Of a stretch of 64,000 nucleotides of DNA, positions 1 through 64,000 are shown one piece after another; positions within the stretch are counted from its first letter, which is position 1; every line of letters starts with the position of its first letter. Origin of the DNA: Halodesulfovibrio sp. MK-HDV. GTDB taxonomy: Bacteria; Desulfobacterota; Desulfovibrionia; Desulfovibrionales; Desulfovibrionaceae. Location of the stretch: positions 70,040 to 134,039 of the forward strand of contig NZ_WYDS01000002.1 in NCBI RefSeq assembly GCF_009914765.1, given 5' to 3'. The notes below the pieces were generated by a model. That model saw only the letters and a list, made by a program, of their open reading frames with translations, made no database searches and had not been told where the DNA came from. The position numbers and the translations under genes are program-made.

Positions 1-132
1 ACAGTCAGAAGCGCTAAAAATATGAAGTGTAAAAGGCGTGCACCCATAATCGATAACCAATCCTTCAATTTGCTTAACAAAAGCTGTGTTTGCAGCCGTT
101 GCAGCTAATAATTCGAGGTCGCTTTTGTGTGT
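1..132 (-). other. Possible partial ORF running off the left edge
   Basis: On the minus strand one frame stays open from a stop at 133-135 to the window edge. It reads as protein-like sequence (residues such as LELLAATAANTAFVKQIEG). No ATG, GTG or TTG with a ribosome binding site is visible in the open part, so the true start may lie in another frame or the reading may be accidental. I recognise no family. It could be the 5' end of a gene mostly outside the window. Confidence 0.2.
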
Positions 133-204
133 TTACAATGCGTACCTCTTGCCCCATGTACCGTTTATTCGCTCAATTGTCATCTGTCGCAATGTGGCGA
201 GTTT

Positions 205-233
205 TTGACAAATTCAAAAATAAGCATTCAAAT
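205..233 (+). promoter_or_regulatory. Candidate sigma-70 promoter of the YbjQ-like gene
   Basis: A perfect -35 box TTGACA (205-210) is followed after 17 bases by TCAAAT (228-233), which matches four of six bases of the -10 consensus. It lies about 100 bases upstream of the gene starting at 333. Confidence 0.35.
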
Positions 234-332
234 ACAGCATGTTACAAAACTGGCAAGCTCCTTGCTATATGTCTTCGCAAAGACAATTACGTGGCGTTCC
301 GAATAGATAGGGTGCCCGTTCAGGAGGATGCA

Positions 333-674
333 ATGTTATTTTTGCTTGGTGGAAATGATAAAAAGCCAACACAGGCTGAACAGGCTCGTACCGAGAATAT
401 GGAACGTGTAAAGGAACTATTTCTCGCTGGCCGTTTCCCAGTAGTAACTACCGAGGTGCTGGAAGGCCGCGCTATCGGTAAAGTTCTCGGGTTAGTAGCT
501 TGTCGTGGATATGATTCAGATGATGCATTTTTTGGCATGACTGCGCGTGCCGTAAATAAAGGCGCACAGGCCATTATCGGATATCAGGAGAACATTGCGT
601 TTCATCCGGATGGCAGTAAATATTTCTCTTGTTACGGTACTGCTGTGCAGTTTGACCGTTCAAAGCGAGTATAG
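333..674 (+). CDS. YbjQ-like (heavy-metal-binding domain family) small protein
   Basis: The protein has 113 residues. The start at 333 is chosen because an AGGAGG-type ribosome binding site sits just upstream; the reading frame is open further upstream to 90 but that part looks non-coding. The core pattern fits the YbjQ/DUF74 family: a segment giving rise to VTTEVLEGRAIGKVLGLVACRG, then a helix with ARAVNKGAQAIIGYQ, then a strand ending in YGTAVQF. YbjQ proteins form small pentameric assemblies of unproven function, named for a presumed metal-binding role. It appears to be a single gene, with topA converging from the right. The family call rests on pattern recognition only. Confidence 0.6.
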   Translation: MLFLLGGNDKKPTQAEQARTENMERVKELFLAGRFPVVTTEVLEGRAIGKVLGLVACRGYDSDDAFFGMTARAVNKGAQAIIGYQENIAFHPDGSKYFSCYGTAVQFDRSKRV

Positions 675-851
675 GGCATACGTATAGCCGACTGGTTGCT
701 ACTTGTTTGGCTGCGTTGCTTTACCCTTGCGGTTTGTTATGTCACTCCCCCCCCCCGACAGACCTTTACCTAGGTTAGACATGACAAACTGTAAGGTAAT
801 ACGGATTCCTGCATAGGCAATGATAGCTGTTGCCTGTGGGGAAATAAAAAA

Positions 852-885
852 AGCCCGAATCACAATGTGATTCGGGCTTTTTGTT
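852..885 (-). terminator. Rho-independent terminator of topA, usable in both directions
   Basis: A near-perfect stem, AGCCCGAATCACA paired with TGTGATTCGGGCT, is flanked by an A-run on one side and a T-run on the other. It ends topA on the minus strand and can stop reading from the YbjQ-like gene. Just to the left, 806-843 can form a second imperfect hairpin, and 747-756 is a run of ten C; neither has an obvious role. Confidence 0.85.
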
Positions 886-895
886 TTTTAGAATT

Positions 896-3178
896 CTATT
901 CGGAATCGTCCTCAAGGCTACGGGTGTAGCGGCAGGCTTTTTCCGGACAGGCGATATGCTTACCGCGTGCTTTGGTGGTTTTGATTGTAAGCAGTTTAGA
1001 ATCACACTGTGGACATTCTTCTTCCACAGGGAAGTTCCACAGCGCGTAGTCACACTTAGGGTATCTGCTACAAGAGTAGAAGATTTTACCAGAGCGGGAA
1101 GACTTTTCTACAATCTCACCTTCTTCACAACGCGGGCATTTTACGCCCGTTGAGAAAGGCTTTGCGTGTTTGCATTCAGGGTAACCGGTACATGCGATAA
1201 AGCGGCCACCGGTACGGGTGCGTTTAAGAACAAGGTCCTTTCCGCAATCCGGACATTCACCCATTTTCTGCAATTCTTCTTTCGGGCGTTCCACAAGCAC
1301 AACATTACCGTTGTCATCGCGGGTAAAGTTGGATGTGTTTTTACAATCCGGATATCCGGAGCACGCCAGGAAGGTGCCTGCCTTACCAAACTTGATCATC
1401 ATCGGCTTGCCGCATTCTGAACATACAAGGTCAGTTTCAAGACCCTGTTTTACAGACTCCATCTCCTCAGCAGCTTTTTCAAGCGTCGGATTGAAGTCGT
1501 TCATGAAGTCAGTCATGAGCTGTGTCCAGTCCAATGTGCCTTCAGCAACGTTATCGAGCAATGTTTCCATCTGCGCGGTAAAACTTACATCCATAAGAGT
1601 GGAGAAGTGTTTTACAAGCTGCTGGCACACTGTGCGACCAAGGTCAGTCGGCACAAAGTTCTTTTCTTCCAGCTGTGCATAGCCGCGATCAATCAGTGTT
1701 GAAATAATGGCTGCATAGGTGGATGGACGGCCGATGCCGAGTTCTTCCATTTCACGTACAAGAGACGCTTCGGAGAATCGTGCTGGTGGCTGAGTAAATT
1801 TTTGTTCTTTGTCGAGCTTGATGAGGCGGATTTCCTGACCTTCTTCAAGTTTCGGCAAATCTTCATCTTCTTTGGCTTTTTGCGGAGAAACAGCAAGGAA
1901 GCCGGGGAAGAGCATACGCTCGCCTTTTACACGCCATGTGCTGGCAAGTTTGTCTGCATCTTTAATAGTAGTTGCGTTTGGTGTGGCTGCAATAGTGACG
2001 GTAGTGTCATGGAATTGAGCCGCAGCCATCTGGGATGCCATAAAGCGTGACCAGACGAGTGTGTACAACGCATACTGTTCTCTAGGAAGCAGATTGCGAA
2101 CGGAATCAGGTGTGATGGATGCGTCAACAGGACGGATCGCTTCGTGAGCATCCTGAGCACTTGATTTTGTTTTGAAGAAGCGTGGCTTTGGCGGAATGTA
2201 TTCTTTTCCGTAGAGGGAAAGAATAAGCTCTTTAGCTGCATCGCGCGCGTCGTCAGCAATACGTACGGAGTCAGTACGCATATAAGTGATAAGCGCTGTT
2301 GTGCCCTCGTCACCGAGTTCAACACCTTCATACAGGCGCTGAGCAATGGACATGGTACGCTTTGCAGAATAGCCATGGCGCTGACTTGCTGCCTGCTGGA
2401 GAGTTGATGTGATGTAAGGTGGCAGCGGCTGGCGGCTACGTTTTTTCTCTTCAACTTTTTCTACAACCAGTGCTGAGGCAAGAACTGCTTCCTGAAGTGC
2501 ATTCGCAGCTTCTTCGTTAGGAACAACTGCTTTTTTACCTGCAATCTGGTGCAAAAGAGCTTTAACTGGTGGCGGATTTTCGCCTTCCATTTCAGCTTTG
2601 AATACCCAGTACTCTTCTGGATCAAATGCATAGCGTTCCGCTTCGCGCTCAACAATGAGACGCAGCGCAACGGACTGTACACGACCGGCAGAAATACCGC
2701 GCTTAACTTTATTCCAGAGTAGCGGTGAGAGTTTGTAGCCCACAAGACGGTCAAGAATTCGTCGAGCCTGCTGAGCATCGAAGAGGTTCTCGTTCAGATC
2801 TTTCGGGTGTTCAAGCGCTTCACGAACCGCACGGGCGGTAATTTCGTTAAACTGGATACGCTTTGCATTTGGATTTTCTTTTTTAATAATCTCAGCAATG
2901 TGCCAAGCAATGGCTTCGCCCTCGCGATCGGGATCGGGAGCAAGATATACGTGGTCAGCTTTGGCTGCCGCTTCTTTCAGCGTGGAAACAACTTTCTGTT
3001 TACCCTGAATGATCTGATACTTTGGCTTGTAGTTTTTTTCTTCGTCAACGCCGAGATCTTTTTTAGGCAAATCTCGCACGTGACCTACGCTGGCGTGAAC
3101 CATGTAGTTACGGCCAAGGAACTTTTTAATTGTTTTCACCTTTGCGGGTGATTCTACGATTATCAGGTCTTTTCCCAT
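896..3178 (-). CDS. topA: DNA topoisomerase I
   Basis: This 760-residue type IA topoisomerase relaxes negative supercoils by passing one strand through a transient break. The TOPRIM domain starts at residue 3 (LIIVESPAKVKTI) and carries the acidic DPDREGE motif near residue 82-88. The catalytic tyrosine is Y299 in YMRTDS. The C-terminus holds four zinc-ribbon repeats of the CxxC...C type, the last with a shorter second half (CPEKAC). Length and order are normal for a proteobacterial TopA. It is monocistronic, starting at an ATG and ending at the strong hairpin at 852-885. Confidence 0.98.
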   Translation of the reverse strand: MGKDLIIVESPAKVKTIKKFLGRNYMVHASVGHVRDLPKKDLGVDEEKNYKPKYQIIQGKQKVVSTLKEAAAKADHVYLAPDPDREGEAIAWHIAEIIKKENPNAKRIQFNEITARAVREALEHPKDLNENLFDAQQARRILDRLVGYKLSPLLWNKVKRGISAGRVQSVALRLIVEREAERYAFDPEEYWVFKAEMEGENPPPVKALLHQIAGKKAVVPNEEAANALQEAVLASALVVEKVEEKKRSRQPLPPYITSTLQQAASQRHGYSAKRTMSIAQRLYEGVELGDEGTTALITYMRTDSVRIADDARDAAKELILSLYGKEYIPPKPRFFKTKSSAQDAHEAIRPVDASITPDSVRNLLPREQYALYTLVWSRFMASQMAAAQFHDTTVTIAATPNATTIKDADKLASTWRVKGERMLFPGFLAVSPQKAKEDEDLPKLEEGQEIRLIKLDKEQKFTQPPARFSEASLVREMEELGIGRPSTYAAIISTLIDRGYAQLEEKNFVPTDLGRTVCQQLVKHFSTLMDVSFTAQMETLLDNVAEGTLDWTQLMTDFMNDFNPTLEKAAEEMESVKQGLETDLVCSECGKPMMIKFGKAGTFLACSGYPDCKNTSNFTRDDNGNVVLVERPKEELQKMGECPDCGKDLVLKRTRTGGRFIACTGYPECKHAKPFSTGVKCPRCEEGEIVEKSSRSGKIFYSCSRYPKCDYALWNFPVEEECPQCDSKLLTIKTTKARGKHIACPEKACRYTRSLEDDSE

Positions 3179-3626
3179 TGAATGTCCTGTTTCCGATGTT
3201 GGTTAAGAAGTAACTGGCAACACACAGATATCAATAGGTGTACCAGATGCTAAGCGTTTTTCTGTTAAGGGAAGATACGGCAAATGTCGCTAGCGTCAAG
3301 TGTCGATTTTCTAAAATATGATTACGACAGTATATCTTCCTGAAGAACAATGCAAAATTACAAGGTAGTTTGTCTTTGCCTCTATATTACAAAATGATTG
3401 CAGTATGGGAATGATACAGATGCATCTACTCTTGTAACTGATTTTACGTCTGTAATACCTGTTGATTGTGTTCAATTTACTGACATTTTCTAAAAGTGTA
3501 ACAGTGAGTGGTTACTCTTACCCCTGCGCCAGGCCACGGATTATAACGAATCTAACAAGTTGGCATTCTAATTGCTCAATACATCCCGTACGTTGTCAAG
3601 CTCGGGGGAGCTTTAGGAGGAATACT
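3179..3626. other. Divergent intergenic region between topA and the lysozyme-like gene
   Basis: This 448-base gap must hold the topA promoter on the left, not clearly recognisable. On the right is the sigma-54 site at 3561-3576. An inverted repeat GTAAC (3498-3502) / GTTAC (3511-3515), about 50 bases upstream of the sigma-54 site, could be an activator site. The open frame through this gap starting at 3462 is not convincingly coding. Confidence 0.4.
3561..3576 (+). promoter_or_regulatory. Sigma-54 promoter
   Basis: The sequence TGGCATTCTAATTGCT fits the -24/-12 consensus TGGCAC-N5-TTGCA, with the invariant GG and GC exactly 12 bases apart. It ends 50 bases before the ATG at 3627. The gene therefore probably needs RpoN and an enhancer-binding activator, which is inferred from the site alone. 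Confidence 0.7.
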
Positions 3627-4760
3627 ATGTCTGTTACCCAAATCTCTATGAGGCAGGTGCAGGGAGTTCTGCAGCATTCGAAAAGACGCACTGGTGCGAT
3701 TTCACATAATGATGCTGTACAAAACAACGGTATGAGCCGTTTTGAAGCCTTGCTTAGAGAACCGCAGCAGATTGTAGATGCCATGGCATCTTCCCAATCT
3801 AATCAGCTATCTGCGTTGCCCAATCAATATCCATACTATGGATTAACTGGAGCGGAACAGCCTACACGTTCAGGAATGAACCTGAGTAATGTTTCTGCTC
3901 TTGCTACACTTATTAATGTTTCATCTATTGAACCTACGGTTTTGAGTAATGCACTCAAAACACTGACAGAAGCTGCTGAGAAAAATCAGCTTGAGACCGC
4001 TTCTGCAGCCGGTATCCCAGGAAACCTGCAGGGTATGATGAGCCGTCAAATTGTAAGCGGTGACATGAATGCAGTTGTTCAAGCTTCTGACAGTGCTATG
4101 GGTGATAGTACTGACGAGAGCGGAGCAAAAAGTGTAGAACCTATTGTAAGTAATGAAGTTCGTGGTTCATTAGCTACGATGTTTGAATCCGGTGCAGCCG
4201 GAAACATTGCAGCCATTGGCTATGATGCAACAGGTGGAACTTCGTACGGCAAGTACCAGTTCTCGTCTGCTCGTGGCACAATGGACGATTTTTTGACATA
4301 TTTAGATTCGCATGCTTCCGATATTTCATTACATCTCAGAGCAGCTGGTGGTGTAAATACAGGTTCCAAGCAGGGTGAAATGCCAATGGCTTGGCAGGAA
4401 GTTGCGAACATTGATCCAGTACGATTCGAAAAAATGCAGGATGCTTTTACGCATTCTCGCTACTATTCCCCAGTAGCTCGAGTTGTTCAGGATAAAATGA
4501 ACGTTGGCCAAATGAGTACCGCAATGGAAGAAGTTTTACTTTCTACTTCCTTACAGCATGGTCCTCGCGGGGCTATTCAAATTTTTGCAAAAGCATTCGG
4601 CGCAACAGGCGGCTTCTCTGAAGAGATGCAGGAAGCGTTTATTAAAAACGTATACGCACAGCGCAGCAATGAATTTGCAACTTCAACTCCGGAAGTTCGC
4701 ACAGGCGTGCAGAACAGACTGGATGCAGAGCTTAATGTAGCATTATCTATGCTCGCTTAA
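3627..4760 (+). CDS. Lysozyme-like putative peptidoglycan-acting protein
   Basis: The protein has 377 residues. The start at 3627 follows a strong TAGGAGG site. Residues 1-170 are low in recognisable structure and rich in Ser, Gln and Ala, with no signal peptide. From about residue 180 a domain begins with FESGAAGNIAAIGYD and GGTSYGKYQFSSARGT, resembling the catalytic entry of lysozyme- or muramidase-like domains, where the glutamate (E187 here) is often catalytic. Family placement is from this motif only. The absence of a signal peptide and the sigma-54 promoter would fit export through a dedicated apparatus such as the flagellum, or a cytoplasmic or phage-derived enzyme. It is a single gene ended by a hairpin at 4895-4928. 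Confidence 0.5.
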   Translation: MSVTQISMRQVQGVLQHSKRRTGAISHNDAVQNNGMSRFEALLREPQQIVDAMASSQSNQLSALPNQYPYYGLTGAEQPTRSGMNLSNVSALATLINVSSIEPTVLSNALKTLTEAAEKNQLETASAAGIPGNLQGMMSRQIVSGDMNAVVQASDSAMGDSTDESGAKSVEPIVSNEVRGSLATMFESGAAGNIAAIGYDATGGTSYGKYQFSSARGTMDDFLTYLDSHASDISLHLRAAGGVNTGSKQGEMPMAWQEVANIDPVRFEKMQDAFTHSRYYSPVARVVQDKMNVGQMSTAMEEVLLSTSLQHGPRGAIQIFAKAFGATGGFSEEMQEAFIKNVYAQRSNEFATSTPEVRTGVQNRLDAELNVALSMLA

Positions 4761-4894
4761 TGTTGGAAAGTTGACACGAAACGTGTCCGCCGAAAACATG
4801 ACATGAGTTGAGAGCGTAGAGATTACTCCGGTTTTTTAGCAAGAGTACTCTACAGGCTGTCTTAGCTTCAAAAGAATGACTTTGTTGAGTGTAG

Positions 4895-4928
4895 AAAAAA
4901 GGACATCAATATGATGTCCTTTTTTTTG
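4895..4928 (+). terminator. Rho-independent terminator
   Basis: The stem GGACATCAATATGATGTCC (4901-4919) is preceded by an A-run and followed by eight T. It ends the lysozyme-like gene about 140 bases after its stop codon. Confidence 0.85.
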
Positions 4929-4977
4929 TATTTTTTAAGTAGATTAAGAGTCTTAGCAAATAATTTTTTTTATGTAC

Positions 4978-5006
4978 TTGACCGGTAAGAGCTTCTGCTT
5001 TAATTA
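4978..5006 (+). promoter_or_regulatory. Promoter of the metal-efflux permease
   Basis: TTGACC (4978-4983) and TAATTA (5001-5006) are 17 bases apart. The predicted transcription start falls inside the palindrome at 5010-5025, as expected for repression. Confidence 0.5.
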
Positions 5007-5009
5007 CAT

Positions 5010-5025
5010 ATGAACACGTGTTCAT
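5010..5025. promoter_or_regulatory. ArsR/SmtB-type operator
   Basis: The perfect 16-base palindrome ATGAACACGTGTTCAT contains the TGAACA-N2-TGTTCA arrangement known from operators of ArsR/SmtB metal sensors. It overlaps the expected transcription start of the permease gene. No such regulator is encoded next to it, so the repressor must act from elsewhere. Confidence 0.6.
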
Positions 5026-5051
5026 GCGTAGTTTTATTTTTAGAGGTAACT

Positions 5052-6149
5052 ATGGACATTGCAATACAATATCTTTCCGAAGTATGGGAAATTCTGCTCG
5101 AAGCCGCCCCATACGTACTTTTCGGTTTTTTTGTCGCTGGGCTTCTTAAAGGGTTTTTACCGGACGATTTTGTCGCGCGCCATCTAGGCAGTAACAAAAA
5201 GGGTGCCGTTGTTAAGGCATCACTCTTCGGTGTACCGCTTCCTTTATGTTCTTGCGGTGTAATTCCTGCGGCTGCAGGGCTTCGCCAGCAGGGTGCAAGT
5301 AAAGGGGCAACCACATCATTTATGATCTCCACACCAGAGACTGGCGTTGATTCCATCGCCATCACATACGCGCTGCTTGACCCGATTATGACAATTGTGC
5401 GTCCGGTTGCTGCGTTTATTTCTGCGCTTACCGCAGGTACTCTGGTAGATATGTTTCCTGCAAAGGCAGTACCGGGTAAAACTGAATTTACTCCGCTTAA
5501 CTTTGCAGCAACAACATTAAAAAAAGAAGAGGAATGTACCTCTGGCAACTGCTCTTCCAAGTCAGCAATTGCAACAGCTAAAGATAAATTTCTTTTCGGT
5601 ATGCAGTTCGCGTTTGGTGAACTTATTGCCGACATCGGTAAATGGCTGTTGATTGGTATCCTTATAGCCGCAGTTGTTTCTACGTTCCTGCCAGTCACAT
5701 TCTTTCAGGAATACGTAGGTGATGGACTTCTCAGCATGATCCTGATGGTTGTCATCGGTGTGCCAATGTATGTCTGCGCAACCGCATCAACCCCAATTGC
5801 AGCAGCGCTCGCACTTAAAGGGCTTTCCCCCGGCGGTGCGCTTGTGTTCCTGTTAGCAGGGCCAGCAACCAACGCAGCAACGATTACTGTTGTAGCTCAG
5901 ACTCTCGGTAAGCGCGTAGCGTTCATCTACGTAGGCTCCATTGCGGTAACATCCGTAATTCTCGGGCTTGCCGTGAACTGGCTGTACGCGAAACTCGGTC
6001 TTTCTGTGTTCTCTTGGATTAATGACGTAGAAGCTCATCAGCATGGTATTGTGGGTTACGCCTCTGCGATTATTCTACTCGTTCTTGTAGGTAAACAATT
6101 TATCGGTCGTCGTGGTCACCAACACGGCGAATCCTGTGGCTGCCATTAA
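5052..6149 (+). CDS. Permease of the SO_0444/YraQ family (Cu/Zn or arsenical efflux)
   Basis: This 365-residue inner-membrane protein has about eight to ten hydrophobic segments in two halves. The signature PLPLCSCGVIPAAAGLRQQG followed by STPETGVDS is the conserved cysteine-bearing motif of the DUF318/YraQ group, which includes ArsP-like exporters and the SO_0444 Cu/Zn efflux family. The second half repeats a related pattern (GVPMYVCATASTPIAAAL). A Cys-rich stretch (ECTSGNCSSK) in the central loop and a His/Cys tail (HQHGESCGCH) suggest metal handling. The ATG at 5052 has an AGAGG site. Control by the palindrome at 5010-5025 points to metal induction. The actual substrate cannot be decided here. 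Confidence 0.85.
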   Translation: MDIAIQYLSEVWEILLEAAPYVLFGFFVAGLLKGFLPDDFVARHLGSNKKGAVVKASLFGVPLPLCSCGVIPAAAGLRQQGASKGATTSFMISTPETGVDSIAITYALLDPIMTIVRPVAAFISALTAGTLVDMFPAKAVPGKTEFTPLNFAATTLKKEEECTSGNCSSKSAIATAKDKFLFGMQFAFGELIADIGKWLLIGILIAAVVSTFLPVTFFQEYVGDGLLSMILMVVIGVPMYVCATASTPIAAALALKGLSPGGALVFLLAGPATNAATITVVAQTLGKRVAFIYVGSIAVTSVILGLAVNWLYAKLGLSVFSWINDVEAHQHGIVGYASAIILLVLVGKQFIGRRGHQHGESCGCH

Positions 6150-6178
6150 GCTGCAATAAGATTGGACTCCTTAAAAAA

Positions 6179-6210
6179 AGCCACGCTCTTGAGCGTGGCT
6201 TTTTTTGTTT
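6179..6210 (+). terminator. Rho-independent terminator of the permease gene
   Basis: The stem AGCCACGCTC paired with GAGCGTGGCT is followed by a run of T. It lies 30 bases after the permease stop codon. Confidence 0.9.
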
Positions 6211-6241
6211 TCTTTTTTGTGCCTGCGGCGCTGAGTTTGTT

Positions 6242-6299
6242 TTGCCTCCGGCGGGCGGGGCGTTGCCCCTGCACCCCACGAGAGGGACGCCCTCTCGAC
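6242..6299 (-). repeat. GC-rich dispersed repeat, inverted copy
   Basis: Read on the minus strand, this block ends in GCCCGCCGGAGGCA and contains GGCGTCCCTCTCGTGGGGTGCA. That is a diverged copy of the repeats at 6439-6550, 13782-13850 and 19603-19660. With the direct copy at 6439 it brackets about 140 bases of AT-richer, non-coding sequence. Confidence 0.65.
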
Positions 6300-6438
6300 T
6301 GCGAGGTTGTACTCCCAGTTTGGTGAAAGCTGTTCGAGCTAAAAGAAATGTTTTTTTAATAGATCTGTACCAAGAACGATCCGATGATAACCTACATAGT
6401 TTACTACCCACTAGACATAAACAGGTAGTCGAACCCCG

Positions 6439-6550
6439 CGGTCAAGGGGGCGTCCCCCTTGCGGGTGCTTGCGCCAGTAACCGTTCACGAGGAACGAGTG
6501 ATTACGGATGCCAGTCCCTTGTGGAGGCAGAGCCTGCCCGCCGGAGGCAA
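6439..6550 (+). repeat. GC-rich dispersed repeat, copy with an internal insert
   Basis: It begins GGTCAAGGGGGC, continues CCCCCTTGCGGGTGC and ends GCCCGCCGGAGGCA, like the copies at 13782 and 19603. About 50 extra bases lie in the middle, containing CCGTTCACGAGGAACGAG. The first part folds on itself (GGGGGCGTCCCCC). No protein is encoded. The whole gap 6150-6577 consists of the terminator at 6179, this repeat pair and the short unique stretch between them. Confidence 0.7.
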
Positions 6551-6577
6551 CACAAATCTTAAAAAAGCAAAAAATTA

Positions 6578-7270
6578 TTAAACAATAGCAGCATCAAGTG
6601 CAGCGTCGACGTGAGCTTGAACGGTATCGATCAGCGGGATGTTGCAGTCGGAGGCTTTAATAAGCAGTCCGATTTCGGTGCAGCCGAGAATAATCGCTTC
6701 GGCACCGTTTGCTTCGAGATCTTTGATGATGTTGATGTACTTCTCACGAGTGCTGTCGAGGAATTTTCCTACGGCAAATTCATTGAAAATGCTGTCGTGG
6801 ATAATGGCGCGGACATCGCTTGCAGGAGTAATAATTTCGAGGTCGTGCTTTTCAGAAAGCGGCTTACTGATGAAATCTTGTTCCATGGTGAATGCGGTGC
6901 CGAGTAATCCGAGCTTGCTGACGTTGAGTTCTTTCGCTTTGTTTGCGATTGCGTCTGAAATATGGAGTACTGGAATTTCTAGCGCACCTTGCACGGTGTC
7001 GGCAACGCGATGCATTGTATTTGCGCCGATGAGAAGCATATCTGCGCCGCCAGCTTCGGTGTTCAGGGCGGCTTGAGCTAGCTTAGTGCCCACGGATGTC
7101 CAGTCATCTTTGCTGATGAGCTCGTGTAGTTCTGAAAAATCGACGCTGTCCATAAGGATTTTGCAGGAATGGCGTCCGCCGAGGCGTTTGCGGGTGCCTT
7201 CGTTTAAGAGGCGGTAGTATTCGATTGTTGATCCCCAAGTCATTCCGCCTAATAATCCGATCTTTTTCAT
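6578..7270 (-). CDS. Aspartate/glutamate racemase family, YgeA-like amino-acid racemase
   Basis: The protein has 230 residues, the same length as E. coli YgeA, and shows the family start MKKIGLLGGMTWGSTIEYYR. The two catalytic positions are visible: T in the NTMH motif near residue 80 and C in LGCTEIGLLI near residue 195. The Thr/Cys pair matches YgeA, where the usual first cysteine is threonine. These cofactor-independent enzymes interconvert L- and D-amino acids; YgeA acts on several non-canonical ones. The start at 7270 has an AAGGA site and begins at the conserved motif; an upstream in-frame extension is ignored. Two palindromes lie in the leader. The exact substrate is unknown. Confidence 0.88.
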   Translation of the reverse strand: MKKIGLLGGMTWGSTIEYYRLLNEGTRKRLGGRHSCKILMDSVDFSELHELISKDDWTSVGTKLAQAALNTEAGGADMLLIGANTMHRVADTVQGALEIPVLHISDAIANKAKELNVSKLGLLGTAFTMEQDFISKPLSEKHDLEIITPASDVRAIIHDSIFNEFAVGKFLDSTREKYINIIKDLEANGAEAIILGCTEIGLLIKASDCNIPLIDTVQAHVDAALDAAIV

Positions 7271-7294
7271 GAGAATATCCTTTGAACTTAATTG

Positions 7295-7366
7295 AAAACA
7301 TGTTTTTGAAGTAAGCTGTGTTTTTGCATATGCTGATCGCAATGTAAAATATGTTTTAAAAAACAT
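7295..7366. promoter_or_regulatory. Pair of operator-like palindromes upstream of the racemase
   Basis: AAAACATGTTTT (7295-7306, perfect) and ATGTTTT-AA-AAAACAT (7351-7366) share the half-site AAAACAT. Both lie within 100 bases upstream of the racemase start, in the 286-base divergent gap shared with the ACT-domain gene. Such spaced copies often mark binding by a dimeric regulator, which I cannot name. Confidence 0.4.
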
Positions 7367-7556
7367 TATGTTACTTGATTGCATTAGTAGGAAATGGGGT
7401 GTCTTTTTTGTTATTAGGTGCTGTCTGCATGATCAGTATGATGAGAAGAAGTAAGTACTTTTGTCGTATTCTGTGCTTGCTCTTAGCGGCGTTGGACTTG
7501 ACATAATGCGATGAGGCTATCAATCTCACTATATCTATATGTTTGGAGTGCAAAAT

Positions 7557-8120
7557 ATGAAAAAGGTAGTTGTATCATTTCTCGGCAAAGATGGTCCGGG
7601 AGTCGTACATGCGGTATCCAGCCTGCTTACAGGTCTGGAGTGCAACATTAATGAAGTAAGTCAAACTATTCTGCATAGTGAATTTGCTGCGATCGTCATT
7701 GCTGAAATGCCTGACGGTTGTACCATTGACCTCTTGCAGGATGAACTGGTGAAAGGACTTGCTGAACGACAGGTTGACCTCAGTGTTACAGCACGCCTTT
7801 ATGACGGTACAAGCTGGTCTGCTGAAGATCCTCAGTCATTTGTGGTAAGTGTAGACGGCCCTGACCAACAAGGGCTTGTTGCTGCAATCTCAGGTATTCT
7901 GGGTGAGCATAATGTGAATATTGCCAACCTGAAAGCTATTGTTCCTGCCGATCAACCGGACGGGAATGCTCTTATTGTTTTTGAAGTAATTGTCCCCGGC
8001 GCTGTGGAGCTTTCTGCTCTGCGCGGCGCGCTGAATGCGAAGGCGGAAGAACTTTCGCTACGGGTAAGTGTTCAGCACAGGGATATTTTCGAAGCAGTGC
8101 ACAGGGTTCAGCCTGTGTAG
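7557..8120 (+). CDS. Double ACT-domain protein (GcvR-like)
   Basis: This 187-residue protein consists of two ACT domains: residues 1-80 starting MKKVVVSFLGKDGPGVVHAVS, and about 95-175 starting VVSVDGPDQQGLVAAISGIL. ACT domains bind amino acids and transmit this to partner enzymes or regulators; the glycine-cleavage repressor GcvR has the same two-domain plan. The ATG at 7557 has a TGGAG site. The UPF0210 gene follows 80 bases on, with a small hairpin (8129-8154, GGTGACA/TGTCACC) between them that lacks a T-run. In Gram-positive bacteria an ACT protein also precedes UPF0210, so a joint function is likely but undefined. Confidence 0.8.
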   Translation: MKKVVVSFLGKDGPGVVHAVSSLLTGLECNINEVSQTILHSEFAAIVIAEMPDGCTIDLLQDELVKGLAERQVDLSVTARLYDGTSWSAEDPQSFVVSVDGPDQQGLVAAISGILGEHNVNIANLKAIVPADQPDGNALIVFEVIVPGAVELSALRGALNAKAEELSLRVSVQHRDIFEAVHRVQPV

Positions 8121-8200
8121 CTTTAGAAGGTGACATATCTGGGAAATTGTCACCATCTATATACAATGAGATTTTAGCCTGACATTTATAAGGAAAAAAA

Positions 8201-9571
8201 ATGCTTTCAGATCGCGAAGTGCTCAGTACTCTAGCAATGCTCCGAAACGAGCATTTGGACGTTCGTACCGTAACGCTTGGTGTCAGCCTTTTTGATTGTG
8301 CAAGTCACGACTTTGACGTGTTTGCTGATCGGGTTCGCACTAAGATTAGACTTTATTCAGAAAAACTTGTGTCTACCTGTAATGAGGTGGGCGATAAGTA
8401 CGGTATTCCTATCGTAAACAAACGCATCAGCGTAAGCCCTATGAGCGTTGTGTGTGCTTCTTACACGCCGGAACAGATGGTGAAAGCGTGTCAGATTCTT
8501 GATGAAGCTGCACAGGAAGCTGGTGTAGATTTTCTTGGCGGCTTCGGTGCGCTGGTAGAGAAAGGCATGACCAAAGGTGATCGTGCTCTTATTGATTCTT
8601 TACCGGAAGCATTGGCGGTGACGCAGCGCGTATGTTCCTCAATCAACGTAGCGTCTTCCAGAAGCGGCATTAACATGGATGCTGTTGCTCTTATGGGGCA
8701 GCGTATCAAAGATATCGCAGCACGTACCGCAGACAAAGACGGCCTTGGCTGTGCTAAGCTTGTTGTATTTGCAAACATTCCTCAGGATGTACCGTTTATG
8801 GCTGGTGCCTACCTTGGTGTAGGTGAGCCTGAAGCGGTAATTAACGTGGGTGTTTCCGGCCCGGGCGTTGTTAAAAAAGCAATCGACCGTGCTATGCAGG
8901 ATGGCAGCGCGAAGAGCCTTGGTGATATTGCTGAAGTTATTAAACGCACCGCATTTAAAGTAACCCGCGTTGGTGAAATTATCGGTACTGAAGTAGCGCA
9001 GCGCCTTGGACTTCCTTTCGGCGTAGCTGACCTTTCGTTGGCTCCGACTCCGGAAGTTGGTGACTCTGTTGGTGAAATCTTCGAAGCCATTGGTCTTTCA
9101 TCCATTGGTGCTCCGGGTTCTACCGCTGTACTGGCAATGCTGAACGATGCTGTTAAAAAAGGCGGCGCGTTTGCATCTTCCCACGTTGGTGGTCTTTCCG
9201 GTGCGTTTATTCCTGTGTCAGAAGATTCCAGCATTGCAGCAGCAGCTGCATCCGGTGCGCTGACTTTGGAAAAACTTGAAGCCATGACAAGCGTATGTTC
9301 TGTAGGGCTTGATATGGTTCCTGTGCCGGGTGATATCTCCCCAGCAACACTTTCCGGTATTATTGCCGACGAAATGGCAATTGGTATGATCAACAACAAA
9401 ACTACTGCTGTGCGTATCATCCCTGTTCCTAATAAAGGTGTTGGCGATAATGTATCTTTCGGCGGTCTGCTTGGTGAAGCCAAAATTATGGCTGTGCCGG
9501 GTGGTAACGCAGAGAAGTTTATTAAACTTGGCGGCCGTATTCCTGCGCCGATCCACAGTTTGAAGAACTAG
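8201..9571 (+). CDS. UPF0210 (PFL family) protein
   Basis: The protein has 456 residues, the typical length of the UPF0210/DUF711 family. It shows the expected start LSDREVLSTLAMLRNEHLDVRTVTLGVSL and conserved GVSGPGVVKKAI and Gly-rich C-terminal blocks (NVSFGGLLGEAKIMAVP). It has no signal peptide or membrane segments and is therefore cytoplasmic. The fold is related to glycyl-radical/PFL-like barrels by annotation, but the reaction is not known to me. An AAGGA site precedes the ATG. It is co-directional with the ACT-domain gene and ends at the terminator at 9595-9626, shared with the convergent nrdD. Confidence 0.9.
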   Translation: MLSDREVLSTLAMLRNEHLDVRTVTLGVSLFDCASHDFDVFADRVRTKIRLYSEKLVSTCNEVGDKYGIPIVNKRISVSPMSVVCASYTPEQMVKACQILDEAAQEAGVDFLGGFGALVEKGMTKGDRALIDSLPEALAVTQRVCSSINVASSRSGINMDAVALMGQRIKDIAARTADKDGLGCAKLVVFANIPQDVPFMAGAYLGVGEPEAVINVGVSGPGVVKKAIDRAMQDGSAKSLGDIAEVIKRTAFKVTRVGEIIGTEVAQRLGLPFGVADLSLAPTPEVGDSVGEIFEAIGLSSIGAPGSTAVLAMLNDAVKKGGAFASSHVGGLSGAFIPVSEDSSIAAAAASGALTLEKLEAMTSVCSVGLDMVPVPGDISPATLSGIIADEMAIGMINNKTTAVRIIPVPNKGVGDNVSFGGLLGEAKIMAVPGGNAEKFIKLGGRIPAPIHSLKN

Positions 9572-9594
9572 ACTGTTCTTTCCATACAAATAAA

Positions 9595-9626
9595 AAGAGC
9601 CGTTCTGCATATGCAGAACGGCTCTT
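9595..9626. terminator. Bidirectional terminator between UPF0210 gene and nrdD
   Basis: A perfect palindromic stem AAGAGCCGTTCTGCAT / ATGCAGAACGGCTCTT lies between two convergent genes, with A-rich sequence on the left and a short T-rich stretch on the right. Confidence 0.85.
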
Positions 9627-9654
9627 CTTGTATTTGTCTTATTGCGTAAACAGA

Positions 9655-11727
9655 CTAGCTACCGCAGCAGCAGTCAGTGAGTGCGCTAAGAGCGTATTCC
9701 TGACGTTCGCGATATTCTTCCTGTTTACCTTTGTTCCAGCGCTTAACTGGGCGGTAGTAACCTACAACGCGGGTGTAAACTTCTGCTTCGTTGCCACAAG
9801 TTGGGCAATTGAAGTGTTCACCGTTGATGTAGCCGTGTTCCTTACAAATGGAGAAGGTCGGAGTTACGGAGATGTAAGGAATTTTAGTATTGGTCATCGC
9901 TTTGATGAGGTAATTCTTTACGCTTTCCGGTTCCGGCACAGCTTCGCCGAGGAAGGAGTGGAATACGGTACCACCATTGTAGAGGGTCTGCAGTTCGTTC
10001 TGGTGCTCAAGAGCGTAGAAAACGTCACCGGTAAGACCTACTGGAAGCAGGGTGGAGTTAGTGTAGTAAGGTACTTCGTTACCAGCGCAGATGATGTCTG
10101 CGTAGAGGTCTTTGTCTGTTTTAGCAAGACGGTAGCAAGTACCTTCGCCCGGAGTTGCCTCAAGGTTGTAAAGGTGGCCGGTTTCTTCCTGGAAGCGAAC
10201 TGTAAGGGAACGCAAGTGGTTGAGGACGCGACGCATGAGGCGCAGACCGCTTTCAGTTTCGATACCTTTACCGAGCAAGTTGAGGCATGCTTCGTGACCA
10301 CCGATAAGACCGATGGTGGAGAAGTGGCCTTTGTAGCCGTTTTTGAGGTAGCGACGAGAGAACGGGAACATGCCTGACTCGAGATGGTGTTCGCAAAGTT
10401 TGCGTTTGAACTCGAGAGAGTCTTTTGCCATTTCTGCGTATTCTTCAACGAGGTCGAGGAAATCTTCTTCGTTGTGCGCAAGGTAAGCAAGTTTAGGCAG
10501 GTTCAGGGTAACAACACCGATAGAACCGGTGAGGTCGCCAGCGCCGAAGAGGCCGCCTGTCTTTTTGCGGATTTCACGAAGATCCATCTGCAAACGGCAG
10601 CACATAGAACGAACATCTTCCGGATTGAGGTCGGAGTTGATGAAGTTCTGGAAGTACGGAACACCGTACTTGGCAGTAAGTTCCATAAGAAGCTGAGCAG
10701 GAACGGAATCCCAGTCAAAGTCTTTAGTAACGTTGTATGTAGGAATAGGGAAAGAGAAGATACGGCCGTCTGCGTCACCTTCGAGCATAACCTCGAGGAA
10801 CGCACGGTTGATCATATCCATTTCTTCCTGATAATCGCCGTAGGTTGTGTCCTGGAACGCGCCACCGATGATGATAGGTTCCTTAGCAATATGCGCAGGA
10901 ATAACCATGTCGAAGGTAAAGTTGGTGAACGGGCTCTGGCCACCCCAACGGGATGTTGTGTTCAGGTTGTAAACGAGTTTCTGGATCTGCTGACGAACAG
11001 TCGGGTAATCGAGTTTGTCGTTACGGATGAACGGTGCAAGGTAGGTATCAACGTTGTTGAATGCCTGTGCGCCGGACCATTCGTTCTGCAGGGTGCCAAG
11101 GAAGTTTACAATCTGGCCACATGCGGAGTCGAAGTGTTTTGCTGGTGCAGAGCAGCAGCGGCCTTCAAGGTTAAACCCTTCGAGAAGCAGGTCGCGCAGG
11201 CTCCAACCGGAGCAGTAGCCAGCAAGACCAAAGGAAAGATCGTGAATGTGGAAGTAGCCGTGAGTATGGGACTGACGGATTTCTTCCGGATATTTGTCAA
11301 GCACGTAACGAGCCTGAACAGAGCCTGCCATATGCAGGATAAGACCCTGAAATGAGTGACCCATGTTGGAGTTTTCGTTTACGCGCCAGTCGCTACGATC
11401 GAGGTAGCTTTCGATCATGCTGGATACGTCGAAGTATGCCTGATCCTGAGTACGCATTTCGCGGCGTTTTTCACGGTAAATGATGTAACGCTCTGCAACA
11501 GCATACAAGCGAGCTTCCATGAGTACTTGCTGCACTGTGTCTTGCACTTGTTCTTGCTCTGGAACTTCCACATTCGAAAGTTTTTCTTCAACTTTGCGTG
11601 CAAGTCGTTTGGAGAGAAGTGGATCTTTGATGCCACTGCCTTTGAGGGCTTTGAGGATAGCTTGGGCAATTCGTTCGAGGGACCAAGTTTCGATGCAACC
11701 GTCTCGCTTGAGGATCTGTTTCGGCAT
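9655..11727 (-). CDS. nrdD: Anaerobic ribonucleoside-triphosphate reductase
   Basis: This class III, glycyl-radical reductase makes deoxyribonucleotides without oxygen. It has 690 residues from the ATG at 11727, which has a GGAG site five bases upstream; an upstream ATG at 11745 lacks one. An ATP-cone allosteric domain occupies about residues 1-90 (KQILKRDGCIETWSLERIAQAI). The C-terminus has a zinc-binding CxxxxG...CPTCG block and the glycyl-radical motif RVVGYYRPV. No activase gene (nrdG) is adjacent: downstream is the convergent UPF0210 gene. The leader carries a cobalamin riboswitch, so expression should fall when B12 is plentiful, as makes sense if a B12-dependent class II reductase also exists in the genome. 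Confidence 0.97.
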   Translation of the reverse strand: MPKQILKRDGCIETWSLERIAQAILKALKGSGIKDPLLSKRLARKVEEKLSNVEVPEQEQVQDTVQQVLMEARLYAVAERYIIYREKRREMRTQDQAYFDVSSMIESYLDRSDWRVNENSNMGHSFQGLILHMAGSVQARYVLDKYPEEIRQSHTHGYFHIHDLSFGLAGYCSGWSLRDLLLEGFNLEGRCCSAPAKHFDSACGQIVNFLGTLQNEWSGAQAFNNVDTYLAPFIRNDKLDYPTVRQQIQKLVYNLNTTSRWGGQSPFTNFTFDMVIPAHIAKEPIIIGGAFQDTTYGDYQEEMDMINRAFLEVMLEGDADGRIFSFPIPTYNVTKDFDWDSVPAQLLMELTAKYGVPYFQNFINSDLNPEDVRSMCCRLQMDLREIRKKTGGLFGAGDLTGSIGVVTLNLPKLAYLAHNEEDFLDLVEEYAEMAKDSLEFKRKLCEHHLESGMFPFSRRYLKNGYKGHFSTIGLIGGHEACLNLLGKGIETESGLRLMRRVLNHLRSLTVRFQEETGHLYNLEATPGEGTCYRLAKTDKDLYADIICAGNEVPYYTNSTLLPVGLTGDVFYALEHQNELQTLYNGGTVFHSFLGEAVPEPESVKNYLIKAMTNTKIPYISVTPTFSICKEHGYINGEHFNCPTCGNEAEVYTRVVGYYRPVKRWNKGKQEEYRERQEYALSALTDCCCGS

Positions 11728-11912
11728 TAGAGCTCCGGACGTCATGAAGTGCAGGCAAAATTAGAGCATACGAATAGAACGCATGCGCCAGGACAGCATT
11801 TCGACATCTTCAGCCTGAGATGTGTATATAAAGGCAGAACCTCAACATACGCAGGCACAGGTTATGGATTATTTTGATAGAATACCGGTAGTACGCTTTG
11901 ATACCGGTAGAA

Positions 11913-12044
11913 CTTCAGGAAGGTGGCTGGCTTTCTGACTTGTACTGCCGTGGGTGGCAACTTCGATGAAGACAAGTGAGATTACAGCGGCAGGACCGCA
12001 CCGGATTAAGACCGGATTTCCTTTGCGCCTTTCGGCCCCTGAAG
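11913..12044 (-). ncRNA. Cobalamin (B12) riboswitch in the nrdD leader
   Basis: Read on the minus strand, the region contains the B12 aptamer hallmarks in order: GGAAATCCGG, AATCCGGTGCGGTCC, TGCCGCTGTAAT, a GTTGCCACC element, and a B12-box-like GTCAGAAAGCCAGCCACC. The closing P1 helix is perfect: CTTCAGG at the 5' end (12044-12038) pairs with CCTGAAG at the 3' end (11919-11913). Downstream, two copies of TACCGGTA (11902-11909 and 11883-11890) can form a hairpin, a possible expression platform. No T-run follows, so translational control is as likely as termination. About 190 bases separate the aptamer from the nrdD start. Confidence 0.9.
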
Positions 12045-12511
12045 GAGTATTCTTTGGGTGCCACAGAGCTAACAAAAAGCCCCTTTGGCATCAAGTGTGG
12101 AGTTGTGCATATTCGCCCAATCCACAAGTAATTCACAATGTAATACTCTTAAATAAAAGCAATATTTTTTTTACGCACAAATTCAATATCCACTTTTTTT
12201 CACTTGAGAGTTGACACGAGATTGTTTACTCCAAAAGGTGATCTACGGGGTGACTAAAATTGCTCTGTAGACCCTGCAAACTGTGACTTGAGTTACGGAA
12301 AACAGACTGAAAATTGGTTACACTCAGGTGATGTGTTATTCTAATTAGTTGCGCTTTTGCTTTTAAAAAGTGAGCAAACTGTGTAAAAAGTAGTGTTGTC
12401 ACTTTTGAGCGTTTGGCAAACGGATGATCTAAGAGTCATGTTGTTACCGTGCGTCATGTGTGAGAAGGATACAGCATTACATAATCACGATAGAAAAAAC
12501 AGGGAGAGAAA
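12045..12511. other. Non-coding gap between the nrdD riboswitch and the secreted-protein gene
   Basis: This stretch must hold the nrdD promoter on the minus strand and that of the secreted-protein gene on the plus strand. The sequence is AT-rich around 12140-12210. No confident -35/-10 pair and no gene were found. Confidence 0.4.
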
Positions 12512-12900
12512 ATGAGAGCATTGATTATGGCGTTAAGCTTATGCTTATTGCACAGGTTGCTGTTGCAGCTCCTAAAATGTCCGAACCATCGGTAAAGAGT
12601 AATTATAAAAACAAAATTCAGTGCGGGTATCTTGCACTTGAGATGCGTAAAAATGAAGTTGCCAATGAATATTTCACCGCGGGTGAAGCAATGTTCAAAG
12701 ACCAGAACCCTGACGCGACCGATATGGATATAGCGAAAGTTTTTTCATACGAGCGTGGGTTTATGCATGGCTACCTTGCCGGTCAGATGGGATCAGTTTC
12801 CTCAATGAATGAAGTGAATAATGTATTTGCTCATGCGTATGAGAATATGTGTGTGAAATCTGCGGATAAGCCACAGCTGAAAGAAAAAACGAAGAAATAA
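12512..12900 (+). pseudogene. Small secreted hypothetical protein with a frameshift in the signal peptide
   Basis: The body of the protein (residues such as CGYLALEMRKNEVANEYFTAGEA to the stop at 12900) is read in one frame. The only good start, ATG at 12512 with an AGGGAGA site, lies one base out of that frame and reads MRALIMALSLCLL. Removing one base near 12536-12542 would join them into a signal peptide of the type MRALIMAL-LMLIAQVAVA followed by APKMSEPS, a good cleavage site. So the gene is either disrupted or contains a sequencing error. The mature part is about 110 residues, charged, with two Cys. I recognise no family. A terminator follows at once. Confidence 0.55.
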
Positions 12901-12919
12901 GTCTTATTACAAATAAAAA

Positions 12920-12952
12920 AAGCCTCGTACGTGTTGTACGGGGCTTTTTTTA
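12920..12952 (+). terminator. Rho-independent terminator
   Basis: The stem AGCCTCGTAC paired with GTACGGGGCT (one G-T pair) is followed by seven T. It ends the secreted-protein gene. Confidence 0.85.
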
Positions 12953-13126
12953 TTTCTGGAAGATATAGTGATAGAAAATAGTAAGCATTTGGAACAAGCA
13001 GTTTTGTTTCTTTTGTGGTGATGCGTGTTCAATGCCAAACATCAATGGTTAAACCGTTCTGATTACAAGAAATGCACGGGGAAGTGATATTGGTATAGGA
13101 ATGCGAACACAAATATCTAGTGGAAG

Positions 13127-13696
13127 CTAAGCGTGTTCTGCTGCCAGCATTTGTTTGAATTGGAGCACTGCACTTTGGTCTAGTCCGATGCTTTTAAATA
13201 CTGCCGCAGTGAAGCTGACTGGCGCAGTTCCTGGGGCAGTGACGATTCGATTTTTAGAAACAGCCGAATTACTTTTGCTAAAGTGTTCAGCACCTGCGTA
13301 TCCTTTTGCATTCTCAACAAGAAAATCGAGATTATGTGATGTGTGGAGCGTGTCATTAAGAAGCTCTGCCCGAGCAAGGGCTAAAGTTCCGCCGCATATA
13401 CCTGCGACGACACCACCGGCAGAGTGTTGAGTCTGAAGCAGTTTGCTAATATTCGGTGCGCCTTCTGATGCCCAGATAGTGCCGCCAACAACAACCACAG
13501 CGTCAGGTGACCATTTGATTATCTCATCAAGCGGTTGCGAGACAACGGCAACAAGACCACCTTGTGAACGAACTTCCCCAGTTTCAGGCGCAAAAAACTG
13601 AACATCAAGTCCGTAGAATGGACCACCCGTTCCGGCAATCAGAGCGTATTCCCAATCTGCAAATCCTTGTGTGAGGATAATAGCCACTTTTCCCAT
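13127..13696 (-). CDS. DJ-1/PfpI family protein
   Basis: This 189-residue protein has the DJ-1/PfpI fold pattern. The start is MGKVAIILTQGFADWEYAL, the glutamate-like position lies in the first loop, and the nucleophile elbow AGICGGTLALA carries the conserved cysteine near residue 100. Members act as proteases, chaperones, glyoxalases or amidases, and the type cannot be told from sequence alone; the WEYAL feature resembles the YoaZ/YdeA-like group. The start at 13696 has an AAGGA site; the longer open frame upstream runs into a dispersed repeat and is rejected. It lies downstream of the helicase gene, 161 bases away. Confidence 0.85.
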   Translation of the reverse strand: MGKVAIILTQGFADWEYALIAGTGGPFYGLDVQFFAPETGEVRSQGGLVAVVSQPLDEIIKWSPDAVVVVGGTIWASEGAPNISKLLQTQHSAGGVVAGICGGTLALARAELLNDTLHTSHNLDFLVENAKGYAGAEHFSKSNSAVSKNRIVTAPGTAPVSFTAAVFKSIGLDQSAVLQFKQMLAAEHA

Positions 13697-13781
13697 TATC
13701 AGATTCCTTTTCGTATCAGGTATTGTCCGGCTCATCAGTCGTTGAAATTTTGCGTTACTGCTAAACAGCGACTTAATAATC

Positions 13782-13850
13782 GGGGTCAAGGGGGCAGTGC
13801 TCCCTTGCGGGGATGCAAGGGGCGGCCGCCCGCTTGCCCGCCGGAGGCAC
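13782..13850 (+). repeat. GC-rich dispersed repeat
   Basis: The copy begins GGGGTCAAGGGGGC, contains CCCTTGCGGGGATGCAAGG and ends GCCCGCCGGAGGCA. It lies eight bases beyond the helicase stop codon, in the helicase-PfpI gap. It shares these blocks in the same order with the copies at 6439 and 19603. Confidence 0.75.
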
Positions 13851-13857
13851 CAAAACA

Positions 13858-16647
13858 TTATTCAATTGTCTTCCAACCCTTGCCACGATGATGCTCGGGA
13901 ACATTTCGCATTCCCTGAATAACTTGGCACGGCGAAAGACGTTGGTTCTTTAATAGCCTGTTATCCAGTACAACAACGAGTCCTGAATCCGTCTCACGTC
14001 TAATGAGCCTTCCTGCTCCCTGTCTGAACTTGATGGCTGTTTCGTAGCGATAGCGCTCCCAGAATACACCATCAGGCAGGAAGCGCTTTCGAGCATCCAT
14101 GAGCGGGGAATTGGGCGCCGGGAACGGCAGTCGGGTTATGACAACCTGTGTGAGCGTCTTCCCGGGGAAATCTACTCCGTGCCAGAAAGTTTCGACCCCG
14201 AATAAAACGCTTTCGCGTGTTGTACGGAATTCTTCAATAAGCGCTGTGGCTGGCTCGCCCTTTCGTTGGAAGAGAAGCGGATAACTACCGTCGTAGGTAG
14301 CTTCCAGATTCTTGCGCAGGGCTTCTAAATCTTCATAACTGGCGCACAGAACGAGAGTCGCTCCATCGTTGTATTCTATGAGCTTGGGCAGCACGTTGAG
14401 TGTGTATTCCAGCCATAGCTTTTTGTGTTCGTAGAGAGCGCTTGGGGCATCTGAAGGAACAACAAGAGAGTAGTCCGGCGTGAAAGGCGGTGCTACTCGG
14501 GCAACAAAGCATGGCTTCGGCGGTGCTTCTTCATCTGAAAATTTTAGAATATCCGCTTTTCCCAACCCGAGCGTACGCCGGTACGGAGTAAAGCTGGACT
14601 GATGAGTGAGAGTAGCGGATGTCAGAATAACGGTGTCACGCTGTTTGATAATGGTTTCACGGATAAAAGCACCCATGTAGACTTGCCCGCCACAGAGTAT
14701 CCAGTTGCGTGGAAAAACGTGGATAGAATTCCACGTGCCGTCCTCATGTAGTCCTTTTCGAATGAGCATGAGGTTAACGCTGATTTCTTGCAGCAGAGTA
14801 CGCATTGTGCGGCAACGGGATATGGTCTTGTATCCTAATGGAAGGTCACCCGCCTTCTTGCCTGTAAAGAACGCTGAAAATTCGCTGATGCGCTCCAGAT
14901 GCTTATTGAGAATCGCAAGGTCTTTTGCTGCATCCCCTTCTGTAAATGCCTTGTGAGCAGGCGTGACGGGCACGGCTCCAAAAGCTGCACCCTGATTCAT
15001 TTGTTTGAACTGGTCACGCAGCGCACCTATTTTTGTGACGGTGTACGCAATTTCGCTAACCACAGCCTCGGCCTGATTTTCTACTGCTTCCGTTGTGGAA
15101 GGCGCAAGAATGAGCTTGCGGCATTGTTCGCGCAGGTAGCGGCAGTAGAAGAAAATATCTGATGTTGAAACTTCAGGACTTAGGGTTGTGCGAACGGCAT
15201 CCTCAAAGTGGTTTGCTTCGTCGATAACGCAATGCTTGAATAAATCGCTCAGAAGCGGATCGCTTTCCATCAGCACTAATTTGTTGTGGTTGGTGATGAC
15301 GAGGCGAGATTGTGCTGCTTCTGCGGTGACAATATTACCGGGGCATCGCTTGTGGGTGCTGAAACAACCGCTTCCCGCTGAAACCTCCTGCGCAATATTG
15401 CTCAGGGTTCGTCCCTCGTCAAAATATGCACGCAAGCGCGGCGTAACGTCATCTAAATCTGCGATGCGATAATGGTAGCAGATGTTGGCAAAATAGAGCC
15501 ACGAGAGCAGTTCTATGCCATCCAGCAGGGGAGATAGGATGTCATTTAACTTCTGCGCACAGACGTAGTTTGATTTTCCTTTGATGAGCGAAACGGGGAT
15601 ATCGTTGTACTGTCCAAAAAGTTCACGACATGAGTCCAGCTCGTTGCCAAACAACTGCTTCTGTAAGCTTTTAGTGTAGGTTGCGATTGCGACACGCTGC
15701 GAAGGATTCCGCTTTAAAAATTCCATAACAGGCAGGAGATACCCGAGAGTCTTGCCTGTACCGGTTCCCGCTTCAATGCAGGCAACAGCGTTGGAGTTTA
15801 TGGCGTGCGCTATGTGTGACGCGTAGTCAACTTGTGGCTGCCGAACAGTATATCCCTTGCGTTTATGGGCAAGCTGTTCATAGAGCTGCTGAATATCGTC
15901 TTCAGGGAGTTCCTGATACGCTTCACGTTCAACGGTAATTTTTTCTTTTTTTGGCGCTGTGTCTAAAAATTGTTCCCAGTCTGCTGTTTCCGGTTTTGAT
16001 ACCGGAGTAATGAGCGCATTGCCGAAATAGCTGCTGTAGTGTTCAAGAACATGGCAGCAGAAGGTGCCGAAAAGCGTGTTGCTTGTGCCCAGATAATAGC
16101 GAAGGGCGCTTGCAGCAGGAAAAGAGGTGTCGTTTAACACAGTGCCGAAGAGGTGCTGTAAAAGGTCGACACAGATACCGGCACCTTCCAAGGCGGTGAA
16201 GCTAATTTTTTGACGCTCTTGCTTATGGAGATATTCCCATAACGATTTAGCTGTGGCGGCTCCTGTCCACGGCATGAAATAATCTGCCAGTAGTGCGGCA
16301 TCGATGATGCGTTCGTTATTGCAGAGCGGCTCCAGCGAGATGATATGCCCGTTCGGAACGTAGCCCACCACATGCTCAATACCTTCCAGAAAATCTTGAA
16401 GATGACCGGAGACAGTGATTTCGTCCGGAGCATTTTTGAGTTTTGCTTCACTTAGCTGTGAGTGAGTATATTCCCGCGCTCGAAGTTTTTCGGAGCGAAT
16501 ATTGGAGGCGAACTCTGTTATCGTGGCATCTTTTGAAATGCGCAATGCCGCAACGGAGTAGATTCGCTTCTCGCCGTTGCTAAGGCTGCGTTCATGCCCG
16601 AAGACAATGGCAATATCTTCGATGGGAGTAGTAAAAGGACGAAACAT
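13858..16647 (-). CDS. DinG/XPD-family ATP-dependent DNA helicase with exonuclease-like N-terminus
   Basis: This 929-residue superfamily 2 helicase has a Walker A in EAGTGTGKTLGYLLP (about residue 295), a Walker B of the DEAH type written VIDEANHFED, and the C-terminal QGAGRLIR motif VI. Between motifs lie spaced cysteines (NYVCAQKL, a Cys near CYHYR, GCFSTHKRCPG) placed like the iron-sulfur cluster ligands of XPD and DinG, which unwind 5' to 3'. Residues 1-220 resemble the DnaQ-like exonuclease arrangement found fused to Gram-positive DinG, but the acidic catalytic residues are not visible, so it may be inactive. The start at 16647 has a weak ribosome site. Confidence 0.85.
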   Translation of the reverse strand: MFRPFTTPIEDIAIVFGHERSLSNGEKRIYSVAALRISKDATITEFASNIRSEKLRAREYTHSQLSEAKLKNAPDEITVSGHLQDFLEGIEHVVGYVPNGHIISLEPLCNNERIIDAALLADYFMPWTGAATAKSLWEYLHKQERQKISFTALEGAGICVDLLQHLFGTVLNDTSFPAASALRYYLGTSNTLFGTFCCHVLEHYSSYFGNALITPVSKPETADWEQFLDTAPKKEKITVEREAYQELPEDDIQQLYEQLAHKRKGYTVRQPQVDYASHIAHAINSNAVACIEAGTGTGKTLGYLLPVMEFLKRNPSQRVAIATYTKSLQKQLFGNELDSCRELFGQYNDIPVSLIKGKSNYVCAQKLNDILSPLLDGIELLSWLYFANICYHYRIADLDDVTPRLRAYFDEGRTLSNIAQEVSAGSGCFSTHKRCPGNIVTAEAAQSRLVITNHNKLVLMESDPLLSDLFKHCVIDEANHFEDAVRTTLSPEVSTSDIFFYCRYLREQCRKLILAPSTTEAVENQAEAVVSEIAYTVTKIGALRDQFKQMNQGAAFGAVPVTPAHKAFTEGDAAKDLAILNKHLERISEFSAFFTGKKAGDLPLGYKTISRCRTMRTLLQEISVNLMLIRKGLHEDGTWNSIHVFPRNWILCGGQVYMGAFIRETIIKQRDTVILTSATLTHQSSFTPYRRTLGLGKADILKFSDEEAPPKPCFVARVAPPFTPDYSLVVPSDAPSALYEHKKLWLEYTLNVLPKLIEYNDGATLVLCASYEDLEALRKNLEATYDGSYPLLFQRKGEPATALIEEFRTTRESVLFGVETFWHGVDFPGKTLTQVVITRLPFPAPNSPLMDARKRFLPDGVFWERYRYETAIKFRQGAGRLIRRETDSGLVVVLDNRLLKNQRLSPCQVIQGMRNVPEHHRGKGWKTIE

Positions 16648-16819
16648 ATCTTTGGCATACCAGAACCAAACAAGCCTGTCAGTTGTGAATTATTACAAGT
16701 GGTTTTACGCCGCTATCGGGTCGTATTATAAATAAAAATCAATATGCCAGATGATTGCAGACAATAGCTCAGCACTTCTGCGGGATGCAGGTGCAGGGTC
16801 TACTCAGCAGAAAAAATAA

Positions 16820-16843
16820 AAAGGCAGCCGTGAGACTGCCTTT
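16820..16843 (-). terminator. Terminator of the gnd-zwf operon
   Basis: The stem AAAGGCAG paired with CTGCCTTT has an eight-base loop. On the minus strand it is followed by TTTTTATTTTTT. It sits 15 bases beyond the zwf stop codon. Confidence 0.85.
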
Positions 16844-16857
16844 AAAATATGGTCATT

Positions 16858-18459
16858 TTATTTTCGCACAAGGAGCGGCTTAGCCAGACTCTTGAAGTGC
16901 GTTCCGTGTTCATCAGGCGGATTACGCCATAGGTGACCACTGCGAAGCAGCAGGTCGTCTGACGCTTTTGGTCCCCACGATCCGGCTTTGTACGGATGTA
17001 ATGGAGCTTTTTCCGGATGATCACGCCAGAAGTTGAGAACCGGATCAACAACTTTCCACGCTGCTTCAACGCCTTCGCGGGAAAGGAATAGCGTGCGGTC
17101 ACCTAACATGCAGTCAAGCAGCAGGCGTTCATAAGCATCCTGCGGGGCGGTGTCGAACACTTCATCATACTTGAAGGAAAGGGACAGACTCGCCATACAG
17201 GATTTTGGCCCTGGCTGTTTGGTATGAATGGTTAGATCAACACCTTCGTCAGGTTGAATCTTCATAACCAGAATATTAGCTGGCATTTCATGTTGTGATT
17301 CAAACCCGAACACAGAATGCGGAACACGTTTGAAGGTTACGGCAACTTCAGACTCGCGCATGTTTAGTCGCTTACCGGAGCGCATGTAAATGGGAACACC
17401 CTGCCAGCGCCAGTTGTCGATGTAGAGCTTCATACCTACAAAGGTTTCCGTGGTGGAATCCGGCGCAATATTGAGCTCGTCGTGATAGCCCGGTACGTCT
17501 TTTCCATCCATTGTTCCCGCTGCGTATTGAGCGCGAACAATGTTTTCTTTCAGTGTGCGTTCCGACCACGGGCGTATTGCTTTTAACAACTTAACTCGTT
17601 CTCCCTGAACATACTCAGCTTCAAACCGAGTTGGTGGCTCCATGGTGACGAGTGAGAGCATCTGCAACATGTGGTTTTGGAACATGTCACGTAGACACCC
17701 GGCTTCTTCGTAATAGCCGCCTCTGTGTTCAACGCCGACAGATTCAGCCACGGTTATTTGAATATTATCGATGTACCGCTGGTTCCAGAGTGGTTCGAAC
17801 ATAATATTCGCAAAACGGAGCATTAAAATGGACTGCACCGTTTCTTTGCCGAGGTAATGGTCAATGCGGAAAATCTGCGACGGTTTGAGCATGGAGGTAA
17901 GATGCTTATCCAGCTCCAATGCCGACTGTAAATCGTGGCCGAACGGTTTTTCGAAAACAACACGCGCCCACGGGTCCTCGTTCTCCCCTTCCACAGTAAG
18001 ACCGGATTGCGACAAGCGGCTTACAACGGTTGGGTGCAGTTGTGGTGGAAGCGCAAGGTAGAAGAGTTTGTTTTCTTTTTTTGAAAAGTCATCTTCGCAT
18101 CCCGAAGCTTTTTTCTGCAACCGCTTGTATGCTTCAATATCGCTGTAATCGCCGGACGTGTATCTGCACTGTGAAAGGAACGAGTCGAGGATTTCTCCCT
18201 TTGTGTCCTCGTGTGCATCAACAAGTGCTTCGCGCACTCGCTCCCGAAAATCCTCATCAGTCATCTCTGTACGCGCAAAACCTAATATGTAGAATTTTGA
18301 AGGCATGAGTTTGCGCAAGTACAGATTGAACAGCGAAGGGAGGAGCTTTCTGTACACAAGGTCACCGGAGGCACCGAAGATGATTATCCCGCAGCCTTCC
18401 GGCTTCTGCTCTTCGCACGGAGTGTGCGTTGGGGTCATCCTAGCTTTGATATTAGGCAT
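16858..18459 (-). CDS. zwf: Glucose-6-phosphate 1-dehydrogenase
   Basis: It catalyses the first oxidative pentose phosphate step, glucose-6-phosphate to 6-phosphogluconolactone, reducing NADP. The 533 residues include the Rossmann motif GIIIFGASGDLVYRKL near residue 25 and the substrate-binding, catalytic motif RIDHYLGKETV. An AGGA site lies just before the ATG at 18459. It starts nine bases after the gnd stop codon, so the two form an operon. The lactonase step (pgl) is not encoded here. The C-terminal part shows the usual GDRTLFLSREGVEAAW segment. Confidence 0.97.
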   Translation of the reverse strand: MPNIKARMTPTHTPCEEQKPEGCGIIIFGASGDLVYRKLLPSLFNLYLRKLMPSKFYILGFARTEMTDEDFRERVREALVDAHEDTKGEILDSFLSQCRYTSGDYSDIEAYKRLQKKASGCEDDFSKKENKLFYLALPPQLHPTVVSRLSQSGLTVEGENEDPWARVVFEKPFGHDLQSALELDKHLTSMLKPSQIFRIDHYLGKETVQSILMLRFANIMFEPLWNQRYIDNIQITVAESVGVEHRGGYYEEAGCLRDMFQNHMLQMLSLVTMEPPTRFEAEYVQGERVKLLKAIRPWSERTLKENIVRAQYAAGTMDGKDVPGYHDELNIAPDSTTETFVGMKLYIDNWRWQGVPIYMRSGKRLNMRESEVAVTFKRVPHSVFGFESQHEMPANILVMKIQPDEGVDLTIHTKQPGPKSCMASLSLSFKYDEVFDTAPQDAYERLLLDCMLGDRTLFLSREGVEAAWKVVDPVLNFWRDHPEKAPLHPYKAGSWGPKASDDLLLRSGHLWRNPPDEHGTHFKSLAKPLLVRK

Positions 18460-18467
18460 GGGCGTTC

Positions 18468-19367
18468 CTACTCTTTTTTCACGGCATGACCGCCGAATTC
18501 GTTACGCAATGCTGCAAGTACTTTGTTAGAGTAAACATCTTCCTGACGTGATTCAAAACGCTTGAAGAGTGACTGGGCAAGCACAGGAGCGGATACGCCG
18601 TATTCAACGCTATTGAGCACTGTCCAGCGTCCTTCACCGGAATCGTCAACGAATCCTCTGATGGATGAAAGATCAGGATCACGTTCGTAGGCGAGCACCA
18701 GTAATTCAAGAAGCCAGCAACGGACAACGCTGCCTTGTCCCCAAAGATCTGCAATGCCACCAAGGTCAAGCTTGTCGAAAGGACCATTGCGCATAAGGTC
18801 AAAGCCTTCGCCGATGGCTTCCATCATGGCATATTCGATGCCGTTGTGAACCATCTTAACAAAGTGACCGGAGCCTACAGGGCCAACATGCTTCCAGCCT
18901 CGTGGTGGTGCCAGAGTGTCGAATATCGGCTTGGCGCGCTGGACGAAGCGGTCTTTGCCGCCGACCATTGTGCAGTATCCGATTTTTAAACCCCATACTC
19001 CGCCCGAAACACCGGCATCAATGTAGCCGCAGCCTTTTTCAACAAATGCTTTTGAATTTTCCTGATCATCTTTCCAATAGGAGTTGCCGCCTTCAATGAC
19101 CAGATCATCCGGATCAAGTGCTTCCAAAATTTCTTTTAAGGCCATCTTGGTGACATTGCCGGAAGGCAGCATGCACCAGACTGTGCGGGGGCCTGTAAGT
19201 TTTTGCACTGCTTCTTTAATTGTCTGTGCACCGGTAGCACCTTCGCCGACCATCACGGCAACTTTATCAGGTGAACGGTTCCAGACTACAACATCATGCC
19301 CATCTTCCATGAGACGACGAGCCATGTTCATTCCCATTCGACCAAGACCGATCATTGCTATTTGCAT
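18468..19367 (-). CDS. gnd: 6-phosphogluconate dehydrogenase, decarboxylating, short form
   Basis: It converts 6-phosphogluconate to ribulose 5-phosphate and carbon dioxide. At 299 residues it belongs to the short YqeC/GndA-like form rather than the 470-residue E. coli type. The N-terminal NAD(P) motif is MQIAMIGLGRMGMNMARRL, then the substrate motif GGVWGLKIGY, and the catalytic Lys/Asn segment HFVKMVHNGIEYAMM. The AGAGGT site precedes the ATG at 19367. Short forms often prefer NAD, which is inferred, not shown. Its operon with zwf supports the role. Confidence 0.93.
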   Translation of the reverse strand: MQIAMIGLGRMGMNMARRLMEDGHDVVVWNRSPDKVAVMVGEGATGAQTIKEAVQKLTGPRTVWCMLPSGNVTKMALKEILEALDPDDLVIEGGNSYWKDDQENSKAFVEKGCGYIDAGVSGGVWGLKIGYCTMVGGKDRFVQRAKPIFDTLAPPRGWKHVGPVGSGHFVKMVHNGIEYAMMEAIGEGFDLMRNGPFDKLDLGGIADLWGQGSVVRCWLLELLVLAYERDPDLSSIRGFVDDSGEGRWTVLNSVEYGVSAPVLAQSLFKRFESRQEDVYSNKVLAALRNEFGGHAVKKE

Positions 19368-19721
19368 ACGATTACCTCTGAAAAGTAATTTGGTTTCTGG
19401 TAAAAAATGAATTCAACTTACAAAGTACGTGAGCTGCGTTGTTAGTGCAATCCGCAGTCATTATATTTGCAGGTGCGTCTGACTATTGAGATGAAGTTAT
19501 TTTATTCTCCTAATCCGCAATTTCTCATTCTTTGATCACGCGAAAGTTCGCTCGTTCGCGGCTGCCAGTTTATTTATCTACGTACTCGCCTCGCGTAAAA
19601 ACGGGTCAAGGGGGATTCCCCCTTGCGGATGCAAGGCAGCGCCTTTGCCCGCCGGAGGCATGCTCACCCACCGGAGGTACATTCGTTTGTCAGCAAAATG
19701 AGTTCCTGCTATGCTTCCCAA
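19368..19721. other. Divergent intergenic region with a dispersed repeat
   Basis: The gap between gnd and the phosphoesterase gene holds the promoters of both operons, which are not clearly recognisable, and the repeat copy at 19603-19660. A short partial echo, CCCACCGGAGGTAC, follows the repeat at 19667-19680. Confidence 0.5.
19603..19660 (+). repeat. GC-rich dispersed repeat
   Basis: It contains GGGTCAAGGGGGATTCCCCC, TTGCGGATGCAAGG and the ending GCCCGCCGGAGGCA. This is the shortest and cleanest copy. The first half can fold as GGGGGATTCCCCC. Confidence 0.75.
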
Positions 19722-20456
19722 ATGCGAATCGTAGTTCTATCAGATATTCACGCAAATTATGAAGCCCTTACTAGTGTGCTACATGATATTGCCCAGTCTT
19801 TTCCAGATGTTTCCGAGATAATTTCTCTTGGTGATATCGTGGGCTATGGCCCGGACCCTGAGTTGTGTGTTAAAACCGTTCAGGAACACGGTATTATTTC
19901 TATTGCTGGAAACCATGAACTTGGTGTCGGGCGTAGTAAGTATCGTTCCTGCTTCAACAAGCAATCTGTTGAAGTGGTAGATAAAACAGCACAATTGCTC
20001 TCTGAAGAATCGCTGGACTACCTGCGGTCGCTTCCCCTTGTGCTTTCGTTGCACGGCACTCTGTTTGTTCACGGGCTGCCGCCTCGGTCGGCATTCCAAT
20101 ATATTTGGGAGTTGGACGACGAACGGGTTCTGCTAAAATTTTCTCGGTTTCCCGAACAAATTGCTTTTCTTGGTCACACGCATGAGCTTGGGCTTGTCAG
20201 CGCTGCAAACGGCAGTGTGGTGCGTGGCGACTTGAAAGAAGGCACTCATACCCTCGATTTTACCAGCCGGTATATGGTGAATGCAGGCGCGGTGGGGCAA
20301 CCGCGTGATGGCGATCCGCGGGCAAAGTATCTTGTGTGGGATACAGAATCTCATGAACTTATAGTACGCTGTGTTGCGTATGATCCCACAGAGACCGTTG
20401 CCAAGATGAAGGCAATCGGAATGCCGGAACGATACGCCAGACGACTGCTGCCGTAG
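19722..20456 (+). CDS. Calcineurin-like metallophosphoesterase
   Basis: This 244-residue protein has the dinuclear metal motifs of the superfamily in order: DIHANYEAL, SLGDIVGYGP, IAGNHELG, then HG (residues after LFV), and GHTHELG. The start at 19722 is chosen because the domain begins there (MRIVVLSDIH); the ribosome site is poor and an upstream in-frame ATG at 19698 is possible. It is the first gene of a plus-strand run with a Ser/Thr kinase 16 bases on, then a cysteine-cluster protein and hldD. A protein-phosphatase role opposite the kinase is attractive but not shown; phosphodiesterase activity is equally possible. Confidence 0.88.
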   Translation: MRIVVLSDIHANYEALTSVLHDIAQSFPDVSEIISLGDIVGYGPDPELCVKTVQEHGIISIAGNHELGVGRSKYRSCFNKQSVEVVDKTAQLLSEESLDYLRSLPLVLSLHGTLFVHGLPPRSAFQYIWELDDERVLLKFSRFPEQIAFLGHTHELGLVSAANGSVVRGDLKEGTHTLDFTSRYMVNAGAVGQPRDGDPRAKYLVWDTESHELIVRCVAYDPTETVAKMKAIGMPERYARRLLP

Positions 20457-20472
20457 TCCACAGGGAAAATAC

Positions 20473-21840
20473 ATGAAGATTGGACGCTATACAGTATGCG
20501 GCCTGCTTGGCAGGGGCGGTATGGGAGCTGTTTTTAAAGCTCGCCAGCCGGTAACTGGACGTATTGTTGCTCTCAAAGTTCTCAAGCCTTCCGAGATGAT
20601 GGAAATGTTTGTTGATCGGGATGAACTTATTGCGCGGTTTGAATCCGAAGCGCGCATTATGGGAAAACTTGATCATCCTAATATCGCTGCCATATGGGAT
20701 TATGATATTGCTGACGGCACGCCGTTTTTCATCATGGAGTATTTTTGCCGTAACCTTGGCATGGTAATCGGTGAAAGCTACCGTGTGGAAGCACCAACCC
20801 GAAAACTTCCGCTTACAACCGCAGTCTCATATGCGACGCAAACTCTTGATGCTCTGTATAGAATGCATCAGGCTGGCGTTGTGCATAGGGACGTGAAGCC
20901 GTTCAACCTTATGATTACAGGGTTGGATGAAATTAAGTTGATTGATTTCGGACTGTCGCGCCTTCGTGGAGAAATGAGGCCGACCACAGCCGCAAAGGGT
21001 GAACGTATAGGCTCCCCATACTACGCAGCACCGGAGCAGGAAGCAGCACCGGACAGTGCGGACGGCAGGTCGGATATTTTTTCTGTAGGTGTCATGTTAT
21101 ACCGAATGCTTACTGGGGTGTTGCCTACAGACGAAGCAGTGTATACAAACAATGTTGTTCCGCGTGCCAGCCAATATTCTCTTGATCTTGATGCTGAGTG
21201 GGATGCCTTTTTTGATACGGCAATGGCCTTTGACCCTGAAGACCGTTTTGCGACAGCGAAGGACATGCGCATTGCGCTTGAAACTTTGGTGGCAGCATGG
21301 CGTGATCGGGTCGACAATGAATGTCGTTTTATTGATGAATTTGCTGAAACCCCGCCGTGCCCGACGGATGCGCCTGTTCTGCGTACAGCGCCTGTAAAGG
21401 TGCGTCTTGCAGAGGCTCAGAAAACTTTTGGGTTGGATTCATTATGGCGTCCCGCTTGTGTTGGTATGGCAGACCTCACTGATAATGAGGACGGAACCGT
21501 GACGGATTCTGTTACAGGAAAAATGTGGCAGCAGTCCGGTAGCGAGTTTGCATGTACATGGGACGAAGCCCATGCGTATATTGCATCGTTGAATGAAAAA
21601 AAATTTGCAAGCTATCAGGATTGGCGGTTGCCGACAGTGGACGAACTATCGTCACTAGTGCAGGAACCACCGGAACTTGGAGCTTTTTGTGTGCCGCAAC
21701 TTATGGACAGTGCACAGGATACACTCTGGACGTGCGATTCAAAGTCATATATGGCGGCATGGTTTGTGAGTGCATCTTTGGGTTTTGTAGGCTGGCAGGA
21801 TATGACATGTCAGTTTGCTGTCAGAGCGGTGCGCGGATAG
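20473..21840 (+). CDS. Hanks-type Ser/Thr protein kinase with a C-terminal DUF1566 domain
   Basis: Residues 1-280 form a eukaryotic-like kinase: glycine loop GRGGMGAVFKA, catalytic lysine in VALKVLK, HRDVKPFNL loop, DFGLSR and an APEQE activation end. All key residues are present, so it should be active. No membrane segment follows. Residues 330-455 match the DUF1566/Lcl C-terminal type (VTDSVTGKMWQQ, YQDWRLPTVDEL), often attached to surface or sensor proteins. A GGGA site precedes the ATG. It sits between the phosphoesterase and the CxxC protein. Targets are unknown. Confidence 0.93.
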   Translation: MKIGRYTVCGLLGRGGMGAVFKARQPVTGRIVALKVLKPSEMMEMFVDRDELIARFESEARIMGKLDHPNIAAIWDYDIADGTPFFIMEYFCRNLGMVIGESYRVEAPTRKLPLTTAVSYATQTLDALYRMHQAGVVHRDVKPFNLMITGLDEIKLIDFGLSRLRGEMRPTTAAKGERIGSPYYAAPEQEAAPDSADGRSDIFSVGVMLYRMLTGVLPTDEAVYTNNVVPRASQYSLDLDAEWDAFFDTAMAFDPEDRFATAKDMRIALETLVAAWRDRVDNECRFIDEFAETPPCPTDAPVLRTAPVKVRLAEAQKTFGLDSLWRPACVGMADLTDNEDGTVTDSVTGKMWQQSGSEFACTWDEAHAYIASLNEKKFASYQDWRLPTVDELSSLVQEPPELGAFCVPQLMDSAQDTLWTCDSKSYMAAWFVSASLGFVGWQDMTCQFAVRAVRG

Positions 21841-21876
21841 ACAAACTATCCATACAGATAAAAAAGGAGACCTAAC

Positions 21877-22554
21877 ATGGGTCAGGAAATACAAAAAGAA
21901 TGTACCCGTTGCGGTACATGTTGTGCCAAGGGCGGCCCTGCTCTGCACAAATCAGATCTTGAGCTGTACGCGAAAGGGATTTTTCAGCGTAAAGACCTTA
22001 TGACTTTCCGTCGTGGTGAGCTGGTACGTAACAACGTAACTGGCCAGCTTGAGCCGCTTCAGCAGGAACTCGTAAAAATTACCCGCCGTAACGAAAGCAC
22101 ATGGACTTGCTGCTTTTTTAACGTAGTAGACCGTCTTTGTTTTATCTATAACGACCGTCCTGAAGAGTGTAAAACTCTGGACTGTTGGAACCCTGATGCA
22201 CTTCAGGAAATGTACGAAGAAAATCGCATCACCCGTTTAGATGTTCTCGGTGATAACAACGGCTATGCTGAACTCGTAAGAATGCATGAAGAAAAATGTG
22301 GTTACGAGTACCTTGGAACCATTTTCGAACGTATGAAAGAAGATCCTTCTGCTAGAGAAGAATTTTTGGAATCAGTTCGTTTCGATATGGCATTCCGTAA
22401 GGTAGTTCAGGAAAAAGCCGGGGTTCCTTCAGCAGAAATGGAATTTCTGTTTGGTCGTACCCTTGGTGAAACCGTGCATATGTTCGGTCTGCGTATCGTA
22501 GATACCGAGCATGGCCCTGAGCTTGAAAATATTATCGAGAAAAAAGTAAGCTAG
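21877..22554 (+). CDS. YkgJ-family cysteine-cluster protein
   Basis: The 225-residue protein starts with the family signature CTRCGTCC (residues 8-15) and carries further conserved cysteines in CCFFN, LCFIYNDRPEECKTLDCW and CGYEY. The family is thought to bind zinc or an iron-sulfur cluster through these cysteines; the reaction is unknown. A GGAG site precedes the ATG. The gene lies 36 bases after the kinase and 20 bases before hldD, so it is in the same operon. It is probably cytoplasmic, with no signal peptide. Confidence 0.88.
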   Translation: MGQEIQKECTRCGTCCAKGGPALHKSDLELYAKGIFQRKDLMTFRRGELVRNNVTGQLEPLQQELVKITRRNESTWTCCFFNVVDRLCFIYNDRPEECKTLDCWNPDALQEMYEENRITRLDVLGDNNGYAELVRMHEEKCGYEYLGTIFERMKEDPSAREEFLESVRFDMAFRKVVQEKAGVPSAEMEFLFGRTLGETVHMFGLRIVDTEHGPELENIIEKKVS

Positions 22555-22574
22555 CTCCCCGCTAGGAGGACTGT

Positions 22575-23546
22575 ATGTACATCGTTACTGGTGGCGCCGG
22601 AATGATCGGCAGCGCTATGATCTGGAAGCTCAACGAAATGGGTATTACAGATATTATTGTAGTGGACAATCTCGCTTCTACTGAGAAATGGAAGAACCTT
22701 GTTAACCGTACCTACGAAGAATACGTCCACCGCGATACTTTTCTCGAAATGGTGATGCATGACCAACTTCCTTGGGAAGTTGATGCTGTTATCCACATGG
22801 GTGCGTGTTCTTCTACTACTGAAAAAGACGCAGATTTCCTTATGGAAAACAACCTTCAGTACACAAAAGCAATGTGCGAACTGGCGCTTATGAACGATGC
22901 TCGTTTCATTAATGCTAGCTCTGCTGCAACATATGGCGACGGTCAGTTCGGTTTTGAGGATTCCCTCGAAACTATGAGCAAGCTGAAGCCGCTGAACATG
23001 TACGGGTATTCCAAACAGCTTTTTGATCTCTGGGCAGACCGTACCGGACGTCTCGATAAGATTGCGTCCCTTAAATTCTTCAACGTGTACGGCCCGAACG
23101 AATACCATAAAGGCAACATGATGAGTGTTGTGTGTAAGGCATTCTCCCAGATTGGTGATACTAAAGAGATGAAGCTCTTTAAGTCTTACCATCCAGATTT
23201 CCCGCACGGTGGTCAGAAACGTGACTTTGTGTACGTAAAAGACTGCGTTGATGCTATGTGGTGGCTTCTTGAGAACCCACAGGCTAACGGTATCTTTAAC
23301 TTTGGTACCGGCAACGCGCGCACATGGAATGATCTTGCGAATTCCGTATTTGCTGCAATGGATATTGAATCCAACATCAGCTACATCGAAATGCCGGAAG
23401 TTCTGCGTGGTAAATACCAGTACTTCACAGAAGCACCGATGAAACGTCTTCAAGACGCCGGTTGCCCTGTGAAATTCCGCTCTCTTGAAGAAGGTGCGAA
23501 AGATTACGTACAGAACTACCTCGCACAGGAAGATCCATACCTGTAG
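22575..23546 (+). CDS. hldD: ADP-L-glycero-D-manno-heptose 6-epimerase
   Basis: It makes the ADP-heptose used for the lipopolysaccharide inner core. The 323 residues show the Rossmann motif VTGGAGMIGSAMIWKL, the catalytic Ser and the YGYSK (YxxxK) motif around residue 142, and the HKGNMMSVVCKAF substrate region known from RfaD. An AGGAGG site precedes the ATG. It is the last gene of the plus-strand operon, followed by a strong terminator. Its presence confirms a Gram-negative heptose-containing core. Confidence 0.96.
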   Translation: MYIVTGGAGMIGSAMIWKLNEMGITDIIVVDNLASTEKWKNLVNRTYEEYVHRDTFLEMVMHDQLPWEVDAVIHMGACSSTTEKDADFLMENNLQYTKAMCELALMNDARFINASSAATYGDGQFGFEDSLETMSKLKPLNMYGYSKQLFDLWADRTGRLDKIASLKFFNVYGPNEYHKGNMMSVVCKAFSQIGDTKEMKLFKSYHPDFPHGGQKRDFVYVKDCVDAMWWLLENPQANGIFNFGTGNARTWNDLANSVFAAMDIESNISYIEMPEVLRGKYQYFTEAPMKRLQDAGCPVKFRSLEEGAKDYVQNYLAQEDPYL

Positions 23547-23614
23547 CACCGAGCGTGCATAACTTCGTGTCTACGAAGTAGTTGCAGATTGTTAGTCTGC
23601 ACCAATAGCAAATG

Positions 23615-23649
23615 AAAAAGGGTGGAGCCATAAGCTCCACCCTTTTTTT
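23615..23649. terminator. Bidirectional terminator between hldD and the DUF190 gene
   Basis: The stem GGTGGAGC paired with GCTCCACC is extended by A/T pairs and flanked by AAAAA on the left and TTTTTTT on the right, between convergent genes. Confidence 0.9.
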
Positions 23650-23670
23650 GTTTTGATTTTTACGCGGTCG

Positions 23671-24018
23671 CTATTCTATGGTTTTACCGCCACAGCGAAC
23701 AAGGCACATGGTTACTGGCTCGCGTAGAATAATTCCCTGTTGGATCATGTCGCAGAGTTGGTCTGAAAAAGCATCAAGCTTCTCTTTGTCATCCACAATG
23801 CGGATAATTACAGGAATATCTGAGCTTCTGCCCAGCGGGTTTTCTTTGTGGATTTTTTTGGCTGCACCATACCCCATAATCCCTTTGTTAACAGTAGCAC
23901 CGGCGATACCGAATTTCTGGGCTTCTTCTACAATTGCGCGGTATAATGGTTCGCCATTGTGTTTTCTATCTTCATCAATGATGCATGTAATGCGTTCAAC
24001 TTTTGAACATTCCTTCAT
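23671..24018 (-). CDS. DUF190 family protein (P-II-like fold)
   Basis: The 115-residue protein fits the DUF190 family: a start strand ERITCIIDEDRKHNGEPLYRA, the GIAGATVNKGIMGYGA turn, and DIPVIIRIVDDKEKL. Family members resemble P-II signalling proteins and often sit next to CrcB fluoride channels; no crcB lies here. It is probably a small cytoplasmic trimer. A GGAGG site precedes the ATG. It is a single gene. Confidence 0.85.
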   Translation of the reverse strand: MKECSKVERITCIIDEDRKHNGEPLYRAIVEEAQKFGIAGATVNKGIMGYGAAKKIHKENPLGRSSDIPVIIRIVDDKEKLDAFSDQLCDMIQQGIILREPVTMCLVRCGGKTIE

Positions 24019-24370
24019 TTCGGCCTCCGTCGGAGCTGTCTAAGCGTTGCGGTGTATTGGAAAATTGTGTGCGTATTCCTTTTTTGAAAAAATTCAATGA
24101 ATACCATGACACAATACAATTTCCGAGGAGTTGTATCTGCTATTTTAAACAGAGTGACAGACAGTTAGCAGCGAAAAAAACGAGATGTTTGAAGAAAAAA
24201 TAAGAATTTATTTCTATAACTGTCTTAAAAATAAAGAATAAAAGTTTTTAGAGAGTTGTGGTTAGTCCAATGATTTTTTTCAGACAGAGAAAGTAGGCAA
24301 TAAAAAACGGTCAGCATTATAAAAATGCTGACCGTTTTGTTAGTTCTTGTATTGCGGGGAAGTTGAAATG
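24019..24370. other. Intergenic region upstream of the DUF190 gene
   Basis: This 352-base gap holds the DUF190 promoter, not clearly visible, and the mutL terminator at 24304-24338. No coding sequence was seen; the region is AT-rich at 24160-24300. Confidence 0.5.
24304..24338 (-). terminator. Rho-independent terminator of mutL
   Basis: The stem AAAACGGTCAGCATT paired with AATGCTGACCGTTTT has a short loop. It lies about 30 bases beyond the mutL stop. Confidence 0.85.
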
Positions 24371-26452
24371 CTATCCCTTGCGCTTAAACATTTTTTCCAA
24401 ATCATCAATGGTGAATTGAAGCACAGCAGGGCGTCCATGTGGGCAGTAGGTTCTGTCCGGAGTTGTTAGCCACTGGGCAATAAGACCGGCAGCTTCATCA
24501 GATGTGAGCTTTTGACCGGCTTTGATGGCGCTTTTGCAGGACATCATTGCCCATAAATCTTCCATCGAACTTATTTGACCGGAAAGAATCTCTCGCAGGA
24601 ACCCCTTTGCTTCCGCTGTCTCAAGGGCAGTTGGAATCCCTTTGACGCGCACTTCGGTTTCACCGGAAGTTGCTAGCGAAAATCCTATTTTTTCCAGATC
24701 TCCCCACATTTCCTGCAACCTGTGTGCTTCAGAAGGATGGAGCGTAAGGTTCATAGGGAGTGCGAGCAACTGCGAATGTCCTTGTGAGGCATCACGTTTG
24801 ATACGTTCAAACAGAATTCGCTCATGCACAGCGTGTTGATCCAGCAATATCAATTTTTGATTTCGCTGACGGATAATCAGATATGTGTCTGCCAGCTGTC
24901 CGAGGTAGGTCAAATCGCCGACGGATACGTTTTGGCTTTCTGGTTCTGCCTCGGCATGTCCTTGCGGTTCGTAATACTCTGCTGCTGACGTTTCCGCCAT
25001 GGCAGCGGCATGTGTTTCTTCTGAATACGCCTCAGTTGGTGGCGTAATGGATAGATCAGCTTGTTCAGCCGGCACTGTGCCTTGTTCTTCCAGCTCCAGC
25101 ACTGGAGTATATGGAACTGGCTCTTGATCTGTTGACGGAGAGAAATTTAGCGATACGTCGTTGTTTTCATCCATGCCAGAAGACTGCACCATGTCAGAAG
25201 ACTGCATTGTGGCAGTGCTAGCTGTACGTACAACCTCCGTCTCGTATCCTGTCGGTTCTGTATTGGGATTACGATTGATAACGCCATGGTCATCTGCCGC
25301 ACCCCAGAACCCCGCAGGCTTTGGCGGTGGAGAATCCAGATTCATAGAGGCTTGTGTTGCCGCAGGTGCATGAGCACTAGGCGACGCTGTGAAAGGATCG
25401 GTTCCGGCTTCAACCTGCTCAAGTACGGTAAGGTCATCAAGAGCACGTTCAATACCTTTACGCACGACGAGGTAGACGCTGTTTTCATCCTGAAAACGTA
25501 CTTCGTTTTTCGCAGGGTGTACGTTGGCGTCCACAAGCTCCGGCTGCATTTCAAGAAACAAAGCAATTTGCGGATATTCTTTACTCAGCAAGCGTCCTCT
25601 GTAGCCATCACGCACTGCGCGCATGAGAAGTCTGTCGTTAACAGATCTTCCGTTTACCCAGAAGAGCATACGGTCTGCACGAGGCTGCGCTTTTTGTGGA
25701 TGTCCTGCCAATCCTCGGATTGTATAGCCCTCGCGGGTATGATTCAGAGGAAGCAGTGAATCTGTAATGGCTGGTGGCCAAAGAGTCGCCAGACGGTCAC
25801 GGAGTGTTTGGTTTGTAGGAAAACGCCAAACCTCACGGCCGTTGTTTGTAAACGTAAAACCGACATCAGGGCGTGCAAGCGCGAGACGCGAGAGCATTTC
25901 CTGACAACGTTTGGTTTCAGTATTTTTTGTTTTAAGAAATTTGAGTCGTGCCGGAATATTGGCAAACAGGTCACGAATTTCAACCACTGTTCCCTGATGC
26001 AGTGCTGCAGGGCCTTGGCTGGCTATGTTGCCGTGTTCTACCTTGATGAAAAACGCGTCTGCCGGAGTATTCGCAACTTTCGGTGCTGGCGCAGAGGTAA
26101 TGGTAAAGGTAGAAACTGAGGCAATGGAAGGCAGTGCTTCGCCACGGAAACCGTAGCTGCCGATGCTCATCAATTCTTCCAGACTGGCTACTTTACTTGT
26201 GGCATGACGGGTTACAGCCATTTCAAGTTCGTCTTGAGGAATGCCATGCCCGTTATCGCGCACTTGAATAAGTGTTTGTCCACCTTCTTCAATTGTGATG
26301 TCTACATGTGTCGCGCCAGCATCAATGCTGTTCTCCACAAGTTCTTTCACAACGGAAGCTGGGCGTTCAACAACCTCACCCGCAGCAATCTGGTTGCGCA
26401 GGTCAGATGGGAGTACCTTAATATGGCGTCTGGGATCAGTTTTCTGTGTCAT
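24371..26452 (-). CDS. mutL: DNA mismatch repair protein MutL (endonuclease type)
   Basis: The N-terminal GHKL ATPase region contains ELVENSIDAGATHVDI and DNGHGIP, and the GFRGEALPSIASVS motif. A long Pro/Glu/Ala-rich linker spans about residues 350-500. The C-terminus carries the nicking-endonuclease metal motif DQHAVHERILFE, with the aspartate at residue 538, which fits DQHA-X2-E-X4-E exactly. The closing CPHGRP motif is also present. The enzyme therefore nicks DNA itself, as in bacteria lacking MutH. The 693-residue length is slightly long because of the linker. mutS is not adjacent. Confidence 0.96.
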   Translation of the reverse strand: MTQKTDPRRHIKVLPSDLRNQIAAGEVVERPASVVKELVENSIDAGATHVDITIEEGGQTLIQVRDNGHGIPQDELEMAVTRHATSKVASLEELMSIGSYGFRGEALPSIASVSTFTITSAPAPKVANTPADAFFIKVEHGNIASQGPAALHQGTVVEIRDLFANIPARLKFLKTKNTETKRCQEMLSRLALARPDVGFTFTNNGREVWRFPTNQTLRDRLATLWPPAITDSLLPLNHTREGYTIRGLAGHPQKAQPRADRMLFWVNGRSVNDRLLMRAVRDGYRGRLLSKEYPQIALFLEMQPELVDANVHPAKNEVRFQDENSVYLVVRKGIERALDDLTVLEQVEAGTDPFTASPSAHAPAATQASMNLDSPPPKPAGFWGAADDHGVINRNPNTEPTGYETEVVRTASTATMQSSDMVQSSGMDENNDVSLNFSPSTDQEPVPYTPVLELEEQGTVPAEQADLSITPPTEAYSEETHAAAMAETSAAEYYEPQGHAEAEPESQNVSVGDLTYLGQLADTYLIIRQRNQKLILLDQHAVHERILFERIKRDASQGHSQLLALPMNLTLHPSEAHRLQEMWGDLEKIGFSLATSGETEVRVKGIPTALETAEAKGFLREILSGQISSMEDLWAMMSCKSAIKAGQKLTSDEAAGLIAQWLTTPDRTYCPHGRPAVLQFTIDDLEKMFKRKG

Positions 26453-26766
26453 ACAAATTCCATGCTACGGGGCGGTTACGTTTTAGAACTGACAGTTCTA
26501 TAATTCGTGTACTTAATTAGTTCTGCTTTGGCAATTTGCAACATCTAAATTGATTTTGGATGACAATATTTAGCTGATTCGGAGTGAAAATTGATATTCG
26601 TCGATTTGGTTTGAAGAAGTTATAACAAGAGTAAAGGTAAAAGCAGTTTACAAGACTCCGTAGGCTCTGTAACTATTTAAGGGTAGAAAGTGAAACTGTA
26701 CGGTATACACAGTTTTGCTGCATTTTGCTGTAAGACAGAGGCGTGGTTGCAGCAAAGTGCAAAAAT

Positions 26767-26792
26767 AAAGGGGCTCATTTATGAGTCCCTTT
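26767..26792 (-). terminator. Terminator-like hairpin
   Basis: AAAGGGGCTCAT pairs with ATGAGTCCCTTT with one mismatch. On the minus strand it is followed by TTATTTTTGC. Confidence 0.6.
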
Positions 26793-26893
26793 ATTATGCA
26801 GATTGATGTCAAACCCGCGCAGTGCAGCGCACCCCTAGGGCACTTGTTCCCGTATGGCTCGATGACTTGCCAACGGTTGACTGGCGTTACTTC

Positions 26894-26946
26894 AAAAAAA
26901 ACAAAATCTTACATACGTCTATGTATGCTTCGATTTTGTTTTTTTC
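26894..26946 (-). terminator. Long AT-rich hairpin downstream of the PFK-2-like gene
   Basis: AAAAAACAAAATC (left arm) and GATTTTGTTTTTT (right arm) enclose an inner CATAC/GTATG stem. It is followed by T-rich sequence on either strand and probably ends the malQ operon transcript. Confidence 0.6.
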
Positions 26947-27008
26947 TTGCGCCTTGCACTGAACATTTTTGTCTCAATCTGTAAGGAAAAGCGTAGCCAA
27001 TAATCACT

Positions 27009-28232
27009 TTAGTTACCAAGATCTGCATCCATAAACTTCACTAGTTCGAACAGTTTTTTCTGTTGTGTCGAGATGATATGGAACAGTGAGTTTTGTGGAA
27101 CTAAAATATACGGAACGTCATCTTGTCTTCTGAACAGAAAGTGGGAAAGGATCATGCGGTTAATTGCCTGATGCCCCACAATTAGGACGCGTTCTGCGTT
27201 ACCGGAAAGGAACAGTGCTTTTTTCAAGCCCCTGTCTACACGGTCTTTCAAGGTTCTGTATCCTTCTCCTTCCGGATAAACATAGCCGTATTTATCGTAG
27301 GAACGGTCACGGGCAATCTCAGGATATTGCTCTTTAATTTCAGAATACATTAAGTTTTCGCATACTCCGGCGTCGATTTCATCAAACTCGGGGAGTGGAA
27401 TAACTGTGCAGTTCGGCATGTGGTTTACAACATACTGTGCGGTTTGCTGCGAACGTCGCTTCATGCTGGTGAAGACGTAGTTGATTTCGTCTCCCTTAAA
27501 ATATTCACCAAGGCAACTTGCTTGCTTATGACCAAGCTCTGTTAACGAGGAGTTGCCCCCGATTCTGTCCATGACGTTGTATTCTGTCTGACCATGTCGC
27601 GCGAGATAGAGATTACGCACCCAGTCCGAAACAAGAATATCACGGATATTTGCATAGAACGGTATGCCGCTCGGCACATTTTCATTCAAAATAAGGTTAT
27701 GTAGAGAATCTACCATTACCCACATTTTTTCATCCAGCAGAGGTGAATAGATGTGCTCGTAATATTTGATGCGCTCTTTAAAGCTCATACAGGCTTGTTC
27801 TTCTGTCAGCTTGGAAAATTCAGAAAGTTTTGTTTTGCGCAGAATAGAAGCATCGACCAGCTCTTCATCGTTATTGATGCACTCGATCCAGAGAATCGGA
27901 TAGATTGCCATGCGTTCAATGGCAAGGCGACGATGACGGCTGACGTTGGTAGCATCGAGAATAGCGACGTTGCCGCCGCTCTGCAAAAACTCCGTGGCAC
28001 GGTTCATATTGGTAAAAGCAATTTCTTCACGTGCTGCTTTACCTGCCTGATTTGTAGGGCAGTAAAATTCTGGTTCAGAAGATTTGACACCAAGTCGTTC
28101 ACGGCGGATGTCGCCGTTATTAAAAATTTCCGTGCGAATACCTTCTTTTGAGAGACCATCAAGAATTTTTGCGGCAACAGTTGTTTTACCGCGAGCAGGT
28201 AGACCTACCATACCAATATAAAGCTTGTGCAT
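27009..28232 (-). CDS. 6-phosphofructo-2-kinase / fructose-2,6-bisphosphatase-like bifunctional protein
   Basis: The 407-residue protein has the two-domain layout of eukaryotic PFK-2/FBPase-2. The kinase half begins with the P-loop GMVGLPARGKTT (residues 7-18), then NNGDIRRERLG and ILDATNVSRHRR, all close to the animal and yeast motifs. The second half is a histidine phosphatase with LARHGQTEYN and RIGGNSSLTELG, the second histidine being in IVGHQAINRMIL. The family makes and removes fructose-2,6-bisphosphate, a signal rarely considered in bacteria. It lies 74 bases downstream of malQ with no terminator between, linking it to glycogen or maltodextrin use. A GGAGG site precedes the ATG. A different sugar-phosphate substrate is possible. 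Confidence 0.85.
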   Translation of the reverse strand: MHKLYIGMVGLPARGKTTVAAKILDGLSKEGIRTEIFNNGDIRRERLGVKSSEPEFYCPTNQAGKAAREEIAFTNMNRATEFLQSGGNVAILDATNVSRHRRLAIERMAIYPILWIECINNDEELVDASILRKTKLSEFSKLTEEQACMSFKERIKYYEHIYSPLLDEKMWVMVDSLHNLILNENVPSGIPFYANIRDILVSDWVRNLYLARHGQTEYNVMDRIGGNSSLTELGHKQASCLGEYFKGDEINYVFTSMKRRSQQTAQYVVNHMPNCTVIPLPEFDEIDAGVCENLMYSEIKEQYPEIARDRSYDKYGYVYPEGEGYRTLKDRVDRGLKKALFLSGNAERVLIVGHQAINRMILSHFLFRRQDDVPYILVPQNSLFHIISTQQKKLFELVKFMDADLGN

Positions 28233-28306
28233 TCTTCCTCCGGCATGTGCGTTACTGGCGTAGTGCCAGTGCTGTGTATCGTTGGTAGTTTGTCTCTTCC
28301 TTGCGG

Positions 28307-29809
28307 TTATGTCCAGCGTCCAAACAGCCCCGTAAGTTGCGACAACTTATTGAACATTGGATGTTGCTGTTGTTCTTTGGTCATGCGCCATTCCCAGTTT
28401 CCATTCCCCGTTGATGGCGTATTCATCCTGCCCGCATTATCCAGTCCAAGGATATCCTGCACAGGGAATATGACCGTATTTGCGACGCTTTGCATGGCAA
28501 GACGCATAAAGGTGAGGTGCACATTATCGAGATCGGTACACTGCCCAACAAATTCATGCAGATTGTTCCGCCCTTGATCACCGGCTTCTGTCACGTACCA
28601 TCCCTTTACCGTGGAGTTGTCATGAGTACCTGTGTATAGAACACAATGCGGTTCATGATGAAACGGTGTGTCTGGATTTCGTGTAAGGTCGCCGCCGAAG
28701 CCGAATTGCAGAATCTTCATTCCCGGTAGATTAAACTGCTGTTTCAATTCTCGCACGTCCGCCGTGATAACGCCTAAATCTTCGGCAATAATGGGGAGCA
28801 TCCCGAGACGCAGGGTGAATGTTCTAAATAGCTCCATCCCCGGAGCATCTACCCATTTGCCATTTATTGCTGTGGGCTCATCCACAGGTATTTCCCAGTA
28901 ACCAGCAAAGCCTCTGAAATGGTCGAGCCGAATCTTATCCATAAGCTCAATATTATGACGCAGGCGTCGTACCCACCACTCAAAATTTTCATGGCGCATG
29001 GCGTCCCAGTTAAAAACAGGGTTGCCCCAACGCTGACCTGTTGCACTGAAATAGTCCGGCGGAACACCACCTACGTGGGTTGGAGTCCCGTTGTCATCCA
29101 GTTTGAACAGGTGTGGGTTTGTCCAGACGTCTGCGCTGTGATGCGTGACATAAATAGGAAGATCACCGATAAGGTTCAGCCCGTTTTTGTTGCAATACGC
29201 GCGTAATCTTCGCCATTGGGAAAAGAAAATATACTGCACATATTCTTCGTATGCGATGGCATCCTTATGTTCTGCATCCCACTGCAACAGGGCTCCCTGC
29301 TCTCTGTACTTCAACGGATCAGGCCATTCGGTCCATATTTTACCGGGATGTTCGTCCATGATGGTTACAAAACGTGCGTAATCACGCAGCCATTCTCTAT
29401 GGTTTTCTTTGAACACCGAAAAATGCGGACATGTACTGAGTGATTTTTTTTTGCGGGCGTAGGCAATGCGCAACAGGTGAGCCTTATAAATTCCGGCTGC
29501 TCCGTAATGTACAAAGGCATCGTGACCTTGCGGAGAATCACGAACTTCTTCCCATGTGATGATGCCGTCTTCGACCATCATCTCAGGACTGATGAGGAGT
29601 GGGTTGCCAGCAAAAGCAGACCAACTTGCATAGGGCGAGTTTCCCATAATTTCTGTAGTGGGAGTGGTTGGCAGGAATTGCCAATACAGTTGCCCGCGCG
29701 AGCGGAGAAAATCAGCAAAGTCATATGCTGCGGGGCCAAGATCGCCGATACCGAATCGCGATGGAAGAGAAGTAATATGTAAGAGTACTCCGCTGGAGCG
29801 AATATTCAT
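28307..29809 (-). CDS. malQ: 4-alpha-glucanotransferase (amylomaltase)
   Basis: It transfers glucan segments between alpha-1,4-glucans, processing maltodextrins or glycogen remnants. It has 500 residues from the ATG at 29809, which has a GGAGG site and begins at the conserved start (RSSGVLLHITSLPSRFGIGDLGP). GH77 catalytic features are present: RLDHFRGF with the nucleophilic Asp, IAEDLGVIT with the acid/base Glu, and GTHDNSTVKGW. It is cytoplasmic. It is the first gene of an apparent two-gene operon with the PFK-2/FBPase-2-like gene. Confidence 0.95.
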   Translation of the reverse strand: MNIRSSGVLLHITSLPSRFGIGDLGPAAYDFADFLRSRGQLYWQFLPTTPTTEIMGNSPYASWSAFAGNPLLISPEMMVEDGIITWEEVRDSPQGHDAFVHYGAAGIYKAHLLRIAYARKKKSLSTCPHFSVFKENHREWLRDYARFVTIMDEHPGKIWTEWPDPLKYREQGALLQWDAEHKDAIAYEEYVQYIFFSQWRRLRAYCNKNGLNLIGDLPIYVTHHSADVWTNPHLFKLDDNGTPTHVGGVPPDYFSATGQRWGNPVFNWDAMRHENFEWWVRRLRHNIELMDKIRLDHFRGFAGYWEIPVDEPTAINGKWVDAPGMELFRTFTLRLGMLPIIAEDLGVITADVRELKQQFNLPGMKILQFGFGGDLTRNPDTPFHHEPHCVLYTGTHDNSTVKGWYVTEAGDQGRNNLHEFVGQCTDLDNVHLTFMRLAMQSVANTVIFPVQDILGLDNAGRMNTPSTGNGNWEWRMTKEQQQHPMFNKLSQLTGLFGRWT

Positions 29810-30027
29810 AAGAGCCTCCAAGTGACTAAGTCCCTGTTGCGTAGATGCGTAGATAAAGGCAAAAGCACGCAGCAAAGTGCGAGTTCAGCTTTTATCTGAC
29901 TCTTTTCTATATCATGGAGAGGAAGGCGGAGACTAGGGAGAAGACTTAATTATACAGGAGCTGAATAGAGTTCTGTTCCCGCACGGTGTTAACCGGTGCA
30001 AGATCAAGAATAGAGGAGATGAGTTCT

Positions 30028-30849
30028 TTAAGAAGGCTTTTCTTTTTTCTTAGGGCCTTCTGTAATAGGCAGAGGTGCTTCGAGATTACAGAGTTTAGCC
30101 AGCTCTAAGTAAGCTGTTTCTCTGTCGCCAAGCATGTCCACAAGGCCTGCTTTCAGGGCTTGTTTACCTGTCATTGCGCGACCGTCTGCATATGGCAGAA
30201 TCTGTTCACGCTTCATGTGGCGGCCTTCAACGATAACATCGATGAACTGATTATACATGTCCATGATGATAGCTTGCAGGTATTCTCGTTCTTCCTGAGT
30301 CATGGTCTGGAAGGGACTGCCGGCAGCTTTAAGTTTGCCACTTGTGAGGGAAAGATAGGAGACGCCGATTTTTTGCATCAGCCCTTTGAAATTGGGGAGT
30401 TCCATCTTTACGCCGATGGAGCCGGTGAGTGTTGCGGGGTTGGCAACAATTTTGTGTCCGGCTGCTGCGATGTAGTACCCGCCGGAAGCGGCTACTGTGC
30501 CCATTGAGATAATAACAGGCTTAACTTTAGCAAGGCGTTTGATAGCAAAGTACATTTCTTGTGACGCGGCTACGCCACCACCCGGTGAGTTGATGCGTAC
30601 GACAACACCTTTAATGGAATCGTCTTTACGCAGTTTGTATGCCCAGTCGGATACTTTGCGGGAGTCGGCAATAAAGCCTTCCACGTTGATTACGCCGAAT
30701 TTATCTTGCGTAAAATAAGGCATATCATTGCCTTTTGATACGCGTAAAGCCGCAGTAGCGCCTGCGAACAGGGCTACTGCGGCAATAATTAGCATTATGC
30801 CAAACAGAAGTGGATGCTTCTGCGAGAAATTAGGCTTCTTCGCCTGCAT
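30028..30849 (-). CDS. sppA: Signal peptide peptidase SppA, short type
   Basis: This membrane-anchored serine protease of family S49 degrades leftover signal peptides. It has 273 residues from the ATG at 30849, which overlaps the end of rpsA by 20 bases, suggesting translational coupling. The N-terminal anchor is LLFGIMLIIAAVALFAGATAA. The nucleophilic serine lies in TVAASGGYYIAAAG and the general-base lysine in TSGKLKAAGSP. Longer upstream in-frame starts would read through rpsA sequence and are rejected. The short form works as an octamer in other bacteria. Confidence 0.92.
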   Translation of the reverse strand: MQAKKPNFSQKHPLLFGIMLIIAAVALFAGATAALRVSKGNDMPYFTQDKFGVINVEGFIADSRKVSDWAYKLRKDDSIKGVVVRINSPGGGVAASQEMYFAIKRLAKVKPVIISMGTVAASGGYYIAAAGHKIVANPATLTGSIGVKMELPNFKGLMQKIGVSYLSLTSGKLKAAGSPFQTMTQEEREYLQAIIMDMYNQFIDVIVEGRHMKREQILPYADGRAMTGKQALKAGLVDMLGDRETAYLELAKLCNLEAPLPITEGPKKKEKPS

Positions 30850-32551
30850 CCTCAAGCTGCTTGAAGATATCGCCGAGGGTCTGCTGACCCGCATCGGAAC
30901 CGCCGGAGCGGAATTCACGAGGCTTTTTGCTGCGTTCTTCAGGTTCCTGGAGCTGTTTGATTGAAAGTCCGAGACGACGTTCTTCAGCGCTAACGTGGAT
31001 AACTTTAGCTTTGATAGTTACGCCTTCTTTGAACATTTCAGAAGGGGATTTCACTTTTTTCTGAGAGATTTCAGAAACGTGAACGAGACCTTCAATGCCT
31101 TCTTCTACTTCTACGAAGAGACCAAAGTCGGTGATGTTGGTAACAAGACCTTCAACGATGGTGCCGTTAGGGTAGTTAGAAGGAACTTTAGACCAAGGAT
31201 CTTCGGAAAGCTGTTTAACACCGAGGGTGAATTTTTCACTGTCCTGATCAACTGTAAGAACTTTCGCCTGTACAGTGTCGCCAACCTGGAAGAGTTCATT
31301 AGGGTGACGGATCTTTTTGGTCCAAGAGATATCGGAAACGTGAATCAGGCCATCAATGCCGTCTTCAATGCCGATGAACATACCGAATTCGGTGATGTTC
31401 TTGATAACACCTTCAAGGATAGTACCTTCAGGGTATTTCTCAGCAACAATTTCCCATGGGTTTGGCTTAACTTGCTTCATGCCAAGAGAAATGCGTTTTT
31501 TATCTTCGTCTACGCCGAGGATAACTACTTCAACTTCGTCACCTACGCGTACCATCTGGGATGGGTGGCGGAGTTTACGAGTCCAAGACATTTCAGAAAT
31601 GTGTACGAGACCTTCAACGCCTGGCTCGAGTTCCACGAATGCACCGTAATCAACGAGGTTTGTAACCTTGCCGCTGAGACGCTGTCCTTCAGGGAATTTC
31701 GCGGTGATATCCTGCCAAGGATCTTCTACGAGCTGTTTAAGGCCGAGAGATACTTTCTGGTTATCTTTATCGAAGCTGAGAATTTTCAGTTCGAGTTCCT
31801 GACCGAGCTGAACGAGCTCTTTAGGATGGCGAATGCGCTTCCAAGACATATCAGTGATATGCAGGAGGCCGTCGAGGCCGCCGAGGTCAACGAATACACC
31901 ATATTCGGTGATGTTTTTCGCTTTACCAACAACAATCTGGCCTTCGTTAAGAGTAACGAGAAGGTCCTGACGTTTGGAGTCGCGTTCTTCTTCAAGAAGT
32001 ACACGGCGAGAAACGATAACGTTGCTACGACGACGGTTGATTTTCAGCACACGGAATTCAAACTCTTCGTTCACGAGCGCGTCCATGTCTGGCACAGGGC
32101 GCAGATCGACATGGGAGCCAGGAAGGAAGGCATCAATGCCACCGAGGTCGACTGTGTAGCCACCTTTGATACGACGTACAATGCGGCCAGTAACGACGGA
32201 GTTCTTTTCCTGAACTTCTTCGAGCTGGTCGAACATCTGCATGCGTTTTGCTTTTTCAAACGAAAGGGTAATGGTGCCTTCCATCTCGTTCTTGCGAACA
32301 ACGAAAACATCCACTTTGTCCCCAACGCCTACGCTAACCGCGCCGTCTGCATCTGCAAACTCGGAAGCAGGGATCTGACCTTCTGACTTAAAGTTAACAT
32401 CAACGAGAACATAATCACTGTCCACGCGAACGATTTCGCCCTTAACGATTGAACCTTCATCCAGCTCACCAAAATCGGAGCTGAGGTAATCTTCAAGTGC
32501 AGCCTCAAAGCTCATTTCAGCTTCGAGTGAGTTATTTTCCATGGTTTCCAT
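30830..32551 (-). CDS. rpsA: 30S ribosomal protein S1
   Basis: This protein binds mRNA upstream regions and helps initiation. The 573 residues contain six S1 (OB-fold) repeats, each with GxVxxxxxYGxFVxLxxGxxGLxHxSxxS-type consensus; examples are YGVFVDLGGLDGLLHITDMSW and YGAFVELEPGVEGLVHISEMSW. The ATG at 32551 is chosen because it has a perfect GGAGG site seven bases upstream; a longer frame to 32587 lacks one. sppA overlaps its 3' end. The antisense strand shows a long open frame, a shadow of the strong codon bias of this gene. Confidence 0.97.
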   Translation of the reverse strand: METMENNSLEAEMSFEAALEDYLSSDFGELDEGSIVKGEIVRVDSDYVLVDVNFKSEGQIPASEFADADGAVSVGVGDKVDVFVVRKNEMEGTITLSFEKAKRMQMFDQLEEVQEKNSVVTGRIVRRIKGGYTVDLGGIDAFLPGSHVDLRPVPDMDALVNEEFEFRVLKINRRRSNVIVSRRVLLEEERDSKRQDLLVTLNEGQIVVGKAKNITEYGVFVDLGGLDGLLHITDMSWKRIRHPKELVQLGQELELKILSFDKDNQKVSLGLKQLVEDPWQDITAKFPEGQRLSGKVTNLVDYGAFVELEPGVEGLVHISEMSWTRKLRHPSQMVRVGDEVEVVILGVDEDKKRISLGMKQVKPNPWEIVAEKYPEGTILEGVIKNITEFGMFIGIEDGIDGLIHVSDISWTKKIRHPNELFQVGDTVQAKVLTVDQDSEKFTLGVKQLSEDPWSKVPSNYPNGTIVEGLVTNITDFGLFVEVEEGIEGLVHVSEISQKKVKSPSEMFKEGVTIKAKVIHVSAEERRLGLSIKQLQEPEERSKKPREFRSGGSDAGQQTLGDIFKQLEDAGEEA

Positions 32552-32761
32552 TAAAAATCCTCCAACCAACAAAAAAATTTTTCCCACTTGGAAAGTGAGA
32601 TGGGAAGTGTTAGCAAATTAACGTTGTAAACTCAACAAAAAAATGCTGTGAATATCAGGATTTTACCGCTTTGGTTTGAAGTCCTAATTGTTTTCCGTAT
32701 GTTTTTCGCATGGTAGCCTCACTTTTCTGAGAACGCGTGCAAAAAAAAATAAAACGGCTAA

Positions 32762-34060
32762 TTACGCGAGTGCTACTAAATCGTAGTCGCGTGTATCCAC
32801 AATTTCTGCGTCTACCATTGCTCCCGGTTCTACACCGGGGCCGCTTACGTATGTAATGCCATCCACTTCTGGAGCTTGGAACCAAGTACGACCTACATGC
32901 AGTCCCGGCCACTCGTCATGTTCACTATCAACGAGCACTTTCATGCGCTGGCCTTCGTACTGTTCCAAAATATCTTCACTAATGTCGCCCTGAATTTCCA
33001 TGAGTGAATCACGGCGCCATTCTTTTTCTATATCATCAATCTGGTTGTCCATGGCAGCAGCAGGTGTACCGTCTTCTGCCTGATATGCAAAAACACCCAG
33101 ATGATGGAAGCGTGTTTCAATGATGAAGTCACGCAGGTATTCCCACTGTTCTTCTGTTTCTCCAGGGTAGCCAACAATAATACTGGTACGAATTGCGGCT
33201 TCCGGAAAAATATCACGGATGCGGTCGATCACTTCGCGCGGGTTGCGTGCAAACGGGCGACCCATGCGGGACAGAACATCTGAGTGTGCGTGCTGGATAG
33301 GTACATCAAAGTACGGAACAAACGGCTCGCCAGCATCACGCAGATATTTCAAAAATTCTACTGATAAGCCCGCAGGGTACAGGTACATGAGACGTAAACG
33401 CTCAAGACCGTCCAGCGGCAGGATCTTATCTAACAGTTCACGCAATCCGTGTTTTAAGCCCAGTTCCCGGCCGTACGCTGTTACGTCCTGCGCTACGAAG
33501 ATGAGCTCTTTAACACCCTGAGCAAGGGCATGCTTTGCATCACGCACAACGGTCTCTGCTGGTGTGGTACGTAAATCACCACGAATGGAAGGGATGGTAC
33601 AGAACGCACAGTTGTGGTTACAACCATCACTAATCTTCAAGTACGCGTATGAAGGGCCTGTGGAGATAAGACGAAGCGGGTCTTTAATGAGAGGGAGCTT
33701 CATAGCTTTCGCAATCATTTCCGGCCATTCTTCCATCTGGGTGTTGGTCAACCACAGGTTAACTTCAGGAATCTCGGATGAAAGATCGTTTTCGCCAAAA
33801 CGTCCTACAAGGCAGCCTACAACTGCGATAAGCGGACGTTTGCCTGTCGCTATGTCTTCAACATCGGCAACGGCTTGTAAAATTGTCTGCACGGACTCTT
33901 CAATTGCAGGCTGAATAAAGCCGCAAGTGTTAATGAGTACCAGATCAGCATTTTCCGGTGCTTCAACCGGCGTAATCTCTTCGCTTACAGCGCCTAAAAG
34001 CCATTCGGTATCTACCCTGTTTTTAGGGCACCCAAGGCTTATTGAATAAATATTAATCAT
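32762..34060 (-). CDS. rimO: Ribosomal protein S12 methylthiotransferase RimO
   Basis: This radical-SAM enzyme with two 4Fe-4S clusters adds a methylthio group to an aspartate of ribosomal protein S12. It has 432 residues. The N-terminal MTTase domain starts INIYSISLGCPKNRVDTE, with other cluster cysteines in INTCGFI and VVGCLVGR. The radical-SAM motif is CNHNCAFC. The end is a TRAM RNA-binding domain (GQRMKVLVDSEHDEWPGLHVGRT). The LGCPKN and PEVNLW features favour RimO over MiaB. The ribosome site at 34060 is weak. A divergent histidine kinase gene lies 76 bases away. Confidence 0.94.
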   Translation of the reverse strand: MINIYSISLGCPKNRVDTEWLLGAVSEEITPVEAPENADLVLINTCGFIQPAIEESVQTILQAVADVEDIATGKRPLIAVVGCLVGRFGENDLSSEIPEVNLWLTNTQMEEWPEMIAKAMKLPLIKDPLRLISTGPSYAYLKISDGCNHNCAFCTIPSIRGDLRTTPAETVVRDAKHALAQGVKELIFVAQDVTAYGRELGLKHGLRELLDKILPLDGLERLRLMYLYPAGLSVEFLKYLRDAGEPFVPYFDVPIQHAHSDVLSRMGRPFARNPREVIDRIRDIFPEAAIRTSIIVGYPGETEEQWEYLRDFIIETRFHHLGVFAYQAEDGTPAAAMDNQIDDIEKEWRRDSLMEIQGDISEDILEQYEGQRMKVLVDSEHDEWPGLHVGRTWFQAPEVDGITYVSGPGVEPGAMVDAEIVDTRDYDLVALA

Positions 34061-34136
34061 GGGGTGGTTTCCAGTATATATACTATTTTGACTAATGAAT
34101 TGTGTGTTTGCTGCACTGTCACAGGAGAGATCGTAC

Positions 34137-35705
34137 GTGGAAAATAAGCAAGCCGTTGAGGCCGATAAAGAGATATTCACTACGCTTAACATAGCGACCA
34201 TCGGGTATCGTAGCACATTTCGAGAGCTGTTGATGCATCTTTTTTCTACAGAAATGCCTGACGGCGTAGTGAGAATTAAAGTGCGAGCAATCGCGTGTGC
34301 ACCTCAAGATGAGTTGCCGGGATTGATGTGTCTTGACGGCGTCGATTTCTATGACAGTGTAGAGGAGCTATGCGAGAATATAGATGATGTCAACATAGTC
34401 TTCGACCTTTCAGAAGAAGGTAAATATCTAGAGTATGTTAAGCAGCATACGCCAGCCGGAGTTTCCGTGGTCGGCGGAGAAGCTTTGATTGCTTTTAGAA
34501 AATCTCCTGTTGATCCCGCAGTGTTAGATGCGCAGGCATGTAACCTCGATAGAGCTCTTGGGCTGTTCAGCACCTTTGTTGATCAGGCAGCAGAGGAATT
34601 TTGGCTTCTGGATACTGACGGCACTGTTCTGGATGCTAATGCTGCTGTTTTGGAAAGTCCGCGAGACCTTGAGTTTGAGGGTGCGGAAGGGACGCTCATT
34701 AACAATATATTATTGTATGCCCAGCAGCCGGATAATGCTGTTCTTAAGGCAGTGAAGACAGCAAAGCGCGCAGATCAGGTTGTCACAAAAATCACCGGTA
34801 ACGGAGAACTCCAATATTTCGGGATCTCGGCGTATCCGGCTGTAAAACGCGACGGTACGGTGCGATCGATAATTTTAACGCGCAAAGATATTACAGAAAA
34901 CTACTTTATGGTGCGTAAGCTCCAGCAGACGGAAAAACTTGCAGCCATTGGTGAAATGTCCGCCTTTGTTGCGCATGAAATACGGAACCCGCTGTTTGCC
35001 ATTGGCGGCTTTGCTCGCGCATTGCTTAAGCAGAAAAATTTGAATGAAAAAGATACAAAGAAAGTTAAAATTATCTACAACGAGTCAAAACGGCTGGAGA
35101 AAATTTTAAAAATCATTCTTAATTTTGCTCGTCCTGCCCCTGGAGAAAGCGGCGAAATTGATGTAAATGAAGTGATTACAGAAGCCCTTGGCTTGCTCCG
35201 AATGCGATTTGAGTCCCAAGGGGGAATCGTTACAACCAACCTGAATGTAGGCGTAGCAAAAGTTCGCGGAAATCCTGACCAGCTGAAGCAGTGCGTTATT
35301 AACGGCATAAAAAATGGTTTTGAAGCCATGCCTAATGGCGGAACAATGCGTGTTGAAACAACGCTTAGTGCTGATAATTGGGTAATCGTCCGCATAATGG
35401 ATTCCGGTGAAGGTATTCCAAATGATGTGCGCGAACATTTGTTTAATCCATTTTTTACCACCAAAAGTGGTGGTTCGGGCCTTGGTCTTGCCATGACGAA
35501 AAAAATTATCGAGGGCATGGGCGGTAAGGTGAAGCTGCGTAGTAAAATTCATAAGGGAACAATTCTTTCATTTTATCTTCCACCTATTTCCGCTACGTCT
35601 CCAGATTTTGGCAAAAAGGATTCCGCTACTGATGATGATGGTGATGAAGTGGCTAATTCTGCAAATGTAGGATTTTTAAGTGGGCCTATGAAGTTTTTCC
35701 GATAA
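34137..35705 (+). CDS. PAS-type sensor histidine kinase, cytoplasmic
   Basis: The start is the GTG at 34137, in frame, with an AGGAGAG site eight bases upstream; the ATG at 34095 has none. The protein has 522 residues. Residues 15-120 look like a Rossmann-type fold (TLNIATIGYRST...IVFDLSEEGKY) with no transmembrane segment. A PAS domain follows at about 150-255 (EEFWLLDTDGTVLDANAAV). The HisKA domain has phospho-acceptor H280 (FVAHEIRNPL), followed by the ATPase boxes NGIKNGFEAM, DSGEGIP and GGSGLGLAM. No response regulator is adjacent, so the partner is unknown. Confidence 0.9.
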   Translation: MENKQAVEADKEIFTTLNIATIGYRSTFRELLMHLFSTEMPDGVVRIKVRAIACAPQDELPGLMCLDGVDFYDSVEELCENIDDVNIVFDLSEEGKYLEYVKQHTPAGVSVVGGEALIAFRKSPVDPAVLDAQACNLDRALGLFSTFVDQAAEEFWLLDTDGTVLDANAAVLESPRDLEFEGAEGTLINNILLYAQQPDNAVLKAVKTAKRADQVVTKITGNGELQYFGISAYPAVKRDGTVRSIILTRKDITENYFMVRKLQQTEKLAAIGEMSAFVAHEIRNPLFAIGGFARALLKQKNLNEKDTKKVKIIYNESKRLEKILKIILNFARPAPGESGEIDVNEVITEALGLLRMRFESQGGIVTTNLNVGVAKVRGNPDQLKQCVINGIKNGFEAMPNGGTMRVETTLSADNWVIVRIMDSGEGIPNDVREHLFNPFFTTKSGGSGLGLAMTKKIIEGMGGKVKLRSKIHKGTILSFYLPPISATSPDFGKKDSATDDDGDEVANSANVGFLSGPMKFFR

Positions 35706-35814
35706 TATATTCTTTCAGAATGGATTGCGTAGTGTTGCAAGTGCGATAGGTACTATTTTCTACTTGATGGTTGGCTTGATATGTTACTAGGATGTGATTT
35801 AAAATTTTGATTGA

Positions 35815-35885
35815 GGGGATTCTGTAAGAGTCCCCATCTTCATATAAATACAAATGTAGACGCAATCATCTTTGATGAGCGTCTA
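35815..35885 (+). other. Two hairpins between the histidine kinase and rdgB
   Basis: GGGGATTC/GAGTCCCC (35815-35835) and TAGACGC/GCGTCTA with inner TCATC/GATGA (35857-35885) stand in the 224-base gap. The second is followed by TATTTTAG and may be a weak terminator for the kinase gene. Confidence 0.4.
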
Positions 35886-35929
35886 TATTTTAGTCACAGC
35901 TAGCATGCGCTACATATAAGGATAGAGTG

Positions 35930-36559
35930 ATGGAAAAAATTATTGTGCTCGCAACCCGCAACGCAGGCAAAATAGCAGAGCTTGAAAAAACTTTGAGTGA
36001 GTACGGATTGTCAGTACGAGGTCTTAATGACTATCCTGAAATCGGTGAGATTGTAGAAGACGGTGACACCTTTGAAGAGAATTCTCTCATTAAAGCCCGC
36101 ACAGTAGCAAAGCTGACAGGCAGGGTTGCAGTGGCAGATGACTCCGGTCTTGAAGTTGATGCATTGAATAAAGCTCCGGGTGTGTATTCAGCACGTTACA
36201 GCGATGATACTCCTAACTTGAAAGCTGATACTCGTGACAAACGTAATAACGAAAAATTACTTATGGAGCTTGCCGGTGAGCCGTTTGAGAATCGCACTGC
36301 CCGTTTTCGTTGTGTGATGTCTGCATGTTCCCCCTCCGGCAATTGCATTACAGCATCCGGCGCATGGGAAGGCTTTATCGGCACTGAAGAAAAAGGTGAT
36401 AATGGCTTTGGGTATGATCCATTGTTCATTGACAGAAAAGACGGTTCCGTTTCTGCATTACTTACACGCGAAGAAAAGAATAAACGCTCCCATCGTGGCA
36501 ATGCTCTCGCAGCTCTTCTTACCCAATGGGATGAGTTCTGGAAGCAGCACGGTCGATAG
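35930..36559 (+). CDS. rdgB: XTP/dITP diphosphatase (RdgB/HAM1)
   Basis: This house-cleaning enzyme hydrolyses deaminated purine triphosphates (ITP, XTP) to monophosphates. It has 209 residues: the signature start IIVLATRNAGKIAEL, the acidic motif VADDSGLEVDAL, and the closing GFGYDPLF and KNKRSHRGNAL motifs. The ATG at 35930 has an AAGGA site eight bases upstream; a GTG one codon earlier is possible. A strong terminator follows. Confidence 0.96.
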   Translation: MEKIIVLATRNAGKIAELEKTLSEYGLSVRGLNDYPEIGEIVEDGDTFEENSLIKARTVAKLTGRVAVADDSGLEVDALNKAPGVYSARYSDDTPNLKADTRDKRNNEKLLMELAGEPFENRTARFRCVMSACSPSGNCITASGAWEGFIGTEEKGDNGFGYDPLFIDRKDGSVSALLTREEKNKRSHRGNALAALLTQWDEFWKQHGR

Positions 36560-36588
36560 AATATTTTTGATGCTAAAAATAGCAAACA

Positions 36589-36625
36589 AAAAAGCGCCCG
36601 TAGTTCAACGGGCGCTTTTTTTTTT
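36589..36625. terminator. Bidirectional terminator between rdgB and the transporter gene
   Basis: AGCGCCCGT (36593-36601) pairs with ACGGGCGCT (36608-36616), flanked by AAAAA and a long T-run, between convergent genes. Confidence 0.92.
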
Positions 36626-36634
36626 ACGTATTAA

Positions 36635-37813
36635 TTACGCGTTAAAGGCTGCAAAGATAATGAATACGCCACATGCAGAAGCAAAGGCGATTGTTAGTTT
36701 GCCGCCTGCAACTTCGTATGGGGCTTCAGTATTTGTTTGCTTGCGTTCGTTACGCAATTTCCAACTCATAGCACATGGCAGACAGAGACAGAGTACTGCA
36801 AAGCCGATACCTGCATGAGCGAGAGCGGCAATAAAGCTGCCCGGAGAAAGGTTTGCAGCAACGATTGGTGGTAAGAATACAGCGATAGTTGCGAGAACTC
36901 GGTGTAACTGTGATTCGCCAAGATTCAAGGTTTCTGAAGCGAGGTCGTATAATGATAAGGAAACACCGAAGAAAGAAGTTACCAGCGCAAAAGATGCGAA
37001 CACAGAGAGAACTGCTTTAATGAAAACAGAGTCCTGTGCAATAGCAACGATCAGGGAATCTACGTTACCGTTCATTGCTGCGATTTGGGACATAGGCACA
37101 CTGCCGAGAGCAAGGAAGAGCCACAGGGTGTAGCAAACAAGAGGAACTATCGTACCGCCGATGATTGCCCAGTAAAGGATGTTTTTGTTGCCTTCAACAA
37201 TCTTGCAGGTACTCGGAATACAGAAGTGGTAGCCGTATGCAGCAAATAGGATTGGCAAGCTGCCCAGCAAGTAGTCGTAGTTAGGGGCGACAGCGAGTAG
37301 ATTGTCGACATCAACTGTAGAGCTGAGTGAGAAGAATGCAAAGGACATGGCACAGACCATGACTATGAAGAACAAGTTGTTGAATCGTAAAATCGTTTTG
37401 GTTCCACAGAATACAATAAAAGCCATGATAACAGCAAAAATGGTTGAGCACATTGAGGTGCCTGCACCGTAATCTGCAAAATGGTAGGTGTCTGAAAGGA
37501 TACTGCCCATACCTGTAATGTATGCAACAAGCAGTGCATAAAGAAGGAAACCAAGGCTTAATACGGCAACGACTTGCCCCGGCCATCCTAATACTTTTTT
37601 AACCATTTTATTGAAGTTCAATCCCGGGCCGACCTGCATGTCTACCTCTACAAGCAGTAAGCCGGAATAGAGCGCAAGTGCCCACATGAAGACAAGTAAA
37701 ACACAGCTCATGGTGAATCCGAGATTTCCGACAGCCATTGGTAAGCCAAGCATACCAGCACCAATAGTTGAACCTGCGACGATACACCCAGCACTAAAAG
37801 CTTTACTATTCAT
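36635..37813 (-). CDS. Aromatic amino-acid permease (HAAAP family, TyrP/Mtr-like)
   Basis: This 392-residue integral membrane protein has about 11 transmembrane segments. The start GCIVAGSTIGAGMLGLPMAV is the substrate-site signature of the hydroxy/aromatic amino-acid permeases that take up tryptophan or tyrosine by proton symport. The ATG at 37813 has a GGGAGG site eight bases upstream; a TTG two codons earlier is less suited. Tyr or Trp cannot be separated. A perfect palindrome lies 38 bases upstream of the start, suggesting regulation. Confidence 0.85.
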   Translation of the reverse strand: MNSKAFSAGCIVAGSTIGAGMLGLPMAVGNLGFTMSCVLLVFMWALALYSGLLLVEVDMQVGPGLNFNKMVKKVLGWPGQVVAVLSLGFLLYALLVAYITGMGSILSDTYHFADYGAGTSMCSTIFAVIMAFIVFCGTKTILRFNNLFFIVMVCAMSFAFFSLSSTVDVDNLLAVAPNYDYLLGSLPILFAAYGYHFCIPSTCKIVEGNKNILYWAIIGGTIVPLVCYTLWLFLALGSVPMSQIAAMNGNVDSLIVAIAQDSVFIKAVLSVFASFALVTSFFGVSLSLYDLASETLNLGESQLHRVLATIAVFLPPIVAANLSPGSFIAALAHAGIGFAVLCLCLPCAMSWKLRNERKQTNTEAPYEVAGGKLTIAFASACGVFIIFAAFNA

Positions 37814-38561
37814 AAACAAAACCTCCCAGTTTGCTTTTGTTCTTCCGGTAAGTAACCGGTTACTCTGTTATGAGTCAGAACATTCATATAAGGTTTGTGC
37901 TTCATAGAAATACGTTGGTTGTTGAACAGTAACCAGAGGATGACTTGTTACGTAGACAGCTGCTCTCTCAAGGATCCATCTTTCTGTTTTTTTGATTGCT
38001 TGCGGCAAGTGAAATGAAAGTAAACGAGCGGGGGTGCGTTCGTGGTTCATTTTCGCTTGTAACGGCGTATGAAAAACGGAAAAAAATATCTTACGTGAGA
38101 AGTAAACAGAATACGGTAACAGACTGTATTTATATGCAATGAAACACGTACTAACGATTACAATTTGTCTATCGATCTAATATAGGATTTTGGAAAAAAC
38201 TGATCAGAATTTCAAAAATTTTAGATTTATTAATAAATAGCGCAATTTCTGAGGAGAATTATAACTAAATGAAACTGTGTGTGGTGTAGCATAAAAACAT
38301 AAATTAAGGGCATACTTTTTCTTGCCATTAACAAGACACAACTATTGACAATTACGTTTTCAAAAAAAGCCACGGTATAAAGTTATATGCATGTAACAGG
38401 GAAAATAGAGTCACAAATATGTGTAACCGTGTGTCATGCTTTTGAAAATAACAGTAGCACGGTCAAAAGAGTCGAAGATGCTCAGCGGATAAAAGAAGGC
38501 AGGTCGTCAATTTTTCGTGTTTAAGGAAGGCATTATGAGAATTTTTGGTAGCAGGCATAAA
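37814..38561. other. Long intergenic region upstream of the transporter
   Basis: About 750 bases, AT-rich in the right half, carry no supported gene. It includes the palindrome at 37851-37864 and several short frames. A 60-residue minus-strand frame (37868-38050) lacks a ribosome site. A tiny plus-strand frame of 11 codons at 38534 lies directly before the argC terminator. The transporter promoter is expected here but not clear. Confidence 0.4.
37851..37864. promoter_or_regulatory. Operator-like palindrome upstream of the aromatic amino-acid permease
   Basis: AGTAACCGGTTACT is a perfect 14-base palindrome, with a partial repeat (CCGGTAAGTAACCGG) overlapping it. It is 38 bases upstream of the permease start codon, where a repressor would act. 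The regulator is unknown. Confidence 0.4.
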
Positions 38562-38595
38562 AAAAGGTGAATCTGAATCAGATTCACCTTTTGTG
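38562..38595 (-). terminator. Rho-independent terminator of argC
   Basis: AAAAGGTGAATCTGA and TCAGATTCACCTTTT form a long perfect stem; on the minus strand it is followed by an A/T-rich run with TTTTTT. Confidence 0.85.
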
Positions 38596-38613
38596 TGTGT
38601 AGAACTGCGTGTG

Positions 38614-39666
38614 TTATGGCAACAATGGAGCTAATTTGAGCCCTTCGTTGATGGCAATACCACACATAAGGTTTGCGTTGGCCAGCGCCTGACCGGAGGC
38701 ACCACGACAGAGGTTGTCGATAGCACTTACGATGATAAGACGGTTGGTACGCTTATCTACTGCAAGACCAATATCACAGAACATGGTTCCACGAACGTGC
38801 TTGGTTTCCGGAAGTTTGCCCATTGGCAAAACTCGTACCCACGGGTGGGTGCGGTAGGCTTCTTCGTAAATTGCGTGCACGTCGTCCAATGTCATCTCTT
38901 CGGTCAGAGTGGTGTAGATAGTGGACAAAATGCCGCGGTTTATTGGCAGCAGATGAGTATTGAAGGAGACGGTAATATCGTCTTCTGCAATAACAGAAAG
39001 TTCCTGTTCGATTTCCGGCGTATGGCGGTGAGTGGTGAGTCCATAAGCTTTGAAGTTGTCTGAAACTTCGCAAAAGAGGGAGCCTACGCTAGCTTTGCGG
39101 CCTGCACCAGTGGTGCCGGATTTTGAATCAACAACGATGCCGCTTTTGAGGATAAATCCTTCTTTAAGCGCAGGATACAGTCCGAGAATTGCAGATGTCG
39201 GGTAGCAACCCGGGTTTGCAACAAGCTGTGCCTGAATAATTGCGTCGGAGTATAATTCCGGAAGACCGTATGCTGCCTGATCCAGCAGTCCACTCTGGGT
39301 GTGCTCGCAGGCATACCAGTGTTCGTATTCATCTTTGCTTCGCAGGCGGAAGTCTGCGGAGAGGTCTACAACTTTAAGACCTTTTTCCAGCAGAACAGCA
39401 GCGATTTCCATTGCTGTACGATGTGGTACTGCGAGGAAAACGAGATCACACGCCTCTGCAAGATCATCCGCGTCCGGTTCAGTAATCAACAGTTCACCAT
39501 TTTCCATGCCTTGCATGAACGGGTAAATGTCGCGTAATTTTTTTCCGGCTTCAGCACGTGAAGTAACACGCACCAATTCGAAGTGATCATGAGTCTGCAA
39601 AAGGCGCATCAGTTCCATTCCGGTGTATCCGGTAACCCCTACTAAGCCTACTTTAGTCTGTGCCAT
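38614..39666 (-). CDS. argC: N-acetyl-gamma-glutamyl-phosphate reductase
   Basis: It reduces N-acetylglutamyl phosphate to the semialdehyde with NADPH in arginine synthesis. The 350 residues start with VGLVGVTGYTGMELMRLL (nucleotide-binding fold) and carry the catalytic cysteine in VANPGCYPTSAILGL. The C-terminal GTMFCDIGLAVDKR and NLCRGASGQALAN blocks are typical. It is the last gene of a three-gene minus-strand run after an aminotransferase and a DUF1844 protein. Confidence 0.97.
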   Translation of the reverse strand: MAQTKVGLVGVTGYTGMELMRLLQTHDHFELVRVTSRAEAGKKLRDIYPFMQGMENGELLITEPDADDLAEACDLVFLAVPHRTAMEIAAVLLEKGLKVVDLSADFRLRSKDEYEHWYACEHTQSGLLDQAAYGLPELYSDAIIQAQLVANPGCYPTSAILGLYPALKEGFILKSGIVVDSKSGTTGAGRKASVGSLFCEVSDNFKAYGLTTHRHTPEIEQELSVIAEDDITVSFNTHLLPINRGILSTIYTTLTEEMTLDDVHAIYEEAYRTHPWVRVLPMGKLPETKHVRGTMFCDIGLAVDKRTNRLIIVSAIDNLCRGASGQALANANLMCGIAINEGLKLAPLLP

Positions 39667-39690
39667 TTGCGTTATACCCTGTTTTGGTTG

Positions 39691-39966
39691 TTACTTGGTC
39701 TTCAATACGTATTTCATACGTAGATCGTAGAGCAGTGTATCGAGCAACTGCTGTTCATCATTTTCGAGGCAGGACTTTGTTTTATCCTGCAACATGGACA
39801 GAATATCAATGGAATGCTTTGCTGCGAGCAGGTTTTCCATTATCTGACCGCTTTCAGGATCTGGTACTTCACCAAGTTGTACCAGAGCAGAAGAGCCGAT
39901 TGAAAGAATAAACGTGGAAAAATTCACTTCCGGCATTTCGGAGTGTTGGGAATTCTGGTCAGCCAT
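39691..39966 (-). CDS. DUF1844 domain protein
   Basis: This 91-residue protein fits DUF1844: FSTFILSIGSSALVQLGEVPDPESG then AKHSIDILSMLQDKTKSCL and a helix with LLYDLRMKYV. The family is common in delta-proteobacteria and has no known role. An AAAGGAG site precedes the ATG. It is 14 bases downstream of the aminotransferase and 24 bases upstream of argC, so it is in that operon. Confidence 0.85.
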   Translation of the reverse strand: MADQNSQHSEMPEVNFSTFILSIGSSALVQLGEVPDPESGQIMENLLAAKHSIDILSMLQDKTKSCLENDEQQLLDTLLYDLRMKYVLKTK

Positions 39967-39980
39967 GGTGCGCTCCTTTA

Positions 39981-41138
39981 CTATTTATCAGAGACGTTCA
40001 ATGCACTGTGGTATGCGTGCAGACCTTTTTCAAGATATCCGGACTCAATTGTGCCGCCGCAAGCTTTGCAACCTTCTGCAAAAGCATGGAGACCAGCTGC
40101 AAGGTCTGCCCAGTCAACCCAGCCCATGTGGCCTATGCGTACAAGACGTCCTTTCATGTGAGCTTGGCCACCTGCTAAGATAACTCCAAAGTTCTCATTT
40201 GCATATGCTAGCACGGCAGTGGCATCTACGTTTTCCGGCACAAGCACACTTGTAAGACCCCAAGTGAAGTGGTCTTTAGCAAACAGTTCAAGTCCCATTG
40301 CTGTAAGGGCTGTGCGTGCCATCATGGTCAAAGCCCATTGCTTTTTGAAAATAACATCAAATCCTGTTTCTTCAAACATTGCAAGGCTTTCGTTGAGGCC
40401 AACTATGAGGCTTACTGGCGTTGTGAATAAGGTTTGATCTTGTAAAATTTTCTGTTTTTCAGCACGCAGATTGAAATAGAAACAGGAAGGAGTAACAGAT
40501 TCTGCTTTCTTCCATGCTTTATCGCTGCATGCAATAAGTCCCAGTCCCGGAGGGAGCATAAGTCCTTTTTGTGAACCGGTAAGTAGGCAATCAATGTTCC
40601 AGTCATCCATGAAGCATGGAGAAATGGAAACAGCAGAAATTCCGTCCACAACGAGCAGTATATCGCGATCTTTTAGTACGTTCGCTATTTCCTGAACAGG
40701 ATGCAGTACGCCGGTGGAAGTTTCAGAAAGTTGGATGAGCACACCCTTACAGTCCGGATGGAGATCCAGCATCTTTGCAACGGCTTCAGCAGTAGCGGCT
40801 TGTCCCCAATCGAAGACAAGTTTTTCCACAGCAACGTTACTGGCTTCACAAATTTCTGCCCAACGTTCGCCGAATTTTCCAGCTTCGATAACCAATACTT
40901 TTTCACCGGGAGAAAAAAGGTTGGTTACTGCCGCAGTCATAACGCCTGTGCCGGAACACGCCAGCGAAAGCACTGGTTGAGTGGTGCCGAAAAGTTTCTG
41001 TAACCGCTGTTGAACCTGTGCCATGATGGCTTTGAACTCAGGCTTGCGGTGATGGATCATGTCTTGCGCTAAAGCGAGACGGACACGTTCTGGAACCGGG
41101 GTTGGCCCCGGTGCTAACAATCTATTTTTGTTAAGCAC
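39981..41138 (-). CDS. PLP-dependent aminotransferase of the alanine/serine-glyoxylate type
   Basis: The 385-residue protein is class V-like. It starts NRLLAPGPTPVPERVRLA, has the SGTGVMTAAV phosphate-binding turn, VVDGISAVS, and the pyridoxal lysine in LTGSQKGLMLPPGLG (about residue 190). Relatives transfer amino groups between alanine or serine and glyoxylate, or make phosphoserine-related products; the substrate is not evident. It heads the operon with DUF1844 and argC. Confidence 0.9.
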   Translation of the reverse strand: MLNKNRLLAPGPTPVPERVRLALAQDMIHHRKPEFKAIMAQVQQRLQKLFGTTQPVLSLACSGTGVMTAAVTNLFSPGEKVLVIEAGKFGERWAEICEASNVAVEKLVFDWGQAATAEAVAKMLDLHPDCKGVLIQLSETSTGVLHPVQEIANVLKDRDILLVVDGISAVSISPCFMDDWNIDCLLTGSQKGLMLPPGLGLIACSDKAWKKAESVTPSCFYFNLRAEKQKILQDQTLFTTPVSLIVGLNESLAMFEETGFDVIFKKQWALTMMARTALTAMGLELFAKDHFTWGLTSVLVPENVDATAVLAYANENFGVILAGGQAHMKGRLVRIGHMGWVDWADLAAGLHAFAEGCKACGGTIESGYLEKGLHAYHSALNVSDK

Positions 41139-41523
41139 GATCTTCTCCGCAAATGGTAATAAATGCTGAATTTGTTAAGAGTTCAAATGGATACGGCTCT
41201 TTTTTGACTATGCGTTTATTGTGCGAATGCCAATTAAGATGCCATGCCCTGCTTTCAAACTTACTATCATCCTGCCGACTTTACCTTGGCAACGCAAAAA
41301 ATAAAAGCAGTGATATGATGCTATTTTTGAATTACTTACCAGTCCTCTAGAGAGAAATTCTTCTTAAAAAAAGAACTGTTGCGTTGATAATGCAAAGTTA
41401 TGAAGGGCAGTAACTTGATATATAACTCACCGCAATCGAATGTCCATATGCTTTTTAGTATGGTGTATTAGCAAAAAGTATCGCATCGTAAGTTTTTTCT
41501 GAAATATAACTGATGGAACGAGT
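41139..41523. other. Divergent intergenic region between aminotransferase and lipoprotein genes
   Basis: Both promoters must lie in this 385-base gap. I see no clear -35/-10 pair, riboswitch or gene. A weak CCAA-N5-ATGCCA arrangement near 41230-41245 resembles a minus-strand sigma-54 site but lacks the expected GC, so it is not called. Confidence 0.4.
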
Positions 41524-42381
41524 ATGAAACAAAAGAGAATGTATATATTGGTGTTGGCTTTTGCTGTGCTTATGTTTGCGCTTGTTGGCTGTGAACCTGC
41601 ACCTGAAAAGCCTGCTGACTCAACAGCGCAGAGATTACCTGCCAAGCCTACAGTCGTAGATACTGACAAAGCTCCAACGTCACCTGCGGTGTCTGAAATT
41701 TCAGTCACACCGGAAGCAGAGCAGAACGGTTTAAAGCCAGAAGTCGCTGATTTAACGTTTGCAAAAGAAACTAAGCCGCAATTTTCACAAAAAGATGTTC
41801 AAGCCTTGGTCGAGAAGCAAGTATATTTTCCGGAAAAAGTATCAATGCCAACAGACCGTACTCCTTACAAGTACGGGCAACGTGATCTTAATGATGATGG
41901 GGTAGCGGAGTTGTTTGTGTTGATTCAAGATCAGTATTTTTGTGGATCAGGTGGCTGCACCGCATATCTGTTCTCTGCTGATGGTAAGAAACTTTCGCGG
42001 TTTACTGTTTCCGAACCACCTGTGTTTGTATCCGAAAAACAAACAAAAGGATGGAAGGACCTCATCATAACAAGCAGGGGTGTGCAGCATGTTATGCAGC
42101 ATGATGGAAAAAAATATCCGCTTAATCCATCTGTTCAACCCAAAATATCGCGGGATGAGTTTGTTGAAAAAGCACGTACGGCTGCAAAACAGCAGGAAAT
42201 ATATGTTCAGGACGGACATAATTTGCGTTTAAAAAGCACAGAGGAATTACCTCTTCTTTCGCCATATGAAGACATTATGTTTGTTTTTGATCACTATGGT
42301 GATCCGACAGTTGCCTATAGTATTGATGTTCGAATAGAAAATGGAAAAGCCGTGGTTTTGCCTGACACAACATTTGAGTAA
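41524..42381 (+). CDS. Putative lipoprotein of unknown function
   Basis: The 285-residue protein has a lipoprotein signal peptide (MKQKRMYILVLAFAVLMFALVGC, lipobox LVGC, cysteine at 23), followed by a Pro/Thr-rich linker to about residue 75. The folded part contains a calcium-type DLNDDGVAELFVLI segment, like VCBS/FG-GAP or EF-hand-like repeats, and CGSGGCTAYLF with two cysteines. The second-position residue after the lipid Cys is Glu, consistent with outer-membrane sorting in a Gram-negative cell. No family is recognised. The start has a weak ribosome site. Confidence 0.7.
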   Translation: MKQKRMYILVLAFAVLMFALVGCEPAPEKPADSTAQRLPAKPTVVDTDKAPTSPAVSEISVTPEAEQNGLKPEVADLTFAKETKPQFSQKDVQALVEKQVYFPEKVSMPTDRTPYKYGQRDLNDDGVAELFVLIQDQYFCGSGGCTAYLFSADGKKLSRFTVSEPPVFVSEKQTKGWKDLIITSRGVQHVMQHDGKKYPLNPSVQPKISRDEFVEKARTAAKQQEIYVQDGHNLRLKSTEELPLLSPYEDIMFVFDHYGDPTVAYSIDVRIENGKAVVLPDTTFE

Positions 42382-42446
42382 GGGCTATTCAAGAAAGTAC
42401 TCTTATCTCAAAACGCTAAGACCATCATTTTACCTGTCAAAAAAAG

Positions 42447-42483
42447 AAAACTGGCGGAACATACGTTCCGCCAGTTTTTTATT
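42447..42483. terminator. Bidirectional terminator
   Basis: AAAACTGGCGGAAC and GTTCCGCCAGTTTT form a stem with an ATAC loop, flanked by an A-run and a T-run, between the convergent lipoprotein and methyltransferase genes. Confidence 0.9.
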
Positions 42484-42506
42484 GATCAAATACTGAGTGA
42501 CGAAGC

Positions 42507-43693
42507 TTAGCTTTTGAACACTCGTACTGTGTAGCTTTTGAGGTAGTGAGTTTCCGGCATTGCTGGATGTACAGGATGATCTGGACCCTGATGACCCTGA
42601 ATGAGAGTCTGAATGCGGGTTTTAGACTTGGAAGCTGCGTGCAGAAGTACGCGGTTCAAGTCCTGCGCACTAAGATGCTGGGAGCAGGAGCAGCTGGTTA
42701 CGATGCCGCCGTCTACAACGAGATCCATAGCGAGTTTGTTAACACGCTGGTATGCGGAAAGACCTTCTTTGAATGCCTTCTTGCGCTTAATGAACGCAGG
42801 AGGATCTACGCAGATTGTATCGAACTGTGCGCCGGAATCTTTGAGTTCCTGCAAAGTGTCTAATGCGTCGCCGTATACGGTATCTACTTTATCAGGAGAA
42901 CCGTTGAGGCTGCGTTGTGTACTGCGGCATCAAGAGCAATTTTGGAAGCGTCGAGGAAGGTAACTTCTTTTGCGCCAGCTTTAACAGCGTTACAGCCGAA
43001 GCTGCCAGCGTAACAGAATGCATCCAGAACGCGTTTGCCTTTACAGAAAGAAGCGAAGTCACGGCGGTTGGTACGCTGATCGTAGAACCATCCGGTTTTC
43101 TGGCCTTCAATCATAGGCACTTCAAATTTTACACCGTTTTCTTCAATAGCGATTTTAGCAGGAACGGTGCCTACTGCCTGCTCAACATAACGGTCGAGAC
43201 CTTCGAGCGGGCGGTTTGCAGAGTCGTTACGGTAAAGAATCGCTTTAGGGCGCAGAATATTGCAGAGAACAGATGTAATCTGGTCTTTCATTTTTTCCAT
43301 ACCAGCAGTGGTAAGCTGCACTACAAGCAGGTCGTCGTAGCGGTCGATTACCAGACCCGGGAGGAAGTCGCCTTCAGCGAAAACCATACGGTAGAATGGT
43401 CTGTCGAACATGGACTCACGCAGGGTAAGTGCCTGAGAGATGCGCTTATCGAGAAGTGCTTCAGTGAGTCCTTCGTGAGGACGTGTGCTGATCATTCGAG
43501 CGCAAATGAGTGAGTTCGGGTTCACGTATGCTGAGCCGATTGGACGCCCTTGAGCGTTGACAATAACGGCGCTTTCACCCGGTTCGAATTCTTTGATAGG
43601 GCTTTTTTGGGTATCTACTTCGTTGCTGAATATCCAGAGGTGGCCGAGGCGGATACGACGGTCTTCACCTTTCTTGAGAATTAATTGTTTCAT
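42507..43693 (-). pseudogene. RlmI-like class I rRNA methyltransferase, broken by one-base frameshift
   Basis: The N-terminal part (43693-42884) has a PUA-like domain (IRLGHLWIFSNEV) and SAM-binding FCYAGSFGCNA, stopping in frame after NAASTVLLIK. The C-terminal part (from about 42907 to 42507) continues in another frame with the RlmI-family motif VDPPAFIKRKKAF and CSCSQHLS. Adding one G at 42908-42909 (making GGG in the plus-strand sequence) joins them as NAALNGSPDKVDTVYGDALD, the expected family sequence. So it is one gene of about 395 residues, COG1092 type, with a single-base deletion. It is either a true recent mutation or a sequencing error. The reaction would be 23S rRNA cytosine methylation. 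Confidence 0.85.
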
Positions 43694-43814
43694 CTGTTCT
43701 ATTCGGTTTCCTGTAAACCGTACTGTTAGGTTTGGGTTCGCTTGCGCGCCCCAGTATTGTGTGAATGCCAGAAGCTATAAACTTCTGGCAGGCTTTGTAC
43801 GGAGATAGCCTCTG

Positions 43815-43880
43815 GCAGGTCTTCGACGAGCCTCCGGCGGCCAGAGAACCCTTTTGAAAAAAAGGGCTTCTCTGGACTCT
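43815..43880 (-). repeat. Hairpin-type repeat candidate downstream of polA
   Basis: CCTCCGGCGGCCAGAGAACCC then TTTTGAAAAAAA then GGGCTTCTCTGG can fold into a stem (CCAGAGAA..CCCTTTT with AAAAGGG..TTCTCTGG, 43841-43875). It also carries a GCCTCCGGC motif found in the other repeats, but is otherwise different. It may double as the polA terminator. Only one copy is in this window. Confidence 0.4.
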
Positions 43881-43978
43881 CCTAAAACTTTTATTATGAA
43901 GCAACTTGTCAGTTACTAAGTTGTTTTTAGGTACATAATGCTGCAATTTTGTTAGAAATAGTTGCAGTTTTTTCGAAA

Positions 43979-46618
43979 TTAATGTGCTTCGTTCCAGCGA
44001 TCGCCTATTCCGGCGTCCACTTTTAATGGCACTTCCATCAGGGTTTTACCATCAGGCGCGACATTCGACATGATTTCCTGAAGACGACGAGCCGCAGCTT
44101 CAGCATTCTGTGTTGGTACTTCAAGTACCAATTCATCGTGAATCTGAAGGATAAGCTGAGCATCAAGTTGCTTGAGCTGCTGGTCTTCCGCTGTTTTGAT
44201 CATGGCGATCTTAATGATATCAGCGGCGCTGCCCTGAATAACAGTATTGATGGCCTGTCTGCGTGCCTGTGACTGCATCATGTTGTTGCCGGACGTAATC
44301 TCCGGCAGATACCGGCGTCGGCTTGCAAGTGTTGCCACGTATCCATGCAGCTTAGTGTCTTCTTCTACCTTGTCGTAAAATTCTTTCAAATGCTGTAATT
44401 TTTCAAAGTAGCGGGAGATGAACTCTTTTGCTTCTGTAAGAGTAATTTTGAGTTCGCCAGCTAATTTTTGTGGACCCATGCCATAGATGAGTCCGAAGTT
44501 GATCGTCTTCGCATCGCGTCGCTGATCTGCAGTGACGTCTTCTGCTGCTGCATCGAAGAGGAGCGCGGCAGTACTGCTGTGAATATCTTTGTCATGCTTA
44601 AATGCATCCAGCAGGGTTGGGTCTTGCGAGCAATGTGCAAGTACTCGTAGTTCAACCTGTGAGTAATCAGCAGATACGAGTTTTTTACCTTCTGCTGCGA
44701 GGAAACAACTGCGCATACGGGTACCAAATTCACCGCGTGCTGGAATGTTTTGCAAGTTCGGGTTGCTTGAAGACAAGCGACCGGTTGCTGTTGCAAGCTG
44801 GTTGAATGTAGTGTGGATGCGGTCATTTTCGTCTGCAAGCTTTGGCAGTGGCTCGAGATAGGTGGAACGTAGTTTTTCGAGTTTTCTGTATTCCAGAATC
44901 AGATCAATAATTTTGTGTTCGCCAGCCAATTTTTCAAGAACAGCCTGTGATGTGGAAGCCTGACCACCGCTTGTTTTTGTTTTGGAAGCAAGACCTAAAT
45001 CTTCGAACAAAATTTTGCCGAGCTGTTGTGCAGAACGGATATTGAACGGCTTGCCAGCGATGTCGTAGATGGAACGGGTCAGATTGTCGAGGTCTGCCTG
45101 CACTTCTACAAGGAACTCTGCAAAGGCTGCGCGATCAATGCGAATGCCTGCTTCTTCCATGTCTGCAAGGACGCCCACAAGTGGAAGCTCAATGTCGAGC
45201 ATGAGTTGGCGCAGGTGTCCACCGTCAAGACTGCGTTCGAGGTCTTCTGCAATTGCAAGAGCAAGAAGGCCGCCGTTTTTGCGTGAAATTTCAAGTTCAT
45301 CAGCTTTGCGTGAAAGCTTTTTCCATGAATAGTCGCGATCTTCTGGATTCAGCAGGTATGCCATGAGTCCAAGATCGAGCAATTTGTTTGGATCAATAGA
45401 AGACCAACCGGCATGTTGACGGAAAAGTGCTTTTGCGTCCGGTGTGATGATCTGTTTTGCGGCGTCGCAAAATTCTGCAAGTTCGTCCATTTTACCAGCG
45501 TAGAGAAACTCTGTCTGGTCAATGGCAACAAGCACTGAATTGCTTTCTGTTTGGTCAGCGAGCAATACTGCCACACGTTTGTCTTTGCATGAAGTCAGCC
45601 CTGTTACATCATTAACAGACATTGCAGGGCGTGCATCAGGTTCATCGGGAAGAGTGCTTTCGCCGCCGCCAAAGAGACCGAGCTGATCGGTTGCGACTTT
45701 CTTCTTTTTAGGTGCAGGAGCTGGTTCATTTGCATGTGAAAGTGCATTTACTTCACGAACCAATGCACGGAGCTCGTAGCCATTGACGAAATCGAGGACA
45801 GTGTCACGAGCGATTGGCTTTAGTTTGAAATCTGCAAGTTTTTCATGGTCACATGTGCTCGTGTTGAGCGTTGTAAGTTTTCGGTATGTGAACATGTTTT
45901 CAAGATGATCAGCAAATTTCTTTTGCAGATTCGGCTTGAGTTCATCAAAACCGTCGCGGATTTCTTCCAGAGTTTTGAACTGAGTGAAAATTTTGTCGGC
46001 AGTTTTTGGGCCGATACCAGGTACGCCTGGAATGTTATCTGAAGAGTCACCTATGATTGCTTGATAATCCGCCCACTGAGCCGGAGTCAGGTTAGTCTCT
46101 TCTTCAAAGTCTTCAAGGCTGGTGAGTTTTTCCTGCTTGGTGCCTGGATCCCAGAGGTATACGTTGGTGTCGAGACACTGTTTTAAGTCTTTATCAGCAC
46201 CAACAATAATAACAGGGTTATCTTTTTTGAGCCTGTTTGCCAGCGCAGCAATGCAGTCATCCGCCTCGCAACCATCAGAGACGATAAGGTGGATGCCGAG
46301 GTGTTGTACCATCTCTTTGATTGGTTCAAACTGTAAAATTAAATCTTCAGGAGTTGCAGAGCGGTTAGCTTTGTATTCACCATAAAGTTCATGGCGGAAG
46401 TTTTTACCACGTCCGTCAAGAATGAAGGTGATGTATTCCGGAGACTCATCCCGCAGCATTTTCATTAAAATACGTGAAACAATAAATAGGGCGTTCGTAG
46501 GGAAACCATCCGCACGTTTAAGGTGCTGCATGGCGTAAAATGCCCGAAAAATGAATGCGGAGCCGTCAATAAGGTAGACAGGCTTAGACGTAAGGCCAAG
46601 GCGTTCTTGTAAAGACAT
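43979..46618 (-). CDS. polA: DNA polymerase I, proofreading domain apparently inactive
   Basis: It fills gaps and removes primers. It has 879 residues. The N-terminal 5'-nuclease domain starts VYLIDGSAFIFRAFYAM and contains IIGDSSDNIPGVPGIGPKTA. The polymerase domain has motif A DYSQVELRVLAHCS, motif B RRDAKTINFGLIYGMG and motif C QIHDELVLEVP. The middle 3'-5' exonuclease region (about 310-480) keeps length but lacks the DxE and later acidic residues, so it is probably dead. The start at 46618 (MSLQERLGL) fits the conserved N-terminus; the open frame further upstream looks non-coding. Confidence 0.95.
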   Translation of the reverse strand: MSLQERLGLTSKPVYLIDGSAFIFRAFYAMQHLKRADGFPTNALFIVSRILMKMLRDESPEYITFILDGRGKNFRHELYGEYKANRSATPEDLILQFEPIKEMVQHLGIHLIVSDGCEADDCIAALANRLKKDNPVIIVGADKDLKQCLDTNVYLWDPGTKQEKLTSLEDFEEETNLTPAQWADYQAIIGDSSDNIPGVPGIGPKTADKIFTQFKTLEEIRDGFDELKPNLQKKFADHLENMFTYRKLTTLNTSTCDHEKLADFKLKPIARDTVLDFVNGYELRALVREVNALSHANEPAPAPKKKKVATDQLGLFGGGESTLPDEPDARPAMSVNDVTGLTSCKDKRVAVLLADQTESNSVLVAIDQTEFLYAGKMDELAEFCDAAKQIITPDAKALFRQHAGWSSIDPNKLLDLGLMAYLLNPEDRDYSWKKLSRKADELEISRKNGGLLALAIAEDLERSLDGGHLRQLMLDIELPLVGVLADMEEAGIRIDRAAFAEFLVEVQADLDNLTRSIYDIAGKPFNIRSAQQLGKILFEDLGLASKTKTSGGQASTSQAVLEKLAGEHKIIDLILEYRKLEKLRSTYLEPLPKLADENDRIHTTFNQLATATGRLSSSNPNLQNIPARGEFGTRMRSCFLAAEGKKLVSADYSQVELRVLAHCSQDPTLLDAFKHDKDIHSSTAALLFDAAAEDVTADQRRDAKTINFGLIYGMGPQKLAGELKITLTEAKEFISRYFEKLQHLKEFYDKVEEDTKLHGYVATLASRRRYLPEITSGNNMMQSQARRQAINTVIQGSAADIIKIAMIKTAEDQQLKQLDAQLILQIHDELVLEVPTQNAEAAARRLQEIMSNVAPDGKTLMEVPLKVDAGIGDRWNEAH

Positions 46619-46970
46619 ATATATAGATGGGGTGGTTTGGGTTGCTACAATAGCGGCATAGGTGCGTTGCCAGAAGTGTAATAAAAGGAGAATCGCTGCC
46701 GCTTCATCTGCAAAGTGCATTGTGCAAAAGTGGATGATACCTACTATGCCTTCTACCTGCAAACACTAATACTTTGATTTGTAGCGAAGTGTGCAAAAAA
46801 ATTTAGTAGCTACTGCTCAGAATAATTAGGTGTTTTTATTTGCGATGCATAATAAGCGCTATATCTTTAGTGCCGTAAATAAAAAAAAATAAGAAACTAT
46901 TTGACAGTCGGCATGGTTTTCCATAAATACGTTTTCGCACGTGAGGGAACTCACGAAGCACATATGAAGC
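46619..46970. other. Divergent region between polA and tRNA-Glu
   Basis: It holds the polA promoter on the left, not clear, and the tRNA promoter at 46901-46929. No gene is supported; an open frame extending polA upstream to 46762 is considered non-coding. Confidence 0.5.
46901..46929 (+). promoter_or_regulatory. Promoter of tRNA-Glu
   Basis: TTGACA (46901-46906) and TAAATA (46924-46929) are separated by exactly 17 bases. Transcription should begin near 46936, with the tRNA at 46971. Confidence 0.75.
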
Positions 46971-47048
46971 GTCCCCATCGTCTAGCCTGGCCCAGGACAC
47001 CTGCCTTTCACGCAGGCGACAGGGGTTCAAATCCCCTTGGGGACGCCA
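46971..47048 (+). tRNA. tRNA-Glu (anticodon TTC), CCA encoded
   Basis: The 78-base gene folds as a normal cloverleaf. The acceptor GTCCCCA pairs with TGGGGAC, then a G and encoded CCA. The anticodon loop is CTTTCAC with TTC, and the T-arm is AGGGGTTCAAATCCCCT. A stem-loop terminator follows at 47059. It is immediately followed by a phage-type integrase, so its 3' end is the likely attachment site. Confidence 0.97.
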
Positions 47049-47058
47049 AGCAAATTCA

Positions 47059-47090
47059 AGCACTTACATGCACATGTAAGTGCTTTTTTT
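47059..47090 (+). terminator. Terminator after tRNA-Glu
   Basis: AGCACTTACATG and CATGTAAGTGCT form a perfect stem, followed by seven T. Confidence 0.9.
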
Positions 47091-47145
47091 GTTATATTAC
47101 CCTGCGAGGTGTAAGCCAAAGGTGTAAGTTTTTGAATTTTTATTT

Positions 47146-48267
47146 TTAGACTGCACTTGCATCACTCTTCTCTTTGTTATGCTGGCCATTGTTCTCGGCT
47201 TTTGATGTGATTGAACTGAGAATATTGACCGCTTCATTTGGTCTGTATTGTTTGCGTAAGTACTTATCTGTTTGATGAGTAGATTTATGTCGAAGCAGTT
47301 CTTTTACATCCATAAGACAAGCACCATTTGTATGGGCAAGTGTTCCTGCTAGTGCTCGAATTCCGTGGACACCAAAAGGTGTTACATTTGCTTTCACACA
47401 AAGCCTTTTAAGCCAGCGCATGTGAAGACCTGCTTCAAGCTGTATCTCAGAAAAAACATAAGAACGTTTGCTGCCTACTTGAAGTTTATATTCTTTTAGT
47501 TTGGCGGCTAGTTCAGTTGCCAGTGGGATTAGGTCACAGCTTTCGATGCGGTCTTTCCTTTTTCGGGTTCGCAAACCGATTTGCTCACCCATAAACTTCA
47601 CATCAGCCCATGTAAGGCGACGCATTTCAACGCGCCTAGCGGCGGTCATGAGTAAAGTAAACAATACTAGATAGTGTTGTGGCTCATCGCTTTTTGCCGC
47701 CAGTTTCAAGACTTTGAGCATATCTTCAAGCGGCGGCATGTAATGAGGTTCTTCTTCTGTGGTAGCTCCCTTTGGTAGCCTGCAGAAAGGATTGGCCTCT
47801 GGCATCTCTATATAATCGATACCCCAGTACCAACCTGCCTTAAGATTTTTGATTTGCCTATCCAGGTTCTTGCCGGAGTACTGTTTCTTAAGGGCATTGA
47901 ATACGTCGAGAATGTCCTTTTTGCGCACATTGGACACCGGCGTTGTGGGGGGAAGAATGCCTGTTTCAAAGAAACGGCGAAAGGCACGCTGTTTTTCCTT
48001 TGCTAGCTTGCAGTTCTCGTCTGTGAATGTATTAAATGCATGTTCCATATACAATTCAGCCCATTCACCAACCAATAAGTTTCTAAAGCTTTTTTGCGGT
48101 GTTTCTGCTTCCTGATCGGCAAGTTCTAACCTATTGCGCTCTTCGTTCTGCCACTGCTGTGTATCGCGCTTGCGGTCAAAGTTTTTCGTCTTTCTGTGCA
48201 CCTTACCATTACGGTCTGTATAATACACTTGTCCTTTCCATTTTCCGTTTTTCATTTGGAACGCCAT
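47146..48267 (-). CDS. Tyrosine recombinase (phage-type integrase)
   Basis: The 373-residue integrase has an N-terminal arm-binding and core-binding part (FRNLLVGEWAELYMEHAF) and a C-terminal catalytic domain. The catalytic residues are visible: Arg in TAARRVEMRRLTW, Lys region RTRKRKD, HGIR, His in LLRHKS and Tyr in TDKYLR. It is encoded next to tRNA-Glu and points towards it, the usual arrangement for elements integrated in a tRNA 3' end. An AAGGA site precedes the ATG. It appears intact. Confidence 0.92.
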   Translation of the reverse strand: MAFQMKNGKWKGQVYYTDRNGKVHRKTKNFDRKRDTQQWQNEERNRLELADQEAETPQKSFRNLLVGEWAELYMEHAFNTFTDENCKLAKEKQRAFRRFFETGILPPTTPVSNVRKKDILDVFNALKKQYSGKNLDRQIKNLKAGWYWGIDYIEMPEANPFCRLPKGATTEEEPHYMPPLEDMLKVLKLAAKSDEPQHYLVLFTLLMTAARRVEMRRLTWADVKFMGEQIGLRTRKRKDRIESCDLIPLATELAAKLKEYKLQVGSKRSYVFSEIQLEAGLHMRWLKRLCVKANVTPFGVHGIRALAGTLAHTNGACLMDVKELLRHKSTHQTDKYLRKQYRPNEAVNILSSITSKAENNGQHNKEKSDASAV

Positions 48268-48312
48268 AATTTGATTCCTTATATGAAAAACTGCTTATTC
48301 CTACCTAAGATG

Positions 48313-48576
48313 TTAAAACAAATCGAAGTTTGAATGCAACTTTTTTCTATGAAGAGTCTTTTTAACTGCAGCTGGTTCTTCAGAACTATTATCTGAAGAC
48401 TGTTTTTTCTGTACGTTGATATATTCATCAACCTGATCTTTTGGAAACCGTAGTGCTCTTTCCGCAATGTAAAATGCACCAAGTTTTTCTTTCATATCCT
48501 GTCGCCTAACAAGGCTTTCGGAACAGTTTAATATTGCAGCTACTTCTTTTGTCGTTAAGTTTTTAGGTTTATTCAT
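48313..48576 (-). CDS. Small excisionase-like DNA-binding protein
   Basis: This 87-residue protein has a winged-helix of the MerR/excisionase (HTH_17) type at residues 8-60 (LTTKEVAAILNCSESLVRRQ, then FPKDQVDEYI), followed by a charged tail. Proteins of this kind act as excisionases or AlpA-like regulators of integrative elements. It lies directly upstream of the integrase, co-directional, 45 bases apart. Confidence 0.7.
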   Translation of the reverse strand: MNKPKNLTTKEVAAILNCSESLVRRQDMKEKLGAFYIAERALRFPKDQVDEYINVQKKQSSDNSSEEPAAVKKTLHRKKLHSNFDLF

Positions 48577-48868
48577 AAGCAGAATCTCATCCGGTACCGT
48601 TTTTTTTAGACAAGAAGCGGCTTGAACTTGTTTTTTAAGATCTCCTTCGAGAAATAGTTTCAGGTACTAACCTTTGCACACTGCGTTTTGATACCTAACC
48701 GATAAGTATGGATTACATTTTCTTTCGGAATGCAAGGGGGTTGTGACAAAAAAGATTGATTTCTTGGTAACAGTCTGAAAAATATTGAAATAAAATTTTA
48801 AAAGCATCTGACTCAGTGTGTTAGAAATGATAAATTCCGGTATGTAAGCTTGAGAATGGGGTGCAATT
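48577..48868. other. Gap between the two recombinase modules
   Basis: No gene was found in these 292 bases. An 81-residue minus-strand frame partly overlaps the next integrase and lacks a ribosome site, so it is not called. Confidence 0.4.
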
Positions 48869-49801
48869 TTATCCATGAATGGTGCCGAGGTATGTTGCGG
48901 TGACTTCGCCACGGTTGTGCCCTAATTCGTGGGCAAGAATGTTGATTGCTTGGTCATGTGTGGTGCGCCAGTCTTCACCGTGTGCTTGATATGCCGCTTG
49001 CCGGTAATCCGCAGGAGATGGGTAAAGGCAGGGGGCGGCCAGTTTCGTTAGTTCCTTGTAGCGACTTTGTGCATACGCGTGCCGAAGGCCATGTAGTGAA
49101 GCCCCGCAAACTTTAAGACATAACCCCATTCGGCTTATGACTTTGTAGACGTATTTTTCCCATGAAGCTTCCGATATCGAATCAGGCCAGCTATTGCCAT
49201 TTTTCCCGATGAACGGGGTCAACGCTTTAACTGCACCGATCTGTTCTTTGGATGGCTCGTGCAGGATACGGTCTCGGCCCCCTTTTGTGCCTGCAGATAT
49301 ATAGATGCGGCCATCAGGAAGAAGTGCGGTCCTTGGATTTATTTTTCGCGCTTCTTCAGGGCGCAAGCCCAATGCGCGCATTACGTTGATTTGGTGTCCA
49401 ATTCTTTGGAACTTTTCTGCCCCAGAAAGCAATTGATCTGCGACAGCACGGCAGACGACTTCAGGCACTGCTTTTGTTTGTTGTGGAATGTAGTTACGAT
49501 TTCCAACCCCAAATTCACTGTTCTTTTTATGTATTCTATCGTTTCCATAGACCCGGCAAACTTGGCGCACACTTGATAGGTAAGATTTGATGGTTGAAAC
49601 TGCTAATCCTTGTTGTTGCCAGTCTTCCACTACAACGGCCACGTGTCGATTCGAGATGTTTTTCCAATGCTGTACTCGGTATCCTAATTGATGGAGCCGC
49701 TTAGAGAATCGCATCGACTGCCCACGATTGTTATATTTCGTTTTCCCTGATCCGGTTAGATGTGCTGTTTTGGCTCCATATAATAATCTGTTTTTACTCA
49801 T
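48869..49801 (-). CDS. Second tyrosine recombinase, Integrase_1-type
   Basis: The 310-residue protein differs from the first integrase. It has an N-terminal SAM-like part (FSKRLHQLGYRV and NRHVAVVVEDWQQQGLAVSTIKSYLS) and a catalytic domain with Arg in LGLRPEEARKI, HGLRH, His in LAHELGHNRGEVTATYL and that tyrosine. This fits the integrase-domain proteins of Vibrio and related genomic islands. All key residues are present. An AAGGA site precedes the ATG. It is unclear whether it serves the same element. Confidence 0.85.
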   Translation of the reverse strand: MSKNRLLYGAKTAHLTGSGKTKYNNRGQSMRFSKRLHQLGYRVQHWKNISNRHVAVVVEDWQQQGLAVSTIKSYLSSVRQVCRVYGNDRIHKKNSEFGVGNRNYIPQQTKAVPEVVCRAVADQLLSGAEKFQRIGHQINVMRALGLRPEEARKINPRTALLPDGRIYISAGTKGGRDRILHEPSKEQIGAVKALTPFIGKNGNSWPDSISEASWEKYVYKVISRMGLCLKVCGASLHGLRHAYAQSRYKELTKLAAPCLYPSPADYRQAAYQAHGEDWRTTHDQAINILAHELGHNRGEVTATYLGTIHG

Positions 49802-49881
49802 TTAAAATTCCTTTTTATTTTTTCATACTGCATAAAAGGAACGAATGTTAGGCCGGTAATCTATTTTTTTAGTAAAAATGC

Positions 49882-49918
49882 AAAAAGACCATGCAATAGC
49901 ATTGCATGGTCTTTTTTT
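49882..49918. terminator. Rho-independent terminator-like hairpin
   Basis: AAAAAGACCATGCAAT and ATTGCATGGTCTTTTT form a long stem with a two-base nominal loop, ending in a T-run. It lies upstream of the second recombinase and may insulate it. Confidence 0.75.
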
Positions 49919-50289
49919 ATTGTTCTGACATTGGATTCAAAAATTGATAATAAGCTGCCCGTAGCTATCCTGTTGGATCAAAAATATTACGTTAATAAAA
50001 TAGGATGTAAAAAAGTTCCCTATATATGTCACCACATCATATTAACTACTATTGCGTGCTGTGTGGCAGCAACTCTACACAGCTATTAATGTTCAATCCG
50101 ATAGCCACAGCGGTGTATGCACCGTGTATATTAGTGGCCAAAAAACGCAATTTTATATGAACGTCCGTATTCCATTTACGAACGGGCAAGTGGGAATGAG
50201 TTCGGCTGGTGAACAGCCGTAAGTCGAGTGGTATATTCACCACCATAAATGAAAATGTAGTATTCATCAGCGTTCAGCTGGTAGATCGT

Positions 50290-50322
50290 TATCTGTCTGT
50301 TTCATTTTGAAACAGACAGATA
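50290..50322. repeat. Perfect 15-base inverted repeat
   Basis: TATCTGTCTGTTTCA, three T, then TGAAACAGACAGATA. It is followed by A, not T, on the plus strand, so it does not look like a simple terminator. It may be a binding site or part of an RNA fold. Confidence 0.7.
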
Positions 50323-50738
50323 AAAAATGTGCCTCTCGAAGAAGGTGCCTCCTGAATTTAGAAAAGATTTTTTGCAGGCAACAACTGTTACTCTACATGG
50401 ATACCTGAAATCAGCCGCAAAAAAGCACGTGTAAACAGGAACCGTTATTGCTGCTTCTATACAACATCGATAACGCAATTGTAAGGTCTGCAGAAAATAT
50501 CTGCATTTCAGTGCAGGCATTAGAAATTTAGTCCCAGCAGAAATGAACGCGTAAAAAGCGAACATTTCTGTTGGGATTTCCTTTATGAGAATAGGTGAAT
50601 GAATTTTATGTTGACTGAAGACTGCAATGTCGAGCTACAACAGTAAAAATTTGTAGTGATAATATGACATAACCACCTTAAGGAAAAGAAATTGACAGAA
50701 TCTCATCTGTTACTTGGATTTTTTACTGTGAGAAAAAT

Positions 50739-51086
50739 ATGAATTATGCTGTTGTAGAACTGTTGCAGTATGTTCCTGATTACATGAAATTAGTTCAGGA
50801 GAATGAAATAGAAATTGTTTATCAGTTAGTAGGACATGGAATGGTTTCACCACATAGGTTCTTATCTGATGACTTTATATCGCCGTTAGCACTTGCATGT
50901 GAAAAAGGTCATCTGCAAATGGCAAAGCTTCTTTGGATGTTTGGGGCATCCATAAGACCAGAAATCAAAACACAAATTCCGCCTTTACAGGCAGCAATAC
51001 GTGGTAGGCAGGTGGAAGTTATCCGTTGGCTGTTGGAGCAGGGAACAGATGCACCTTGTCGGTGTAGTGGATACTACAGGCGTTGA
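50739..51086 (+). CDS. Small ankyrin-repeat protein
   Basis: The 115-residue protein contains about two ankyrin-like repeats at residues 45-105 (SPLALACEKGHLQMAKLLWMFGAS and PPLQAAIRGRQVEVIRWLLEQGTD). The last 10 residues are unlike an ankyrin repeat, so the protein may be truncated by a frameshift near 51048. It has no signal peptide and the ribosome site is weak. It lies beside the end of the T6SS cluster but on the opposite strand; a role as an immunity or accessory protein is speculative. Confidence 0.55.
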   Translation: MNYAVVELLQYVPDYMKLVQENEIEIVYQLVGHGMVSPHRFLSDDFISPLALACEKGHLQMAKLLWMFGASIRPEIKTQIPPLQAAIRGRQVEVIRWLLEQGTDAPCRCSGYYRR

Positions 51087-51316
51087 CGTCGCGCTTGGAA
51101 GTATACAAGTGATCGGGTATAGTTAAAGTTTTTCTTGATAGAAAAGTATTTCTAATTGTTAGAAGGTACCCTCGGTTAGTTGGAAAAAAGTACCTAGGTG
51201 ACGAGACGGATTGTTGTTATGCAAAATATACAAGATCTTTTTTTGTCGTTTAAATTAGATAGCCGAGCTACTAAAATTTTGAAAAAACTTTGCTAAGGCT
51301 GTCTAAAATATGGGGC

Positions 51317-51931
51317 TTAGTCTTCAGCAATAATTTTTAGCTTAAGTTCTTTTTTGTTTCTTGTAATTAGCGGGAGAGATATTTTTCTTGTTTCCCCTTC
51401 CCTGATGCGGAAAACAACGCGTAATTTATCTTTATGCATTCCAAAAATGATAGATTGAATAATGCCGGATTCGAAGCGTGTGTAGTTAATAACCTCCGGC
51501 CCATACTTCCAATTCCCCATAATATCTATAGCGGTCGTAGGCGGTGAGGTTACTTTGAATTGTCGAATTTCTTTTGGGGAACCTGTAATTGTTAAATCAG
51601 CCTCAAAGCTTGATTCTGTGAATGAGTAGTTCGTTCGCAGTACGATGCCCTTAGATAATTTAAGTGGCTTAGAAGACGTCTCAGGGGGAACTAAAAGTGG
51701 AGTAGGTTGTACTGGTTGTTGTATCTCGTTGATGACTAGTTTTTCTGCCTTTATTACATCCTGTCGTATGTCTTCTGAGAGTGTTGCCTCTGTCGTTGCA
51801 AAGTTACGATTAAGGTACTGTAAAAAATCATCAAAATTTCCCCAAACAGTGGCAACAAATAAACAGCCAATGGCTGTAAACCATATAAAAAAGCAAAACC
51901 AGTAAGCTCTACGTAGACTTGGCCTTAACAT
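51317..51931 (-). CDS. AMIN-domain-like membrane protein, last gene of the T6SS operon
   Basis: It has 204 residues from the ATG at 51931 with an AGGAG site; a TTG two codons upstream is less likely. One transmembrane segment lies at residues 10-32 (WFCFFIWFTAIGCLFVATVW). A periplasmic linker rich in Pro and Gln follows, then a beta-rich domain (GIVLRTNYSFTESSFEADLTITGS, IDIMGNWKYG, FGMHKDKLRVVFRI) that resembles AMIN domains, which bind cell-wall-related structures. It starts 18 bases after the tssM stop. The role in T6SS is unknown; anchoring to the cell envelope is plausible. Confidence 0.6.
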   Translation of the reverse strand: MLRPSLRRAYWFCFFIWFTAIGCLFVATVWGNFDDFLQYLNRNFATTEATLSEDIRQDVIKAEKLVINEIQQPVQPTPLLVPPETSSKPLKLSKGIVLRTNYSFTESSFEADLTITGSPKEIRQFKVTSPPTTAIDIMGNWKYGPEVINYTRFESGIIQSIIFGMHKDKLRVVFRIREGETRKISLPLITRNKKELKLKIIAED

Positions 51932-51949
51932 TCCCAAACTCCTGCCATA

Positions 51950-54900
51950 CTATTTTCCCCAATCTTCTGAAGCTGCCAATGGGATATCCACTGGCTTTTC
52001 TTCAAAAAGCTTAACAATTGGTTCGGCACCATTAAATTCATACGGTACATTAATGTATTTAACGTTAGAGAGTGTCAAAAACTCTTTGGCTTCAGGAAAG
52101 TCCGTGGAGTCAAAGGTATACGTGCCTTGTCGGAACTCTTTAAGGAAGTTTTGGAATCCATGGAGCCCAGAATAAGTCTTTTTAAGCGTTTTTTTGGCAA
52201 AAAGAATTTGCAAGTCAGTAGTACCGCATTCGGCAGGTTTCCATGTGAACTTTTGTTCTGTTGGGTAGTTGTAGTTTTTTAATGTTTGCTGCTTATCTCC
52301 ACACAGAAGAGTTAGAATCGCACCGTAGGGTTCAACCTTAGCATCGTCGTTTACATCAAGAGGCAGCGGTTTTATTTTGACAAAGTACTTGTCCTGCTGC
52401 ATTTGGGCTTCCACATTTTCATGTTGGAGAAAATCTAGGAAATCCATATCAAACGGGAACATCCATCCATGCCAGCTTTTCGCTTCCCACATGCTTCCCG
52501 CACGTTCAAGAAATGGAGCTGCCGTTTTTTGGGTAAACTTTCTGACAAGACCCTTGTTGCCAAAGAGTGCTTGCTGCTTTTTTTCTTCCGGCATGTATTC
52601 AACTTTGTTGTATACTTGCTGTTCCCAAAGACGTTGTAGATGAGCACTTGCGTCAAATGTGAAAAATCGTACGTTAAAATCAAACGGGCCATTAATAATT
52701 TCCCATAATATTTCATTTCCGCCTTTGTTGAATAGGCGATGACGCATTTTGCTTATGGCGCTTGAAGCTTTATGGAAAGGCGAATTAACTGGATCGCTGC
52801 CAAAGTAGCTGGACGTTGCTTTGAATATTTCAGGACGAGTTTGTGCAAGGGGAATCATGTCACCGATAGCAGCTACATAGTCTCCAAAATCTTTTTCAGC
52901 AGCCTGCACATCCAATCCGGAAGTTGTTAGGTGGGTTACGAGCTTAGATAGTTTCTTTTCAGTCCCTCCTAGCAATGATGTAACTGCTTTTTTGTTACCA
53001 GATTGTTTGTGTTGCCACAAAGCTATGACTGCTTCCATTCTATAAACTTCGCCGACCCATTTAGGAATACCTTTTTGATCTACAAAGGGGCGAAGCTCTT
53101 TAGCTAGACGCTGTATCAGGCTTATATAAGGCCCTTTCCCCACAGACATGAGCGCCATGGTTTCTAGGTAGTCTTGCCTGTTGCGAAGTCCATCTTCGCC
53201 GCGGTGGAAAGCATACATAAATTCACGCCAAGCATTTGCGTATTCTAATGTATACCATTCTTCAAAGTTTTTACGTCTGCTTCGGAATGTTGAACTGTTA
53301 GCAACGGAGCTCTCGATGTTATCGAGGAATGCGGTAATGGCTTTTTTGCCTTCTTGGGTAAAGGCAGCAGGAACCATCACTTCTTCCCGCAGAGAGCCTG
53401 GAGCAATATCCCAGAAGGAACTAAGATGAACTGGAGGCAGGTAAGGTTGTTCGTTTGCCCATTCTGCTAACCAGTGCATGTTTACATCTTTCAAATTCAT
53501 TAAACGGGCAAGCCACGTATGGCTAAGTTCTAGTTGTTCTTCCACAAGGCGAGGGGATTCTGCCCATGTTAAGTACACTGAAAGAAGTTTAGAAACGACG
53601 ATAGCAGCATCTGGCTCTATGCCTTGTTGTTGGAAAATTGAGGCCAATTCATTTTGTGTGTTTACAGTAAGAATTGAAGTATGTTTGGCCCCCGTCATGC
53701 GCTTGTTATAAAGAGAAATCTGTTTTGTGATCAGGTTGATTTGTGCTGCAACTTCAGATTCGGGGGTGTCGGCTGTAAGCGAGAAAATTTGTTTTTCTTG
53801 TATTTTACGGAGTGGTGAAAGTACGTACAGTTCAAAATCTCTACAGAAATTAGCCTTGTAGCTTGCTTCGGCTTCTTTACTTTGTGTTAATCCAAGACGT
53901 GGAAGCCACCAGTCGTTGTTGATGCTACTTACATCTGTAATATTCAGATATATTTTCCCCAATTCCTTGGAGTCTTCCGCAATATTATTTGTAAATTGGG
54001 GTTTGGAAATTAATTCCTGCTCAAAAGTCTCAAGCGCGCGCATGTTGTTCAAATAAACGAGGCTTAAATTCACGCATAGAGCAAACGTGATGAGAAACCA
54101 AGATATAAGTCCCAAATGTTGCGTGATGGTACGCCAGCGCAAAAATTCAATAATAGGGGTAAAAAGAGAACGGTCATTTGGTAATATTTTACCGAAAAAG
54201 TCGTACAGGAAAATACCATTGTCTGTATTAGGGAGAACAGTAGTAACTTGAGGGACAGAGGTGGCACTGCGTAATATGCGTGAAACAGCTTGGCCTGCCT
54301 GTCGTCCACTTGAAAAGAATATGCCGCGAAGAAGAGGTGTTTCCTGATATGGATTGTCGAAGAAGGTAGCCTCTGCAAACACTTTTAATGAATTGCGAAG
54401 TGTCTCCAACTCGTCAGGGAAAGCCAAAAATGCAGGATCATAATCCTGCTGTGTTTCAAGCAGTTGTAAGCGAAGCATTTTTAGACGACTACCCACCTTA
54501 TCAAAGGTGGTGTCCACCATGGTGGTCGAATTATCGCGCCCTGTTGTGTTCATGCATCCCATGGCTTGCCGTAGATCTTTCTCGGGGAGTAAGTCTACCA
54601 ACTCATTGAATCCAAATACCAAATCAAGTTTTGTTACCAGAATATACACGGGGAAGCGCACTCCGAGAGTACGCATCAATTCGTTCACACGTCCTCTTAG
54701 GCTACGTCCATAATTGGCAAGGTCATCTTCACTATCATTGAGAAGTTTTTCGGCAGGAAGAGTTAGAACAAGTCCATTAAGTGGTTCTTGTTTCCGATAT
54801 TTTGAAAGTAAGACGAGAAATTCATGCCATTCTTCGTTGTCCGAGCTTTCATCTAGTGGGATGGCATAACGACCTGCGGTATCTAAGAATATTGCTTCTT

Positions 54901-55399
54901 CAAAGAACCACCAATCGCAGTTGCGGGTAGCTGAAACGCCTTTTACCGGACCTACATCGGTGAGAATGTTTTTAAGGCGTGCGTGGAGTACTGCAGTTGA
55001 TTTGCCTGAATCGCTTTCGCCAAGCACCATGTACCATGGTAATACATACAGGGGATTACCGAATTTGCGCAGGCGGGAATTTTTGAGTGTTTCAATGGCT
55101 TCAATCCATCTATCCTGCAATTCTTTCATTCTCTGACGTTTATGCAGCGGCGCTTCTTTTATTTGGGCGTCATCCTGCTCAATAATACGCTGAACGAATT
55201 GGCGTTCTCTGGTGCGTAGGAAGTATCTATGAATAAAGAAAGCGGCCATTACTAAGCCGACAATTCCACCTACAATTGCCGCAGCAGCCCACCATGGCCA
55301 ACCTTGGTGCTGTGTTATCCACATGGCACCTGCTGTAAGGCCACTAAGTAAGGCAATAACAAAAAGAAGTTTGAGTACAGTGTATATAAATTTGGCCAT
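51950..55399 (-). CDS. tssM: T6SS inner-membrane protein TssM (IcmF)
   Basis: It forms the membrane core complex with TssJ and TssL. It has 1149 residues, normal for the family. Transmembrane segments lie at about 4-28 and 35-60, and a third before the periplasmic part (about 430-455). The Walker A is GESDSGKST at residues 127-135, so it belongs to the ATP-binding TssM type. The periplasmic domain (460-1149) is large, ending in the C-terminal TssJ-contacting part. It starts 31 bases after the tssL stop codon. Confidence 0.97.
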   Translation of the reverse strand: MAKFIYTVLKLLFVIALLSGLTAGAMWITQHQGWPWWAAAAIVGGIVGLVMAAFFIHRYFLRTRERQFVQRIIEQDDAQIKEAPLHKRQRMKELQDRWIEAIETLKNSRLRKFGNPLYVLPWYMVLGESDSGKSTAVLHARLKNILTDVGPVKGVSATRNCDWWFFEEAIFLDTAGRYAIPLDESSDNEEWHEFLVLLSKYRKQEPLNGLVLTLPAEKLLNDSEDDLANYGRSLRGRVNELMRTLGVRFPVYILVTKLDLVFGFNELVDLLPEKDLRQAMGCMNTTGRDNSTTMVDTTFDKVGSRLKMLRLQLLETQQDYDPAFLAFPDELETLRNSLKVFAEATFFDNPYQETPLLRGIFFSSGRQAGQAVSRILRSATSVPQVTTVLPNTDNGIFLYDFFGKILPNDRSLFTPIIEFLRWRTITQHLGLISWFLITFALCVNLSLVYLNNMRALETFEQELISKPQFTNNIAEDSKELGKIYLNITDVSSINNDWWLPRLGLTQSKEAEASYKANFCRDFELYVLSPLRKIQEKQIFSLTADTPESEVAAQINLITKQISLYNKRMTGAKHTSILTVNTQNELASIFQQQGIEPDAAIVVSKLLSVYLTWAESPRLVEEQLELSHTWLARLMNLKDVNMHWLAEWANEQPYLPPVHLSSFWDIAPGSLREEVMVPAAFTQEGKKAITAFLDNIESSVANSSTFRSRRKNFEEWYTLEYANAWREFMYAFHRGEDGLRNRQDYLETMALMSVGKGPYISLIQRLAKELRPFVDQKGIPKWVGEVYRMEAVIALWQHKQSGNKKAVTSLLGGTEKKLSKLVTHLTTSGLDVQAAEKDFGDYVAAIGDMIPLAQTRPEIFKATSSYFGSDPVNSPFHKASSAISKMRHRLFNKGGNEILWEIINGPFDFNVRFFTFDASAHLQRLWEQQVYNKVEYMPEEKKQQALFGNKGLVRKFTQKTAAPFLERAGSMWEAKSWHGWMFPFDMDFLDFLQHENVEAQMQQDKYFVKIKPLPLDVNDDAKVEPYGAILTLLCGDKQQTLKNYNYPTEQKFTWKPAECGTTDLQILFAKKTLKKTYSGLHGFQNFLKEFRQGTYTFDSTDFPEAKEFLTLSNVKYINVPYEFNGAEPIVKLFEEKPVDIPLAASEDWGK

Positions 55400-55430
55400 G
55401 TGTACCTACAGTTACTGGGCTGCGGGAAAT

Positions 55431-56183
55431 CTATGGAAGTTCCAGCATGTTGTTGAGGATGCCCCAGTATGTGAAAAAAATTATTGCTGTAATCAAACCA
55501 GGTAGAGCAATTAATGACCAGAAAGAGAGATCAAAGACTCTACTGTGCTTTGTTGTTTCAATTTTGCTGCCATTGCTATAAGCGGATGCAAAAAGTTGTT
55601 GTTCATGATTGTTCTCAGCTAAGCCTTCTTCTTTTCGCATGATTGAAAGGCATTGAGCTTTAAGCTTAGACAAGCTGTCGTCAGCCCCCTCCATAAAGAA
55701 TTTTCCGGAAAATCCTAGTTCGAGGCATAGAGTGAAAACGGCTAGAACAGCTGGTAAGTCACGTCCACTTTTCTTGGGCGTCGGAGGTGTGTCGTACAAC
55801 TCCAGTAGCTCAGGAAAGGGTGAAGTGTTTTTATCAGTTTCTTGGTGTTGTTCTTCGAGCAGTTTACTCAACCGTACAAAAAACTCTTCTCCTGCTGTTG
55901 AACAGCCGAAGTACGTTCGTTGCAGTGGCTGGTGCAGCCATTGTTCTCGCCAGCTTAATTGAGAGCACAGTATGGTTTCGTCAACCCATGCATAGACGGC
56001 AAAGCGTGCATCATCATAGTCCTCATTGCAGGCAGTAGTTGTTCCACGCTCTGCTTCAATGATGGTTGTGAGACGTCGAATGTCCTGACTGAATGGTTCA
56101 AATTGCAACAGATCTCCACCCTTGCCATTAACGACATGGGAGACGAGAGCAATGATCTCAAGGAAACTATCCACAAGAGCCAT
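55431..56183 (-). CDS. tssL: T6SS protein TssL (DotU)
   Basis: This 250-residue cytoplasmic helical domain is anchored by one C-terminal transmembrane segment (FWSLIALPGLITAIIFFTYW). The DotU pattern DDARFAVYAWVDETIL and LGFSGKF is present. There is no peptidoglycan-binding extension, unlike longer TssL forms, so wall binding must come from another protein, perhaps the AMIN-like one. The stop codon of tssK lies three bases upstream of its start, so the genes are tightly linked. Confidence 0.95.
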   Translation of the reverse strand: MALVDSFLEIIALVSHVVNGKGGDLLQFEPFSQDIRRLTTIIEAERGTTTACNEDYDDARFAVYAWVDETILCSQLSWREQWLHQPLQRTYFGCSTAGEEFFVRLSKLLEEQHQETDKNTSPFPELLELYDTPPTPKKSGRDLPAVLAVFTLCLELGFSGKFFMEGADDSLSKLKAQCLSIMRKEEGLAENNHEQQLFASAYSNGSKIETTKHSRVFDLSFWSLIALPGLITAIIFFTYWGILNNMLELP

Positions 56184-56186
56184 AGG

Positions 56187-57572
56187 TTACCCCTTTAGTA
56201 CTCCAAGCTGAATAGATAGGTCTTCTGGTGCTTGATCCCAATATAATGAAATACTTGCACCACTTTCTACGCTTTGCCAGAGCGGATGTTCTGGGTCGAG
56301 TTTGAAGTATGAGGTCGCTTTGGCTTTTGGCAGCCCCCTTGGCGGGCCATCATGCGAAATTACAGGAATACCCTGCACCGCCCTTGCCAAAATGGTGGTC
56401 ATTCCACGAGTGGAGCTGACTTTTACTACAGACTGAAACGCGTCATTGACTTCTTGAGCTGGCATCGCAGTGGTAACAATTAGCCAGTAACTATGACTTT
56501 CGTTAAATGCCCGAGGAGAGATTTCAGCAGTGTAGTAGCGTTCAGCTTTTGTGAAGCGAATAAGAAATTCAGGGCCTACGGCAATACCGGAAAGCAGTCT
56601 GGCGAGCACGTCATGTGCAGCTTTAAAACACGGATACGGGGTTGTGTGTTCAAATTCAGGAAGAAGGCTGACGCCGTCTATTGTTTCGCCTAAAGCGGAA
56701 AGTTCTGCGGAAAAGCAGGAGAGCTCTCCTATGAAGGTACGAAGACGCATGTATACTTCCCACGGATGCATCGCGCAGGAATTAGAAAGCATTTGAATTT
56801 CCGGAGCAAAGCGGCTGACAGTGCGTAGCGCAAGAAAGAACACCATGTATGCACCGTCGCCACCATCGGTGATGTTGCTTGTAGCTTTAAATTGTTCCAA
56901 TTTGTTGCAAGCTGCAAGCACACGGTCACGTATGTCTTTCACAATTCTCATTAAACTAGGAGATGCATCGTGTGTAAGGCATGGTGCTGCGTATTCAGGG
57001 TTAAGAAGAATTTCGCTGCCATCACGTACAAGCTGAGCAATGGGAAGAAGCGTGTAGTCAGAAGCTTCTGCAAGCTCATTTTCCCAGAAAATTTTGCAAT
57101 CAAGATGAAGACGTTTTATTTCGCCCGGCTGGCCGTTACTATGCATATCATGCATATTTTCCGGTGAGAGCGAACTTATGTACCGAGTGCGGACGCCGTT
57201 ATCGTTTTGAACATCATCCACCTCTGTTACGTTGGCGCTTGAACCATTCCAGCGGCGTATGCCGAGGTAAACTTGAAAAGGCTTGTCGCGTTCAGTCCAA
57301 ACGTCCTTGAAGGAACGTGCTCGAGTAACGGTGTTACCCGGAAGTTCCGCTAGGGTTCCATCTTGAAAAATGCATACAGCCTTGGTTAGTTCAAAAACAT
57401 TTTCGTACAAGGCGTCTTCGCGTATTTCTTGTGAGACTACGCCCCAGTGGTGCTGGTGGGTAACTGCAAAATGACGATGAAGTGTGTATTCATTGTGTCG
57501 ATCAGAAAGTTGAAAATGTTGCGGCTGTAAAAAAAGTCCTTGGTACCAGTATACGGGTTTTTCAGAACGCAC
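56187..57572 (-). CDS. tssK: T6SS baseplate protein TssK
   Basis: TssK links the baseplate to the TssL/M membrane complex. It has 461 residues with the family N-terminus PVYWYQGLFLQPQHFQLSDRH and motifs such as LGIRRWNG. It starts with GTG at 57572, immediately after the tssJ stop codon TAA, with a GGGGGGA site before it. The tight junction implies coupled translation. Confidence 0.95.
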   Translation of the reverse strand: MRSEKPVYWYQGLFLQPQHFQLSDRHNEYTLHRHFAVTHQHHWGVVSQEIREDALYENVFELTKAVCIFQDGTLAELPGNTVTRARSFKDVWTERDKPFQVYLGIRRWNGSSANVTEVDDVQNDNGVRTRYISSLSPENMHDMHSNGQPGEIKRLHLDCKIFWENELAEASDYTLLPIAQLVRDGSEILLNPEYAAPCLTHDASPSLMRIVKDIRDRVLAACNKLEQFKATSNITDGGDGAYMVFFLALRTVSRFAPEIQMLSNSCAMHPWEVYMRLRTFIGELSCFSAELSALGETIDGVSLLPEFEHTTPYPCFKAAHDVLARLLSGIAVGPEFLIRFTKAERYYTAEISPRAFNESHSYWLIVTTAMPAQEVNDAFQSVVKVSSTRGMTTILARAVQGIPVISHDGPPRGLPKAKATSYFKLDPEHPLWQSVESGASISLYWDQAPEDLSIQLGVLKG

Positions 57573-58220
57573 TTATTTTCCCCCCACCGTTTGCATAGAG
57601 TTTGGGCTGAGTAAAATACCGGTCTTAAATTTTGCCGGTGAATATTTGCTTTTTTTCCACCACAACATGCCAGATTTATTTACGCTAATGGGGAATTCAT
57701 AAATTCGGGTAACCAAGCCGGGAACGATGTCGTAATATCCTGCAACCACGCCAAGATATTTTGTTCCTTCGTCGCGATCCAGCACAATTTTTTGGTTGCC
57801 ATCGGGTTGGATGAAGATGCGTTTAGTTGAAGTAACGTCTGAGCCAAAATTTTTGCAGGTAAGTAATTTTTCAATACCAACTACGGAATTAGAATACTCT
57901 GTAAAACCTTTACGAGCTGAGAGTTGGTACAGGCATATCATCAGTGTGTGCGGCTGACCGTTGTATTCATTTAATTTACCCTTAGTGAAAACATCGAGGG
58001 TGATAGCATCTTTTTGAAATCCCCAATGTATTGCTGCCGGCGTGTCGGCAGGGGAGGGGAGGACAGAGGAAAGCGTAGGTGGTTCAACCACCAAAGGCTG
58101 TGGAGATTTGACAACCACAGCATCTTCTGGACGGACTCCACCGCATCCGGTTAGCCCGAGAAGGGCAACAATAAGCATCGAGCCGATGCAAGTTGATGCA
58201 AGTTTCTTATTGTTCCACAT
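57573..58220 (-). CDS. tssJ: T6SS outer-membrane lipoprotein TssJ
   Basis: TssJ is anchored in the outer membrane and contacts the periplasmic part of TssM. It has 215 residues with a lipoprotein signal peptide ending in LTGC (cysteine near 26). The beta-sandwich features include WGFQKDAITLDVFTKGKLNEYNG and LMICLYQLS, typical of TssJ. It heads the second block tssJKLM-AMIN, with a possible promoter in the 367-base gap before it. Confidence 0.9.
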   Translation of the reverse strand: MWNNKKLASTCIGSMLIVALLGLTGCGGVRPEDAVVVKSPQPLVVEPPTLSSVLPSPADTPAAIHWGFQKDAITLDVFTKGKLNEYNGQPHTLMICLYQLSARKGFTEYSNSVVGIEKLLTCKNFGSDVTSTKRIFIQPDGNQKIVLDRDEGTKYLGVVAGYYDIVPGLVTRIYEFPISVNKSGMLWWKKSKYSPAKFKTGILLSPNSMQTVGGK

Positions 58221-58587
58221 TTGTGCTCACTCCTCCGATCATTATATTTTGGAAACCTAACATTGTTATGTGAAAAAATACAGCAGGATATGCTTGTATG
58301 TTATTTTTAGTATAGAGTTCAGTTCGAGAGTTGCTGATTAGAAAAAGGTAACAGTAGATGCTTATAAATAGGGTTTTGTACGGTACTTTTTAGATGTGTT
58401 TTTAGATGAGTGGAGAAACTTGGTAGGAATAGAATTAACTAACTGCGTAGATTCTATTCCTCGTATTTTATAAGAGGGGCACTATGAGTTTGAACAAGGT
58501 GAGTTGTGGATAACTTGGTTACCTATAAAAAGTAACACCGCCCCAGATGCAGGGCGGTGTGTGAAATATACGTTGGACGGATTGATG
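58221..58587. other. Gap between the two T6SS gene blocks
   Basis: It includes an inverted repeat AGGAATAGAAT (58425-58435) / ATTCTATTCCT (58451-58461) and a hairpin near 58536-58562 (CACCGCCC/GGGCGGTG) that can end the upstream block on the minus strand. The tssJ promoter is expected here; no sigma-54 site was seen. A nine-codon plus-strand frame at 58484 is probably chance. Confidence 0.5.
58536..58562 (-). terminator. Terminator-like hairpin after the unknown T6SS gene
   Basis: CACCGCCC pairs with GGGCGGTG; on the minus strand it is followed by TTACTTTTTAT. Confidence 0.6.
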
Positions 58588-59361
58588 CTAAGAAAGAGTA
58601 ATTGAAAAGAGGTCAGCTTCTTCCCCTTCCGGCAGTTGACCGAAAAGAATTGATGAAGGGGTTCCTGTAAACCGTAAATAGTAGGATTCCTGTGCGCTGA
58701 TCTGATTTTTTACAGCCCACCCTGTGTATTTTTTCCCGCTGTGCTGCAATGTAATGCCCTTCATTGGAAAGTTTACAACACTTTTTGCAGGAACAATTTC
58801 AGCAGGGCCTACTCCATGGTCAGTAATTTCTCCTGAATCCACCGCGAAGATCATACCGTTCCACTGTTGCGTTGTCGGTCCAACTTCAATCCATTGACCA
58901 AGCTTAGGCATGGGGTGCATGGCTAGTCGATAATCCGCAACGACCGGTGTTGCTGGTATGTTTACAATCGCAACGGCTTTTACGGCGATATTATCAGTTG
59001 GTTTAAGCAGCGTTACTCCTTGCAAAGGAGTTGGAAGCGTTGCTGCATCTAGTAGACCATCTGTGCATTGGAGTATTATTGGAAATTCATGGCCTTTTGC
59101 GGCCTGTATAGTTAGTGCCAACGATGACAGCCCGTACCTGATTGCACTATCTGAAAAACTGGATTCAGTCCCTTGTATGAGCCATGCATCAAATGGGTTC
59201 TTTTCAAGCTCATGTAAGGGGGCTGACCATTCCATTTCCTCGTTATTGGCTGACCAGAAATGTCCGCCTACGTTGAGGCCGTATTTATGGAGTGTTTCAA
59301 AAAGGGTACGACCTTTTGCCTCATCCTTCTCCAGTAATGAAACCCAAACTGTTTTGTTCAT
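58588..59361 (-). CDS. Unknown T6SS-cluster protein
   Basis: The 257-residue protein shows no recognisable family. It is cytoplasmic by prediction, having no signal peptide or membrane segment. The start is NKTVWVSLLEKDEAKGRTLFETLHKYG, followed by an apparent alpha/beta fold with GLSSLALTIQAAKG and a beta-rich second half (VNFPMKGITLQHSGKKYTGW). It begins two bases after the tssH stop codon, so it is probably translationally coupled to ClpV. An accessory or regulatory role in T6SS is inferred from position only. A GAAGGAA site precedes the ATG. Confidence 0.65.
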   Translation of the reverse strand: MNKTVWVSLLEKDEAKGRTLFETLHKYGLNVGGHFWSANNEEMEWSAPLHELEKNPFDAWLIQGTESSFSDSAIRYGLSSLALTIQAAKGHEFPIILQCTDGLLDAATLPTPLQGVTLLKPTDNIAVKAVAIVNIPATPVVADYRLAMHPMPKLGQWIEVGPTTQQWNGMIFAVDSGEITDHGVGPAEIVPAKSVVNFPMKGITLQHSGKKYTGWAVKNQISAQESYYLRFTGTPSSILFGQLPEGEEADLFSITLS

Positions 59362-59363
59362 GA

Positions 59364-61988
59364 TTATTCCTTCTCAAACTGCATGGTGAAAGCGCCGTCA
59401 GCGTCGACATCAAGTGATACAGACGCAGGCATGCCGTCGGCTGCCATGTGTGAGAGTATCTCTTCAGCCATACGCGGAAGCACACTGCCGTTGAGGATCT
59501 GTTCAATATTGCGCGCACCGGTTTCCACTTCAGTGCATCGGCTAACTATTTGATCTATAGTGGCATCACTGTAGCTGAGTTCTATTTTATTTGAGGTGCG
59601 AAGTGTCTTTGCGAGTTTGTTTAGTTTGAGCGTAACAATCTGTTTCATACTTTCGGGATTAAGCGAACGGTATGGGAGTACTGTCATGCGGGCAAGCAGG
59701 GCTGGTTTAAAGTGATCGGAAAGAATAGGGCGCACAGCTTGCATTAGCGTGTCAGCTGGAATAGGAGCGCCGTTCTGCGTCATCTCCTGTAACACGTCTG
59801 AAGCAAGGTTTGATGTAAGCATGATGATGGTGTTGCGGAAGTTGATTTCTTTTCCCTCGCCATCAGTGAGTATGCCTTTGTCAAACACTTGGTAGAATGT
59901 GTTCATTACATCAAGGTGTGCTTTTTCAACTTCATCCAGAAGGACAACGGAGTAAGGGCGCTGGCGAACTGCTTCTGTAAGCATTCCACCTTCACCGTAG
60001 CCTACATATCCGGGAGGTGATCCAATGAGTCTGCTAACAGTATGCTTCTCTTGAAATTCACTCATGTTGATAGTCACAACATTACGTTCATCGCCAAATA
60101 AAAGGTCAGCAACTGTGAGAGCCGTTTCCGTTTTACCAACCCCCGAGGGGCCAGCCAACAAAAATACTCCGAGAGGTTGATCGGGATTTTTGATTCCAGC
60201 TTTGGCAGCTTTTATGACCTGAGCAATCCCGTGAAGTGCATCATTTTGCCCCATAATGCGGTCTTTGAGCTTGGTTTCGAGATCCTTCATTAATGCTGCT
60301 TGATCTCGTGCTACTTTACCTACGGGAATGCCGGTCCAATCTGCTACAACCTTTGCAACGACATCAGGATTAACCTCCAGCTGAACTAGAGGCTCATCGG
60401 AGCGTGCTTCTTCGAGTTTTTTTATGGCGGCGTTTAATTCATTTTGGAGAACTTCAAGATCGGTATTTGCTTCCTTAGCTTCCTTAATACGGGTGCGCAC
60501 GTTGAGAACTGCATGTGCAGCCTCTTTTTCTTTTTTCCAACGTGCAAGCAAGGCTTCGGCTTCGTCTGTTTTGTGGGTGATGCTGTCATTGATTTCTGTT
60601 AATCGTTTGTCATCAATAGTCACCCCATTGTCGCAGTCTCTTGTTAAAGCATGCTTTTCACGTTCAAGAGCTTGAATTGATCGTTCTAAATCTTCCAGTG
60701 TTGCAGGCTTTGCAGAAAGGTTAACTTTTACGCGTGCGCAACTGGTATCAAGCAAATCGATGGCTTTGTCTGGTAAAAAACGTCCTGTAATGTAGCGGTC
60801 TGAAAATTGAGCTGCTAACTGTATTGCATCATCTTGAATGATTACATCGTGAGATTTTTCATAGTTGTCACGCAGCCCACGGAGAATAAGGGCAGAGGTT
60901 TCAACGGATGGTTCTTCTAATGTGACGGGCTGAAAACGCCGAGCTAGCGCTGGGTCTTTTTCAAAATATTTTTTGTATTCATTCCAAGTGGTCGCGGCGC
61001 AGGTGCGCAACTCTCCGCGAGCAAGTGCAGGCTTTAAAAGGTTTGCCGCATCGGAGCCACCAGCTTGACCGCCAGCTCCTACCAATGTGTGAGCCTCATC
61101 GATGAATAAAATGATGTGTTTTGTGCTCGCTTTTATTTCGTCCACCACACCTTTAAGGCGGCTCTCAAATTCTCCCTTCATTCCTGCGCCAGCTTCAAGT
61201 AATCCCATGTCGAGGCTAAGCAGTGTGACATCTTGTAGCACTTCGGGAACATCGCCTTCGGCAATGCGCAGTGCTAGCCCTTCAACTACAGCAGTTTTGC
61301 CCACACCAGGCTCACCCACAAGAATCGGGTTGTTTTTCCTACGGCGAGCCAGAATATCTACCATCTGGCGCATTTCAGCGTCGCGTCCAAAAACAGGGTC
61401 GATGCCCCCTTCTCGTGCTTTTGCCGTAAAGTCCTGACAGAAGCGTTCAAGACAGCTTTCTTCGCCGGAGCGAGGGGATGTCTGAGCTGTATTTGAGGTT
61501 GTCGTCATTGAGGTTTCGGAGGACTCAGCAACTATTTGGTAAAATTCTTCGCGAAGTGAACGTACGTTTATTGTTTCCAATTGGCTTGTGTACAAGCCGG
61601 AGGCAAAGAAACTTGGTTTAGAAAGAAATGCTAATAGGATATGGCCGGAGCGAATGCGTGATTCCCCGAAGTCCACAGAAGCGATGAGCCATGCTGTTTC
61701 GAGTAAATCTATAAGCAAAGGAGAGAATACTGGTCTGCCCCCGTTGCCTGTTTTTAATTCTTCGAGAATGTCGTTTAGAGCAAGCAGGACTGGGCTCGGG
61801 TCTATTTCAAATTTGCGTAAAATAAACGGCAGATCGCTGTTGGTATCTTCAAGGCACTTAGTAAACACATGTTCCAGCGTTACTTCGTAATGAGTGCGGG
61901 AAACACAGTAGCCAGCTGCTCCATGAAGAGTTTGAGTGCAAAAGGTATTTAGTTTTCCCAACAGGGCTTTCATATCGACTTGAATCAT
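59364..61988 (-). CDS. tssH: T6SS sheath-recycling ATPase ClpV
   Basis: This AAA+ unfoldase disassembles contracted TssB/TssC sheaths. It has 874 residues. The N-terminal domain (1-160) is the ClpV-specific sheath-binding type. The first AAA domain has GEPGVGKTAVVEGLAL (225-240) and the second GPSGVGKTETAL near 620, each with the expected Walker B (LFIDEAHTL, VVLLDEVEKAH). A coiled middle domain is present at about 410-520. Length and order fit ClpV rather than ClpB, confirmed by the neighbourhood. Located between tssG and the unknown gene. Confidence 0.95.
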   Translation of the reverse strand: MIQVDMKALLGKLNTFCTQTLHGAAGYCVSRTHYEVTLEHVFTKCLEDTNSDLPFILRKFEIDPSPVLLALNDILEELKTGNGGRPVFSPLLIDLLETAWLIASVDFGESRIRSGHILLAFLSKPSFFASGLYTSQLETINVRSLREEFYQIVAESSETSMTTTSNTAQTSPRSGEESCLERFCQDFTAKAREGGIDPVFGRDAEMRQMVDILARRRKNNPILVGEPGVGKTAVVEGLALRIAEGDVPEVLQDVTLLSLDMGLLEAGAGMKGEFESRLKGVVDEIKASTKHIILFIDEAHTLVGAGGQAGGSDAANLLKPALARGELRTCAATTWNEYKKYFEKDPALARRFQPVTLEEPSVETSALILRGLRDNYEKSHDVIIQDDAIQLAAQFSDRYITGRFLPDKAIDLLDTSCARVKVNLSAKPATLEDLERSIQALEREKHALTRDCDNGVTIDDKRLTEINDSITHKTDEAEALLARWKKEKEAAHAVLNVRTRIKEAKEANTDLEVLQNELNAAIKKLEEARSDEPLVQLEVNPDVVAKVVADWTGIPVGKVARDQAALMKDLETKLKDRIMGQNDALHGIAQVIKAAKAGIKNPDQPLGVFLLAGPSGVGKTETALTVADLLFGDERNVVTINMSEFQEKHTVSRLIGSPPGYVGYGEGGMLTEAVRQRPYSVVLLDEVEKAHLDVMNTFYQVFDKGILTDGEGKEINFRNTIIMLTSNLASDVLQEMTQNGAPIPADTLMQAVRPILSDHFKPALLARMTVLPYRSLNPESMKQIVTLKLNKLAKTLRTSNKIELSYSDATIDQIVSRCTEVETGARNIEQILNGSVLPRMAEEILSHMAADGMPASVSLDVDADGAFTMQFEKE

Positions 61989-62035
61989 GCTGTACCGTGC
62001 CTTGCTAAAAGATAAATATGTTCGATTCGTATGTT

Positions 62036-63055
62036 CTATTCGTTATAAGCCATGGTGACATGGGCTGTGCTTGGCATACTGTCTTCTGAATATATCCATG
62101 TGTCGCAGCCGAGTTGGCACCATTGGCCAAGTCCGAAGCGGGCTGGTTGCACTTCTTCTGCCTTAACTGTGAGTTCCACATCAAGTTCCAGTGGAGTCAT
62201 AAGGTAAAGCCGAACAAGTCGTTCAACTTCTTGTTTCGGGAAGGCTTGTGGAAGGAGCTTATGAAAAGTGTCTGCCGTCATTGGACCAAAGAGAATGCGT
62301 GCTTTACCGGAACGATCAGGGATATGGGAGCCTAGAATAGCATTTTCTCCCAGTACATCGCCTTGCATGTGTAAACGACAACGTTGGTCTTCAGGGATAG
62401 GCACCATACGTAGAACACATTCATCTACATCGACTTTATCTACTTCGAACATATCTGAAAGAAGGGCGCACAGACCAAAGGACGAGCGAGGATATTGGGT
62501 GAAAAGACCAATGTAGCGCAGCAGTTTCCAGCTATCTCGTATACCTTCCCGAAGTTGTGGATCTGCGAGTCCCAGCAGGCAGTAAAGTCGTTCTATTGTT
62601 TCAGCATCATTTTTTTCAATGGTCTGAAACATGAGGCGGTATTTTCCCCATGCTTTGTAGTACTGAACAAAAAAAGTATGGTTAAATATGTCCAGATAGT
62701 CCCGTACTGCGTTGTGTCCTTCTGATACGTCATCAAGCAGCTCTTCTGTATAGAATGTAGGGAGTGGTGAAGATGTGCCGTACAGCCCAAGAAATGTAGC
62801 TTCAAGATTATAGCGAACTTGATCATTGTCATCGCGTACTTCTTCAAGCTCAGTAATGTCTGTTGCAGGAAAGCCCAGTGTAAGTTCTGGACGTATGCGG
62901 ACTTTGTTCCAGAAGAATTTTTCGTTTACACGAGATTCTTCTTCGCCGGTCATAAGGCGTAAGAGACGGATCGCCTGTACAAAGGAGAATCTTGAAGGAG
63001 ACTCGAGAAGTTCCTTGGCTAAACCAGAGGGCGGTTGCCCAGTCTTGCTGGCCAT
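62036..63055 (-). CDS. tssG: T6SS baseplate protein TssG
   Basis: TssG forms the wedge of the baseplate with TssF. It has 339 residues with the pattern FSFVQAIRLLRLM near the start, VRIRPELTLGFPATDI, and LFGTSSPLPTFYTEELL-like GLYGTSSPLPTFYTEELL. It overlaps the end of tssF by 37 bases, typical for this pair. A GAGAAAT context precedes the ATG. Confidence 0.94.
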   Translation of the reverse strand: MASKTGQPPSGLAKELLESPSRFSFVQAIRLLRLMTGEEESRVNEKFFWNKVRIRPELTLGFPATDITELEEVRDDNDQVRYNLEATFLGLYGTSSPLPTFYTEELLDDVSEGHNAVRDYLDIFNHTFFVQYYKAWGKYRLMFQTIEKNDAETIERLYCLLGLADPQLREGIRDSWKLLRYIGLFTQYPRSSFGLCALLSDMFEVDKVDVDECVLRMVPIPEDQRCRLHMQGDVLGENAILGSHIPDRSGKARILFGPMTADTFHKLLPQAFPKQEVERLVRLYLMTPLELDVELTVKAEEVQPARFGLGQWCQLGCDTWIYSEDSMPSTAHVTMAYNE

Positions 63056-64000
63056 GTGTATTTCTCCTTATAGAGGCTATCTATAACGGTCAGACGGGTA
63101 AAACAGTTCACAGCAGCGTATCCCGCAATAAAACGGTCCAATACGCAGCCGAACAGGTACATGTCACCATTGTCAGCAAAGCCTTCTCTATCGAGTACAA
63201 TTTCAATCATCTGCCCGCGCACAAGGTGCCCTTTGACGAGTCTGTCTCCGGAAGTAACGGTTACCGATTGGATGGACTCAACACGTTTAGTGTTGGCGAC
63301 AACCTTGTTTTGATCTTTTGTGTCGGTAAAAATATAAATTTTGATAAGCGAGCGCAGCTTGTCCGCATCGGCTATGGAAAGGAAATTTGTGTATAAATGT
63401 GACAGCAAGCGCCAGAGTACGTTCTTTTCGAGAGGAGGCTGTACTGGTGCGGTTGGCTGAGAAATATTTTCGAATGTACTTAGTTCAGGTGAGGTATCTG
63501 TGCCCATGCAGATATCACCAGCTTGTAGTGCTGAGGCAAGGCTTGCATTTGTGCAATGAATATCGAGAGAAATAACTTCTTTTTTAGGTAGTCCTTCGTT
63601 TATTGGGTAGGCAACAGAAAGGCTTTGAACCGTTTCGTCTCCAATCGCAGAGCGGGTGCTGTTTACGGTATATACCGGTGTAGCATCCGTTTGTGGATTG
63701 AACATTTCAAAACGTTGGTATTCTCTGGTTTGGGCTGTGCCTTGTTCGACCCCGCGCACCCGATCTACTGAGTACACTTGGTAATGTGTCGGGTTCCCAC
63801 CAAAAGGAGTGATTTTATACTCGGGTCTTTTATGATCGAGCATGATGGGGGTTGCTGAATGCTTAAAAATATTGATGGCAGGGGTAGCAAATAAACGAAA
63901 ATCTTTGAGAGTACACTGTGGTGGTTCAAAATTTTTAGTATCGATGGTCAATGCAATTTCAAAATTTCGTCCCTGCTTGTTTTTCCAACTACCAAGATCG
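63019..64000 (-). CDS. tssF: T6SS baseplate protein TssF, C-terminal part (partial)
   Basis: The frame stays open to the window edge, so this is the C-terminal half of TssF, about 327 codons visible. Typical features are FRLFATPAINIFKHSATPIMLD-like FRLFATPAINIF and the C-terminal GDMYLFGCVLDRFIAGYAAVN and FTRLTVIDS. The gene continues beyond 64000, where the rest of the T6SS operon probably lies. The frame appears to start at TTG 63949, but that is an artefact of the cut-off. Confidence 0.94.
   Translation of the reverse strand, partial: DLGSWKNKQGRNFEIALTIDTKNFEPPQCTLKDFRLFATPAINIFKHSATPIMLDHKRPEYKITPFGGNPTHYQVYSVDRVRGVEQGTAQTREYQRFEMFNPQTDATPVYTVNSTRSAIGDETVQSLSVAYPINEGLPKKEVISLDIHCTNASLASALQAGDICMGTDTSPELSTFENISQPTAPVQPPLEKNVLWRLLSHLYTNFLSIADADKLRSLIKIYIFTDTKDQNKVVANTKRVESIQSVTVTSGDRLVKGHLVRGQMIEIVLDREGFADNGDMYLFGCVLDRFIAGYAAVNCFTRLTVIDSLYKEKYTWPARLGNRPLV

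What the first reader, a model, noticed from the sequence alone, without database searches (positions are those of the whole stretch)
27009..28232. Bacterial PFK-2/FBPase-2-like protein next to malQ
Both domains carry the motifs of the eukaryotic bifunctional enzyme, including LPARGKT, DATN and RHG with RIGG. Fructose-2,6-bisphosphate is treated mainly as a eukaryotic signal, so a complete two-domain homologue in an operon with amylomaltase suggests that glycogen use in this sulfate reducer may be tuned by it.
Basis: partly seen in the sequence, partly recalled or inferred. Interest (0 to 1): 0.7.

Follow-up and report, generated by a model that had tools for sequence, protein, structure and literature searches.

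The report
Bacterial two-domain PFK-2/FBPase-2 homologue
A bacterium close to the sulfate reducer Halodesulfovibrio carries an intact relative of the eukaryotic enzyme that makes and destroys the sugar signal fructose-2,6-bisphosphate, and many relatives in its phylum carry it too; a Desulfovibrio exception was already in print, so this widens a known oddity rather than revealing a new system.

Summary
Confirmed. Window 27009-28232, minus strand, encodes 407 aa with an N-terminal 6PF2K and a C-terminal histidine-phosphatase domain, aligning nearly end to end with solved mammalian PFKFB (E 8e-54; 33-34% identity). Of 26 active-site positions checked, 22 are invariant in 62 bacterial rows (61 distinct, mostly best-scoring hits) and all 26 match in the query. 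Five FBPase-2 pocket positions are missing in two control phosphatases. PFK-2/FBPase-2 chemistry is the best reading; no activity was shown and the structure model failed.

It is not unique. 6PF2K passes its cut-off in 133 of 297 genomes of the order and 46 of 297 of a phylum sample, and the gene tree follows taxonomic families. A paper citing Rider 2004 already names Desulfovibrio desulfuricans as the bacterial exception.

The malQ link is mainly genus-level: adjacent in 9 of 9 located own-genus genomes, 12 of 66 located in the order; no order-wide association (69/133 against 88/164), though one appears when one large genus is left out. The glycogen interpretation is only partly supported.

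The parts
27009..28232 (-). pfkfb-like gene, 407 aa; N-terminal 6-phosphofructo-2-kinase domain and C-terminal fructose-2,6-bisphosphatase-type histidine phosphatase
27726..28226 (-). 6PF2K kinase domain, residues 3-169 (P-loop with K16 T17; F6P pocket R43 R44 R68 D93 T95 R101 K133 R154 Y158)
27054..27611 (-). His_Phos_1 domain, residues 208-393 (R212 H213 N219 R260 E285 H354; F2,6BP pocket Y296 R310 K314 Y325 Q355 R359)
28307..29809 (-). malQ, 4-alpha-glucanotransferase (GH77), directly upstream of pfkfb, 74 bp gap; ATG with a good Shine-Dalgarno taken as start (ORF listing gives a TTG further upstream)
26764..26795 (-). inverted repeat ending in a short T run: likely intrinsic terminator of the malQ-pfkfb unit, ahead of mutL; inferred, and not listed by the consensus scan (its loop is 2 nt, the scan asks 3-8)
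   Evidence: not listed

Best explanation
[quoted passage not shown] The N-terminal P-loop domain uses ATP to phosphorylate fructose-6-phosphate at C2; the C-terminal histidine-phosphatase domain removes that phosphate through a phospho-His213 intermediate. The resulting fructose-2,6-bisphosphate (F2,6BP) level sets the direction of carbon at the F6P/F1,6BP step. Shown: gene, domains, residues, purifying selection, retention in relatives. Inferred: both activities, and the effector role. My preferred target is the class I fructose-1,6-bisphosphatase of this genome (inhibition, hence less gluconeogenesis), then pyruvate kinase, then the trypanosome-type ATP-PFK. In this genus malQ is probably co-transcribed, so the enzyme may be produced when stored glucan is mobilised.
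For: Two-domain architecture; match to PFKFB structures over query residues 6-385, E 8.4e-54. F6P-pocket residues named for PFKFB3 in PMC3177832 passages: R74 R75 R98 D124 R132 R189 Y193 invariant in 62 of 62 rows; K47 and K168 (recalled as functional) also invariant. Phosphatase residues (roles recalled) R257 H258 N264 R268 G270 R307 E327 Y338 R352 K356 Y367 H392 R397 invariant in 62 of 62; E. coli CobC and YtjC lack Y338, R352, K356, Y367 and R397 while keeping R257, H258, N264, R307, E327 and H392. Own genome has one hit each to class I FBPase, PFK and PK. A PF00365 PFK is not an obligate partner: 11 of 133 pfkfb genomes have no hit, four of them at least 98% complete. The F2,6BP effector site of eukaryotic PFK arose in the duplicated C-terminal half (PMC12203962 passage), which this undoubled 446-aa PFK lacks.
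Against: No assay. The AlphaFold model was useless (mean pLDDT 34, 3-row alignment). Four of 26 positions vary in the 62 rows: T48-equivalent T 7, S 55; T126-equivalent T 58, S 3, A 1; I269 I 60, L 1, V 1; Q393 Q 35, R 27. No control was run on the kinase half. Targets are not identified; no linked neighbour was seen outside a few genera. E. [quoted passage not shown] PfkB-type kinases and other FBPase classes were not searched.
Confidence: 0.8

Rival explanations
1. Bifunctional fold but one domain dominates in the cell (mainly a kinase, or mainly a phosphatase), so it is a one-way F2,6BP producer or remover rather than a switch.
For: PFKFB3 has a kinase:phosphatase ratio of about 740:1 (abstract of PMC6937325 in the listing). 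PFKFB3 has S where PFKFB1 has R307; that this lowers its phosphatase is recalled.
Against: Both active sites are kept in the query, including R307 (R260), which PFKFB3 lacks.
Confidence: 0.3
2. The protein acts on a different phosphorylated sugar or metabolite (altered specificity in both pockets).
For: Identity to mammalian PFKFB is only 33-34%; NCBIfam's top hit is alpha-ribazole phosphatase (90.9 bits, below that family's 162.9 cut-off).
Against: F6P-pocket residues and the FBPase-2 pocket are kept; CobC and YtjC controls lack five of the latter. None of the 17 NCBIfam hits reaches its cut-off.
Confidence: 0.12
3. Recent acquisition from a eukaryote, a genomic curiosity without an established role.
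For: F2,6BP is otherwise described as eukaryotic (passages); only mammalian sequences stood for eukaryotes in the tree.
Against: In a tree of 61 bacterial and 3 mammalian rows, 13 labels (12 bacterial families and the mammals) need 12 changes, the minimum, against a shuffled mean of 39; dN/dS 0.026-0.041. An ancient transfer in either direction stays open.
Confidence: 0.05
4. Dedicated regulator of glycogen/maltodextrin use through its malQ operon.
For: malQ directly upstream, same strand, in 9 of 9 located own-genus genomes and in one genome each of three other genera (G083, G186, G233, counted by hand); association with malQ outside genus g3.
Against: No association over the whole order; g3 keeps pfkfb in 52 of 62 genomes without malQ or a strong GlgA hit. 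In the genus of G083 four other genomes have the two genes on one contig but about 9-21 kb apart. Elsewhere neighbours differ, e.g. 3-dehydroquinate synthase beside or near it in two genomes.
Confidence: 0.25

Closest known systems
Eukaryotic PFKFB / PFK-2/FBPase-2 (1k6m PFKFB1, 1bif PFKFB4, 6ibz PFKFB3)
   Same: Domain order, alignment over residues 6-385, F6P pocket, P-loop, phospho-His site and F2,6BP pocket
   Different: 33-34% identity; lacks the N- and C-terminal regulatory extensions of animal isoforms (M1 lies five residues before PFKFB1 residue 44, numbering from the recalled His258); bacterial gene
Desulfovibrio desulfuricans exception cited to Rider et al. 2004 (PMC9721465 passage)
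   Same: Related bacterium, presumably the same gene family
   Different: The original was not held, so the evidence behind it was not seen; here spread in the phylum, residue retention and a tree are added
Alpha-ribazole phosphatase CobC and YtjC (bacterial histidine phosphatases)
   Same: Catalytic core R257, H258, N264, R307, E327, H392 equivalents
   Different: Lack Y338, R352, K356, Y367, R397 equivalents; CobC's NCBIfam cut-off is not reached by the query
Trypanosome regulation by F2,6BP (recalled)
   Same: The genome's PFK is of the type whose best solved match is 2hig, a trypanosome ATP-PFK (organism recalled)
   Different: Whether pyruvate kinase is the target, as recalled for trypanosomatids, is untested here

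Membership tests
PFKFB (bifunctional PFK-2/FBPase-2) | 6PF2K domain followed by histidine-phosphatase domain in one chain | tested here: met
   both over Pfam cut-off
PFKFB (bifunctional PFK-2/FBPase-2) | Homology over nearly the whole length to solved PFKFB enzymes | tested here: met
   residues 6-385 of 407, E 8.4e-54
PFKFB (bifunctional PFK-2/FBPase-2) | P-loop and F6P-binding residues of the kinase | tested here: met
   11 of 11 positions match in the query (K16 T17 R43 R44 R68 D93 T95 R101 K133 R154 Y158)
PFKFB (bifunctional PFK-2/FBPase-2) | Phospho-His catalytic set and FBPase-2 substrate pocket | tested here: met
   15 of 15 positions match in the query, controls CobC and YtjC differ at Y338 R352 K356 Y367 R397
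PFKFB (bifunctional PFK-2/FBPase-2) | Predicted three-dimensional fold | tested here: inconclusive
   mean pLDDT 34 from a 3-row alignment
PFKFB (bifunctional PFK-2/FBPase-2) | Formation and hydrolysis of F2,6BP | not testable with these tools
   needs enzyme assay
Animal PFKFB1-4 isoforms | N- and C-terminal regulatory extensions | tested here: not met
   protein begins five residues before the aligned region and ends 22 residues after it
Alpha-ribazole phosphatase (CobC) | NCBIfam equivalog cut-off | tested here: not met
   90.9 bits against 162.9

The most novel reading that the evidence does not exclude
Desulfobacterota run an old, native F2,6BP signalling circuit, inherited within the phylum, that steers gluconeogenesis against glucan/sugar use by acting on class I FBPase or pyruvate kinase rather than on PFK; the signal is then not a eukaryotic invention, and the direction of transfer between the two domains of life is open.
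Probability: 0.35. Interest if true: 0.75.

Novelty: new member of a known kind. Interest (0 to 1): 0.4.

Why it matters
A January 2026 preprint still says that F2,6BP regulation of PFK appears to be eukaryote-specific (PMC12873801 passage). Here many genomes of a bacterial phylum carry the enzyme with its active-site residues kept, and in the one genus tested it is under purifying selection. The origin and ancestral target of this signal could therefore be tested directly in bacteria. It would also bear on how such cells switch between storing and burning glucan.

Tried and rejected
Structure: one AlphaFold job with the window protein and two Halodesulfovibrio copies gave mean pLDDT 34 and was discarded.

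Other phyla: could not be sampled. Plasmid and phage records gave 51 and 14 records, none covering 80% of the query; the rows shown (15 of 51, 14 of 14) match the phosphatase half. A viral-contig scan found no relative. Of the 14 control genomes of the genome search 3 ring, none over cut-off.

Counts: of 133 genomes over cut-off in the order, two score under 50 bits (G270, G047); of 46 in the phylum sample, three do (G496, G543, G582). Two order genomes carry a flag of a stop inside the match, G200 and own-genus G160; G160 was looked at and its 407-aa frame is open, 94% identical to the query; G200 was not.

Neighbours: my ORF picker recovered pfkfb in 16 of 22 stretches; in the other 6 a longer overlapping ORF probably masked it, so adjacency rests on HMM coordinates, read by hand: same contig and strand, matches at most 400 bp apart. 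Three of the 69 genomes with both genes (G187, G258, G285) had no listed malQ place and were left out. The sets were typed from the tables; pfkfb and malQ totals agree with the tool's tallies, while the strong-GlgA set (E at most 1e-50, 152 genomes) has no tally to check.

Recent eukaryotic transfer: not supported by the tree. The rows are mostly the best 30 hits per search, so weak copies are under-sampled; L016 and L030 are long branches that meet, and 8 forks are open.

Literature: Rider 2004 and Michels & Rigden 2006 (one search used a mistyped id) are not held; both seen only as citations. The listings (19 of 19; 20 of 39; 10 of 226; 2 of 2; 12 of 43; 10 of 1636; 6 of 6; 15 of 15) showed no other paper that I recognised as being about a bacterial PFKFB; one search found nothing. 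Passages of PMC2964296, PMC1079889 and PMC7894505 did not concern it; in the last, Pfk-2 is an ATP-dependent 6-phosphofructokinase.

Full report
The gene. The finding's coordinates hold one open reading frame on the minus strand, 407 codons, start ATG at 28232. It carries 6PF2K (residues 3-169) and His_Phos_1 (208-393), both far over Pfam's cut-off. phmmer against solved structures returns PFKFB1, 4, 3 and 2 over residues 6-385 or 388, E from 8e-54 to 1e-50, then the isolated FBPase-2 domain, then generic histidine phosphatases. The genome has a single match to this protein, and the closest named relatives are Halodesulfovibrio at 92-93% identity.

The active sites. I aligned the query with three mammalian chains and the proteins of 61 loci (62 bacterial rows; the window gene appears twice, so 61 distinct). 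The loci are the own copy, the two, and 58 best-scoring hits, so they are biased to good matches. All 61 span query residues 4 to 393 or more; identity is 46.5-93% apart from the own copy. The kinase positions that PMC3177832 passages describe in the F6P pocket of PFKFB3 (R74, R75, R98, D124, R132, R189, Y193) are invariant in 62 of 62; T48 is T in 7 and S in 55; T126 is T in 58, S in 3, A in 1. K47 and K168, recalled as functional, are invariant. In the phosphatase R257, H258, N264, R268, G270, R307, E327, Y338, R352, K356, Y367, H392 and R397 (roles recalled, PFKFB1 numbering) are invariant; I269 is I in 60; Q393 is Q in 35 and R in 27, Q in the query. As a control, E. coli CobC and YtjC share the catalytic core but not Y338, R352, K356, Y367 or R397. 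No such control was run on the kinase half.

Spread and descent. 6PF2K is over cut-off in 133 of 297 genomes drawn from the order (131 at over 100 bits), in 46 of 297 drawn from the phylum (43 at over 100 bits; nine of these from the own family), and in 31 of 144 from the class of G310, elsewhere in the phylum (30 at over 100 bits). The samples overlap. None of 14 control genomes is over cut-off. In a tree of 61 bacterial and 3 mammalian rows, 13 labels (12 families and the mammals) need 12 changes, the least possible, against a shuffled mean of 39, as low in 0 of 200. Taken alone, f1 and f54 need two changes each. This fits old residence with vertical descent and losses. Only mammals stand for eukaryotes, so the direction and age of any transfer are open. 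dN/dS among three close copies is 0.026-0.041, with dS near saturation.

Context. malQ lies 74 bp upstream on the same strand; a terminator-like inverted repeat with a short T run follows pfkfb at 26795-26764, ahead of mutL. The consensus scan did not list that repeat; it found no promoter-like site in the 74-bp gap, but none upstream of malQ either, and its two sites are fewer than the 5.4 expected. In the own genus the pair is adjacent in 9 of 9 genomes whose malQ place is listed (the tenth, G285, has both genes), plus G083, G186 and G233 in three other genera: 12 of 66 located genomes (by hand). In the genus of G083, four others have the genes on one contig about 9-21 kb apart. Over the order, malQ occurs in 69 of 133 genomes with pfkfb and 88 of 164 without (p 0.82); strong GlgA hits (E at most 1e-50, read by hand) in 65 of 133 and 87 of 164 (p 0.49). 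Genus g3 drives this: pfkfb in 52 of 62, malQ and strong GlgA in none. Without g3 the association with malQ is positive (69 of 81 against 88 of 154, p 1e-5) and with GlgA too (65 of 81 against 87 of 154, p 3e-4), uncorrected for relatedness. So the glycogen idea is plausible in this genus and not the general function.

Likely targets. The genome has one PF00365 PFK, 42% identical over 406 columns to 2hig (E 2e-97), which I recall as a trypanosome ATP-PFK, with the same G and K at the two positions recalled as telling ATP from PPi enzymes. It has one class I FBPase whose best solved match is 2gq1 (recalled as the E. coli enzyme) and one pyruvate kinase. PfkB kinases and other FBPase classes were not searched. 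Eukaryotic PFK gained its F2,6BP site in the duplicated C-terminal half (PMC12203962 passage), which is absent here. Recalled: in trypanosomatids F2,6BP activates pyruvate kinase, and it binds the active site of mammalian FBPase. And 11 of 133 pfkfb genomes have no PF00365 hit, four of them (G022, G124, G215, G261) at least 98% complete. I therefore rank FBPase first, PK second, PFK third; this is inference.

Novelty. [quoted passage not shown] PMC12873801 (passage), a 2026 preprint, says PFK regulation by F2,6BP appears to be eukaryote-specific. I recognised no paper stating them in the listings, several of which were cut to the best rows.

Noticed in passing
window 26850-26965 (minus strand): Intergenic repeat with an inverted repeat, downstream of pfkfb; the own genome has 21 listed matches including itself and its own reverse complement, many of them partial, the others at 69-86% identity; four lie about 355 bp apart at G000:C6:135492-136666.
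   Followed up: partly
L078:466-1806 (-), own genome contig C26: The genome's only PF00365 PFK is closest among solved structures to 2hig (trypanosome ATP-PFK, organism recalled), 42% identity.
   Followed up: partly
window 20473-21840 (+): Ser/Thr protein kinase domain followed by an Lcl_C domain.
   Followed up: no
genus g3 genomes of the order: 62 genomes of one large genus have no malQ hit and only weak or no glycogen-synthase (PF08323) hits, yet 52 keep pfkfb.
   Followed up: partly
G022, G124, G215, G261: Genomes at least 98% complete with pfkfb but no PF00365 phosphofructokinase hit.
   Followed up: no
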